A stretch of DNA of 50,715 nt from Gammaproteobacteria bacterium (lineage in GTDB: Bacteria; Pseudomonadota; Gammaproteobacteria; DSM-19610), in assembly GCA_026197075.1 (NCBI GenBank), contig JAPHQV010000039.1:1-50715 (forward strand), read 5' to 3'. Below the pieces are notes generated by a model. It had not been told where the DNA came from and searched no databases. It worked only from the letters and a program-made list of their open reading frames with translations. Shown piece after piece: positions 1 to 50,715 of the stretch. The stretch's first letter is position 1, and each line of letters opens with the position of its first letter. The position numbers and the translations under genes are program-made.

Positions 1-1
1 G

Positions 2-931
2 ATGGTGGTCAGCGACGAGCTCACGGAAATCGCCGAGGTGGTGCTGCGCAAGGTATTGCAGATCGCCTGGGCCATCATGGTCGGCAAGCATGGCGAACCG
101 GGTTACCGGCGCGGCAAGCGGCGCCTGAGCGCCGGCTTCTGCATCATCGCCTACGGCAAGCTGGGCGGCATCGAGCTGGGCTATGGCTCGGACCTGGACC
201 TGGTATTTCTGCACGGCGGCAGCGGCGACGAGCAGCACACCGATGGCGCCAAGCCCATTCACAATGAACAGTTCTTCGCTCGTCTGGGGCAGCGCATCAT
301 CCATATGCTGGAGACCCTGACCCCGGCCGGCGTGCTCTACGAGGTGGACATGCGCCTGCGTCCCAGTGGCGCCGCCGGCCAGCTGGTGCCCAACGTGGAG
401 GCCTTCGCCGATTACCAGCAACAGGAGGCCTGGACCTGGGAACACCAGGCCCTGGTGCGGGCGCGTCCGGTGGCTGGCGAGCCGGCCATTGCCGAGCGCT
501 TCGTGGAGATCCGCCGCGCGGTGCTGGGGCAGCCCCGCGACCGGGGGGAGCTGCGTACCGCCGTGCGCGAGATGCGTGCGCGCATGCGCCAGGAACTGGG
601 CAGCCGCGCCGCCGGCCGATTCGACCTCAAGCAGGACCCGGGAGGTATCGCCGATATTGAATTTATGGTCCAATATGGCCTCCTGGCCTGGTCCCACGAC
701 CACCCGGAACTGCTTGAATATACGGATAACATGCGCCTGCTGGACGGTTTTGCGCAGGCGCGGCTGCTGCCCCCGGAAGATGTCGCCTGCCTGCAGGAGG
801 CCTACAAGGCCTACCGCGCCCGCGTCCATCGCCTGAGCCTGCAGGGCAAGACCGCCGCGGTCGACGAGGACGAGTTCACCGCCGAGCGAGAATGCGTGAC
901 AGGCAACTGGCGGCGGTTGATGGAAGATTGA
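2..931 (+). CDS. glnE: Glutamine synthetase adenylyltransferase/deadenylase, C-terminal part (5' truncated by window)
   Basis: GlnE switches glutamine synthetase activity by adding AMP to or removing it from the enzyme, in response to nitrogen status. Only the last ~309 of roughly 950 residues are here, so the frame is open at the left edge and the first ATG is not the real start. Visible are the nucleotidyltransferase signature GSDLDLVFLH after GKLGGIELGY, the downstream MRLRPSGAAGQLV segment, and QDPGGIADIEFMVQY, which mark the C-terminal adenylyltransferase domain and the following helical region. The protein ends at a TGA, 160 bases before ilvE. A glnE-ilvE-LPS gene order is also known in pseudomonads. 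Confidence 0.95.
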   Translation: MVVSDELTEIAEVVLRKVLQIAWAIMVGKHGEPGYRRGKRRLSAGFCIIAYGKLGGIELGYGSDLDLVFLHGGSGDEQHTDGAKPIHNEQFFARLGQRIIHMLETLTPAGVLYEVDMRLRPSGAAGQLVPNVEAFADYQQQEAWTWEHQALVRARPVAGEPAIAERFVEIRRAVLGQPRDRGELRTAVREMRARMRQELGSRAAGRFDLKQDPGGIADIEFMVQYGLLAWSHDHPELLEYTDNMRLLDGFAQARLLPPEDVACLQEAYKAYRARVHRLSLQGKTAAVDEDEFTAERECVTGNWRRLMED

Positions 932-938
932 ATTGGAT

Positions 939-1059
939 AATGGCCACGGAAGCACACAGATCCAGACTGAAACGCCGAAGAATCCGTCATTCCCGCCTTC
1001 GCGGGAATGATGAGTACTATCCAGGATGTGTTCTTTTTCCGTGTGCTTTCGTGGCCATA
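939..1059. repeat. Nested inverted repeat between glnE and ilvE
   Basis: Two 20-base arms (940-959 and 1039-1058) are reverse complements with two mismatches. Inside lies a smaller hairpin at 988-1010 with arms TCATTCCCGC and GCGGGAATGA. The inner hairpin belongs to the CATTCCCGC/GCGGGAATG palindrome type also present at 44199-44265. The whole unit could act as a terminator after glnE. Confidence 0.8.
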
Positions 1060-1092
1060 AATGATTGCGGTTGATTTTCAGGAGAAGTGACT

Positions 1093-2016
1093 ATGTCGAT
1101 GGCCGACCGTGATGGCGTCATCTGGTACGACGGCAAGCTGGTGCCCTGGCGTGAGGCCACCACCCATGTGCTGACCCACACCCTGCATTACGGCATGGGC
1201 GTGTTCGAGGGCGTGCGCGCCTACAAGGCCGAGCAGGGCACGGCCATCTTCCGCTTGAAGGACCATACCCGGCGCCTGTTCCGCTCCGCGCACATCCTCA
1301 AGATGGACATGCCCTACGACCAGGACACCCTCAACGAGGCGCAGCGCACCGTGGTGCGCGAGAACAATCTCGAAAGCGCCTACATCCGCCCCATGTGCTT
1401 CTACGGCTCCGAGGGCATGGGCCTGCGTGCCGACAACCTCAAGACCCACGTCATCGTAGCGGCCTGGAACTGGGGCGCCTACCTGGGCGAGGAGAACATG
1501 AAGCGTGGCATCCGCATCCACACCTCATCGTTCACGCGCCACCACGTGAACATCACCATGTGCAAGGCCAAGGCCAACGGCAATTACATGAATTCCATGC
1601 TGGCGCTGAACGAGGCCCTGACCGACGGCTACGACGAGGCCCTGCTGCTGGACGTGGACGGCTTCGTGGCGGAAGGCAGTGGCGAGAATTTCTTCCTGGT
1701 GCGTGACGGTGTCATCTATACCCCGGAGCTGACCTCGGCCCTGGACGGCATCACCCGCGACACCCTGCTGCATATCGCTCGCGAGGAAGGCATCGAGGTG
1801 CGCGAGAAGCGCATCACCCGCGACGAGGTGTACGTCGCCGACGAGGCCTTCTTCACCGGCACCGCGGCAGAGGTCACCCCCATCCGCGAACTGGACAATC
1901 GCGCCATCGGCAGCGGCAGCCGCGGCCCCATCACGGAGCGGTTGCAGAGCCTGTATTTCGACTATGTGCACGGGCGCTGCGAGTCGCACCCGGACTGGCT
2001 GACGCTGGTGGAATAA
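1093..2016 (+). CDS. ilvE: Branched-chain amino acid aminotransferase
   Basis: PLP-dependent transaminase for the last step of valine, leucine and isoleucine synthesis, using glutamate as amino donor; cytosolic. It has 307 residues, the usual family size (E. coli IlvE 309). The probable Schiff-base lysine is K160 in KAKANGNY. The phosphate-binding stretches EGSGENFF and GTAAEVTPI and the LDGITRD motif are all present. An in-frame GTG lies six bases upstream, but ATG 1093 is preferred because GGAGAA at 1081-1086 is spaced correctly for it. The stop is immediately followed by an A/T-flanked palindrome that probably terminates transcription. Confidence 0.96.
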   Translation: MSMADRDGVIWYDGKLVPWREATTHVLTHTLHYGMGVFEGVRAYKAEQGTAIFRLKDHTRRLFRSAHILKMDMPYDQDTLNEAQRTVVRENNLESAYIRPMCFYGSEGMGLRADNLKTHVIVAAWNWGAYLGEENMKRGIRIHTSSFTRHHVNITMCKAKANGNYMNSMLALNEALTDGYDEALLLDVDGFVAEGSGENFFLVRDGVIYTPELTSALDGITRDTLLHIAREEGIEVREKRITRDEVYVADEAFFTGTAAEVTPIRELDNRAIGSGSRGPITERLQSLYFDYVHGRCESHPDWLTLVE

Positions 2017-2097
2017 AAAAGGGGTCAGAGCCCTTTTTTCTGAGCTGACTACGCATGAAAATATTCGTTTCATAAAAAAGGGCTCTGACCCTTTTTT
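2015..2097. repeat. Paired palindrome with A6/T6 flanks (GGGGTCAGAGCCC type); probable ilvE terminator
   Basis: Arms at 2015-2039 and 2074-2097 are inverted copies differing by one missing C. Each arm is also close to self-complementary (A6-GGG...CCC-T6), so either could fold as a rho-independent terminator. The first A residues belong to the ilvE stop codon. It is a member of the GGGG-TC/AC-AGA...CCCC family found at several other gene ends here. Confidence 0.8.
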
Positions 2098-2108
2098 GAG
2101 AGGTGACC

Positions 2109-2333
2109 ATGCCCAACCCCAACACCGCCGCCGAGGCGACCAGCGGCAAGTATATCCAGGCCAACGCCGACAACCGCTATGAAGTGACCGCCGCGGACCT
2201 GCCACTGCACTGTCCCATGGACGGCATGACCCTGTGGAATTCCCACCCCCGCGTCTACCTGCCCATCGAAAAGACCGGCCAGGCCAAGTGCCCCTATTGC
2301 GGGGCGGATTATGTGTTGAAGCAGGAAGGATGA
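2109..2333 (+). CDS. Small zinc-finger (zf-CHCC) domain protein
   Basis: A 74-residue cytosolic protein of the zf-CHCC family. The ligands are visible as C35, H46 (NSHPRVYL), C61 and C64 (CPYCGADYVL). The same fold occurs in a small subunit of mitochondrial complex I, but the bacterial stand-alone proteins have no settled function. ATG 2109 is chosen over an in-frame GTG at 2103 because GAGAGG lies just upstream. The gene sits between two palindromic repeats, so it is probably transcribed on its own or only weakly with its neighbours. Confidence 0.85.
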   Translation: MPNPNTAAEATSGKYIQANADNRYEVTAADLPLHCPMDGMTLWNSHPRVYLPIEKTGQAKCPYCGADYVLKQEG

Positions 2334-2340
2334 GAAAAGC

Positions 2341-2412
2341 GGGGACAGACCCCATTTTTTTTGAACAGGCTCGAACCCCGGTTTTACTCGCAAAAAAACG
2401 GGGTCTGTCCCC
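2341..2412. repeat. Paired inverted repeat, GGGGACAG/CTGTCCCC type
   Basis: Arms at 2341-2361 and 2392-2412 pair over 21 bases with one mismatch and end in A7/T7 runs. The element ends nine bases before the start codon of the next gene, in the place where its Shine-Dalgarno sequence should be. Confidence 0.85.
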
Positions 2413-2421
2413 GGTTTTACT

Positions 2422-3348
2422 ATGAGCAAGGCCCCCATCGTCATCTGGCGTTTTCTGGACGGCAAGCCCGGCCACGAAAACCAGAGCGCCGGGCTGGTGC
2501 AGGCGTTACAAGAGCGGGTGTCCATCGAGGTCCATGAACTGCCGGCCGCTGGCCGCCTGGCTTCCATCCGGTACTGGGCAAGCGGCCGCTTCCCGCCGGG
2601 TGAAGGCCTGCCCGCTCCGGACCTGATCCTCGGCGCCGGCCATGCCACTCACCTGCCCATGCTGGCGGCGCGCCGCGCCCGGGGTGGGCGGGTGGTGGTC
2701 ATGATGAAGCCCAGCCTGCCGCTGCGCTGCTTCGAGCTCTGCCTGGTGCCGCGCCACGATGCGCCGCCCGCCAGCACGCATGTGCTGGTGACCGAGGGGG
2801 TGCTGAACCGCATGCGTCCCGCCGCCGAACGGGAATCGGACCTGGGCCTGATCCTCGTCGGCGGCCCCTCGAAGCACCATGGCTGGGACGAGGCGGGGTT
2901 GCTGGCGGCGATTGGCGAACTGCTGGCGCGTGAGCCGCGGCGCCACTGGCGCCTGACCACCTCGCGGCGTACCCCGCCGTCCTTTTTGCCGGCGCTGGCG
3001 CCACTGGTGAAACAGAGCAGCGAGCGCCTGGAGGTGCTGCCCGCCGAGCAAACCGGCCCCGACTGGCTGCCGCAGCAACTTTCCCGCAGCGCCGTGGCCT
3101 GGGTCACGGCGGACAGCGTGTCCATGGTCTACGAGGCGCTCACCGCCGGCGCGGCCGTGGGCATCCTGCCGGTGCCCGAAAAGCACCCCGGGCGGGTGAG
3201 CCGCGGCCTGCGCCAACTGGTCGACGAACGACGGGTGGTGGATTTCGCCGCCTGGCAACAGGGGGCCGGATACCCGCCCGCACAACCCTTCAACGAGGCG
3301 CAACGCTGTGCCCAATGGATCATGGAACGATGGCTGAACGCAAGCTGA
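2422..3348 (+). CDS. ELM1 / GtrOC1-type protein in the LPS locus
   Basis: A 308-residue protein of the family named after plant mitochondrial fission protein ELM1. Bacterial members lie in lipopolysaccharide loci and have a GT-B glycosyltransferase-like appearance, but their reaction is not established. Recognisable are the N-terminal WRFLDGKPGHENQS stretch, LILGAGHATHLP, the VGGPSKHHGWD segment, and the C-terminal WVTADSVSMVYEAL and GILPVPEK regions resembling a sugar-nucleotide site. No good ribosome-binding site is seen because a repeat ends nine bases before the ATG. The last 19 bases overlap the following glycosyltransferase gene, which implies co-translation and a shared role in core glycan assembly. 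Confidence 0.85.
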   Translation: MSKAPIVIWRFLDGKPGHENQSAGLVQALQERVSIEVHELPAAGRLASIRYWASGRFPPGEGLPAPDLILGAGHATHLPMLAARRARGGRVVVMMKPSLPLRCFELCLVPRHDAPPASTHVLVTEGVLNRMRPAAERESDLGLILVGGPSKHHGWDEAGLLAAIGELLAREPRRHWRLTTSRRTPPSFLPALAPLVKQSSERLEVLPAEQTGPDWLPQQLSRSAVAWVTADSVSMVYEALTAGAAVGILPVPEKHPGRVSRGLRQLVDERRVVDFAAWQQGAGYPPAQPFNEAQRCAQWIMERWLNAS

Positions 3349-4451
3349 CCGTGGTACAGGTCCTGCCCGCCCTGGAGAGTGGCGGCGTGGAGCGCGGCAC
3401 CCTGGAAGTGGCGCAGGAGCTGGTCAAGCGCGGCCACCGTTCCTGGGTGATCTCCGGTGGTGGCCAGCTGGTGTCACGGCTCACCGGCCAGGGCAGCCGC
3501 CACCTGCAGTGGCCCATTGGCGAGAAATCCCTCTGGACCCTGCGCTGGGTGCGGCGCCTGCGTGCCTTCCTCGAGGAACAGCAGGTGGACATCCTGCATG
3601 CCCGCTCGCGCATGCCGGCCTGGGTGGCGTACCGGGCCTGGAAAGGCATGCCGGAAGATCGCCGACCGCGCCTGGTCACCACCGTGCATGGCCTGTACTC
3701 GGTGAACCGCTACAGCGCGGTCATGACCCGGGGCGAGAAGATCATCGCCGTATCCGACACGGCGCGCCGCTACATCCTGGACAATTATCCGAAAGTGGAT
3801 CCGGCCCGTATCGAGCTGATCCATCGTGGCGTGGACCCGGCGGTGTTTCCCCACGGCTATCGGCCCGCCGACTCCTGGTCGCAGCGCTGGTTCGACCAGT
3901 ACCCCTTCCTGCTGGAGCGTTTTGTGCTCACCTTGCCCGGGCGCCTTACGCGCCTCAAGGGGCACCTGGATTTCGTGCAGCTGATGGAGCGGCTGCTGGC
4001 CGACGATATGCCGGTACACGGCCTCATCGTCGGCGGCGAGGATCCGCGGCGCAAGCGCTATGCGCAACAGGTGCGCGAGGAGATTACCCGGCGTGGCCTG
4101 CAGGAACGCATTACCTTCACCGGCCATCGCATGGACGTGCGGGATATCTATGCGGCCTCGAATGTCGTGCTGTCCCTGTCGCGCAAGCCCGAGTCCTTCG
4201 GCCGCACGGTGCTGGAGGCCCTGTACATGGGGGTGCCGGTGCTGGGCTATGATCATGGCGGGGTGGGCGAGATCCTCGGAGAATTGTTCCCGCAGGGACG
4301 GGTGCCACTGGGTGATATCGAGGCATTGACCGCCGCCGTGCGTGCCATCCACGCACAGCGCCCCGAGGTGCCGCCGACCCGGGCCTACGATCTGCAGCGC
4401 ATGCTGGATGCGACGGTGTCGCTGTACGAGGGCTTGTGCACAAGGCCATGA
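3330..4451 (+). CDS. Family 4 glycosyltransferase (LPS core/surface glycan)
   Basis: A retaining GT-B glycosyltransferase of 373 residues, likely adding a sugar to LPS core or another envelope glycan at the inner face of the cytoplasmic membrane. The N-terminal LPALESGGVERGT and the C-terminal ESFGRTVLEALYMGVPVLGYDHGG (EX7E nucleotide-sugar motif, roughly residues 283-306) are diagnostic. An in-frame ATG at 3315 would add five residues; ATG 3330, which begins MAERKLTVVQVLP, fits the usual N-terminus better. It overlaps the end of the ELM1-type gene. The acceptor cannot be told from sequence. Confidence 0.9.
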   Translation: MAERKLTVVQVLPALESGGVERGTLEVAQELVKRGHRSWVISGGGQLVSRLTGQGSRHLQWPIGEKSLWTLRWVRRLRAFLEEQQVDILHARSRMPAWVAYRAWKGMPEDRRPRLVTTVHGLYSVNRYSAVMTRGEKIIAVSDTARRYILDNYPKVDPARIELIHRGVDPAVFPHGYRPADSWSQRWFDQYPFLLERFVLTLPGRLTRLKGHLDFVQLMERLLADDMPVHGLIVGGEDPRRKRYAQQVREEITRRGLQERITFTGHRMDVRDIYAASNVVLSLSRKPESFGRTVLEALYMGVPVLGYDHGGVGEILGELFPQGRVPLGDIEALTAAVRAIHAQRPEVPPTRAYDLQRMLDATVSLYEGLCTRP

Positions 4452-4462
4452 GCCAGACCCGC

Positions 4463-4490
4463 CTGGACCCGGCATTCGCCGGGGTGACGG
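4463..4490. repeat. Short palindrome of the GTCAnnCCnGC repeat type
   Basis: CCCGGC-ATTC-GCCGGG with flanking GGTGACG, directly after the glycosyltransferase gene. It resembles a single arm of the larger paired element at 44199-44265. Confidence 0.55.
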
Positions 4491-4528
4491 GATATACTGT
4501 TTGAGTACCAACGAAACCGAGAGCTTGC

Positions 4529-4939
4529 ATGCCACCGTCTTCCGAACCCAATCCCATCCTGATCGAAATCGGTCCCGGGGAACTGATCGACAAGATCACC
4601 ATCCTGCACATCAAGTCCGAGCGCATGCGCGACGAGGACAAGCTGCGCAATGTGCGCTACGAGCTGGCAGTACTGGAGGCGGCGCGTCACGAACACCTGC
4701 CGGACCTGCCGGCGTTACGCACGCTGGAGGCCGAGCTCAAGGCCGTGAACGAAGCCCTGTGGGTGATCGAGGACGATATCCGGGATTGTGAGGCGCGCAA
4801 GGATTTCGGGTCCGTGTTCATCGAGCTGGCGCGTTCGGTGTACAAGCAGAACGATCGCCGTGCGGCCCTCAAGAAGGAAATCAATCTATTGACCGGCTCC
4901 AGTATCGTGGAGGAGAAGTCCTACACCGAATTCGAGTAA
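4529..4939 (+). CDS. DUF6165 family protein
   Basis: A soluble, helical, highly charged protein of 136 residues. The N-terminal IEIGPGELIDKITILHIKSE and the central DLPALRTLEAELKAVNEALW are characteristic of DUF6165. Members typically lie among sugar and LPS biosynthesis genes, and their function is unknown. The end overlaps the 3' end of the opposing GT9 gene by 19 bases, so the two genes converge with no room for a separate terminator. Confidence 0.85.
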   Translation: MPPSSEPNPILIEIGPGELIDKITILHIKSERMRDEDKLRNVRYELAVLEAARHEHLPDLPALRTLEAELKAVNEALWVIEDDIRDCEARKDFGSVFIELARSVYKQNDRRAALKKEINLLTGSSIVEEKSYTEFE

Positions 4940-5874
4940 GCCTCGAGGCGATGCAGGACCTCTCCCAGCACCCGCTCCACGGACAGCTCCTTGAGGTCGG
5001 GCACTTCGATGGCGCCAAAATGTTCGCGCCGGATGCCGGTGCGTTCCGCCGAGGTGTGGGGACCGAACAGGGCCAGCCCGGGCCGGTTCAGGCAGGCGGC
5101 GATATGACTGGGGCCGGTATCGTTGCCGACCACGAAGTCCGCCTGTTGCAGCACCCCCGCCAGTTCGAACCAGTTGAGAAAACCGCGTGGCCCCAGTAGT
5201 CGGTGCCCGGGTATGGTGGCGGCCAGCTCCAGCTCGTCGGGACCCGGCGCGGTCACCACGTCATAGCCTCGTTCCAGCAGTCGCGCCGCCAGCTCCGGGT
5301 AGTAGGGCCAGCGCTTCCGGGGGTGCTTGGCGGAACAGCCGGGGATGAGGGCGATGAAGGGTTTTCGCACACCCTCGCTGGCGAGAACGTCCGTCATGTC
5401 GTCGGCCATCCAGGAAACATCCGGTGCCAGGGTGTGGCGCAAGCCGACCCCCGCGCTCTGCAGTACCCCGGCGTAACGTTCCAGGCCCGGAGGCGGTAGC
5501 CATTGTTTGCCGATCAGGGGGAAGGCGCGTCTGTCGCGGCCGGCCCAGGGAATTCCGTTCAGAAGCAGACGACGGTAGAGGCTGGTCCGGTCGGAGAGCT
5601 GGAGATCGTAGACCCTGCTGAAATTCCTGGCGCGCAATGCGCCACGCAGCGCCAGCAGCAGGTCGATGCGCCAGAGCGGGGCCCTTGGGTCCACCTCCAC
5701 GCGATCGATATGCGGGCAGCGTGCCATTAATTTCACGAAGGCTGGTGTGGTCAGCAGGCTGATCTCGGCATCCGGGTGGTGATCGCGGATATCCCGGAAG
5801 GCGCCGTCGCTTTGTACGAGATCACCAAAGGCACCATGCCGGATGATCAGGATGTGTTCGCTGTTTGCTGGCAT
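4921..5874 (-). CDS. Family 9 glycosyltransferase (heptosyltransferase-like)
   Basis: A GT-B enzyme of 317 residues related to the WaaC/WaaF/WaaQ heptosyltransferases that build the inner LPS core. The N-terminal ILIIRHGAFGDLVQSDGAF and the C-terminal DFVVGNDTGPSHIAACLNRP with LALFGPHTSAERTG are the GT9 hallmarks. The open frame extends far upstream through the divergent GT10 gene, but ATG 5874 (MPANSEHILIIRH), preceded by GGGAAAGGCGG, is the sensible start. Its 3' end overlaps the DUF6165 gene tail to tail. Confidence 0.9.
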   Translation of the reverse strand: MPANSEHILIIRHGAFGDLVQSDGAFRDIRDHHPDAEISLLTTPAFVKLMARCPHIDRVEVDPRAPLWRIDLLLALRGALRARNFSRVYDLQLSDRTSLYRRLLLNGIPWAGRDRRAFPLIGKQWLPPPGLERYAGVLQSAGVGLRHTLAPDVSWMADDMTDVLASEGVRKPFIALIPGCSAKHPRKRWPYYPELAARLLERGYDVVTAPGPDELELAATIPGHRLLGPRGFLNWFELAGVLQQADFVVGNDTGPSHIAACLNRPGLALFGPHTSAERTGIRREHFGAIEVPDLKELSVERVLGEVLHRLEAYSNSV

Positions 5875-5944
5875 GCCGCCTTTCCCGTAGATGCCCTTCC
5901 AGTATACTTGCGCTCGTGAGATTACACAGCAGTCGGGAATCCCC

Positions 5945-6988
5945 ATGTCCGAGCATAGACAGTCCGCCGGCCCGATCCGGGTCAAGGTCCTCAGCCGGGA
6001 GCCGGCACGCATCCTGTCGCGGCAATTGCCGGCCGGGGATCGCTGGGGGAACTGCCGGTTTCTGTTCGACCCCGGCACGCGCGAATACGACTGGCTGGTG
6101 GTGTACAACGACCTGCCACATCGCCGTGGTGAAACGACCTCGTTGTCACAGGAGATACTGGCCTGTCCCCGGCGGCATACCCTGCTGGTAACCACGGAAC
6201 CCTCCTCCATCAAGACCTACGGGCGCGTCTATACGGCCCAATTCGGCTGTGTCTTGACCAGCCAGGAGGACTGGGCCCTGCCTCATCCCGACAGGATATA
6301 TTCCCAGCCGGCCCTGCACTGGTTCTATGGTGTCGGCCGGAATCAGGTGATTCGCTATGATGAATTGGCCGCAATGCCTGCACCGGAAAAAACCGCCGAT
6401 GTCTCCATGGTCTGGTCAGGAAAGAAGGGTTGGTTCACGCAGCACAGCAAGCGTCATGCCTTCATGCAGAGGGTGCGGGCGGAGATCCCCGGTGTCGAGG
6501 TCTATGGACGGGGTGTGAGAGAGTTGGACGACAAGGCGGAGGCCCTGAGTTCCTACCGCTACCATATTGCCATCGAGAATCACATCGGGCCGCATCACTG
6601 GACGGAAAAGCTGGCCGATCCCCTGCTGGGCTTCGCACTGCCTTTCTACAGCGGGTGCCCCAATGTAAGCGAGTACTTTCCAGCGGAAAGTGTTATTCCA
6701 ATCGACATCGATGATGCCAGTGGCGCGCTGGCTGTAATCAGGCGTGCCATTGAAAACCGCGAGTACGAGAAACGGTTACCCTTTATCCTGGAAGCAAGGA
6801 AGAAGGTGCTGGAGGAATATAACCTGTTCGCGGTACTTGCCCGTGAAATCGGTAAGCGCCATTCCGAAGGGATGGCTGCGGACGGCGGGATCCTGTATTC
6901 GCGGCATGCCCTGGTAAAGAAATATCCGCTGGTTGGCGTGAGACAGCTTTTCGAGAAAGGCCGTGCACGGCTGAAGAGCCTGCTGTGA
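5945..6988 (+). CDS. Family 10 glycosyltransferase (fucosyltransferase-type)
   Basis: An inverting glycosyltransferase of 347 residues with the GT10 C-terminal domain. YRYHIAIENHIGPHHWTEKL, the following LGFALPFYSGCPNVSEYFP and VIPIDIDD correspond to the alpha-1,3-fucosyltransferase donor-site motifs (FENS...VTEKL...P.Y.G.PN). Known members transfer fucose to LPS or glycan acceptors; the sugar used here is not certain. Upstream in-frame residues exist, but ATG 5945 starts after the divergent GT9 promoter region. It converges on the fkbM-type gene and stands alone on its strand. Confidence 0.85.
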   Translation: MSEHRQSAGPIRVKVLSREPARILSRQLPAGDRWGNCRFLFDPGTREYDWLVVYNDLPHRRGETTSLSQEILACPRRHTLLVTTEPSSIKTYGRVYTAQFGCVLTSQEDWALPHPDRIYSQPALHWFYGVGRNQVIRYDELAAMPAPEKTADVSMVWSGKKGWFTQHSKRHAFMQRVRAEIPGVEVYGRGVRELDDKAEALSSYRYHIAIENHIGPHHWTEKLADPLLGFALPFYSGCPNVSEYFPAESVIPIDIDDASGALAVIRRAIENREYEKRLPFILEARKKVLEEYNLFAVLAREIGKRHSEGMAADGGILYSRHALVKKYPLVGVRQLFEKGRARLKSLL

Positions 6989-7014
6989 GTCCGGTTCTGG
7001 TGTGCGGTTATTTG

Positions 7015-7878
7015 TCAGCGCGCTGACGGTTTTTGATAGACGAGGTTCATGCGTGTCTGGCGCAGCAGTCTATAGCCGGCCGCGATGAAGATGGCCGGCA
7101 AGTCCTGTTGCCAATCCTGTGTCGAGTTTTCGATGATGATGATGCGGGGATGGAGCGCTTCCGGTGCGGTTGCGAAAAACGGCGCCAGGGCGCGGTCCTC
7201 CGCCCCTTCGATATCAATTTTGAGCGCATCGATGCGCGTGATGTCATGCCGTGCCAGGAGGTCCGTCAGCAGTTCGCAGCGCACCTTCAGGGAGGCGCCG
7301 GAACCCCGGTTGAGGAGACTGGCGCCGCCCAGGTTGGTATCGTCCAGGGTCAACTCGAATTGTCCCGGACGGTCGGAAACCGCGGCTTGTTCCAGGATGG
7401 CGCGATCCAGGAACCCGTTCAGGGACAGGTTCAGGGTCAGGCGTTCGACCATCCGCGGGTTGGGTTCCACCGCCAGCACGCGGCCCGTCGACCCGACCGC
7501 GGCCGCGGCCGCGAGGCTGTAAATGCCCGCGTTGGCGCCGATGTCCACGAAGACGTCGCCTGGCCGCAATGATTCGCGCAGCAAGCGACGCTCGTAGACA
7601 TCGAAGAACTGCGGCATGAATAGGTATTTCCGCTCGGATACATTGTCGCGCATGTGCAAACGGTAGTGTAATCCCTCCACGTCCGCATCGATTACCCGGG
7701 GTCCGCCCTTGAGCACGCACTTGCGCAGCAACAGGGCGGCGCGCCGCCCGAACCAGTTGGCGGGCAGGCTCTGTGCTGCGCGCAGCAGGCCACTGCGCCA
7801 GGATGAGAGGGCATGGGTGCCGAAGGCCGCCGCATCAGTTTTCATGTCCGGCGTTGTCGGGTGTCGTTCTGTATTCAT
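7015..7878 (-). CDS. FkbM family SAM-dependent methyltransferase
   Basis: A 287-residue methyltransferase of the FkbM family, whose members O-methylate sugars and other small molecules. VFVDIGANAGIYSLAAAA is the SAM-binding motif I, VLAVEPNPRMVERL is motif II, and IDALKIDIEGAEDRAL is the FkbM signature. The ATG overlaps the stop of the O-antigen ligase gene (ATGA), so the two are translationally coupled. Methylation of an O-antigen or core sugar is the natural inference. Confidence 0.88.
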   Translation of the reverse strand: MNTERHPTTPDMKTDAAAFGTHALSSWRSGLLRAAQSLPANWFGRRAALLLRKCVLKGGPRVIDADVEGLHYRLHMRDNVSERKYLFMPQFFDVYERRLLRESLRPGDVFVDIGANAGIYSLAAAAAVGSTGRVLAVEPNPRMVERLTLNLSLNGFLDRAILEQAAVSDRPGQFELTLDDTNLGGASLLNRGSGASLKVRCELLTDLLARHDITRIDALKIDIEGAEDRALAPFFATAPEALHPRIIIIENSTQDWQQDLPAIFIAAGYRLLRQTRMNLVYQKPSAR

Positions 7879-9089
7879 GCGCTGTTTTCCGGAGGGTGTG
7901 GCACAGGCCGGGTCGGACTGGATGCCGCGCGGCGTGCCAGATGCAGCAGGGCGGCGAAGCAGGTGAAGGCATAGATACCGAATTCCCGGGAGGCATAGGA
8001 GATGCTGAACTGGGTCTCCGCCAGGATGGTGAGCGCGCCGGTCAGGAACAGGGCCGCGCCGAGGCGATCCTGTGCGGTGATGGCCTTCCAGTGGCGCGCC
8101 GTAGTGGAGAAGACGTAGAGCAGCAGGCCGACGAGCATGGCGAGTCCCAGCGTGCCGGTTTCATACCATGCGTCCAGCCAGATGTTGTGCAGGTGCTTGA
8201 CCAGGTAACCGTCTATGGAGACGACCTCCACATGATACCGGGCATTGTTCATGCCGGCCCCGATCAACCAGTTCTCCGGCGGGTTCTGGATGGCCTGGCT
8301 CCACAGGGTCAGACGCCCGCTGCTGAAGGCGTCCATCTGCGTAAAGGTGTCCTGGCCGCCGGAAAGACCGCGCAGCAGTGCCTCACCATTCAAGGCCACG
8401 GCCAGCATGACCACGCCGGCAACGAAGGCCATGGTCAGGTAGACGCGGACTCGCAGCACCAGTATGCCGAGGCAGGTCAGTGCGCAGACCAGGCCGACGA
8501 AGGCGCTGCGTTCCTCGGACAGGGTGACATAGGCCGTGATGGCGCTGATGGTGAGGACGACGGCGGCCAGCCGGCGGCCACGGGCATCGATGCCCAGCCA
8601 CAGCCAGGCCAGCAGGAACGGCAGATAGAAAGTCAGGCTGACGGCCTTGAGTTGCAGGCGGGGCATGAACTCGTCCTCGAACAGCAGGATATGGCCGAGA
8701 TCCACATAGGCCGCGAACACGGCGATGAGTCCGCAAACGCCCAATGCCGCCAGCAGGCGCCGCAGATTGTCCGGCTGCTGCTGCAGCATGGCGAGGGTGA
8801 CAAAGGTGGAACCGCTGAACAGCAACAGGGTCCCCCAGCTTTTCAGGGCCCGTATTATATCGGTCGCGAAGGGGATGCTGATCGCATAGCTGGTCATCAG
8901 CAGGAGAAACAGCAGTAGGTAGGTGCGGTGGTTTTCGATGCGCAGCCTGCTGGCACTGGCCAGGGCCCAGAGCACATAAAGGAAAAATATTGTGTGAAAC
9001 AGGCCTCTCCCACCGATCATCGTCAGGGGAAAGGTTGCTGGCGCCAACCAGCCGTACTGCAGAAAACGGTTCTTGATTTCCTCGGACAT
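7875..9089 (-). CDS. O-antigen ligase family membrane protein (Wzy_C)
   Basis: A polytopic inner-membrane protein of 404 residues with about ten to twelve hydrophobic segments. The periplasmic-loop features of the Wzy_C/WaaL superfamily are visible: FSSGRLTLWSQAI, then LIGAGMNN, then VKHLHNIWLDAWYETGTLGL, containing the conserved arginine and histidine residues of ligases. The family covers both O-antigen ligase and Wzy-type polymerase, and sequence alone does not decide. It lies eight bases after lpxL and is coupled to the fkbM-type gene, forming a three-gene operon. Confidence 0.85.
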   Translation of the reverse strand: MSEEIKNRFLQYGWLAPATFPLTMIGGRGLFHTIFFLYVLWALASASRLRIENHRTYLLLFLLLMTSYAISIPFATDIIRALKSWGTLLLFSGSTFVTLAMLQQQPDNLRRLLAALGVCGLIAVFAAYVDLGHILLFEDEFMPRLQLKAVSLTFYLPFLLAWLWLGIDARGRRLAAVVLTISAITAYVTLSEERSAFVGLVCALTCLGILVLRVRVYLTMAFVAGVVMLAVALNGEALLRGLSGGQDTFTQMDAFSSGRLTLWSQAIQNPPENWLIGAGMNNARYHVEVVSIDGYLVKHLHNIWLDAWYETGTLGLAMLVGLLLYVFSTTARHWKAITAQDRLGAALFLTGALTILAETQFSISYASREFGIYAFTCFAALLHLARRAASSPTRPVPHPPENSA

Positions 9090-9097
9090 TGTTACCT

Positions 9098-10051
9098 TCA
9101 GTCGTTTCCGGGTGTTGATTTATTGTCAGCATACAAGGAGGGTTCCCCCTCCGGTCGTGTCTTGAAGCGCCGGTGCACCCAGAGGTATTGCTCGGGCATG
9201 GCATGGACCTGCTCTTCGATGATGGCATTGATTCGTTCGGCATCTGCTTCCAGGCTGGCGCCCGGAAAGTCATCCAGCGCCGGGTAGAGCCTGAGCCGAT
9301 AGCCGCTGCCATCGCGCAGGCGCTGCTGGAAGTACGGGATCACCGCCGCGCCGCTGGCCTGCGCCAGTCGCGAGGTGGCGGTGATGGTGGCGGCGGACAC
9401 ACCGAAGAAGGGGGCGAATACGCTTTTCTCCCGACCATAGTCCTGGTCCGCCGCATACCATACCGGCATGTTGTCCTTGAGGCTGCGCAACATGCCGCGC
9501 ATGTCCTCGCGGGGGATCGCCTTGTCGAGGTTGCGTTCCCGTGCCCGCCTCATGGTGGCCTCGAACAGCGGGTTCTTGTGGCGACGGTAGAGGGCGTGGA
9601 AGGGCGTGAACAGGGTCAGCAGACGGCCTCCGATCTCCAGGCTGGTGAAGTGGCCGCTGAGCAGGATTACCCCCTTGCCACGGGCCAGGGCTGCCTGCAG
9701 GTGTTCCAGTCCCTCGAGGTGGGCCAGGGGTTTCAGTTGTGCCCCGGGGGTCCACCAGCTCATGGCGGTTTCCACCATGCCCATGCCGAGGGAGTCGAAG
9801 TGGTCCTTGAGCAGGGCCTTGCGTTCGGTTTCGCTCAATTCCGGAAAGCAGAGTCCAAGGTTGATCTCGGCGATGCGGCGTCGCTTGTGGCCGAACCTTG
9901 CCATCGCCTGGCCCAGGAGGCGCCCGATGCCCATTTGCAGGCGGTAGGGCAATTGGGCGACCAGCCACATGGAACCCAGGAGGATCCAGGTGGGCCAGTA
10001 GCGAGGTGTGTAATAACCGCCGGGTGCGGTGCTTGCGGGGTGGGTGTTCAC
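9098..10051 (-). CDS. lpxL: Lipid A late acyltransferase (LpxL/HtrB family)
   Basis: An inner-membrane acyltransferase of 317 residues that adds a secondary acyl chain to Kdo2-lipid IVA. Residues ~20-40 form the N-terminal membrane anchor. The catalytic HX4E is H134-FTSL-E139, and ALYRRHKNPLFE, the DQDYGREKSVFAPFFG segment and MPEQYLWVHRRFKTRP are typical of the family. Whether it adds laurate (LpxL), myristate (LpxM) or palmitoleate (LpxP) cannot be told. It is the first gene of the minus operon and divergent from waaA, with 122 bases between them. Confidence 0.9.
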   Translation of the reverse strand: MNTHPASTAPGGYYTPRYWPTWILLGSMWLVAQLPYRLQMGIGRLLGQAMARFGHKRRRIAEINLGLCFPELSETERKALLKDHFDSLGMGMVETAMSWWTPGAQLKPLAHLEGLEHLQAALARGKGVILLSGHFTSLEIGGRLLTLFTPFHALYRRHKNPLFEATMRRARERNLDKAIPREDMRGMLRSLKDNMPVWYAADQDYGREKSVFAPFFGVSAATITATSRLAQASGAAVIPYFQQRLRDGSGYRLRLYPALDDFPGASLEADAERINAIIEEQVHAMPEQYLWVHRRFKTRPEGEPSLYADNKSTPGND

Positions 10052-10173
10052 GTTGCCGACCGGTCCTTCATCGGCTGCGATTGTAGCCGATTTGCCCGGC
10101 CGGGGTGGGGGTCTGTGGTAAGATTCCGCCGGTTATCGTGGCCTGGGTCACGGCCCGCCCTCCCGGATCGAAG

Positions 10174-11442
10174 ATGATGCGCGCCCTCTACAGCCTGCTT
10201 CTTTACCTGCTGACTCCCCTGGTGTTGTTACGGCTGGTGTGGCGCGGTGTCCGGGCGCCGGCCTACTGGCGGCGCTGGGGCGAGCGCTTCGCGATGCTGC
10301 CGGCATACGAGGCGGTGCCGCGCATCTGGATCCATGCCGTTTCCGTGGGCGAGACCCAGGCCGCCCAGCCCCTGGTGCAGGCCCTGCGGGAACGCCATCC
10401 CGGCCATCGTCTGCTGATCACCACCACCACGCCCACCGGTTCCGAGCGGGTGCGGGCCCTGTTCGGCGACAGCGTGGAGCATGTTTACCTGCCCTATGAT
10501 CTGCCGGGCGCCACGCGGCGTTTCCTGGCCAGCTTCCAGCCATCCATCGCCCTCATCATGGAAACCGAACTGTGGCCCAATCTGTACCGGGCCTGCCGGC
10601 GGCGTGACATTCCCCTGCTGTTGCTGAATGCACGCCTGTCGGAACGTTCCCTGCGTGGCTACCAGCGTGTGGCGGCGCTGAGCCGTTCCACCCTGGCGGA
10701 TATCACACGGCTGGCGGCCCAGGGCGAGGCGGACGCTCGGCGTTTCCTGGCCCTGGGTGCGGCGCCGGAGCGCGTGAGTGTATGTGGCAGTATCAAGTTC
10801 GACCTCCACCTGCCCCCCAGCCTGCGCGAACAGGCGGCGGTGTTGCGCCGGGATTTCGGTGTGGAGCGACCGGTCTGGATCGCAGCCAGTACCCATGAGG
10901 GGGAGGACGAGCAGGTGCTGGCGGCCTTCCGCCAGGTGCGCGCCATCCACGCCAGTGCCCTGCTGGTACTGGTGCCCCGTCACCCGGAACGCTTCGCCAG
11001 TGTGGCCGGCCTGTGTCGTCGCGAAGGTTTCGGAGTGGTGACGCGCAGTTCGGGGCAAGCCTGCGGGCCCGCCACCGATGTGTTTCTGGGCGACAGCATG
11101 GGAGAACTGCCCTTGCTCATGGCGGCCTGCGACCTGGTCTTCATGGGGGGCAGCCTGGTTGCCACCGGCGGCCACAATATGCTGGAACCAGCGGCCCTGG
11201 GCCTGCCCGTGGTGTTCGGGCCCCATGTCTTCAATTTCGAGGAGATCAGCAGACGCCTGATGGAGGCCGGCGCGGCGCGCCAGGTGCGCGATGCCGATGA
11301 GCTGGCCGCTGTGGTCTGTGACTGGCTCGCCGATGCCAATGCCCGGCACGAGACCGGCGAGCGGGGGCGGGTGTTCGTGGAGGAGAACCGTGGCGCACGC
11401 GAGTGCTTGCTGGCGCTGATCGAGCCCTTAATGTCGGATTGA
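10174..11442 (+). CDS. waaA: 3-deoxy-D-manno-octulosonic acid transferase
   Basis: WaaA (KdtA) transfers Kdo from CMP-Kdo to lipid A precursor at the cytoplasmic membrane. The 422 residues match E. coli WaaA (425). Seen are the N-terminal anchor ALYSLLLYLLTPLVLLRL, the catalytic glutamate E60 in HAVSVGETQAA, METELWPNLY, and the C-terminal donor-site region MGGSLVATGGHNMLEPAALG. Two adjacent ATGs (10174 and 10177) are possible; GGA at 10165-10167 favours the first. The stop codon TGA lies inside a small GTCGG...CCGAC-type palindrome. Confidence 0.95.
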   Translation: MMRALYSLLLYLLTPLVLLRLVWRGVRAPAYWRRWGERFAMLPAYEAVPRIWIHAVSVGETQAAQPLVQALRERHPGHRLLITTTTPTGSERVRALFGDSVEHVYLPYDLPGATRRFLASFQPSIALIMETELWPNLYRACRRRDIPLLLLNARLSERSLRGYQRVAALSRSTLADITRLAAQGEADARRFLALGAAPERVSVCGSIKFDLHLPPSLREQAAVLRRDFGVERPVWIAASTHEGEDEQVLAAFRQVRAIHASALLVLVPRHPERFASVAGLCRREGFGVVTRSSGQACGPATDVFLGDSMGELPLLMAACDLVFMGGSLVATGGHNMLEPAALGLPVVFGPHVFNFEEISRRLMEAGAARQVRDADELAAVVCDWLADANARHETGERGRVFVEENRGARECLLALIEPLMSD

Positions 11443-11450
11443 AGTTCGAC
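11433..11450. repeat. GTCGG-type palindrome carrying the waaA stop codon
   Basis: GTCGGATTGAAGTTCGAC folds as a 7-bp stem with a TGAA-containing loop. The waaA stop TGA (11440-11442) lies in its loop. The same element ends the DUF3014 gene in the same register (19468-19485) and recurs at 39599-39616. Confidence 0.75.
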
Positions 11451-11458
11451 AACCAGTC

Positions 11459-11977
11459 TCACCCGTCCCGCCGCCGTTTTTCCATGGCGCGGCCGATGTC
11501 CTGCAACTGGCGGTTGGTCAGGCTGTGCTGTACCTGGGGCAGGAATTCACGGTTTTCCTTTTCCACATGGGCGCGGGTCAGTTGACAGAATTCCGCGGCC
11601 CGGGCGGCGAAATCCGCGTTGCCCTCCATGTCCTGCACCCGGCGCAACGCGGGCGTCAGCTCGTTCCACAGGGCATCCAGCCGCTCATGGTCCTGGCGCA
11701 GGGCGAAGGTCAGGTCGGCGATCTTCATGCCCTGTTGCGCCAGCAGGGGAAACAGGTCCTGCTCCTCGTCCTGGTGGTGATGGCGGGCGGCTATGGTGAA
11801 ATAGCGGTAGACTTTGGCCGCCGCGCTGCTGGCCTCCATATCCGGCCCTTTGTCCGCCACGTGGGCGACGAGACGCTCCAGCAGGTCGCAGTGATCCAGC
11901 ATGCGTTCATGGCAGGCGCGCAGTACGGCGACGGGATCGTCGAAGCCTGGCAGTTCCGGGATCAGCGGTGCGGTCAT
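11459..11977 (-). CDS. Hemerythrin-like (HHE) domain protein
   Basis: A soluble four-helix protein of 172 residues with histidines and carboxylates spaced as in hemerythrin HHE domains: CHERMLDHCDLLERL, ARHHHQDEEQDLFPLL, RQDHERLDALW, and THVEKENREFLPQV at the C-terminus. Such proteins bind a diiron centre and are linked to oxygen, NO or iron handling; no substrate is evident. It starts one base after the stop of the isochorismatase-type gene, so it is the last gene of that minus-strand unit. It converges with waaA. Confidence 0.88.
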   Translation of the reverse strand: MTAPLIPELPGFDDPVAVLRACHERMLDHCDLLERLVAHVADKGPDMEASSAAAKVYRYFTIAARHHHQDEEQDLFPLLAQQGMKIADLTFALRQDHERLDALWNELTPALRRVQDMEGNADFAARAAEFCQLTRAHVEKENREFLPQVQHSLTNRQLQDIGRAMEKRRRDG

Positions 11978-11978
11978 C

Positions 11979-12548
11979 CTACGGTTTCAACAGGGCGGAT
12001 ACCGCCTTGAAGGCCTCATGCCGGGCGTCGCGCAGCCATTCGAACAGCACCGACTCGCTGTTGGTGACAATCACTCCCGCCTGGCGCAGCCGTGCCAGGG
12101 CATTGGCCTTGTGCCCGGGGTGGCGGGAGCAGGTGCCATCCTCCACCACGAACACCTGGCGGCCACGGGCCTGCAGGTCGAGGGCGGTCTGCAGGATACA
12201 TACGTGGGCCTCGATGCCGAACAGCACCACCTGGGGCCGGTCGGCGGGCAGGGCCTGCGGAAGACCGTCGGCCCCGCAGCTGGAAAAGCAGGTCTTGTCG
12301 AAGGGGCGGGTGGTGGCAGGCAGAAGTGCCTTCAGTTCCGGGACCGTGGCGCCCAGGCCCTTGGGGTACTGCTCCGTGGCCAGCATCGGCACCTCCAGTT
12401 CGATGGCGGCGCGCAGCAGGCGCCTGGCGGTGCCCAGCACCTGCACCCGATCGTCGGCGCCCATGGCGGCCAGCAGTTTTTCCTGAAGGTCCACCATGAG
12501 GAGGAGGGAATGGTCGCGGTCGCAGAGAAGTGAGGTGGAATGGGTCAT
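11979..12548 (-). CDS. Isochorismatase-like cysteine hydrolase (YcaC-type)
   Basis: A 189-residue alpha/beta hydrolase of the isochorismatase superfamily, with catalytic D20 (LLMVDLQEK), K85 (FDKTCFSS) and C117 (GIEAHVCILQ). Many members hydrolyse amide or ester bonds; YcaC-like ones have no assigned substrate. The ATG at 12548 lacks a clear ribosome-binding site because a GGGGACAG palindrome is directly upstream. An alternative in-frame ATG at 12584 lies inside that palindrome and is less likely. It is transcribed towards the hemerythrin gene. Confidence 0.85.
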   Translation of the reverse strand: MTHSTSLLCDRDHSLLLMVDLQEKLLAAMGADDRVQVLGTARRLLRAAIELEVPMLATEQYPKGLGATVPELKALLPATTRPFDKTCFSSCGADGLPQALPADRPQVVLFGIEAHVCILQTALDLQARGRQVFVVEDGTCSRHPGHKANALARLRQAGVIVTNSESVLFEWLRDARHEAFKAVSALLKP

Positions 12549-12553
12549 GGTGT

Positions 12554-12584
12554 ATGGGGACAGACCACGGTTTTCTGTCCCCAT
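12554..12584. repeat. GGGGACAG/CTGTCCCC palindrome after tolC
   Basis: ATGGGGACAG (12554-12563) pairs with CTGTCCCCAT, leaving an 11-base loop. It sits between the tolC stop and the start of the hydrolase gene, so it may terminate or attenuate transcription there. Confidence 0.8.
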
Positions 12585-12594
12585 TTTGTCCGGT

Positions 12595-13899
12595 TCATTG
12601 CAGGCGGTCGTTGATGGGCACCAGGTCCTCGGTGTCGAGGATGCCGGCGGCCTGTTTCAGGCGCAGGCCGTTGAGCAGGTAGGTGTAGCGTGCCTGGGCG
12701 CGGTCGCGCTCGGCACGGAACAGTTCCCGCTGGGCGTTGAGCACGTCGACGGTGGTGCGGGTGCCCACTTCCAGTCCGGCTTCCTGGGCGCGCAGGGCGG
12801 TGCGGCTGGACTGCAGGGCCTGGTCCAGGGCCTGTACCTGGCTGATGTCGGCGGTTACGCCGCGGAAGGCCTCGCGCACCTGGCGCTCGGCGTTGCGACG
12901 CACGCCTTCCACCTGGGCCTGGGCTTCCTGGAAGCGTTCGCGCGCCTCGCGGGTGCGCGAACTGGTGAGGCCACCCGAGTAGATGGGGATATTCAGTTCC
13001 AAGCCAACGCTGCTGTCCTCGCGTTCGATCTGCTGGATCCCGCCAAAATTCTGGTCCTGGTTGGTGTAGTCCGCGACCAGGTCCAGGGTGGGCAGGTGGC
13101 CGGCGCGCTGGATGCGCACCTCTTCCTGGCTGACGCCCAGCCCCGCCATGGCGGATACCAGGGCCAGGTTCTGTTCCAGGGCGATGTCCACCCAGGCATC
13201 CGGGGCTTCGGGGTCCGGCCCGACCAGGGGCAGTTCGGTACTCAGTACGGCCAGGGTCCGGGGCCGGCTGCCGGTCAGTTCGCGCAGGGCCTCGTAGGCA
13301 TTGTCGAGCTGGGCCTGGGCCTCGATCTCGCGGCTGACGGCCAGGTCGTAGGCGGCCTGGGTCTCATGCACGTCGGTGATGGCGGTCAGTCCCACCTCGA
13401 AGCGCTGCTGGGCCTGATCGAGCTGGCGGGTGATGGCATCCTTCTCCGCTTTGGCGAAACGCAGGGTGTCATGGGCCGCCAGGGTGGCGAAGTAGGCTTC
13501 CGACACGCGCAATACCAGCCCCTGGGTCGCGGCGGCAAAGTCGGCCTCGGCCTGGGCAATGAGGAAGTCGGCCTGGTCCAGCTGCAGCAGGCGATCGCGA
13601 TGGAACAGGCTCTGGCGCAGCTGCAGGCCCCAGCTCTGGTTGGTGGAATAGTTCGCCTCGGCATTCTTGGGATCGAAGCGGTTGCGGCTGTAGTTGGCGC
13701 CCGCCCCGATGTTGGGCAACAGCCCGCTGCGCGCCTGGGGCCTGGCCTCCATGCGCGCGCGCAGGTCGGCGGCGGCGGCCTGGTAGACGGGGTCTTGCTG
13801 GCGGGCCTGTTCGAAGATCTCCAGCAGGTTGGCTGCTTGTGGCGCTGAGCTGACAAAGGCCAGGGCGCTGGCGAGCAGGAGGGTATGGAATCGATTCAT
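12595..13899 (-). CDS. tolC: TolC family outer-membrane channel
   Basis: Outer-membrane efflux and type I secretion duct, 434 residues. A signal peptide is visible (MNRFHTLLLASALAFVSSAPQA, cut near residue 22). Two repeated coiled-coil OEP domains follow, with LLEIFEQARQQDPVYQAA at the start of the first and LDVN-like TTVDVLNAQRELF near the end. The open frame continues upstream through the rhodanese gene, but ATG 13899 is the start that gives the signal peptide. The upstream neighbours (rhodanese, Pcm-like methyltransferase) are a recurring pairing with tolC in gammaproteobacteria. No membrane-fusion partner is in the window. Confidence 0.93.
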   Translation of the reverse strand: MNRFHTLLLASALAFVSSAPQAANLLEIFEQARQQDPVYQAAAADLRARMEARPQARSGLLPNIGAGANYSRNRFDPKNAEANYSTNQSWGLQLRQSLFHRDRLLQLDQADFLIAQAEADFAAATQGLVLRVSEAYFATLAAHDTLRFAKAEKDAITRQLDQAQQRFEVGLTAITDVHETQAAYDLAVSREIEAQAQLDNAYEALRELTGSRPRTLAVLSTELPLVGPDPEAPDAWVDIALEQNLALVSAMAGLGVSQEEVRIQRAGHLPTLDLVADYTNQDQNFGGIQQIEREDSSVGLELNIPIYSGGLTSSRTREARERFQEAQAQVEGVRRNAERQVREAFRGVTADISQVQALDQALQSSRTALRAQEAGLEVGTRTTVDVLNAQRELFRAERDRAQARYTYLLNGLRLKQAAGILDTEDLVPINDRLQ

Positions 13900-13910
13900 C
13901 GTCAATGTAC

Positions 13911-14231
13911 TCAGTAGGTCGGCATGTGGGGATCGACCTCGCGGGCCCAGGCCGCGACGCCGCCGGAGAGGTTGATCAAATTGGTGAAGCCCTGATTCTC
14001 CAGGAACATGGCCACGTGGCGACTGCGGATGCCATGGTGGCAGATCACCACCGTCTCGCGGTCGGTATCCAGCGCCTGGTGGGCGCTGGGAATCTGCCCC
14101 ATGGGGATCAGCTCGGAACCCTCGATATGACAATGCTGGAACTCCCAGGGTTCACGCACATCCAGCAAAAAGGGTTTTTCCGGCGTCTGCTCCAGATAGG
14201 TCTGCAGTTCGCGCGCGGTCATGTGGCGCAT
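13911..14231 (-). CDS. Single-domain rhodanese-like protein
   Basis: A 106-residue rhodanese fold, a sulfur-carrying or sulfurtransferase domain, cytosolic. The catalytic loop is C64-HHGIRS, and FLLDVREPWEFQHCHIEGSELIP is the conserved N-terminal region. AGGAG lies about ten bases upstream of ATG 14231; a second in-frame ATG (14222) would remove three residues. It lies 11 bases before tolC and 21 after the Pcm-like gene, so all three are probably one operon. The sulfur donor and acceptor are unknown. Confidence 0.88.
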   Translation of the reverse strand: MRHMTARELQTYLEQTPEKPFLLDVREPWEFQHCHIEGSELIPMGQIPSAHQALDTDRETVVICHHGIRSRHVAMFLENQGFTNLINLSGGVAAWAREVDPHMPTY

Positions 14232-14252
14232 ATCGCGGCGACTCCTGCGGGC

Positions 14253-14915
14253 CTACAGGGTGAAGGTGGATGACGCGCCGACGTTCACGAGGGGCGGCAG
14301 CGAGGTCTCGAACAGGCTTTCGGTGTGCCATTCCTGTTCCGATACCCGGGTGATGAGCATCGCTTCCATGATGGGCGGTTCACCCACCACGACGAACAGC
14401 CGGCCACCGATATTGAGGCTTTCGTGGAAACCCTCGTGCAGCACCGGCAGGGAACCGGTGACGGCGATGACATCGAAACGCTGACGGCTGTCCCAGCCGC
14501 GGGCGGCATCCTGTACCGCCAGTGTGACACCCTGGATACCCTGGGCAGCCAGTTTTTCCCGTGCCTGCTCGGTGAAGTCGGCATGGATGTCCACGCTGGT
14601 GACCGGGCCACCCAGGCGCGTCAGGCAGGCGGTCACATAGCCGCTGCCGGTCCCGATCTCCAGGATGCTGTCGCCGGGCTCGATGGCCAGTGCCTGCAGC
14701 ATGCGGCCCTCGACCCGGGGCGCCATCATGTATTCGTTGTGGCCGATGGGCAGGCTGACGTCGGAGAAGGCCAGGGCACGGTGGGCCGCCGGCACGAAGG
14801 CCTCGCGCGGCGTGTTCTTCAACACCTCCAGCACCCGGGAATCGAGCACGTCCCAGGGGCGGATCTGCTGCTCGATCATGTTGAAACGGGCCTGTTCGAC
14901 GTTCAGCGGGTTCAT
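14253..14915 (-). CDS. Pcm-like methyltransferase lacking the canonical repair-site motif
   Basis: A 220-residue protein related to protein-L-isoaspartate O-methyltransferase. The SAM site is intact (ILEIGTGSGYVTACL, then VTSVDIHADF), and LKNTPREAFVP and LPIGHNEY align with Pcm. The catalytic GQTISQP segment of Pcm is replaced by GHNEYMMAP, so the serine/threonine implicated in isoaspartate methylation is absent. The protein may therefore methylate something else or be regulatory. GAGG lies just upstream of ATG 14915. It heads the rhodanese-tolC unit. Confidence 0.82.
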   Translation of the reverse strand: MNPLNVEQARFNMIEQQIRPWDVLDSRVLEVLKNTPREAFVPAAHRALAFSDVSLPIGHNEYMMAPRVEGRMLQALAIEPGDSILEIGTGSGYVTACLTRLGGPVTSVDIHADFTEQAREKLAAQGIQGVTLAVQDAARGWDSRQRFDVIAVTGSLPVLHEGFHESLNIGGRLFVVVGEPPIMEAMLITRVSEQEWHTESLFETSLPPLVNVGASSTFTL

Positions 14916-14955
14916 GGTGCCTCGCGCGCTTTTGTTTGGTGTTGAATCGGGAAAT

Positions 14956-17262
<2,307 letters not shown>

Positions 17263-17343
17263 GTCGTCATTGCGAGCGTAGCGGAGCAATCTCCAACTCA
17301 GCAACCTGTCGCGGCTGGAGATTGCTTCGCCGCAATGACGTCA
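17263..17343. repeat. GTCATTGCGAGCG...inverted repeat after thiC
   Basis: The left part GTCGTCATTGCGAGCG... (17263-17295) and right part (17316-17342) pair through CATTGCG...CGCAATG and GGAGCAATCTCCA-type segments. This CATTGCGAGCG family is widespread in bacterial genomes. It starts one base after the thiC stop. Confidence 0.8.
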
Positions 17344-17388
17344 ATGGGATCAGACTCGATTATCGACTGCCACGCGCCTGCCTATCCG

Positions 17389-17535
17389 CTACACGCGCCT
17401 GCCTTGAATGACGCGTATCAGGATCACCACGATCGCGATGACCAGGAGGATATGGATCAATCCACCCATGGTGTAAGAGGAAACCAGGCCAAGCAGCCAT
17501 AGTATGACGAGAACAACTACAATAGTTTCAAGCAT
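17389..17535 (-). CDS. Lmo0937-type small membrane protein (48 aa)
   Basis: A 48-residue peptide, starting MLETIVVVLVILWLLGLVSS, that matches the small lmo0937-family (DUF5670-like) proteins. It has two hydrophobic segments (about residues 4-19 and 26-43) around a SYTMGGLIH turn and a basic end (QGRRV). A perfect AGGAGA lies six bases before the ATG. Members are linked to stress but have no proven function. The DNA just beyond the stop repeats the last codons: a 13-base direct repeat with 21-base period occurs at 17371-17383 and 17392-17404. Confidence 0.82.
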   Translation of the reverse strand: MLETIVVVLVILWLLGLVSSYTMGGLIHILLVIAIVVILIRVIQGRRV

Positions 17536-17567
17536 GTTATTTCTCCTGTAGCGCTCATGATGGCCAC

Positions 17568-17777
17568 TTATCCTACGTTCCCATTGGCCGGGTGGATAAT
17601 ACTCTTGTCGGTTTGTTCGCTATACCTGTCAGATTTTTCATTATTCCGGATCCTGCCTGCGCCAGGCCTTTCAACCAAACCTTGTTGATTTCCGCTGTCG
17701 GAATTCGATAGCAAAAGCTCGGTCATGGACATTTTCGTTTCCTGTTTTTGTTTGGGGAACAGTTTGGAAAGAATCAT
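17568..17777 (-). CDS. Small hypothetical protein (69 aa)
   Basis: An open frame of 69 codons with AAAGGAG about nine bases before the ATG. The product is hydrophilic (MILSKLFPKQKQETKMSMTE at the start), with no recognisable motif, signal or membrane segment. It lies 32 bases upstream of, and on the same strand as, the lmo0937-type gene, so both could share a promoter. Base composition is lower in GC than the neighbours. It may not be translated; I do not recognise it. Confidence 0.35.
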   Translation of the reverse strand: MILSKLFPKQKQETKMSMTELLLSNSDSGNQQGLVERPGAGRIRNNEKSDRYSEQTDKSIIHPANGNVG

Positions 17778-18047
17778 GGTGCATTACTCCTTTGCCGTAC
17801 CCAGGACCATTTCCTTGGTTTCGATGGAACAATGCTAGGAGAAGTGCCTGGAGGAGTCTGTCTGATAGCGCACATACCCGACCAGATCTTGTTCGAATGG
17901 TAACGTTTACAGCCAGTTGGAATCGCCGCCCGGGCGGGAGCATGCGCACCAGTGGCGACCCGGTTCGCCAGGTGTATTGGACATAAGGTAAAAACTGGCT
18001 ACGCTTTTTTGGTGTTTGTTTTCCTGTCACTCAACCCGGAGCAGATG

Positions 18048-18455
18048 ATGAACAACTACCCGAGTACGGATTCCCTGGACGACTCCGCCAGACTGATTCT
18101 GCGCTTGACCCTGGGCATCCTGATCCTGCTCCACGGCATTGCCAAGATCATGCACGGGATCGACCCGATCCAGGGCATGGTGACCGGCATGGGGCTCCCC
18201 GCCTTCTTCGCCTATGGTGTCTATGCGGGTGAGGTACTGGGACCGATCCTGCTCATTATCGGTTTTCACGCGCGTGTGGGTGCGGCACTGATCGCCATCA
18301 ACATGGTCTTCGCCATCCTGCTGGCCCACACGGGAGAATTGACCAGTCTCACCCAAACGGGTGGCTGGGCGCTGGAACTGCAGGGCATGTTTCTGTTCAC
18401 CGCCGTCGCGCTCATGCTCATGGGGCCGGGACGGATCAGCATCAATCAGCGCTAA
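18048..18455 (+). CDS. DoxX family inner-membrane protein
   Basis: A 135-residue protein with four predicted membrane helices (about residues 15-33, 50-70, 77-100 and 108-128). RLTLGILILLHGIAKIMHGI and the following GMGLPAFFAYGVYAGEVLGPILLIIG are the DoxX/YphA signature. Family members are associated with redox or oxidative-stress membrane complexes, but many are unassigned. ATG 18048 is preferred over 18045 because GGAG (18038-18041) then has a six-base spacing. It is not obviously in an operon. Confidence 0.85.
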   Translation: MNNYPSTDSLDDSARLILRLTLGILILLHGIAKIMHGIDPIQGMVTGMGLPAFFAYGVYAGEVLGPILLIIGFHARVGAALIAINMVFAILLAHTGELTSLTQTGGWALELQGMFLFTAVALMLMGPGRISINQR

Positions 18456-18634
18456 TCCCTTATTGGCACGCTCGTTTCACCAGGAAATCGAATCGCCCGG
18501 GAATCCGGTCTTGCGATCGGACTCAGGTGCATGACCGGTAATCACGCCGTTGCGTTATAGTGAAGCGGCGACCGTACTCTCCTGTCTTGGCCAACATCAT
18601 GTATTTTTCCCTGAATATTTGCTAGGAAGAGACC

Positions 18635-19477
18635 ATGAATAAACGCATCTTCTGGTTTTTCCTGCTGCTGCCCATCCTCGCCGTTGGGCTGTATCTCTAT
18701 TTCTCCACGCCGGAGGAAACCCCGGAGCTGCCCCTGCCACCCGCGCCAGTGGTGGAAAGCGAGCCCGAACCCGCCATTCGTTACCCCGTGCCCGAACCCG
18801 TGCCGGCCATTCCGGATGACGCCCTGGAGCTGACGGCCGAGCCGGAGGAGATGCTGCCCGAGCCGGAGACCGAGGAACCCCTGCCGGCGCTGGAGGACAG
18901 CGACGGCCTCATGACCCAGGTCTATGAAGAACTGTTCGGTGAACCGGCCCTGGAACGATGGTTCAACCTGGCAAACCCGGTCCGCCACCTGGTGGCCACC
19001 ATCGACAATGCCGGGCGGGAGAAAATGGCCGTCAAGCAGCGGCCACTGAAGCCGGTGGAGGGCGCGTTCCTCGTCGAAGGCAACGAGGAACGGATGTTCA
19101 TCCACCCGGATAACTCGCGTCGCTACCTGCCCTACATGCGCCTCGCCGAGGCCCTCGATCTGGAGCGCATGGCCGAGCGCTATTTCCGCTTTTATCCCCT
19201 GTTCCAGCAGGCCTACGAGGAGCTGGGTTATCCCGATGCCTATTTCAACGACCGCCTCGTCGAGGTCATCGACCTGCTGCTGGTCACACCGGAACCGCGA
19301 CAGCCGGTGCTGCTGGTGCGCCCCCATGTACTGTATGAATACGCCGACCCGGAACTGGAGGCGCTGACCGCCGGTCAGAAGATATTGGTCCGCGTAGGTC
19401 CCGAGAATGCCGCACGCCTCAAGGCAAGGTTGCGGGCGCTGCGGGCCTTGTTGGTGAGTGGCGCCCCGTCGGGTTGA
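18635..19477 (+). CDS. DUF3014 family membrane-anchored protein
   Basis: A 280-residue protein with an N-terminal membrane anchor (FWFFLLLPILAVGLYLYF), then a proline/glutamate-rich linker (~residues 25-85) and a DUF3014 domain (~90-275) containing HPDNSRRYLPYMRLAEALDL and RFYPLFQQAYEELGYP. The domain would lie in the periplasm. Its function is unknown. AGGAAGAG precedes the ATG. The stop TGA is inside a GTCGG palindrome, so the last residues (PSG) are read from the repeat. Confidence 0.85.
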   Translation: MNKRIFWFFLLLPILAVGLYLYFSTPEETPELPLPPAPVVESEPEPAIRYPVPEPVPAIPDDALELTAEPEEMLPEPETEEPLPALEDSDGLMTQVYEELFGEPALERWFNLANPVRHLVATIDNAGREKMAVKQRPLKPVEGAFLVEGNEERMFIHPDNSRRYLPYMRLAEALDLERMAERYFRFYPLFQQAYEELGYPDAYFNDRLVEVIDLLLVTPEPRQPVLLVRPHVLYEYADPELEALTAGQKILVRVGPENAARLKARLRALRALLVSGAPSG

Positions 19478-19485
19478 AGCCCGAC
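19468..19485. repeat. GTCGG-type palindrome carrying the DUF3014 stop codon
   Basis: GTCGGGTTGAAGCCCGAC, with TGA at 19475-19477. Same register relative to the stop as at the end of waaA. Confidence 0.8.
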
Positions 19486-19501
19486 AAAGCAGGTGAGCAG
19501 C

Positions 19502-20125
19502 ATGAACGAACATTCCAAGGACCACTGGGAACGGGTCTACGCCCGCAAGGCCACCACCGCCGTGAGCTGGTTCCAGGAGCAGGCCGCTACCTCCTTGCGC
19601 CTGATCCAGGCCACCGGCCTGGCGCCGGATGCGGCCATGCTCGACGTGGGTGGTGGTGCCTCGGTGCTGGTGGACGATCTGCTGGCCACCGGTTACCGTG
19701 ATCTCACCGTGCTGGACCTGTCCGGCGCCGCACTGGCAGCCGCGCGGGCACGGCTCGGGATGCGTGCCGAAGCGGTGCACTGGGTCGAGGGCGATATCAC
19801 CCGGGTGGAACTGCCGGCCGTGGCCTTTGACCTTTGGCACGACCGTGCCGTGTTCCATTTCCTCACCGATCCGGACGACCGCCGCGCCTATGTGCGACAG
19901 CTGGAACATACCCTCAAACCAAGTGGTCATGTCATCATCGCCACCTTCGCCGAGGATGGTCCTGAACGGTGCAGCGACCTGCCGGTGATGCGCTACAGCG
20001 CCACACAGCTGCTGGCCGAATTCGAGCCAGGTTTTTCCCTGCTACACAGCGAGAAAGAGGCGCACTACACGCCGGGTGGCGCGGTGCAATCCTTTACCTA
20101 CTGCCACCTGCAGCGGCGCTCCTGA
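19502..20125 (+). CDS. Class I SAM-dependent methyltransferase
   Basis: A 207-residue soluble methyltransferase. MLDVGGGASVLVDDLL is motif I, LTVLDLSGAALAAAR is motif II, and FDLWHDRAVFHFLTDPDDR with LKPSGHVIIATFAEDGPERC follows. The N-terminal DHWERVYARKATTAVSWFQ resembles the small methyltransferase group near tellurite/thiol methyltransferases. The substrate is unknown. AGGTG lies upstream of ATG 19502; an in-frame GTG nine bases earlier is less likely. It follows DUF3014 by 24 bases and may be co-transcribed through the small palindrome. Confidence 0.85.
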   Translation: MNEHSKDHWERVYARKATTAVSWFQEQAATSLRLIQATGLAPDAAMLDVGGGASVLVDDLLATGYRDLTVLDLSGAALAAARARLGMRAEAVHWVEGDITRVELPAVAFDLWHDRAVFHFLTDPDDRRAYVRQLEHTLKPSGHVIIATFAEDGPERCSDLPVMRYSATQLLAEFEPGFSLLHSEKEAHYTPGGAVQSFTYCHLQRRS

Positions 20126-20225
20126 TGTTCTGAGACGATCCGCCAGCCTGGTTTCGGCATTGCGTTTCCCCGCTTGTTGTTATACTGAAGACGGAATCTT
20201 GAATCCTCTCGATGGGAGAAAGTCC

Positions 20226-20771
20226 ATGAGCAGCGAACAGGCAGGCACGTCCATGCCCGGCAAGGTGATGAACTGGTTGCGGGTGAACTGGAACGAAGAT
20301 ACCAACGTCGGCAAGGCAAAGATCACCGCAATCCCGGTGACCATCTTCATCGTGGTTGCCCTGTTGTGGCCTGCCGCGCCGCCCACCGAAACACCAGTGG
20401 TGGAAGAGCAGTTGGAGTTGGTGCCCGGCATCGAGGACCTGCGCCGCCAGGCCAACGAGGCATACGAGAGCTACGAGACCCGTATCGCTGAGCTGAGCGA
20501 GGAACGGCGCCGGGAGTTGGGCGAGGCACGGCTGCAGGTGGCCGAGGTGTACCGCGACTACGAAGCGCGCATTGCCGAGCTGGAGCAGGAGAATACCCGG
20601 CTGTCCCGACAGGTGGAGGCCCTGAAGAACACCCTCGCCACCAAGGAAATGGAACTGGCGACCGCCCAGGTGGCCGCCACCGTGCCGACGGAATCCCGTG
20701 CGGCGGAACTGCAGGAGCAACTGGACCAGGTGCGCGAGGAACTGGAGCAGCTGCTGGAATCGCTGCAATGA
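20226..20771 (+). CDS. Single-pass membrane protein with long coiled coil
   Basis: A 181-residue protein. One hydrophobic segment (about residues 38-53, IPVTIFIVVALLWPAA) is followed by a charged coiled coil from roughly residue 70 to the end, rich in E, R, L and A heptads. The N-terminal ~35 residues are cytosolic or short. No family recognised. GGGAGAAAG precedes ATG 20226. It lies 27 bases before the phosphoesterase gene, so the two may form an operon. It could be a scaffold or tether, but there is no direct evidence. Confidence 0.75.
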   Translation: MSSEQAGTSMPGKVMNWLRVNWNEDTNVGKAKITAIPVTIFIVVALLWPAAPPTETPVVEEQLELVPGIEDLRRQANEAYESYETRIAELSEERRRELGEARLQVAEVYRDYEARIAELEQENTRLSRQVEALKNTLATKEMELATAQVAATVPTESRAAELQEQLDQVREELEQLLESLQ

Positions 20772-20798
20772 CATCACCGTATCCGGGAGCAAATCAAG

Positions 20799-21629
20799 GT
20801 GAAACTGGCAGTACTCTCCGACGTCCACGGTAATGTCCCCGCCCTGGGCGCGGTACTCGAGGACATCGAAGCCTGGGGTGCCGACCTGGTGATCGTGAAT
20901 GGCGACCTGGTCAGTCGTGGCCCCTGTAGCCTGGAGTGTCTGCACCTGCTGCAACGGCAGGTGCCCGGGGTTCACCTGCTGACCGGCAACCACGAAAGCT
21001 ATGTGCTGTACTGTGCCGATACCCCGGCGGACCCTGCCAGCCCCACCCATGACATCGATCGTTTCGCACGCTGGGCGGCGGCGGAACTGGGTGATGCGGT
21101 CGAGGAGATCCGCAACTGGGATGATCACCTCGATCTGACGGACCTGGAGGAGGGCGCGTCGGTGCACATCACCCATGGGTCAAGGCTCGGTAACCGTGAC
21201 GGCCTGTCGGTGCGCGTGCCTGATGAGGACCTTCCGGAAAAACTCGGGGATCCCCGTGACCTGTTCATCGGCTCCCATACCCACAAGCCCATGTTGCGGC
21301 ACTTCAATGGTTCGCTGGTGGTGAACACCGGTTCCGTGGGCCAGCCCATGGACGAGGATCCGCGCGCCGCCTATGGTCGTTTCACCCTGCAGGGTGGGCG
21401 CTGGCAGGCGGAGATCCGCCGCGTGGCCTATGACAAGGCGCGCGCCGAACAGGATTTCATCGACAGCGGTTTCCTGGCGGAGGCCGGCCCCGTCCCGGCC
21501 CTCATCCACCTGGAACTGCAGCAATCCCGTGCCCACCTCGGTCCCTGGCGACGCGCATACCTTGCCGCCATCAAGGCGGGTGAGATCAGCGTGGTGGAAT
21601 CCATCGCCCGTTATCGAGATACCCTGTAG
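20799..21629 (+). CDS. Calcineurin-like metallophosphoesterase
   Basis: A 276-residue cytosolic metallophosphoesterase with the full metal site: SDVHGN (residues 7-12), NGDLVSRG, GNHESY, ITHGS and GSHTHKP. It resembles the YfcE/MJ0936-type phosphodiesterases, extended at the C-terminus by about 70 residues. Substrate unknown. The start is GTG 20799 (MKLAVLSDVHGN) with GGGAG upstream. Its TAG stop is the TAG in CTGTAGGAGCGGCC, a truncated copy of the GTAGGAGCGG repeat, followed directly by another palindrome that can end transcription from both sides. Confidence 0.88.
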   Translation: MKLAVLSDVHGNVPALGAVLEDIEAWGADLVIVNGDLVSRGPCSLECLHLLQRQVPGVHLLTGNHESYVLYCADTPADPASPTHDIDRFARWAAAELGDAVEEIRNWDDHLDLTDLEEGASVHITHGSRLGNRDGLSVRVPDEDLPEKLGDPRDLFIGSHTHKPMLRHFNGSLVVNTGSVGQPMDEDPRAAYGRFTLQGGRWQAEIRRVAYDKARAEQDFIDSGFLAEAGPVPALIHLELQQSRAHLGPWRRAYLAAIKAGEISVVESIARYRDTL

Positions 21630-21639
21630 GAGCGGCCTA

Positions 21640-21699
21640 AAAACAGGGGACAGACCACGGTTTCTCCCGCAGGGAAAACCGTGGTCTGTCCCCTGTTTT
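21640..21699. terminator. Bidirectional terminator made of a GGGGACAG/CTGTCCCC repeat
   Basis: Two perfect 24-base arms (21640-21663 and 21676-21699) around a 12-base loop. The right arm runs into TTTTATTTTT and the opposite strand has T5. The element lies between convergent genes (phosphoesterase and asnB) and fits a rho-independent terminator for both. It belongs to the same repeat family as 40316-40394, including the internal ACCACG extension. Confidence 0.85.
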
Positions 21700-21704
21700 A
21701 TTTT

Positions 21705-23717
21705 TCAGGGCCGCCAGCCCAGCTCGTCGGCGCGCTGACGCGCCAGCGCCGGTACGTCCCCGGCGATGAAATGTCGGTGCAGGATCTGCACGCCGAGCAT
21801 GTGGTTGATGACCGCGTCCAGCTGCACCTGGGTGGAGGTGGTGGTGTCGGGGGCGTCATGCAGGTCGAACAGGGCCTGTACACCCTCCACGTCCAGCAGG
21901 CCGGCCTCTTCGATGCGCTGTGGGGTCAGGTACTCATCGGCCAGGCGGCGCATGGCGGCCCATTTCTTCGGGTCGGTGTGGGCCGGCGGCGCCATGAAGG
22001 CGAACTTCTCGCGCTCGTACAGCACCCGCGGCAGCACGCCCTTCATGGCCTCGCGCAGCACGTATTTCTCCGTGCGGCCGTTGATGCGCATCTCCGGCGG
22101 CAGGGTGCAGGCGTACTCGGCCAGGTGATGGTCGAGGAAGGCGGGGCGCGCCTCCATGGAGTTGGCCATGTCCACGCGGTCGCCGCCCCAGGTGAGGATC
22201 TGGCCCTCCAGCATGGTCTTGATCCAGACGTACTGGGCCTTGTCCAGCGGGTGGCGGCCTTCCAGCATGTCGCCGTCGATGGCGTCGGCGATGGCGCGCC
22301 CCGGTTCATAGCCCTCCACCTCGCGGCGCAGGTCTTCCGCCATCAGGCCCGGCACATGGGTGGCCGCGGCCAGCCAGGGTTGCAGGCAGCTGGGCGTGAA
22401 GCCCACCAGGGCATCGAGGGCCGGGTCGTGCAGGTCGTTCTCCGCCAGCATGGCGCCCTTGAACAGCTGGTTGCTCTCCGCCAGCAGTTGTTCCCAGCCG
22501 GCGCGGTCGGCGGCGGACAGGGTATCGAGGCCGTGCAGGAACATGTCGCGGCGAAAGGCGGGGTAGCCGGCGAACAGCTCGTCGGAACCCTCGCCGGTGA
22601 CCACTACCTTGTAGCCCGACGCGTAGACATGGCGGCTCATGAGGAACTTGGCCACGCCCAGGGTGTTGTAGATGGTGCGTTCCGCGTGCCACAGGGTCTC
22701 GGGCAGGTTGTCGTACAGGTGGTCGCCCTGCAGCCGCAGGATGTCCTGGTCGGCGCCCACGGACTCGGCCATCTCGCGGGCGATGGCGGTCTCGTCGTAG
22801 TCGGTGTCGTCGAAGCCGATGGTGAAGGCCTTCACCGGCGACTGCTGGGAGGCGGAACTCAGGCCCAGGATGGCGCAGGAATCGATGCCGCCGGAGAGGT
22901 AACAGGCCACCGGCACGTCGGCCTCCAGGCGCAGCTGCACCGCTTCCATCAGCTTACTGCGTACCCCCTCGATGTACTGTTCCTCGTCACCCATGGGACC
23001 GCGTTCGGAGAGCAGCGGGAAATCCATATCCCAGTATTTGCGGTCCTCGATCTGGAACTTGCCATGGAGGCGACGAATGATGAGGGCGTGGCCGGGCTTG
23101 ATCTGGTGGATATTCTCGAAGGCGGTACTGCCCGGCACCATGGTTTGCATGAGCTGGTGGTACAGGCCCGTGGCGCTCATACGTCGCGGCACCTCGGGAT
23201 GGGCGAACACCACCTTGAGCTCGGAGCCGAACACGATCTTGCCATTGACCTCGGTCCAGTACAGGGGCTTCACGCCGAAGCGGTCGCGCACCAGGATCAG
23301 GCTGTCTTCCTGGCGGTCATAGAGGGCGAAGCCGAATTCGCCGCGCAGGTGGGGCAGCATGCCGTCCAGACCCAGGCGTGGGTACAGGTGCAGTACCAGT
23401 TCCGAATCGCTCTTGGTGCGAAAGCGCGCACCGCGCGAGGTCAGGTCGGTGCGGATGCGCTTGTAATCGTAGAACTCGCCATTGTGAGCAAGCAGCAGCT
23501 GTTCGTCCTCCGACAGGAAGGGCTGGCGCGCGCGGTTCTCGTCCAGGTCAATGATGGACAGGCGCGCATGGCTGAAGCCCACACCAAGATCGTCCAGGGT
23601 CTTCCAGCCGAAGCCGTCGGGGCCGCGGTGGTACTGGATGGCGGCCATGTTGACCAGCAGCTGCGGGTCGATGGCTTGATGGGGGTCAGAATGAAAGATT
23701 CCGGCTATGCCGCACAT
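21705..23717 (-). CDS. asnB: Glutamine-dependent asparagine synthetase family
   Basis: A 670-residue cytosolic amidotransferase. The start must be MCGIAGIFH (ATG 23717), which exposes the catalytic Cys after Met removal; upstream in-frame codons are discarded. The N-terminal glutaminase domain (to ~210) contains IQYHRGPDGFGW, LAHNGEFYDY and RDRFGVKPLYW. The C-terminal synthetase domain (~250-620) contains the pyrophosphate loop YLSGGIDSCAI and VVVTGEGSDELFAGYPAF. It is about 115 residues longer than E. coli AsnB. It could serve ordinary asparagine synthesis or amidate another acid. It lies downstream of the carbamoyl operon on the same strand, but a repeat separates them. Confidence 0.9.
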   Translation of the reverse strand: MCGIAGIFHSDPHQAIDPQLLVNMAAIQYHRGPDGFGWKTLDDLGVGFSHARLSIIDLDENRARQPFLSEDEQLLLAHNGEFYDYKRIRTDLTSRGARFRTKSDSELVLHLYPRLGLDGMLPHLRGEFGFALYDRQEDSLILVRDRFGVKPLYWTEVNGKIVFGSELKVVFAHPEVPRRMSATGLYHQLMQTMVPGSTAFENIHQIKPGHALIIRRLHGKFQIEDRKYWDMDFPLLSERGPMGDEEQYIEGVRSKLMEAVQLRLEADVPVACYLSGGIDSCAILGLSSASQQSPVKAFTIGFDDTDYDETAIAREMAESVGADQDILRLQGDHLYDNLPETLWHAERTIYNTLGVAKFLMSRHVYASGYKVVVTGEGSDELFAGYPAFRRDMFLHGLDTLSAADRAGWEQLLAESNQLFKGAMLAENDLHDPALDALVGFTPSCLQPWLAAATHVPGLMAEDLRREVEGYEPGRAIADAIDGDMLEGRHPLDKAQYVWIKTMLEGQILTWGGDRVDMANSMEARPAFLDHHLAEYACTLPPEMRINGRTEKYVLREAMKGVLPRVLYEREKFAFMAPPAHTDPKKWAAMRRLADEYLTPQRIEEAGLLDVEGVQALFDLHDAPDTTTSTQVQLDAVINHMLGVQILHRHFIAGDVPALARQRADELGWRP

Positions 23718-23750
23718 GATTACTCTCTTTGCCAAAAAATTGAATGATTC

Positions 23751-23825
23751 CCCTGTAGGAGCGGCCTCTGGCCGCGAACGGTCTGTGGTAACCCGGTTCG
23801 CGGGCGAAGCCCGCTCCTACAGGGG
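23751..23825. repeat. GTAGGAGCGGCC-type inverted repeat
   Basis: Left arm 23751-23779 and right arm 23796-23825 pair over most of their length. The inner part differs (CCTCTGGCC against GGCGAAGCC), so the arms come from two sub-variants of the family. It lies between the carbamoyltransferase gene and asnB. Confidence 0.85.
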
Positions 23826-23850
23826 GTATGTGGCGATTCTGAAATGACAA

Positions 23851-23880
23851 CCTTTGCGTACTTTGCGCCTTTGCGGTGAA
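23851..23880. repeat. Solo CTTTGCG repeat arm
   Basis: CTTTGCGTACTTTGCGCC and following bases match one arm of the element at 14956-15075; no partner arm is seen nearby. Confidence 0.7.
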
Positions 23881-23893
23881 CGCATTACAAAAA

Positions 23894-24943
23894 TCAAAAC
23901 CGCACCAGCGTCGTCATCAGCGCCATGCGCACATAGACGGCGCCGCGCGCCTGGGCGAAATACCAGTTATGGGGGGTGTCATCCAGGTCCGTCGACAGCT
24001 CCGCGCCGCGCGCCAGCGGATGCAGGATGATCGATCCCTCCTTGAGCTGGGATTGCTTGTTGAGCTGGTAGCGCACGCCATGCTCTTCGTAGCTGTCGCC
24101 CACCCAGGCGATGGCGTTGATGTATACCAGGTCGAGTTCCGGCAACACGGGATCCAGCTCATCGGTGACACGCAGCTTCAGGCCGGCGGCCTCCAGTTCC
24201 TCGCGCTGCTCCGGCGAGAAAATCTCCTCGCAGTCGCAGATCACCACTACCTCGCGGATGGTATGGCTGAACAGGGACAGGAACAGCAGCAGGCTGCGTA
24301 CCGTGCGCATGCGCCCCGGAACACCGATGATGCCGACGGTGATACGTTTTTCCTCGGGCACTTCATCCGCCAGCAGGTCCGGGCGCCATTTGAACAGGGC
24401 GTACATGTCCGCCAGGGCCTGGGTGGGATGCTCGTCGGTGCCGTTACCGGCGTTGATGATGGGGATGCGCGTCACGTCGAGCATCTCGTAGATGGCATCC
24501 TCGTGGGTGTCGCGCAGCACCACCATGTCGCCGTAGTGGTTCATCATCTCCGCCACGTCGTGCAGCGACTCGCCCTTGGCGATGCCGGTGGTGGCCGGGT
24601 CGGTGATGGTGATGATGTCACCGCCGAGGCGCTGCCACACGCTTTCGAAAGACAGCCGCGTGCGGGTGCTGGGCTCGTAGAAGGCGCTGATGAGGATCTT
24701 GCCCGTGAGCGGAAACTGGCCCATGGCCTGGGTGGTCTCGTACTTGGCCGCCAGGCGGCACAGCTGGACCACCTGTTCACGGCTGAACTGGCGCGCGGAC
24801 ACGACGGAGCGGCCGGCCAGGTCGGCCAGGCAGCCCGGTTCCTCCGGGATGTGTTCCAGCAGGGTCATGGGCAGCTCGATGCCGTCGATCCAGTTGGCCG
24901 GTTCCAGCCGTTCCTCGAGTCGGGGATGGGTCTTGTTCACCAT
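23894..24943 (-). CDS. Carbamoyltransferase of the ATCase/OTCase superfamily, substrate unknown
   Basis: A 349-residue enzyme, longer than the PyrB catalytic chain (~310). The carbamoyl-phosphate site is intact: EPSTRTRLSFE (STRTR 92-96), K123 in GIAKGES, and NAGNGTDEHPTQ (HPTQ 172-175). The C-terminal HPLARGAELSTDLDDTPHNW resembles ATCase HPLPRVDE. However, the segment of ATCase that holds the aspartate-binding Arg and Gln (TRVQ) reads NAIAW (276-280), so aspartate is an unlikely substrate. The HCLP motif of ornithine transcarbamylase is also absent. It overlaps the 40-aa membrane gene by seven bases and ends the amidase-symporter operon. It may run in the catabolic direction, yielding carbamoyl phosphate. 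Confidence 0.85.
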   Translation of the reverse strand: MVNKTHPRLEERLEPANWIDGIELPMTLLEHIPEEPGCLADLAGRSVVSARQFSREQVVQLCRLAAKYETTQAMGQFPLTGKILISAFYEPSTRTRLSFESVWQRLGGDIITITDPATTGIAKGESLHDVAEMMNHYGDMVVLRDTHEDAIYEMLDVTRIPIINAGNGTDEHPTQALADMYALFKWRPDLLADEVPEEKRITVGIIGVPGRMRTVRSLLLFLSLFSHTIREVVVICDCEEIFSPEQREELEAAGLKLRVTDELDPVLPELDLVYINAIAWVGDSYEEHGVRYQLNKQSQLKEGSIILHPLARGAELSTDLDDTPHNWYFAQARGAVYVRMALMTTLVRF

Positions 24944-25059
24944 AGTTGTCGTTGCTTCCAGTCGCGTATCCAGAGGATGGCGAGTATCAGGGGGGCGGCC
25001 ATGGTGACCGCCAGGGCGATGAGCACCACGAGGCTCAGAAAGGCTTGTCCGGCAATCAT
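24937..25059 (-). CDS. 40-residue membrane peptide, probable symporter partner
   Basis: A 40-residue peptide with one long hydrophobic helix (residues ~6-31, LSLVVLIALAVTMAAPLILA region) and a basic end (WIRDWKQRQLW). The ATG overlaps the TGA of the symporter gene, and the peptide's stop lies inside the start of the carbamoyltransferase gene, so it is firmly built into the operon. Several sodium:solute symporters have small membrane partners, which suggests this one is a subunit; its sequence matches no family I know. Confidence 0.7.
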   Translation of the reverse strand: MIAGQAFLSLVVLIALAVTMAAPLILAILWIRDWKQRQLW

Positions 25060-26486
25060 CTGACCTCCTGGCGCAGGCTGTTCCAGTCGAAGGGTCGGGA
25101 CGAGGCGCGCCGTGCCAGCACCACCACCAGCATGGACACGAAGGCGGAGATGAGCGCGGCCACGTAGAAACCGATGGCGAAATAGCCCCACAGGCCGGCC
25201 GCCGTGCCCAGCACCATGGCCAGGGTGGCACCCGTGGTGCTGGCGCGCTTCCAGTACAGACCGGCCACGATGGGCCAGATGGTACTGGCCACGAAGGCGC
25301 CCATGAAATGCAGCACCGCCGCCAGGGTGGCCAGGCGCGGCAGGCACAACAGCCAGGTGAACAGGCCGAGGCCGAGGACCACCCAGCGCGCCGCCTTGTA
25401 CAGGTGTTCCGGGCTGGCATCCGGCTTCAGGTGTCCCTTGTAGACATCGCGCAGCACCAGGTCACTGGTGGCGGCGAGCAGGGAGTCGAGGCTGGAGGCG
25501 AGCGCCGAGAACACCACGATGAATACCAGGACGGCGCCGCCCATGCCGAGCAGTTCAGCGGCCACCATGGGGCCGACCATGTCCGCGGAGGGCACGTTCA
25601 GGCCCAGGGCCGGCGCCGCCAGGGCGACGAAGCCGGCGACGATCGGCACGGGCAGCCACAGCAGCCCGGCCAGCAGGTAGGCGCGGAAGCCGACGCCCTG
25701 GCGGAAGGCGAAGGCGCGGCTCCACCAGACATTGGAATGGAAGATCTCGCCGATGCCGAACAGCAGGTTGTTGAACAGAAACATGATGGCAGCCGGCATC
25801 AGCAGGTTGAGCAGTTCCGGGCGCTCGGTGGCCAGGGTCGTGTGCATGGCGTCGAAGCCGACGCGGGTGATCACCAGCCAGGCGAGGATGCTGACGCCCA
25901 CCAGGATCAGCAGGGCCTGGATGAAGTCGGTGCCGATGACGGCGCGCAGCCCGCCCAGCAGGGTATAGGCCACGCAGATGAACAGGATGACGCTCATGCC
26001 GATGCGGTAGTCGATGCCGGTCAGGGCATGGATGAGCACGCCGCCGGCCATGCCCAGGCTCACCAGCCAGCCGATGGCGTAGACCAGGGAGATGAGCAGG
26101 AACACCCGCCAGGTGAGGTTGCCGTAGCGACGGCGGATGAAATCGCCGCTGGTGAAACCATTGGGCATCAGCTCGCGGATGCGGCGTGCCAGGGGCGCGA
26201 ACAGCATCAGGCCCACGGAGCCCAGCGAATAGCCGAGGATGCCCCAGATGCCCAGCTGGTAGGCCAGCTGTGGCGCCGCCATGGTGGTGTTGCTGGTCAT
26301 CCAGGTGGCCATGGCGGTGGCGGCACCCAGGGCCAGGCCCACGTTGCGCCCGGCCAGGGTATAGCCTTCCAGGTCCTTGGTCTTGCGACCGAAGAACCAG
26401 CCCAGCCAGATCCACAGGAGGCTGAACAGGGCGAGGATCACCCAGCCGGTGTTGGCGTCGAGGATGGCGGTTTGCACGCTGTTCAT
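25056..26486 (-). CDS. Sodium:solute symporter (SSS family)
   Basis: An inner-membrane transporter of 476 residues with about thirteen hydrophobic segments and the SSS core. The YTLAGRNVGLALGAATAMAT region, FTSGDFIRRRYG, and the SALASSLDSLLAATSDLVLRD segment that contributes to the Na+ site are recognisable. The opening AGRN...TWMTSNTTMAAPQLAYQ recalls the DUR3-like urea/polyamine branch, but I would not fix the substrate. It is coupled by four-base overlaps to the upstream amidohydrolase gene and to the 40-aa gene downstream, so it most probably imports the compound these enzymes handle. Confidence 0.9.
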   Translation of the reverse strand: MNSVQTAILDANTGWVILALFSLLWIWLGWFFGRKTKDLEGYTLAGRNVGLALGAATAMATWMTSNTTMAAPQLAYQLGIWGILGYSLGSVGLMLFAPLARRIRELMPNGFTSGDFIRRRYGNLTWRVFLLISLVYAIGWLVSLGMAGGVLIHALTGIDYRIGMSVILFICVAYTLLGGLRAVIGTDFIQALLILVGVSILAWLVITRVGFDAMHTTLATERPELLNLLMPAAIMFLFNNLLFGIGEIFHSNVWWSRAFAFRQGVGFRAYLLAGLLWLPVPIVAGFVALAAPALGLNVPSADMVGPMVAAELLGMGGAVLVFIVVFSALASSLDSLLAATSDLVLRDVYKGHLKPDASPEHLYKAARWVVLGLGLFTWLLCLPRLATLAAVLHFMGAFVASTIWPIVAGLYWKRASTTGATLAMVLGTAAGLWGYFAIGFYVAALISAFVSMLVVVLARRASSRPFDWNSLRQEVR

Positions 26487-27220
26487 GTCACGACCTTGCA
26501 GGTCTCCCCCACCGCCTGGTCGGTGGTCAATACCCGCGAGTAGCGGTCCTTGAGGGTGCGAATCGTGGCCTCGTGCAGTTCCGGGGTCACGGTGGCGCAG
26601 GCATCATCGATCAGGGTGGTGTAATAGCCCAGATCGCAGGCGTCGCGCACGGCGGTGGAGATGCATTCATTGGTATAGACGCCGCACACGAACAGGCCGG
26701 TGATGCCCATGTTGCGCAGGATGAAATCCAGGTTGGTGGCGTTGAACACGCCGCTGGCGGTCTTGTTGATGATGATCTCGTCCCCCTTGGGGGCGATCTC
26801 CGGCAGGAATTCCGCTTCCTTGGAGCCGGGCGCCGCATGCAGGCCGAGGCGCTTGTGGCCGGCGCTGCGGTCGCGGCCGTCCTTGGTCAGGGACTGGATA
26901 CGGGTATGGATCACCTCCAGGCCGTTGGAGCGGAAACAATCCTGGAGGCGGCGCACATTGGGCAGCACCACGCGCCTGAGGCGGTCGAAATAATATTCCT
27001 CGGCCTGTAGCGGCATCTTATCGTGGTCGATGTTGGCAAACACGCCATAGCCGGGGGCCGCATCCAGGTACTGGATGTCGATGACCAGCAGGGCGGTATG
27101 GTGTTGCTCCAGGGATGCCTGGATGGCTTCCACCGGGGTGATGGATTCGCGGTAGGTTTCCTGCAGCGGATCCACGTCCAGGAACTCGGGGTCGAGGGCG
27201 GGCGGTTTACGGTCGGTCAT
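26483..27220 (-). CDS. Isochorismatase-family cysteine amidohydrolase
   Basis: A 245-residue hydrolase with catalytic D48 (LLVIDIQYLDA), K153 (IIINKTASGVFN) and C186 (VYTNECISTAVRDA). The subfamily includes N-carbamoylsarcosine amidohydrolase, ureidoacrylate hydrolase (RutB) and biuret hydrolase, which release carbamate or ammonia from carbamoylated compounds. Residues 1-40 form an N-terminal extension. The ATG overlaps the M20 amidase stop and the stop overlaps the symporter start, both as ATGA. Its place between a carbamoylase-type amidase and a transporter suggests a step in ureide breakdown. Confidence 0.87.
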   Translation of the reverse strand: MTDRKPPALDPEFLDVDPLQETYRESITPVEAIQASLEQHHTALLVIDIQYLDAAPGYGVFANIDHDKMPLQAEEYYFDRLRRVVLPNVRRLQDCFRSNGLEVIHTRIQSLTKDGRDRSAGHKRLGLHAAPGSKEAEFLPEIAPKGDEIIINKTASGVFNATNLDFILRNMGITGLFVCGVYTNECISTAVRDACDLGYYTTLIDDACATVTPELHEATIRTLKDRYSRVLTTDQAVGETCKVVT

Positions 27221-28461
27221 TGGGGCGCTCCCGCCAGCTGATACAGGGTATTGAGCAGGGTATTGGCGCCGCGCTCGATGTCTTCCATGGCCGTCCATTC
27301 CGCGGTGGAATGGCTGCGACCCTCCTGGCTGGGCACGAACACCATGCCGGTGCGGGTCACGTGATTCATGATCTGGGTGTCATGCGCCGCACCGCTGTGC
27401 AGGGTCAGGCTGTCGATGCCCAGCTCCACCGCGGCCCGGTCGATGGTGGCGATGATACCCGGATCACATTTCACCGGTGCGATCTCGCTCAGCACCTCGA
27501 ACTCGAACATCAGCCCGCGGCGTCGCGCGATGCTGGACAGGGTGCGGCGACAGGCCTGGCCCAGGGCCGCGAGCACTTCCGCGTCGGTGTCGCGCACGTC
27601 CAGGGAAAACTGTGCCAGTCCCGGCACCACATTGGCCGCGCCCGGCTTCAGCTCCATGCGGCCGATGGTGGCGACGCTGCGCGGGCTGCCATGCTCATCG
27701 AGGATGCGCGCCAGGGCGGCGGCGAATTCGGCGGCGCCCTGGAAGGCGTCACTGCGCATGTCCATGGGCGTGGTACCGGCGTGGTTGGCCACGCCGATGA
27801 GGCGGATCTCCCACTTGAACAGGCCGGCGATGCCGCTCACCACCCCCACGGAACAGCCCTGGCGGTCCAGCACCGGCCCCTGTTCGATGTGCAGTTCCAC
27901 GAAGGCCGCCAGGCTTTCCGGGCTGCGCCGCGCGTGCAGGGCCTGCATGGCGTCGTAGCCGCAGGCCGCCATGGCCTCCGTCAGGCTGATGCCGTCCAGG
28001 TCGCGGGCGTTATGGATGCGTTCCGGGGTGAGCAGGCCGGCGATGGCCTGGGAGCCGAACAAGCCGCCGAAGCGGCCTTCCTCGTCACTGAAGGCCACTG
28101 CCTCCAGGGCGTGGCGCAGGGGCAGGTCCAATTCCTTGAGGCGGCGCAGGCATTCCAGGGATACCAGTACCCCCAGGGCGCCGTCCAGGTGGCCGGCGCC
28201 GGGCACCGTGTCCAGGTGCGAACCGGTCATGACGCTGGGGCGCCGGCCATCCCAGTGCAAACGGCCGTGGAGGTTGGCGGCACCGTCTTCGTACAGTTCC
28301 AGGCCGGCGTCCGCGATGCGCTGTTTCAGCCAGGCGCGGCCGGCCAGGTCGCCCGGCGAGAAGGCCATGCGGTACAGGCCGCGATCACCGTCACGGCCGA
28401 TCTCCGCCAGGGCCTCGATGTCGGCCTGCAGGCGCGGCAGGTCGATCCGCAGTGGTTTCAT
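27217..28461 (-). CDS. M20-family zinc amidase (N-carbamoyl-amino acid / allantoate hydrolase type)
   Basis: A 414-residue cytosolic dinuclear-metal hydrolase of the hydantoinase/carbamoylase group. Metal and catalytic residues appear as H82 (TGSHLDTV), D93 (HLDGALG), E127-E128 (SDEEGRFGG), H191 (ELHIEQGP) and the final histidine in GRSHSTAEW; the group motif SGAAHD is also present. Such enzymes cleave N-carbamoyl-L-amino acids, allantoate or ureidoglycine analogues, releasing CO2 and ammonia. The substrate cannot be read from sequence. It is coupled by ATGA overlaps to the genes on both sides. The open frame continues upstream through the FN3 gene but is non-coding there. Confidence 0.88.
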   Translation of the reverse strand: MKPLRIDLPRLQADIEALAEIGRDGDRGLYRMAFSPGDLAGRAWLKQRIADAGLELYEDGAANLHGRLHWDGRRPSVMTGSHLDTVPGAGHLDGALGVLVSLECLRRLKELDLPLRHALEAVAFSDEEGRFGGLFGSQAIAGLLTPERIHNARDLDGISLTEAMAACGYDAMQALHARRSPESLAAFVELHIEQGPVLDRQGCSVGVVSGIAGLFKWEIRLIGVANHAGTTPMDMRSDAFQGAAEFAAALARILDEHGSPRSVATIGRMELKPGAANVVPGLAQFSLDVRDTDAEVLAALGQACRRTLSSIARRRGLMFEFEVLSEIAPVKCDPGIIATIDRAAVELGIDSLTLHSGAAHDTQIMNHVTRTGMVFVPSQEGRSHSTAEWTAMEDIERGANTLLNTLYQLAGAPQ

Positions 28462-28940
28462 GCCCCGTCTCCCCGTCGGCGGTTGCCCACCAGGATGGCG
28501 GCCAGGGTGGCGAGAAACACCAGGGCGCCCATGGCGAAGAATAGCAGGGCGCGGGACAGGGGGTGGTGGCGTACCTCGACGCGCAGGGTCTGTGACCAGG
28601 GGCCGGGGCCGTCCTGGTGGAGGGCGCGCAGACGGTAATGGTATTCGCCGTCGGGGCGTCCGGTCAGCATGGTGGCCCGGTCCGCGCCGCGGTAGAGAGT
28701 CACGGGGTCGGAAAAGTCCGCGTGCAGGGATTCCTGCAACTCGTGGTCGGTGGCACCCCCCCCATCCCATTGCAGCTGATAGTAGCCCGCGGTGGCCAAT
28801 GGGGTGTCCGTCTCCAGGCCGGGGGCCGCCAGGGCCACGCCCGGAGAGGCCAGCAACAGAACGCACAAGACCAGGGGATGATGCAGGAGTGGGCGATAGC
28901 ACCCGGACTTCAGGAGCAGGAACAGGCCGTCACGGGCCAT
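28458..28940 (-). CDS. Secreted/anchored protein with one fibronectin-III-like domain
   Basis: A 160-residue protein. An N-terminal signal sequence (HPLVLCVLLLASPGVALAAP, ending near residue 44) is followed by one Fn3-like domain (~45-130, with YYQLQWDGG, LYRGADRATML, GEYHYRLRALHQDGPGPWSQ) and a C-terminal membrane helix (~134-152) ending in RRRGDGA. The Fn3 part would face the periplasm. A TTG start at 28967 would add nine residues; ATG 28940 is chosen but no strong ribosome site is seen. It overlaps the M20 amidase start and is the first gene of the operon. Its role beside cytosolic amidases is unexplained. Confidence 0.7.
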   Translation of the reverse strand: MARDGLFLLLKSGCYRPLLHHPLVLCVLLLASPGVALAAPGLETDTPLATAGYYQLQWDGGGATDHELQESLHADFSDPVTLYRGADRATMLTGRPDGEYHYRLRALHQDGPGPWSQTLRVEVRHHPLSRALLFFAMGALVFLATLAAILVGNRRRGDGA

Positions 28941-28983
28941 CCGGCTTTTGATGTAGGTAAATAGCAAGTAATCGTCCAGTCAG

Positions 28984-29039
28984 ACTCCACTGCTACAGGG
29001 AAACGGGATGGGGGAAACAGGATGACAGTACAGTGGAGT
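28984..29039. other. Spaced 9-base inverted repeat upstream of the ureide operon
   Basis: ACTCCACTG (28984-28992) and CAGTGGAGT (29031-29039) are exact inverted copies separated by 38 bases, in the divergent region between the FN3-first operon and cfa. It could be a pair of regulator half-sites or chance. Confidence 0.3.
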
Positions 29040-29111
29040 ACCGAATCATTGTGCCATTATCGGCGCGGAAATGCACATTTACCCCGAATTTACGCAGTTT
29101 TTGCCGAAAAC

Positions 29112-29139
29112 TTGCGGCTTGTGGGTTGGCGCCTATAGT
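29112..29139 (+). promoter_or_regulatory. Candidate promoter of cfa
   Basis: TTGCGG at 29112-29117, a 16-base spacer and TATAGT at 29134-29139. The transcript would begin just before a 12-bp hairpin in the leader. Confidence 0.45.
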
Positions 29140-29146
29140 TAGTGGA

Positions 29147-29178
29147 ACGGCTTGTCGGGCCGCGGTCCGACAAGCCGT
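29147..29178 (+). promoter_or_regulatory. 12-bp hairpin in the cfa leader
   Basis: ACGGCTTGTCGG (29147-29158) pairs perfectly with 29167-29178 around an eight-base GC loop. No U-run follows, so it is not a standard terminator. It would lie near the 5' end of the cfa mRNA and could protect or regulate it. Confidence 0.5.
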
Positions 29179-29212
29179 CAATTCGCTGTCGTTTATCAAT
29201 GAGGTCACCGCC

Positions 29213-30388
29213 ATGCCCCGCAACGACAAGCTGGCCCTGGGCCGATTGAAGGACACCGAGCGTCGTTCCACGGCACCCCCCGAGTCCCTGCGTCGCCTTG
29301 CGGCGGAGGCGGGCGTTGCCTTCAACGGCAGCGCGCCCTGGGACATCCAGGTATACGATCCGCAAGTCTATAGCCGTATCTTTTCCCATGGTTCCTTAGG
29401 TTTTGGCCAGGCTTACATGGACGGTCTTTGGGATGCGGAATCCCTGGACGAACTGTTCGCCCACCTGCTGCGCCATGACATCGACGCCAAGCTGGTGGGC
29501 CGGGTGCGGCTCCGCCTGCTGGGGGATGTGATGCGTCATCGCCTGTTCAATCTGCAGAAACGCGAGCGCGCCTTCCAGGTGGGTGAGCGCCACTACGACA
29601 TCGGCAATGAGGTGTTCACCGCCATGCTCGATTCCAGCATGAGCTATTCCTGTGGCTACTGGGAACGGGCCGATAACCTGGAACAGGCCCAGCAGGCCAA
29701 GCTGGACATGATCTGCCGCAAGCTGGAACTCAGGCCCGGTGAGCACCTGCTGGATATCGGGTGCGGCTGGGGCGGTCTGGCATACCATGCGGCGGCGCAC
29801 TATGGCGTGGAGGTCACCGGCATCACCGTGTCGAAAGAACAGCAGGAGATGGCCCGCGAGCGTTGTGCCGGACTGCCGGTGCACATCGAGCTGAAGGATT
29901 ACCGCGAACTCGAGGGCCGCTACGACAAGCTGGTTTCGGTGGGCATGTTCGAGCACGTGGGCCCGAGAAACTACCCGGTTTTTTTTGAAACCGCAGCGCG
30001 GCTCATGAAGGACGAGGGGTTGTTTCTGCTGCATACCATCGGCAACTTTCTGACCCGTCCCTGCGTCGATCCCTGGATCGATCGCTACATCTTCCCCAAT
30101 GGCAAGTTGCCCTCGGCGCGGGAGATCGCCACGGCGGTGGAGGGGGGATTTCTCATCGAGGACTGGCACAACTTCGGTGCCGACTACGATCGCACCCTCA
30201 TGGCCTGGTGGCGGAATTTCGATGCCGCCTGGCCGCGCCTCGAGGCCCGCTGCGGGCGGCGCTTCTATCGCATGTGGAAGTATTATCTGCACTGCTGCGC
30301 CGGCTTCTTCCGCTCCGGCCAGGGACAGCTGTGGCAACTGGTGCTGAGCCGGCGCGGCCGCCAGGCAGTGTATCGCTCGGTGCGTTGA
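29213..30388 (+). CDS. cfa: Cyclopropane-fatty-acyl-phospholipid synthase
   Basis: Transfers a methylene group from SAM to unsaturated acyl chains of membrane phospholipids, typically on entry to stationary phase or under stress. The 391 residues fit the family (E. coli 382). LLDIGCGWGGLAYHAA is the SAM motif, QVGERHYDIGNEVF the conserved entry, MSYSCGYW the active-site region, and SVGMFEHVGPRNY carries the bicarbonate-site glutamate region. ATG 29213 follows GAGG. The leader contains a strong hairpin, and the gene ends before a GTAGGAG-type palindrome. It is divergent from the ureide operon. Confidence 0.95.
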   Translation: MPRNDKLALGRLKDTERRSTAPPESLRRLAAEAGVAFNGSAPWDIQVYDPQVYSRIFSHGSLGFGQAYMDGLWDAESLDELFAHLLRHDIDAKLVGRVRLRLLGDVMRHRLFNLQKRERAFQVGERHYDIGNEVFTAMLDSSMSYSCGYWERADNLEQAQQAKLDMICRKLELRPGEHLLDIGCGWGGLAYHAAAHYGVEVTGITVSKEQQEMARERCAGLPVHIELKDYRELEGRYDKLVSVGMFEHVGPRNYPVFFETAARLMKDEGLFLLHTIGNFLTRPCVDPWIDRYIFPNGKLPSAREIATAVEGGFLIEDWHNFGADYDRTLMAWWRNFDAAWPRLEARCGRRFYRMWKYYLHCCAGFFRSGQGQLWQLVLSRRGRQAVYRSVR

Positions 30389-30417
30389 GCCCCTGTTGCG
30401 CGACGGGGCATGATGGC

Positions 30418-30494
30418 CCCTGCAGGAGCGGCCTCTGGCCGCGAACCGACCGCCGTGGTTCAACCCTTCGCGGCCAGAGGCCGCTCCTACAGGG
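30418..30494. repeat. GTAGGAGCGGCC-type inverted repeat after cfa
   Basis: 28-base arms (30418-30445 and 30467-30494) with one mismatch, both of the CCTCTGGCCGCGAA sub-variant. Confidence 0.88.
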
Positions 30495-30557
30495 CGAGCG
30501 CCCGACCGACCGACGGTGCTTTACCAGCCGGCCGTTTCCCCGCAGAATCCCGCCACC

Positions 30558-31193
30558 ATGACCGGCTGCCTGCCCACCCCGCCCCCCGACGATCCCTGCG
30601 ACCGTATCGCCACCGATCTGGCCGACCCCGGCTGGTCCGTGTGCACGGATTTCCTGGCCCCGGACCAGGTGGCCGTCCTGGCCGCGGAACTGGATGGGTG
30701 CCGCGCGGCGGGGCGCTTCCGGCCGGCGGGCATTGGCACCGGCATGGCGCTGCAGCTGCGCCCGGACATCCGCAATGACCAGGTGCACTGGCTGGGCGAG
30801 GCGCCCGGGAGCGCGGCCCAACGTGCTTATTTCGCCACCCTGGAATCCCTGCGTCTGGCCATCAACCGGCACCTGTACCTTGGGCTGTTCCGCTTCGAGG
30901 GGCACATGGCCCTGTATCCCCCCGGCAGCTTCTACCGCAAGCACCTGGACCAGTTCCGCGGTGCGACCCACCGCAAGGTGTCGGTCATCCTCTACCTGAA
31001 CCCCGCATGGGGACCGGACGATGGCGGTGCCTTGCGCCTGTACCTGGCGGCGACCGGGGAAGGCGAGTACCGCGATATCGCCCCGCAGGGCGGAACCCTG
31101 GTCTGTTTTCTCAGCGACCGCTTCCATCATGAGGTGTTGCCCACCCGTCGGGAGCGGCGCAGCCTGACAGGCTGGTTCCGGGTGCGGGATTGA
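30558..31193 (+). CDS. 2-oxoglutarate/Fe(II)-dependent oxygenase
   Basis: A 211-residue protein with the prolyl-4-hydroxylase-like fold. The iron ligands appear as H and D in FYRKHLDQF and the second H in DRFHHEVLP; the 2OG-binding arginine is probably in RRSLTGWFRV. MALYPPGSFYRKHLD and VSVILYLNPAWGPDDGGALRLY are typical of the bacterial SM-20-like group. Substrate unknown. ATG 30558 is preferred to an in-frame upstream codon at 30516 that borders the repeat. The gene is flanked by palindromes and probably monocistronic. Confidence 0.88.
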   Translation: MTGCLPTPPPDDPCDRIATDLADPGWSVCTDFLAPDQVAVLAAELDGCRAAGRFRPAGIGTGMALQLRPDIRNDQVHWLGEAPGSAAQRAYFATLESLRLAINRHLYLGLFRFEGHMALYPPGSFYRKHLDQFRGATHRKVSVILYLNPAWGPDDGGALRLYLAATGEGEYRDIAPQGGTLVCFLSDRFHHEVLPTRRERRSLTGWFRVRD

Positions 31194-31194
31194 G

Positions 31195-31220
31195 AGGGGA
31201 CAGACTTCAGTCTGTCCCCT
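31195..31220. repeat. GGGGACAGACT perfect palindrome
   Basis: AGGGGACAGACT and AGTCTGTCCCCT (31209-31220) are complementary over 12 bases with only two bases between. Begins right after the oxygenase stop and probably terminates its transcript. Confidence 0.8.
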
Positions 31221-31297
31221 GACTCCCGACCTGCCAATTTGGCCACCCATGATCCCTTGGGTATGATGCCCACTCTGAATTCACAGCGGAGCGCCCC

Positions 31298-32821
31298 GTG
31301 TCCGATCGCCTGCGCGTCACCTGGTACGGCATCACCATCTTCATCAGTTCGGCCTTTCTATTGGTACTGGAGATCGTGGCGGGTCGCCTGATCGCGCCCT
31401 ACGTGGGGGTTTCCCTTTACACCTGGACGTCCATCATCGGCGTCATCCTCGCCGGCCTGTCGCTGGGCAACTGGCTGGGCGGGGTCTGGGCGGACCGTGG
31501 CGCCGGCGAGGTGGCGGCGGGGGTGACCCTGGCCCTGGGCGGGCTGTTCAGCCTGGGGATCCTGCTGTTGCTGACCCTGGTGGCGCCGCTCATCGAGGCG
31601 CGCGAGATGACCCTGCTGGGGGCGAGCTTCTTCTATGTCCTGGCGCTGTTCTTCATTCCCGGCGTGCTGCTCGGGGTGGTCACGCCCCTGCTCACCACCC
31701 TGGCACTGGCGCTGGATCGGCGCACCGGCCATATCGTCGGGCGCATGCATGCCCTGGCGGCCCTGGGCAGTATCCTGGGCACCTTCATCACGGGCTACTG
31801 GCTGATCCAGTTCTACGGTACCCGTGCCGTCATCATCGGCACCGCCGTGGGCCTGTTCCTGCTGGCCGCCCCCTTCCTGCGCCGGGCCTCGCGCCTGACA
31901 CCGCTGGCCATCCTGGTGGCGGCCCTGGCTCTCGTGGGGCTTACCTACGCACGCCAGGGATTTTCCAATCCCTGTGACCGGGAGAGCAATTACTTCTGCA
32001 TCCGCGTGGTGGACGATACGGGTACCCATCCCTTCGGCGGCACGCGCAGCCTGGTGCTCGATCACCTGGTGCACGGCACCAACCACATATCGGATCCGGG
32101 CCTGCTGCTGGCACCCTATGTGCAGCTGATGGATGAACTGGCCCTGCAGTACTTCGGGCCACAGCGGAGCGAGTCGCTGCGTTGGTTTTTCGCCGGCGGC
32201 GGCGCGTACACCCTGCCGCGTTCGGTGCGCATGCGCACCCCCGAGGCGGATGTGACGGTGGCCGAACTGGATCCCCTGGTGACCCGTGTCGGGGAAGCCG
32301 AGCTGTTCCTGGATACCGAGGGCATGCGGGTGATCCACGAGGATGCCCGCATCGCTCTGCAGCGCCTGGAGGGAGAACAGTACGATGTCATCGTCGCCGA
32401 TGCCTTCCACGATATCTCCATTCCCTACCACCTGGTGACGCGTGAATACGTGCGCCTGGTCCGGGAGCGCCTGGTCCCCGACGGCCTCTACCTGCTGAAT
32501 GTGCTGGACGGCTTTCCCGACCCGCGCCTGGTCAAGAGCATGATGAAGGCCTTGGAGACGGAGTTTTCCCGCGTGGATGCCTGGATGGACGAGGTGCCCT
32601 CCGAGCCCGGGCGCATGACCTTCGTGATCTCGGCCAGCAACGGACCGGAACTGCCCGAGGTGGTGTATGCGCGCCGCGGCCTGGAGCGCCAGTGGCTGCG
32701 GGTCACCGAGCCCATGCAACGGACGGGAACACCCATGGCGGAGCTGCCGCTGTTGACCGATGACTTTGTGCCGGTGGAGCGCTTGGTGTCGGGGTTCTTC
32801 TTCAGCGAGTTGGGACGCTGA
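31298..32821 (+). CDS. Membrane protein fused to a spermidine-synthase-like domain
   Basis: A 507-residue fusion. Residues ~10-215 carry about seven membrane helices (ITIFISSAFLLVLEIVAGRL at the start, SLGNWLGGVWADR after helix 2). Residues ~235-500 form a Rossmann domain of the spermidine synthase type, with FFAGGGAYTLPRS, VTVAELDPLV and VIVADAFHDISIPYHLVT. The canonical aminopropyl site GGGDG reads GGGAY, and the D/P-rich motif of SpeE is DAFHDISIP, so true aminopropyl transfer is uncertain. The start is GTG 31298 with GGAG upstream. It converges with speD, whose product is the aminopropyl donor. Confidence 0.85.
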   Translation: MSDRLRVTWYGITIFISSAFLLVLEIVAGRLIAPYVGVSLYTWTSIIGVILAGLSLGNWLGGVWADRGAGEVAAGVTLALGGLFSLGILLLLTLVAPLIEAREMTLLGASFFYVLALFFIPGVLLGVVTPLLTTLALALDRRTGHIVGRMHALAALGSILGTFITGYWLIQFYGTRAVIIGTAVGLFLLAAPFLRRASRLTPLAILVAALALVGLTYARQGFSNPCDRESNYFCIRVVDDTGTHPFGGTRSLVLDHLVHGTNHISDPGLLLAPYVQLMDELALQYFGPQRSESLRWFFAGGGAYTLPRSVRMRTPEADVTVAELDPLVTRVGEAELFLDTEGMRVIHEDARIALQRLEGEQYDVIVADAFHDISIPYHLVTREYVRLVRERLVPDGLYLLNVLDGFPDPRLVKSMMKALETEFSRVDAWMDEVPSEPGRMTFVISASNGPELPEVVYARRGLERQWLRVTEPMQRTGTPMAELPLLTDDFVPVERLVSGFFFSELGR

Positions 32822-32845
32822 GACAGGTTATCGGCGGCGGTTCTG

Positions 32846-32953
32846 CCGTCTGCCCGGCTGCATGACCCGGAACCGTCGGCCGCAGGGATGCGGCCGTCGA
32901 GCGTACATGGAAGTATTCACAGCGTGTTCCGGGTCATGCAGCCGGGCAGACGG
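32846..32953. repeat. Long nested inverted repeat (28-base perfect arms)
   Basis: Arms 32846-32873 and 32926-32953 are perfect inverted copies. Between them lie CGGCCGCAGGGATGCGGCCG and the block GTCGAGCGTACATGGAAG, then TATTCACAGCG. A second, larger copy with the same inner block lies at 47740-47942. Located between the convergent spermidine-synthase-like and speD genes. Confidence 0.88.
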
Positions 32954-32981
32954 TCACCTCCAGGGGTTTCCGGCCGGTTAC

Positions 32982-33806
32982 CTACTCCGGCATCTTGGTG
33001 AGGTTCTGGGCGTAGAAGATCTCCAGCATCTCACGCTTCAGACGTCGCTTGATCTGTTTCTTTTCCGCCGGTTTCAGGTCCTTCTCCTCGGTCCCGAACA
33101 GATAGTTGTCCAGGTCGAGTTCCTTCAGCATCATCTTGGTGTGAAAGATGTTCTCCTGGTACACGTTGACGTCGATCATTTCGTAATGACGGCGCGTGTC
33201 TCGAGCGATGAAATTCTGGATGGAATTGATCTTGTGGTCGATGTAGTGCTTCTTGCCCTTCACGTCGCGGGTGAAGCCGCGCACCCGGTAGTCCATGATG
33301 ACGATGTCCGAGTCGAAGCTGTGGATCAGGTAGTTGAGTGCCTTCAGCGGTGAGATGCGGCCGCAGGTGGACACGTCGATATCGGCGCGGAAGCTGCTGA
33401 TGCCGTTGTCCGGGTGGCTCTCCGGGTAGGTGTGCACGGTGATGTGGCTCTTGTCCAGGTGGGCGACCACATCCTCGGGCAGGGGGCCCGGCGCCTCGTC
33501 GTTGTAGGCCAGTTCCTGCTGGTCATGGGTCAGCACCGGCTCTTCGGAGATCAGCATGGTGACGCTGGCGCCCTGGGGGTCGTAGTCCTGGTGGGCGATG
33601 TTGAGGATATTGGCGCCGATGATGTCGGTCACCTCGGTGAGGATGCTGGTGAGTCGCTCGGCGTTGTATTCCTCGTCGATGTACTCGATGTACTCCTCGC
33701 GCTGCCGGGGCGTCTTGGCATAACAGATGTCGTAGATATTGAAACTCAGGGTCTTGGTAAGGTTATTGAACCCGTGCAGTCTCAATTTCCGGTTCATGCT
33801 TTTCAT
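32982..33806 (-). CDS. speD: S-adenosylmethionine decarboxylase proenzyme
   Basis: Makes decarboxylated SAM, the aminopropyl donor for spermidine. The 274 residues closely follow E. coli SpeD (264): [19 protein letters not shown] at the start, [11 protein letters not shown]-like segment, and [20 protein letters not shown] with the self-cleaving K-S bond that yields the pyruvoyl group; [10 protein letters not shown] and [13 protein letters not shown] follow. The ATG at 33806 has AGGG about ten bases upstream; 33797 is an alternative. No speE of the usual type is adjacent; the convergent gene encodes a variant spermidine-synthase domain. Confidence 0.96.
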
Positions 33807-33936
33807 CAATACGACACCCTCGGCCAGCGAATGGAACAGTCGGCGGGCCCGCCATCCGGGCCAAGGGGGCCTATTATCCACATTTTTCTTTCTGGCGCCC
33901 GCGCCCATTGCCGCCCGGTTCGGCCCCGGTACGCAC

Positions 33937-34002
33937 GCAGGAGCGGCCTCCGGCCGCGAACCGGCCTGCCACCAACTCTTCGCGGCCAGAGGCCGCTCCT
34001 AC
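33937..34002. repeat. GTAGGAGCGGCC-type inverted repeat upstream of tex
   Basis: 24-base arms (33937-33960 and 33979-34002) with two mismatches, in the divergent gap between speD and tex. Confidence 0.85.
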
Positions 34003-34081
34003 AGGGGTCCGGTAAATGCCCTGTGGCATTGGTATACTGCGACCCGCACCGGATGCCCGGATTTTGAAGTTGGAGTAGTGC

Positions 34082-36403
<2,322 letters not shown>

Positions 36404-36409
<6 letters not shown>

Positions 36410-36472
36410 GAGCGGGCTCTGCCCGCGAACCGGTTTGCCACGCCCGTTCGCGGGCAGAGCCCGCTCCTACGG
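36404..36472. repeat. Perfect GTAGGAGCGGGC-type palindrome carrying the tex stop
   Basis: 27-base arms (36404-36430 and 36446-36472) pair without mismatch. TAG at 36407-36409 ends tex. The inner variant is GGCTCTGCCCGCG rather than GCCTCTGGCCGCG. Confidence 0.9.
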
Positions 36473-36518
36473 AAGTTAGTCGGGCTGTATTCTGGCCACG
36501 CATTCATTGGGAGACGAC

Positions 36519-37961
36519 ATGGGAAACCGCCAGCGCATCGGCCTGATACTCGGTCCCCTGCTGTTCCTGCTCATGCTCCTGTTGCCACAGCCGGAGGGCA
36601 TGGACCCGGCGGCGCAGGCGGTGGCGGCGGTGGCCCTGCTGATGACGGTGTGGTGGATCACCGAGGCCATCCCCATCCCCATCACGGCCCTGTTGCCCCT
36701 GGGACTGTTCCCCGCCCTTGATGCCGTGCCGGCGCCAACGGTGTCCAGCGCCTATGCCAACCACCTGATCTTTCTGTTCCTGGGTGGCTTTCTCATCGCC
36801 ATCGCCATGGAGCGCTGGGAACTGCACCGGCGTATCGCCCTGCACATCGTGCGCCTGGTGGGTGGCAGCGCCAACGGCATCCTGCTCGGCTTCATGCTGG
36901 CCACCGCCTTCCTGTCCATGTGGATCAGCAACACTGCCACGGTCATGATGATGCTGCCCATTGCCCTGGCGGTGGCGCGCCAGGCCGAGACCAGCATGGG
37001 CCATACGGATGACACGCCCTTTCCCTTCGGTATCGCGCTGATGCTCGGCATTGCCTATGCCGGCTCCATCGGCGGTATCGCCACCCTCATCGGCACGCCC
37101 CCCAATGCCATCCTGGCCGGGGTCTATGAACAGAATTACGGTGCGACCATTCTGTTCGTGGACTGGATGCTGTTCGCCCTGCCGTTATCGGTGCTCATGC
37201 TCGGCATGGTCTGGCTGTACCTGTCGCGCCGGGTGTACGGCGGGCGGCAGGGCGATCTGTCCGGTAGCCGCGAGCTGGTGGCGCGGCAACTGACAGACCT
37301 GGGACCGATGACGGCAGAGGAAAAAAAGGTGTTGGTGGTGTTCGTGCTGGTGGCCCTGGCCTGGATCAGTCACGGTTTCATCGACCTGCCGGCCCTGGAC
37401 CTGGTGACCGATTCCACCATCGCCATCCTGGGCGGCATCGCCCTGTTCCTGATCCCGGCACAACGCGGCTCGGGCCGTTTCCTGCTCGACTGGTCGACGG
37501 CGGTGAAACTGCCCTGGGATATCATCCTGTTGTTCGGCGGCGGCTTCGCCCTCGCCGCCGGCTTCCAGCACACGGGCCTCACCGCCTGGATGGGCGAGCA
37601 GCTGACGCTGCTGACGGGTGTGCATATGCTGTTCATGGTGCTGGCGGTGACGGCCCTGGTGGTATTCCTCACCGAGGTCACCTCCAACACGGCGACGGCC
37701 TCGCTGATGCTGCCCATCATGGGCGCCCTGGCCGCGGCCGCCCAGATGCATCCCCTGAGCCTGATGGCACCGGCGGCCCTGGCCGCCTCCTGCGCCTTCA
37801 TGCTGCCGGTGGCCACGCCACCCAACGCCATCGTCTACAGTAGCCGCTACGTGCCCATCCTCACCATGGCGAAGACCGGCTTCTGGGTGAACCTGTTCGC
37901 CATCGGCTTCCTGACGATGTTCGTGATGGTGTGGATGCCGGGAGTGCTGCTTGGGGATTGA
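36519..37961 (+). CDS. DASS (SLC13) family sodium/carboxylate or sulfate symporter
   Basis: An inner-membrane transporter of 480 residues with about eleven to twelve helices. The two inverted-repeat SNT motifs that bind Na+ and substrate are intact: WISNTATVMMMLPI (first half) and EVTSNTATASLMLPI (second half). GTPPNAILAG and ATPPNAIVYSSRYVPI are the accompanying loops. The family moves dicarboxylates, citrate or sulfate; this copy cannot be assigned more closely. ATG 36519 has GGGAG upstream; a TTG 12 bases earlier is less likely. Monocistronic by appearance. Confidence 0.92.
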   Translation: MGNRQRIGLILGPLLFLLMLLLPQPEGMDPAAQAVAAVALLMTVWWITEAIPIPITALLPLGLFPALDAVPAPTVSSAYANHLIFLFLGGFLIAIAMERWELHRRIALHIVRLVGGSANGILLGFMLATAFLSMWISNTATVMMMLPIALAVARQAETSMGHTDDTPFPFGIALMLGIAYAGSIGGIATLIGTPPNAILAGVYEQNYGATILFVDWMLFALPLSVLMLGMVWLYLSRRVYGGRQGDLSGSRELVARQLTDLGPMTAEEKKVLVVFVLVALAWISHGFIDLPALDLVTDSTIAILGGIALFLIPAQRGSGRFLLDWSTAVKLPWDIILLFGGGFALAAGFQHTGLTAWMGEQLTLLTGVHMLFMVLAVTALVVFLTEVTSNTATASLMLPIMGALAAAAQMHPLSLMAPAALAASCAFMLPVATPPNAIVYSSRYVPILTMAKTGFWVNLFAIGFLTMFVMVWMPGVLLGD

Positions 37962-37970
37962 AAAGGCGTA

Positions 37971-38222
37971 TTCACCGCAAAGGCGCCAAGAACGCCAGGA
38001 AAACCATTACAAACCGCCAAGGCGCCAAGACGCCAAAAAAATTCTTACTAGGAATCACAGAATCTCTTCGGGCTTCATCATGAGCACCTTACCCTTCGGG
38101 TCAAGGCATCTCACAAAGACGGAGTTTTCAGAGGTTCTTAAAGACTCTATGGATGATTTTGGTTTTCTTGGCGCCTTGGCGTCTTGGCGGTGAACAAGCG
38201 TTCTTGGCGTTCTTGGCGGTTA
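37971..38222. repeat. Compound GGCGCCAAG inverted repeat with an AT-rich centre
   Basis: Left block 37971-38040 and right block 38161-38222 are built of TTCACCGC-type and GGCGCCAAGACGCC-type units in inverted orientation. The centre (38041-38160) has clearly lower GC than the surroundings and contains no gene I recognise. It fills the gap between two convergent genes. Related to the CGCAAAGACGCAAAG element. Confidence 0.75.
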
Positions 38223-38233
38223 AAAAGATTTTT

Positions 38234-39538
38234 TCAAATCCCGATGTCGGCACGGCTATAGAAGGCCTGCAGGATCTGGAAAAGATAGAAGCCGTCCCGT
38301 GCGCCGGCCAGTTCGCGGATGGAGTGCATGGCCAGTTGCGGCACGCCCACGTCCAGGGTGCGCACGCCGAGGCCGCTGGCGGTGATGGGGCCGATGGTGC
38401 TGCCGCAGGCCTGGTCGCTACGCACTACGAAACTCTGTACCGGTACATCGACCTGCTGCGCCAGGTGGCGGAACACGGCGCTGGTCTCGCTGTTGGAGGC
38501 ATAACGCTGACTGGCGTTGATCTTGATGACCGGACCACCGTTCATGCGCGGGCCGTGGTTCTCGTCATGCTTGTCCGCGTAGTTGGGATGCAGGGCATGG
38601 GCGTTGTCGGCGGAGATGAGCAGGGACCGGTGCAGGGCACGGGTCAGGTCCTGCGGGGAGGCGCACAGCCGCTCCAGCACCGATTTCAGGAAGGGACCGT
38701 CGGCGCCGCAATGGGAGGCGCTGCCCACTTCCTCATGGTCGGTGCAGACCAGCAGTGTGGTCTGTTCGCCGCCGGCCTGCAGCAAGGCCTGCAGGCCGGT
38801 ATAGCAGCTCAGCAGGTTGTCGAGACGGGCGCTGGCGATGAAATCCTGCTCCAGGCCGACCAGGGCCGGTGGCTGGGTGTCGTACAGGCACAGTTCGAAA
38901 TCCAGCACCGTGTCCACCGACAGGTCGGGCTGTTGGCGGTGCAGGGCCTCCAGCAGCAGGCTGCGAAAATCCGGCCGGGCATCGTCATCGGTACCGGACC
39001 AGAGCAGTGGTGGCAGGTGCAGTTGGGCGTTGATGGAGCGGTTCTGATTGACCTCCCGGTCGAGATGAATGGCCAGGCTGGGGATCACCGCGATGGGGTC
39101 CGGGAAATCGATCAGGGTGCCACGGATCTGCCCGGCGCGATTGCGGTAGCTGATACGACCGGCCAGGGACAGGTCGCGGTCGAACCAGGGATTGAGCAGG
39201 GCGCCACCGTACACCTCGACGCCGAGCTGGAAGTAGCCGTTTTTCACCAGCTCCGGCTGGGGCTTGACCTTCAGGCAGGGGCTGTCCGTATGGGCGCCCA
39301 CCAGGCGCAGGCCGGTTTCCGGCAGGCTGCCCTGGCCGAGTCGGAAGGCGATGAGGGAGGAGTCATTGCGCGTGACATAGTAGCCCTGGCCCGGCGCGGT
39401 GTGCCAGACATCGGCTTCATCGAGGCGCTGGAATCCCGCCACCTCCAGCTGGCGCGCCATGTTCGCCACGGCATGAAACGGCGAGGGAGACTGTTGCAGG
39501 AAGGGCAGCAGGTCGGCGTTGAAGCTTTGCAGGTCCAT
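38234..39538 (-). CDS. apeB: M18 family aminopeptidase
   Basis: A 434-residue cytosolic zinc aminopeptidase related to aspartyl aminopeptidase. The metal ligands and catalytic carboxylates appear as [53 protein letters not shown] and [12 protein letters not shown], in family order. It releases N-terminal acidic or neutral residues from peptides. The start is ATG 39538, with the divergent small gene 87 bases away. It follows the compound repeat in the convergent gap with the DASS transporter. Confidence 0.95.
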
Positions 39539-39598
39539 GAAGAAGGGCTCGGTGGCATTAGATTGATGGCATTATAACCGCTTGGCTCCCGACCAGGT

Positions 39599-39616
39599 GT
39601 CGGACTGAAGCCCGAC
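39599..39616. repeat. GTCGG-type palindrome
   Basis: GTCGGACTGAAGCCCGAC, the third member of the family that ends waaA and DUF3014. Here it lies in a divergent promoter gap, nine bases before a start codon. Confidence 0.7.
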
Positions 39617-39625
39617 GAGGACGGC

Positions 39626-39979
39626 ATGGACAGGACACTGGAAATCATTCAGGACGGGGAACCCCTGCTGCATTTCGAATGCGCTGCCACCCTGTCGGCC
39701 CTGCAGCGACGCCAGCTCGCGCAGCTGGACCAGCGCCTCGACCAGGGATTCGAGCTGGATGGCGAGCGGATCGGCTGTCCGGACCGGGATCAGCGCGTGC
39801 GCTTCGTGATCGGGCAGTTGCTGCATGTCCTGCAGCGCGGCGAGGCGCCCGCGGTCCGCGGCCTGTGCACCTGGCTCGGCCAGCGGGTGCCGGAACTGTC
39901 CGCTATCCGGATCCATACCCGCGCGGAGGAATTGGAGGTGGAGCTGGATTATGGCCCGGGGGCGGGCTCAGACGTATAG
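39626..39979 (+). CDS. Hypothetical protein (117 aa)
   Basis: A soluble, acidic protein, beginning MDRTLEIIQDGEPLLHFE. It has a helical centre rich in Gln/Leu/Arg (LQRRQLAQLDQRLDQGFELD) and a likely beta end (IRIHTRAEELEVELDYG). No family recognised. GAGGA stands about six bases before ATG 39626. The 3' end overlaps the opposing gene by 12 bases. Codon use is like its neighbours, so it is probably a real gene. Confidence 0.6.
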   Translation: MDRTLEIIQDGEPLLHFECAATLSALQRRQLAQLDQRLDQGFELDGERIGCPDRDQRVRFVIGQLLHVLQRGEAPAVRGLCTWLGQRVPELSAIRIHTRAEELEVELDYGPGAGSDV

Positions 39980-40291
39980 GTCCAGTCGTGGCGGGGTCTT
40001 GTTCTCGGCCTCGTCCTCGCGGCGGTCGCTGACCTGGCGCCGGTCCTGGGAGCTGCGGGTGTCGAGGATGACCGGATCCTGCTGCTGGCGCCGTTCCTGG
40101 CGGCGACGCTCCGCCTTGCGCTGTTCGCGGCGCTTGCGTCGGGGTGGCACGGGCAGGGGAGCGGGCCGGTTGGCCTGCTGGGAAGGATAGGGCTCCACGG
40201 GTGTGACGGCGCGCGTCGCGCCCGGCTGTGCGTTCTCCGATTTCAGGCGCTGCACACCCAGGTCGTCGGGGATCAGGTTGATGAAGGTCAT
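39968..40291 (-). CDS. Hypothetical highly charged protein (107 aa)
   Basis: A 107-residue protein: a short conserved-looking start (MTFINLIPDDLGVQRL), a proline-rich stretch, and a very basic centre (PPRRKRREQRKAERRRQERR) followed by DRRQVSDRRED. It looks disordered, with a nucleic-acid- or phospholipid-binding potential that is only a guess. GGAG lies seven bases before ATG 40291. No family recognised. Its 3' end overlaps the opposing hypothetical gene. Confidence 0.6.
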   Translation of the reverse strand: MTFINLIPDDLGVQRLKSENAQPGATRAVTPVEPYPSQQANRPAPLPVPPRRKRREQRKAERRRQERRQQQDPVILDTRSSQDRRQVSDRREDEAENKTPPRLDLYV

Positions 40292-40315
40292 GGCTTTACT
40301 CCAAAACCGCAAACC

Positions 40316-40394
40316 GGGGACAGACCACGTTTTCCGTTATCTTTAGCGAATCAGCGGTTTTTGGCCCAGGGTTTGGAAAACGTGGTCTGTCCCC
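40316..40394. repeat. GGGGACAG/CTGTCCCC inverted repeat inside the DUF1289 gene end
   Basis: 20-base perfect arms at 40316-40335 and 40375-40394. They share the ACCACG extension with the element at 21640-21699. The right arm and part of the loop are translated as the C-terminus of the DUF1289 protein. Confidence 0.88.
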
Positions 40395-40567
40395 TCAGCA
40401 TAACGCCGCCGGGCGGCGCGTTCCAGGATGGCACGGCGCTGGTGGTCGCTACTGCCGCCCCAGGCGGTGATTTCCGCCAGGCTGCGACCGCAGCCCAGGC
40501 AGATGTCCTGTTCGTCGAGGCAACAGTTGCGCACGCAGGGCGAGGCGACCCGCTCCGGGTCCATCAT
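40343..40567 (-). CDS. DUF1289 small cysteine-rich protein
   Basis: A 74-residue protein with the DUF1289 pattern SPCVRNCCLDEQDICLGCGR (cysteines 11, 15/16, 23 and 26), probably a metal or Fe-S site; then LAEITAWGG and a helical RRAILERAARRRYAE. Function unknown. ATG 40567 overlaps the stop of the GGDEF-EAL gene; ATG 40564 is an alternative. The last ~16 residues (GTDHVFQTLGQKPLIR) are encoded by a palindromic repeat, so the natural end of the gene was probably altered by insertion. Confidence 0.82.
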   Translation of the reverse strand: MMDPERVASPCVRNCCLDEQDICLGCGRSLAEITAWGGSSDHQRRAILERAARRRYAEGTDHVFQTLGQKPLIR

Positions 40568-42678
40568 TTCGCCAGTTTGGCCAGGGGGGCAGGGACCGGC
40601 ATGGGCTCGGGCTTGCCGACGCCATAGCCCTGGGCATAGTCCACCCCCAGGTCCCGCAGGCGTTCCAGGATGGCGTCGTTCTCCACGAACTCGGCAATGG
40701 TCTTGATGCCGAGTACATGGCCCACCTGGTTGATGGCGTTGACGATGGCGCTGTCCATGGCATCGGTCACCATGTCCTTGACGAAGCCGCCGTCGATCTT
40801 GAGGAAATCCACGGGCAGATTCTTGAGATAGGCGAAGGAGCTGAGCCCGCTGCCAAAATCATCCAGGGCGAAGCGGCAGCCCATGTCCTTCATGTTGCGA
40901 ATGAAACGGCTGGCGTTTTCGAGGTTGAACACCGCGGCGGTCTCGGTGATTTCGAAACAGATCTGGGCCGTGGGTACGCTGTAGTTCTCCAGCTGGGTGC
41001 GGATGAAGGCATACAGGGAATCATCGTTGAAGGAGGCGCCCGACAGGTTGATGGAAAAGCGGGTACGCTCGGCCGTGTCCGGTTCGTACTGGCGCAGCTG
41101 GTCGTAGTACTGGAAGGCAGTCTCGATCACCCAGCGGTCCAGTGAGTTCATCAGGTTGTAGCGTTCCGCGGAAGGGATGAACAGTCCCGGCGGCACCAGG
41201 CTGCCATCCGTTTCACGCAAGCGGATGAGTAACTCGTAGTGCAGTTCCCGGCTGTCGCCCTGCAGTGGCACGATGGCCTGGCGGAACAGCTCAAAGCGGT
41301 TCTCCTTCATGGCCTGGTTGATGCGTGACACCCATTGCATCTCGCTGTGGTGACGGGTGTGCTCGGCGTCTCCTTCCTGATAGACATGGATGCGGCGGCG
41401 GCCCGATTCCTTGGCCACGAAACAGGCCACGTCCGCGGCACTCAGGGCAAAGCTGGGGGTGATGCCATCGCCGTTGATGGGCACCAGGCCAATGCTCACG
41501 GAAATGTCGAAGCTGCTGTTCTCCCAGCGGAACTGGAAGGATTCCACCACCCGCAGGATGCGTTCGGCAATCTGCCGGCTCTGGTCGATGTCACTGTTGG
41601 CCAGCAGCACGCCGAATTCATCGCCCCCGAGCCGGGCCAGGTTGGCGTTTTCGGGCAGGTGGCGCAACAGCAGCTGTGACAGTTCCTTGAGCAACTCGTC
41701 GCCGGCGCTGTGGCCGCAGGTGTCATTGACGACCTTGAACTGGTCCAGGTCGAGGTAGAGCAGGGCATGTTGGTGCTGGCTGTTGGCGCTGTCCTCGATG
41801 AGTTCCACCAGCAGGGTGTCGAACTCTCCCCGGTTGGACAGCCCGGTCAGGCTGTCGTGGGTGGCCTGCCAGGAGATCTGGCGCGCCATGCGCCGTTCCG
41901 TGGTGACGTCGTGGAATACCAGGACGACGCCGATCACTTCGTCCTCGCGGTTGAAGATGGGCGCGGCGGAATCCTCGATATGGAACTCCTCGCCGCGGCG
42001 GTTCACCAGCAGGACATTTTCCTCCAGGCTGACTACATTGCCACTGCGCAAACAGGCCTGGGCCGGGCTGGGCATGGGCTGACGGCTGGCCTCGGAGATC
42101 AGCGGCAGCACCTCTGTGAGCGGCCGCCCGCGGGCCTCGCCATGGGTCCAGCCGCTGATGTTCTCCGCCACCGGATTCACGTAGTCCACCAGACCGTCGC
42201 GGTCGGTGGTGATGACCCCGTCGCCGATGGAATGCAGGGTGACCAGGGCCCGCTCGCGTTCCTCGTAGAGGGCCTTTTCCGCCTGGCGGTGCTTGCGGCG
42301 ATCCTCGGCCTCGCGCAATTCCCGGTCGATCGCCGGGACCAGGCGGGTGAGGTTGTCCTTGAGGATGTAGTCATTGGCCCCTGAGCGCATGGCCTCCACG
42401 GCGAATTCCTCGCCCACGGTGCCGGACACCAGGATGAAGGGCAGGTCGCAGTCGAAGGCACGTACGATGCGCAGTGCTTCCAGGCCGCTGAAGGAAGGCA
42501 TGGCGTAATCGGAAATGACGATGTCCCAGGGTTGTTGCCGGAGGGCGGTCTCGACCATGGACGCCGACTGTACCCGGATGTGGCGCGGCGTGTAGCCGGC
42601 CTGGCGCAACCGCAGCAGAACCAGTTCGGCATCGTCCTCCACATCCTCGATCACCAGTACATCGATGGCTTTGCTCAT
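40564..42678 (-). CDS. Response regulator with REC-PAS-GGDEF-EAL domains (c-di-GMP turnover)
   Basis: A 704-residue cytosolic signalling protein. Receiver domain (~5-125) with phospho-acceptor in DIVISDYAMPSF; PAS (~145-260, VITTDRDGLVDYVNPVAENI); GGDEF (~265-430) with an intact GGDEF in LARLGGDEFGVLL; EAL (~450-690), where the EAL triplet reads ELL (HYELLIRL) but DDFGSGLSSF, KIDGGFV and the late glutamate in IAEFVE are present. Both cyclase and phosphodiesterase activity are possible. No histidine kinase is adjacent. The stop overlaps the DUF1289 start, giving a two-gene unit. Confidence 0.93.
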   Translation of the reverse strand: MSKAIDVLVIEDVEDDAELVLLRLRQAGYTPRHIRVQSASMVETALRQQPWDIVISDYAMPSFSGLEALRIVRAFDCDLPFILVSGTVGEEFAVEAMRSGANDYILKDNLTRLVPAIDRELREAEDRRKHRQAEKALYEERERALVTLHSIGDGVITTDRDGLVDYVNPVAENISGWTHGEARGRPLTEVLPLISEASRQPMPSPAQACLRSGNVVSLEENVLLVNRRGEEFHIEDSAAPIFNREDEVIGVVLVFHDVTTERRMARQISWQATHDSLTGLSNRGEFDTLLVELIEDSANSQHQHALLYLDLDQFKVVNDTCGHSAGDELLKELSQLLLRHLPENANLARLGGDEFGVLLANSDIDQSRQIAERILRVVESFQFRWENSSFDISVSIGLVPINGDGITPSFALSAADVACFVAKESGRRRIHVYQEGDAEHTRHHSEMQWVSRINQAMKENRFELFRQAIVPLQGDSRELHYELLIRLRETDGSLVPPGLFIPSAERYNLMNSLDRWVIETAFQYYDQLRQYEPDTAERTRFSINLSGASFNDDSLYAFIRTQLENYSVPTAQICFEITETAAVFNLENASRFIRNMKDMGCRFALDDFGSGLSSFAYLKNLPVDFLKIDGGFVKDMVTDAMDSAIVNAINQVGHVLGIKTIAEFVENDAILERLRDLGVDYAQGYGVGKPEPMPVPAPLAKLAK

Positions 42679-42843
42679 TGGGTCAACAGTCCTTTACGGG
42701 CCGCCGCAGGGGCCGACAGCGCCGGTTCCGGTGCCCGGGGGGCACCCATCCAGGTGGATGAATTTAATGGTATTTACTGCGATGGTAACGGCGGGTTCCA
42801 GGGAACATTTAACGGCACACCGGTAGACGCGGCGGGCCGGAAA

Positions 42844-43353
<510 letters not shown>

Positions 43354-43366
43354 GAGGGTACCGGGC

Positions 43367-43393
43367 TTGGGGTCATGGGGCCCGTGCTACAAT
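43367..43393 (+). promoter_or_regulatory. Candidate extended -10 promoter of moaD-moaE
   Basis: TACAAT at 43388-43393 preceded by TGC; TTGGGG at 43367-43372 with a 15-base spacer. The expected start lies ~28 bases before moaD. Confidence 0.45.
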
Positions 43394-43428
43394 CCGGACA
43401 CGATGTCTTGATCAATCATAGGCATGCC

Positions 43429-43689
43429 ATGGGCGACGCGCCAACTGTAACATTTGTCAGTATCCGGGTGAAATTCTTCGCCAGCCTGCGTGAGCGCCTG
43501 GGCCGTGACGCGGCATCCCTGCAGGTCCCGGCGGGCAGCAGCGTGGCCGAGGTCTGGACCAGGGCCACGGACGAGACCGTCATCCCCGAACGCCTGCTGG
43601 TGGCCGTGAACATGGAATACGTGGACTGGCGACACTCCGTGAACGAGGGCGATGAAGTGGCCTTCTTCCCGCCCGTGACGGGGGGGTGA
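43429..43689 (+). CDS. moaD: Molybdopterin synthase small subunit (sulfur carrier)
   Basis: An 86-residue ubiquitin-like protein whose C-terminal GG becomes the thiocarboxylate that donates sulfur to molybdopterin. VKFFASLRERLGRDAA and DEVAFFPPVTGG are typical. ATG 43429 gives a ten-residue N-terminal extension (MGDAPTVTFV) compared with E. coli MoaD; a downstream GTG at VKFFASL is an alternative. The moaE start lies just after its stop, so the two subunits are made together. Confidence 0.93.
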   Translation: MGDAPTVTFVSIRVKFFASLRERLGRDAASLQVPAGSSVAEVWTRATDETVIPERLLVAVNMEYVDWRHSVNEGDEVAFFPPVTGG

Positions 43690-43691
43690 GC

Positions 43692-44129
43692 ATGACCGTC
43701 GCCGTGCGTGCCGAAGCCTTCGATCCCTGGCGCGAGTTGCGGGCACACCAGGACGCCGCCGTGGCGCCGGGTCGCTATGGCGCCACGGCGGTGTTCGTGG
43801 GCACCATGCGCGATTTCAACGCGGGTGACGGGGTGAGCCGCCTGCGACTCGAACACTATCCCGGCATGACCGAGCAGTACCTGGAAAACATCAGCCAGGA
43901 GGCGCGCCGGCGCTGGGATCTGCTCGACACCCTCATCCTGCACCGGGTTGGAGACCTGGAACCCAACGAGCCGATCGTGCTGGTGGCGGTCTGGTCCAGC
44001 CATCGCGCCGCTGCCTTCGAGGCCAGCCGCTGGCTGATGGAGGAACTGAAATCGCGCGCACCCTTCTGGAAAAAGGAAGTGCTCACGGAAGGCGGGGAAC
44101 GCTGGGTGGAGCACAACACGCCGGGATAG
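43692..44129 (+). CDS. moaE: Molybdopterin synthase large (catalytic) subunit
   Basis: A 145-residue catalytic subunit that adds two sulfurs to cPMP with MoaD. ATAVFVGTMRDFNAGDGVSRL, the substrate-site segment ELKSRAPFWKKEVLTEGGERWVE with the two catalytic lysines, and VWSSHRAAAFEASRWLMEEL are present. An overlapping GTG (43686) is possible, but ATG 43692 has the better spacing to the G-rich upstream run. Followed by a gap with a strong palindrome. Confidence 0.95.
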   Translation: MTVAVRAEAFDPWRELRAHQDAAVAPGRYGATAVFVGTMRDFNAGDGVSRLRLEHYPGMTEQYLENISQEARRRWDLLDTLILHRVGDLEPNEPIVLVAVWSSHRAAAFEASRWLMEELKSRAPFWKKEVLTEGGERWVEHNTPG

Positions 44130-44198
44130 AGGCTCCGGGGCGCGGGTACCGGGAACAGGCTTGCCCAGGAGTCGGAGTGTATCGCAGCAATGAATCTT

Positions 44199-44265
44199 GT
44201 CATTCCCGCGTAGGCGGGAATCCATGTTTTTTGAACCCCTGGATTCCCGCCTACGCGGGAATGAC
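44199..44265. repeat. Paired GTCATTCCCGCG palindrome
   Basis: 26-base arms (44199-44224 and 44240-44265) are perfect inverted copies, and each arm is itself palindromic. Between the convergent moaE and phosphoesterase genes. Confidence 0.9.
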
Positions 44266-44319
44266 GGGTCCCAGGTCTGCAGCCATGATTACCGATTCCT
44301 GGTTACTGTCCCCGTACTC

Positions 44320-44841
44320 CTAGGCCGCTTCCAGCGACACCGGCCGCACCTCGAATTCCATGGTTTCCAGGTCCCCCAGCACCCAGGTGGCGGGGGCGGC
44401 GACGCCGCCCACGGTACCCGGGTTCACCAGGCGGGTGTTGCCGCCCTTGATATTGCGGACGTCGCGGATATCGGCCTTGTGGTCGTGGCCGCAGCACACC
44501 AGGTCCCAGTCCCCGGTAGTGGCCAGGGCCTCGGCATAATGGGGATAGTGCACCAGGAAGACACGGCGCCCGGCCAGTTCGATACCCGCGTCCTGTCCAT
44601 AGAAGCGCACCAGGCTGCCGGGTTTGCCGGCAATGCGGCTCATCATGTACAGGTCGCCGGTATTGTTGCCGTGGATGACATGGATGGGCAGGCCAAAGGG
44701 CTTGAGCACATTCAGGGTGCTGGGCGCCACCAGGTCACCGCAATGGAGCACCGCCTCCACCCCCAGGTCGGCGGCTTCGCGCACCGCCGCCTCCAGCAGG
44801 GCGCGGTTGTCGTGGCTGTCGGAAAGAATGCAGACCTTCAT
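44320..44841 (-). CDS. YfcE/MJ0936-type metallophosphodiesterase
   Basis: A 173-residue metallophosphoesterase with the metal-ligand motifs SDSHDN (residues 7-12), HCGD, GNN, LVHYPHY and CCGHDHK. It matches the YfcE/MJ0936 phosphodiesterase group in length. The in vivo substrate is unknown. ATG 44841 (MKVCILSDSHDN) lies five bases after the ppa stop, so it is probably co-transcribed with ppa. A distinct, longer phosphoesterase is at 20799-21629. Confidence 0.9.
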   Translation of the reverse strand: MKVCILSDSHDNRALLEAAVREAADLGVEAVLHCGDLVAPSTLNVLKPFGLPIHVIHGNNTGDLYMMSRIAGKPGSLVRFYGQDAGIELAGRRVFLVHYPHYAEALATTGDWDLVCCGHDHKADIRDVRNIKGGNTRLVNPGTVGGVAAPATWVLGDLETMEFEVRPVSLEAA

Positions 44842-44846
44842 GAGGA

Positions 44847-45395
44847 TCAGAACTTCGGTTTCTCGGGTGCATCCTTGTACATCTGCACACTCTTGAGGAT
44901 CTCTTCCTTGGCCTCGTCGATGCCGTACCAGCCGTCCACGCGCACCCACTTGCCCTCGTCCAGGTCCTTGTAGTGTTCGAAGAAGTGGGCGATCTGCTCG
45001 AGGATCATGGGCGGCAGGTCACGAAAATCCTGCACCGAGCGGTAGACCTTGCAGAGCTTGTCGGTGGGGACCGCCAGTACCTTGGCGTCATCGCCCGATT
45101 CATCCGTCATCTTCAGTACGCCCACCGGCCGGCAGCGCACCACGGAACCGAAGATCAGCGGCACGGGGGTGAGTACCAGTACATCCACCGGGTCGCCGTC
45201 GTCGGACAGGGTATGGGGTACATAGCCGTAGTTGCAGGGATAGTGCATGGCCGTGTTCATGAAACGGTCCACGAACATGGCACCCGTTTCCTTGTCGACC
45301 TCGTACTTGACGGGATCGCTGTGGGCGGGGATCTCGATGATGACATTGATGTTGTTGGGGACGTCCAGTCCGGAATCGACACGGTCCAGGTTCAT
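44847..45395 (-). CDS. ppa: Soluble inorganic pyrophosphatase
   Basis: Cytosolic family I pyrophosphatase, 182 residues (E. coli 176). [13 protein letters not shown], the metal-binding [12 protein letters not shown] and [11 protein letters not shown] motifs, and the end region [16 protein letters not shown] are diagnostic. ATG 45395 begins MNLDRVDSG. It lies downstream of hppA on the same strand but is separated by paired palindromes, so it may be an independent unit with the phosphodiesterase gene. Confidence 0.97.
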
Positions 45396-45447
45396 GGGGG
45401 AAGCCTCGGTACCAAAGAACAAGGGCCGGTAGTATACATAAAAGCGA

Positions 45448-45517
45448 GGGGGACAGAATTCAATTCTGTCCCCCATCGAGTAAGGGTAGAAGGGGGACGG
45501 AATTGAATTCCGTCCCC
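45448..45517. repeat. Two tandem GGGGGAC...GTCCCCC hairpins
   Basis: Hairpin 1 (45448-45474) has the centre AGAATTCAATTCT; hairpin 2 (45492-45517) has GGAATTGAATTCC. Both lie between hppA and ppa and end seven bases before the hppA stop. They are likely to terminate the hppA transcript. Confidence 0.85.
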
Positions 45518-45523
45518 GACCGG

Positions 45524-47560
<2,037 letters not shown>

Positions 47561-47739
47561 AGCCTCTCCTCCGAATCAAGTGTTCAAGCAAATTGTGGGT
47601 GGTGTAGTCTTGCCGGCCGTGGCTGGCTACGCGTTGATATACATCAAGGCCCCTTGAATTCCGTTCCGAGGGTAAATCCGAACAGCGGTTCGTGGACTTT
47701 TTCCAGTGTCATGACGTTCCATGGTCTCCTGCGGTTGGA

Positions 47740-47942
47740 GTCTGCCGGGGCTGGAGTCCTTGTTCCGGGACCGTCGGCCGCATGGGTGAGGCGGAAACAG
47801 TACGATGTCCAGTGGACATCGTACCCGCCGAACGGGTTCGCTTGAAGTTTGCGAACCCTGGACCTGTGCAGCAGGCGGCCGTCGAGCGTACAGGGATGTA
47901 TTCACAGCGAGTCCCGGAACAAGGACTCCAGCCCCAGCAGAC
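47740..47942. repeat. Long nested inverted repeat, expanded copy (32-base arms)
   Basis: Arms 47740-47771 and 47911-47942 pair with one mismatch. The inside holds the same block as 32846-32953 (CGTCGGCCGC...GGCCGTCGAGCGTACA...TATTCACAGCG), but with ~90 extra bases. The extra part includes an 11-base-arm hairpin at GTACGATGTCC...GGACATCGTAC and a GGGTTCGC...GCGAACCC hairpin. Total 203 bases, in the 440-base gap between pfp and hppA. Confidence 0.88.
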
Positions 47943-47965
47943 AAACCACCGGATGCCGATAAACA

Positions 47966-47991
47966 ACAAGGGGTGCCTGAGCACCCCTTGT
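47966..47991 (-). terminator. Rho-independent terminator of pfp
   Basis: ACAAGGGGTGC and GCACCCCTTGT form an 11-bp stem with a four-base loop, starting ten bases after the pfp stop. On the minus strand it is followed by a moderately T-rich run. Confidence 0.7.
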
Positions 47992-48000
47992 CCGGTTTTC

Positions 48001-49281
48001 CTACTTGACCTCGAAGTCCGAGTCGAGCTTCTTCTTCACGGCCACGTTCTTGAGTTGCACGTACTTGGGCAACCCGTCCTTGCCGTAGGGCGGGTAATCC
48101 TCACCCTGCATCAGCGGGCCCAGGTACTCGCGGCATTTCTTGGTAATGCCGTAGCCGTCCTTGGTGATGAAGCTGGCCGGCATCATCTTCTCCACGTTGG
48201 CCACCTTGGACAGGTTGGCCTCGCCCACCTTCCAGCGGTAGGGCTTGTTGGAGGTGCGTTCGATGGTGGGCATGACCGAGTTCTTGCCGGCCAGGGCCAT
48301 CTTCACCGCGGCCTTGCCCATGGCGTAGGCCTGCTCCACGTCGGACTTGGAGGCGATGTGGCGCGCGGCACGCTGCAGGTAGTCGGCTACGGCCCAGTGG
48401 TACTTGTGGCCGAGCTTACTGCGGATCATGTTGGCGATCACCGGGGCGACGCCACCGAGCTGCGCATGGCCGAAGGCGTCCTTCAGGCCCTGGTCGGCCA
48501 GGAACTTGCCGTCCTTGTCATGCACGCCCTCGGACACCACCACCGAGCAGTAGCCGTACTTGTCCACCTTCTCCTGCACCGCCTTCAGGAAACTTTCTTC
48601 GTTGAAGGGCACTTCCGGGAACAGGATCAGGATGGGCAGGTCGCAGTCTTCCGAGGCGGCCATGCCGCCGGCGGCAGCGATCCAGCCGGCGTGGCGGCCC
48701 ATGACCTCCAGTACGAAGATCTTGGTGGAGGTCTTGCACATGGAGGCCACGTCGAAGCTGGCCTCGCGGGTGGAAATGGCGATGTACTTGGCGACCGAGC
48801 CGAAGCCCGGGCAGTTGTCGGTGATGGGCAGGTCGTTGTCCACGGTCTTGGGTACGTGGATGGCCTGCAGCGGGTAGCCCAGGCTGTTGGACAGCTGGGA
48901 CACCTTCAGGCAGGTGTCGGCGGAGTCGCCGCCACCGTTATAGAAGAAGTAGCCGATGTTATGGGCGGCGAACACCTCGATCAGGCGCTCGTACTCGCGG
49001 CGGTTGGCTTCCAGGCTCTTGAGCTTGTAGCGGCAGGAGCCGAAGGCGCCCGACGGGGTGTGGCGCAGGGCGGCGATGGCCTTGGCCGATTCCTTGCTGG
49101 TGTCGATGAGGTCTTCGGTCAGCGCGCCGATGATGCCGTTGCGGCCGGCGTAGACCTTGCCGATCTTGTCCTTGTGCTGACGGGCGGTCTCGATGACGCC
49201 ACAGGCACTGGCGTTGATGACGGCGGTGACGCCGCCGGACTGGGCATAAAAGGCATTTTTCTTTGCCGATGCTTTGGCCAT
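48001..49281 (-). CDS. pfp: Pyrophosphate-dependent 6-phosphofructokinase
   Basis: Phosphorylates fructose 6-phosphate with PPi instead of ATP, reversibly, in glycolysis/gluconeogenesis. It has 426 residues. The nucleotide-site residues that distinguish PPi from ATP enzymes are visible: GGGDS (116-120), with Asp where ATP enzymes have Gly, and PKTVDND (144-150), with Lys where ATP enzymes have Gly. EVMGRHAGWIAAAGG and SEGVHD follow. GGGAG lies upstream of ATG 49281. It is divergent from adk. Together with hppA and ppa it points to a PPi-based energy economy. Confidence 0.96.
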   Translation of the reverse strand: MAKASAKKNAFYAQSGGVTAVINASACGVIETARQHKDKIGKVYAGRNGIIGALTEDLIDTSKESAKAIAALRHTPSGAFGSCRYKLKSLEANRREYERLIEVFAAHNIGYFFYNGGGDSADTCLKVSQLSNSLGYPLQAIHVPKTVDNDLPITDNCPGFGSVAKYIAISTREASFDVASMCKTSTKIFVLEVMGRHAGWIAAAGGMAASEDCDLPILILFPEVPFNEESFLKAVQEKVDKYGYCSVVVSEGVHDKDGKFLADQGLKDAFGHAQLGGVAPVIANMIRSKLGHKYHWAVADYLQRAARHIASKSDVEQAYAMGKAAVKMALAGKNSVMPTIERTSNKPYRWKVGEANLSKVANVEKMMPASFITKDGYGITKKCREYLGPLMQGEDYPPYGKDGLPKYVQLKNVAVKKKLDSDFEVK

Positions 49282-49325
49282 GGTGCTACTCCCTTCGGTC
49301 TGTGTCTTTTGATTCTGGCTATTAC

Positions 49326-49351
49326 GTCATGCCGGCGCATGCCGGAATCCA
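49326..49351. repeat. GTCATGCCGGCGCATGCCGG palindrome
   Basis: CCGGC-GCAT-GCCGG hairpin ending in GGAATCCA, a single variant arm of the GTCATTCCCGCG family, in the pfp-adk divergent gap. Apart from it and the adk promoter, I see nothing else in the 311-base gap. Confidence 0.65.
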
Positions 49352-49451
49352 TAATGGTGCCCATGGGTGGTCCCGTTTGTGGATTTTTGGCGGACAGCCG
49401 CCAACGTCCCCGGAGCATATCGTAAAAGTACATGGAATTCATGAGCTTTCG

Positions 49452-49481
49452 TTGACAGGGGGCAGGCGCAGAGGGTAGCTT
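49452..49481 (+). promoter_or_regulatory. Candidate sigma-70 promoter of adk
   Basis: A consensus TTGACA at 49452-49457 and TAGCTT at 49476-49481 with an 18-base spacer, about 110 bases before the adk start. The leader contains an AT-rich segment (49510-49570). Confidence 0.4.
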
Positions 49482-49592
49482 AATCAGAGTTTGGCCATGG
49501 GGCCATGCAAAATATTGTATACGCCCCTGTAAAAAACTTTATAAGCAGAAGGAATTACAAGCAAAATCAAACCAAGGGGAGTGGACGCCACC

Positions 49593-50715
49593 ATGAGAAT
49601 GGTCCTGTTGGGGGCACCGGGTTCCGGCAAGGGTACCCAGGCCAAGCGATTGCAGGTCGAGTACAAGATTCCGCAGATCTCCACCGGCGATCTGCTACGC
49701 GCCGCCGTGGAACAGGGGACGCCCCTGGGGCGTCAGGCCAAGGCGGCCATGGATGCCGGCCAGCTGGTGTCCGACGAGGTGGTCATGGGCATGATCCGCG
49801 ATCGCCTGGTGCAGACCGATGCCCGGCGCGGCTTCATCCTCGACGGCTTCCCACGCAACATCCCCCAGGCCCAGGCCCTGGAGGCACTGCTGGAACAGAT
49901 CGGCCAGCCCCTGGACCTGGCGCTGCTCATCGAGGTGGATTACGACAGCCTCATCCAGCGCATGACCGGGCGCCGTACCTGTGTGGCCTGCGGCCAGATG
50001 TACAATGTGTATTTCGCCCCCTCCAAGATGGATGGCCGCTGCGATGAATGCGGCGGACGCCTGCATCACCGCGCCGATGACAATGAAGAGACCATCGGTA
50101 ACCGCCTGCGGGTCTACGAGGCACAGACCGCTCCCCTCGTCGCCTACTACCGGGAGCAGGGTCTGCTGCGCACCGTGCAGGGTGTAGGCGAAGTGGACGA
50201 TATCCATGTCGCGGTGCGCAAGGTGGTGGACAGCGTGAAGCAGGTCCGCAAGACCGCTTCCCGTTCCGATGCCATCCGCCAGGCGGTAGCCCGCCAGCAG
50301 GGGGGGGCACAGCCCGGCGAGGAAACACCGCCGGAGAGTAAGGCGGCGCCACAAGCCAAGCCGGCGGCAGCAGCCGGCAAGAAGAAGGCCGACGCAAAAC
50401 CGGCAGCGGCTAAAACGACCGCGGCAAGCAAGAACGCGGCGGGCAAGAAGGCCGCGGCGAAGAAAAAACCGGCGGCCGTGAAGTCGGCGGACGCCGGGAA
50501 GAAGGCTGCCGCCAAGAAGTCGGTGGGCAAGAAGAAGGTCACCAGCAAGAAGGTGGCCACCAAGCCCAAGGCAAAGCCGGTGACGAAGAAAAAGCCAGTC
50601 GCGAAGAAGAAACCAGCGACAACGAAGAAACCAGTGACCAAGAAGAAATCAGTGGCCAAGAAGAAAGTGACGGCCAAGAAGAAGCCGGTGGCCAAGAAGA
50701 AGGCGGCAACCAAAA
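49593..50715 (+). CDS. adk: Adenylate kinase with zinc-type lid and lysine/alanine-rich C-terminal tail (3' truncated by window)
   Basis: Residues 1-~215 are a normal adenylate kinase (AMP + ATP to 2 ADP): P-loop GAPGSGKGTQ (7-16), STGDLLRA, LDGFPRN (83-89) and RADDNEETIGNRL. The lid has four cysteines (C130, C133, C150, C153), so it should bind zinc, unlike E. coli Adk. From ~residue 245 to the window edge (residue 374) the same frame runs into KPAA, AAGKKK, KKPVAKKK and similar repeats, resembling histone H1/AlgP-type tails. No stop is reached. An eight-G run (50300-50307) lies at the junction. ATG 49593 is the likely start, although AGGGGAG is 12 or more bases upstream; ATG 49599 is an alternative. 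Confidence 0.9.
   Translation, partial: MRMVLLGAPGSGKGTQAKRLQVEYKIPQISTGDLLRAAVEQGTPLGRQAKAAMDAGQLVSDEVVMGMIRDRLVQTDARRGFILDGFPRNIPQAQALEALLEQIGQPLDLALLIEVDYDSLIQRMTGRRTCVACGQMYNVYFAPSKMDGRCDECGGRLHHRADDNEETIGNRLRVYEAQTAPLVAYYREQGLLRTVQGVGEVDDIHVAVRKVVDSVKQVRKTASRSDAIRQAVARQQGGAQPGEETPPESKAAPQAKPAAAAGKKKADAKPAAAKTTAASKNAAGKKAAAKKKPAAVKSADAGKKAAAKKSVGKKKVTSKKVATKPKAKPVTKKKPVAKKKPATTKKPVTKKKSVAKKKVTAKKKPVAKKKAATK

Follow-up and report, generated by a model that had tools for sequence, protein, structure and literature searches.

A conserved seven-gene locus as a candidate for the biosynthesis, uptake and turnover of N-carbamoyl-glutamine amide in bacteria

The window, the whole 50,715-nucleotide stretch of gammaproteobacterial DNA analysed here, contains a conserved locus of seven genes. 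Judged from its sequence, the locus probably serves the biosynthesis, uptake and turnover of a solute of the N-carbamoyl-glutamine amide (CGA) type. Its conserved core comprises a carbamoyltransferase (CT) and an asparagine-synthetase-like amidotransferase (Asn). The other genes encode an M20 amidohydrolase (M20), an isochorismatase-family hydrolase (Iso), a sodium:solute symporter (SSS), a micropeptide and a protein with a fibronectin-type (Fn3) domain. The CT/Asn pair suggests that a neutral amino acid is carbamoylated and then alpha-amidated, with uptake and turnover as optional additions.

Gene Organization

Six ORFs in the order Fn3-M20-Iso-SSS-peptide-CT lie on the minus strand with successive overlaps of 4, 4, 4, 4 and 7 bases (Table 1). 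The initial annotation had described this six-gene unit, and all six ORFs and their overlaps were found where it had placed them. As a unit it was one gene short, because Asn, which directly follows CT on that strand, had been overlooked. The gap between CT and Asn in the window is 176 bp and contains a REP-like palindrome. HMM searches agreed with the family calls made for M20, isochorismatase, SSS and carbamoyltransferase. The flanking window genes that were tested were absent from other loci and were therefore left out of the unit.

Table 1. Features of the locus in the window.
Feature	Position	Strand	Description
Fn3-domain protein, periplasmic	28458..28940	-	160 aa; signal-like N-terminal helix, C-terminal TM anchor (predicted); transport module
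M20 N-carbamoyl-amino-acid amidohydrolase	27217..28461	-	414 aa; turnover module
Iso, cysteine amidohydrolase	26483..27220	-	245 aa; turnover module, with removal of the 1-amide as its proposed role
SSS	25056..26486	-	476 aa; closest to DUR3 urea symporters among solved structures; transport module
Single-TM micropeptide	24937..25059	-	40 aa; conserved C-terminus of the type D-W-K/R...L-W; proposed small subunit of the symporter
CT	23894..24943	-	349 aa; member of a new subfamily; proposed core biosynthetic gene
Asn, glutamine-dependent	21705..23717	-	670 aa, N-terminus MCGIAG; core biosynthetic gene (proposed)
REP-like palindrome, CT/Asn gap	23749..23826	.	Outside the conserved module; similar elements elsewhere in the window

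Conservation and Modularity

The CT alignment was scanned against 84,980 species genomes, which gave 208 relatives, and the best 80 of the 208 loci were read. Asn was found in 76 of these best 80 loci and closely followed CT in 71. Three of the four loci that lacked Asn reach a contig end. The fourth belongs to Thiorhodospira sibirica, whose main contig carries CT, Asn, Iso and M20 at four separate places, indicating that the link between CT and Asn is independent of adjacency. Since Asn stands beside CT in nearly every relative with enough contig, the conserved unit comprises seven genes.

A search across genomes for conserved co-occurrence of M20, Iso, SSS and CT, suggested in the initial annotation, did find these genes together. 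All seven genes, complete and in the window's order, were present in 45 of the best 80 loci (38 with full flanks and 7 limited by the contig), and further families of the class carry the cassette with its genes arranged alike. This recurrence indicates that the cassette is not a chance arrangement. Five of the best 80 loci, four of them from spirochaetes, showed the order Fn3-SSS-(peptide)-CT-M20-Iso-Asn. Nine of the 80, including all seven Ectothiorhodospira loci, had M20-Iso-CT-Asn without transport genes, and the Idiomarina and Kangiella lineages and L106 had Fn3-SSS-(peptide)-CT-Asn without Iso. The remaining architectures among the best 80 were mostly cut by contig ends. A genome-wide search for Iso at E ≤ 1e-15 gave no match in the three genomes tested (Kangiella, Aliidiomarina and L106 lineages), in which M20 was divergent (44–50% identity). 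The architectures and the genome searches together show a CT-Asn core with two optional modules, namely Fn3 + SSS + peptide and M20 + Iso.

Co-occurrence was also determined in a sample of 369 gammaproteobacterial genomes (CT at E < 1e-116, Iso at E < 1e-50, Asn at E < 1e-200). CT was found in 23/369 genomes and Iso in exactly the same 23, while Asn was found in 20 of the 23 and in none of the other sampled genomes. The three misses comprised a gene broken in two frames (assembly), a genome whose CT stops at the contig end, and a 75%-complete genome with CT close to the contig start. Ectoine synthase showed no positive association with CT in this sample (2/23 CT carriers versus 48/346 others, Fisher p = 0.75). 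The familiar named carriers were Thioalkalivibrio, Ectothiorhodospira, Thiohalophilus, Thiohalobacter, Kangiella, Aliidiomarina, Idiomarina and Thiodiazotropha, whose habitats are marine, hypersaline or soda-lake. A search of plasmids with CT returned only pyrB-like genes with <60% identity.

The Carbamoyltransferase and the Amidotransferase

CT contains the OTCace_N and OTCace domains and is a member of the carbamoyl-phosphate-dependent carbamoyltransferase superfamily. Its alignment with E. coli PyrB showed that the residues of the carbamoyl-phosphate site (S52-T-R-T55, R105, H134 and Q137) are kept, and so are K84 and R167. ATCase R229 is replaced by A or S, and Q231 by A or L, in 22/22 CT orthologues aligned, whereas the PyrB sequences compared keep both residues. 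In ATCase, one carboxylate of aspartate is served by Arg167 and the other by Arg229/Gln231. With Arg229/Gln231 gone and Arg167 retained, the predicted substrate is an amino acid whose alpha-carboxylate is free and whose side chain is not acidic. CT scored 191.5 bits against the PyrB model TIGR00670 (cut-off 237) and 28.7 bits against the YgeW carbamoyltransferase model TIGR03316 (cut-off 500), below the cut-off in both cases. With its aspartate pocket lost and with a separate PyrB and ArgF encoded in the window's own genome, CT is, by these sequence features, not PyrB. PyrB (2rgw, 1ml4 and E. coli PyrB) and CT have in common the family, the carbamoyl-phosphate site, and Arg105, His134, Arg167 and Lys84. 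CT differs from PyrB in the loss of Arg229 and Gln231, an N-terminal extension of ~40 residues, and other gene neighbours.

In the phylogenetic tree, CT and its sister group were separated from PyrB with 99/100 support. CT was paraphyletic to the long-branched sister group, and the inner branching of the tree is therefore left unclaimed. This weaker sister group (36–39% identity) was considered as a second pathway and rejected, as it has no Asn, M20, Iso or SSS neighbours and has lost catalytic residues.

Asn scored 414.9 bits against TIGR01536 (cut-off 267), carries the N-terminal Cys (MCG) and is thus placed in the glutamine-hydrolysing asparagine synthase superfamily. It reached no more specific equivalog, scoring 288.5 bits against TIGR03104 (cut-off 570). 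The GNAT-family Ngg partner (TIGR03103) had no match among the seven proteins of the locus. AsnO/PA3459 amidates N-acetylglutaminylglutamine in the synthesis of the osmolyte NAGGN (N-acetylglutaminylglutamine amide), and genes for an acyltransferase and for a hydrolase belong to the same operon (PMC8070244). By analogy, AsnO/PA3459 appears to be the closest functional parallel of Asn. The NAGGN operon (asnO-ngg / PA3459-PA3461) and the pathway proposed here would share N-acyl transfer to glutamine followed by asparagine-synthase-type amidation, a hydrolase encoded in the same operon, and a neutral glutamine-derived solute. The present locus differs in having a carbamoyltransferase in place of the GNAT/peptide-forming Ngg, an amidotransferase below the TIGR03104 cut-off, M20 and Iso instead of a glutamyl aminopeptidase, and a symporter module.

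The Hydrolases and the Transport Module

M20 scored 382.5 bits against the hydantoinase/carbamoylase family model TIGR01879 (cut-off 204), and its metal ligands are conserved. It also keeps an Arg (DVRD) that aligns with an Arg of carbamoylases; in those enzymes this residue binds the carboxylate of the substrate. Iso has a conserved Asp-Lys-Cys triad. The conserved triad of Iso and the conserved Arg of M20 would suit an order in which amide removal comes first and decarbamoylation second.

M20 belongs with AllC and L-N-carbamoylase (3n5f, 1z2l) to the M20 carbamoylases and has their metal ligands, but it scored below the cut-offs of AllC (TIGR03176, 287 bits, cut-off 598) and other equivalogs, and the cluster contains no other allantoin gene. 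Iso is an isochorismatase-type Asp-Lys-Cys amidohydrolase like the BiuH/triuret hydrolases and RutB, but its scores were far below both cut-offs (81 bits against NF050097 for BiuH, cut-off 370; 63 bits against TIGR03614 for RutB, cut-off 378), and allophanate hydrolase and rut genes are absent from the cluster. The equivalog models of the allantoin, rut, hydantoin and biuret operons were all far below their cut-offs, in agreement with the initial annotation, which had seen no match to these operons. The nitrifier biuret/triuret pathway (PMC12625717) was also considered and rejected because Iso lies far below the BiuH cut-off and the cluster has no allophanate hydrolase.

The best PDB match of SSS, a predicted transporter, was the DUR3 urea symporter 9j7c. 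SSS and DUR3 belong to the same family, but SSS is shorter, falls below the specific SSS models, and is accompanied by the TM peptide of 40 aa and the Fn3 protein. The length of the micropeptide across loci is nearly always exactly 40 aa, with W as the terminal residue, and the 7-base overlap between peptide and CT was found in 29 of the best 80 loci. The Fn3 protein had no match in Pfam or NCBIfam. Its AlphaFold2 model (pLDDT 88) showed an Fn3 domain followed by one long C-terminal helix, and the best PDB match in Foldseek was the Fn3-like 3mpc (probability 1.00), which bears out the assignment previously made by eye. In this model, the C-terminal helix is a predicted membrane anchor. Fn3, SSS and the peptide are jointly absent from the Ectothiorhodospira loci. 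The peptide and Fn3 are proposed as partners of SSS because they are missing together with it.

CGA as the Proposed Product

CGA is an accumulated solute of Ectothiorhodospira marismortui/mobilis (PMC1224877). The compound has been known chemically, as a compatible solute, since 1991. Strain DSM 4180 is the type strain of E. mobilis (PMC7824335). Its genome carries M20-Iso-CT-Asn, showing that the locus is present in the reported CGA-producing species, and besides CT it encodes only ArgF and PyrB as PF02729 proteins. The identity of DSM 4180 with the CGA culture of 1991 rests on the type-strain designation. The carriers are mostly gammaproteobacteria that are related to one another and come from saline habitats, so the occurrence of the locus in E. 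mobilis is partly expected. E. magna and T. sibirica have been described as being without betaine and ectoine synthesis (PMC7824335), and both carry the CT-Asn core. No assignment of genes to CGA was found in the open-access literature searched.

We propose that CT would carbamoylate L-glutamine at its alpha-amino group, with carbamoyl phosphate as the donor, and so form N-carbamoyl-L-glutamine. Asn would then amidate the alpha-carboxylate of this intermediate with ATP and glutamine, yielding the uncharged CGA. CGA that has leaked out or is present in the environment may be recaptured by the DUR3-like Na+ symporter, for which the 40-aa peptide and Fn3 would serve as accessories. When salinity drops, Iso would take off the 1-amide of CGA, and the M20 carbamoylase would then take off the N-carbamoyl group to give glutamine, CO2 and NH3.

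The same chemistry of carbamoylation, amidation, uptake and turnover might instead act on another neutral amino acid, or the product might be a signal or nitrogen store rather than an osmolyte. The loss of Arg229/Gln231 argues only against an aspartate-like side chain, no residue of CT proves glutamine, and sequence alone cannot separate neutral amino acids; a non-osmolyte product would also fit the lack of a positive link between CT carriers and ectoine synthase. We nevertheless regard this variant as unlikely. The type strain of the reported CGA producer has the locus and encodes no further enzyme of the superfamily that could be a candidate, and the named carriers come from saline or soda-lake environments. 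To our knowledge, CGA is the only carbamoyl-amino-acid-amide solute. Much less credible is that CT serves the supply of nucleotides or arginine as a paralogue of aspartate or ornithine carbamoyltransferase, with Asn as a bystander. CT is indeed nearest to the ATCase family (TIGR00670 at about 191 bits; PDB ATCases), and the REP-like element lies in the 176-bp gap before Asn. However, CT is below the cut-off of 237 and has lost the aspartate pocket, PyrB and ArgF are encoded elsewhere in both genomes examined, and Asn closely follows CT in 71 of the best 80 loci and is kept unlinked in T. sibirica.

The initial annotation had read the cluster as a scheme of import and stepwise decarbamoylation, possibly with recovery of carbamoyl phosphate. 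Such a catabolic ureide operon would import through SSS, hydrolyse with M20 and Iso, and run CT in reverse. M20 and Iso are hydrolases of ureido/amide compounds and SSS is nearest to the DUR3 urea transporters, which would suit this scheme, yet it appears improbable on several counts. CT is not PyrB, and its constant partner in the core is an ATP/glutamine-using amidotransferase of biosynthetic type, which argues against import and decarbamoylation. SSS, Fn3 and the peptide are absent at the locus from Ectothiorhodospira, two other loci and Thiorhodospira, and the Kangiella, Aliidiomarina and L106 genomes retain CT-Asn with a divergent M20 and no match for Iso. The cluster also has no carbamate kinase gene, and the equilibrium of carbamoyltransferases normally favours carbamoylation. 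What stands from the earlier reading is a single functional unit that probably acts on a carbamoylated compound, and the hydrolases are better understood as recycling a compound that the cell itself makes.

We therefore return to CGA as the preferred product. In its full form, the proposal is that the locus provides the missing CGA genes and that CGA is a widespread osmolyte. CT would have a new specificity as an N-carbamoyl-L-glutamine synthase, Asn would be its dedicated amidotransferase, SSS would form a Na+ symporter of three parts with the 40-aa subunit and the Fn3 partner, and a degradation arm would be built in; the balance tips slightly in favour of this full form. If it is true, CGA would be widespread as an osmolyte among bacteria of marine and soda-lake settings, would have spread to spirochaetes as well, and would not be a curiosity of a single species. 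The locus would then define a testable pathway and a new substrate class of carbamoyltransferases, and would serve as a genetic marker suggesting a widespread solute. It would also offer a likely answer to how T. sibirica and similar bacteria without annotated osmoprotectant genes cope with salt.

Flanking features and related sequences

The cyclopropane-fatty-acyl-phospholipid-synthase-like ORF is oriented divergently from the cassette and was not kept beside it at other loci. The arms of the REP-like palindromes (TGTAGGAGCGG) matched the window 8 times, against 0.7 expected.

The sister group of the carbamoyltransferase (CT) showed 36–39% identity to it; in these proteins the S-T-R-T motif has decayed, as have further catalytic residues. 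Its members are stand-alone genes, without the asparagine-synthetase-like or hydrolase genes beside them, and they are possibly non-catalytic carbamoyltransferase homologues.

Genomes without the isochorismatase (L106, Kangiella and Aliidiomarina) carried a divergent M20 (44–50%), which adjoins the locus in L106 and Kangiella and is located elsewhere in the Aliidiomarina genome. The substrate of this M20 may be a different intermediate.

The module was found in rearranged order at L091, L092, L102, L104 and L111, which are spirochaete MAGs and one unplaced MAG. Its rearranged presence in these MAGs suggests transfer between phyla.

Features of the window and homologues at other loci
Feature	Location	Strand	Remark
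Cyclopropane-fatty-acyl-phospholipid-synthase-like ORF	window 29033-30388	+	assigned by eye
REP-like palindrome	window 21625		
REP-like palindrome	window 23754-23821		between CT and amidotransferase gene
REP-like palindrome	window 30421-30491		
REP-like palindrome	window 33993		
REP-like palindrome	window 36405-36471		
CT sister-group homologue	L129:8212-9363		
CT sister-group homologue	L130:3857-4927		
CT sister-group homologue	L131:2486-3688		
CT sister-group homologue	L132:8100-9317		
CT sister-group homologue	end of L035		
M20 homologues	L161, L162, L163		from L106, Kangiella, Aliidiomarina genomes
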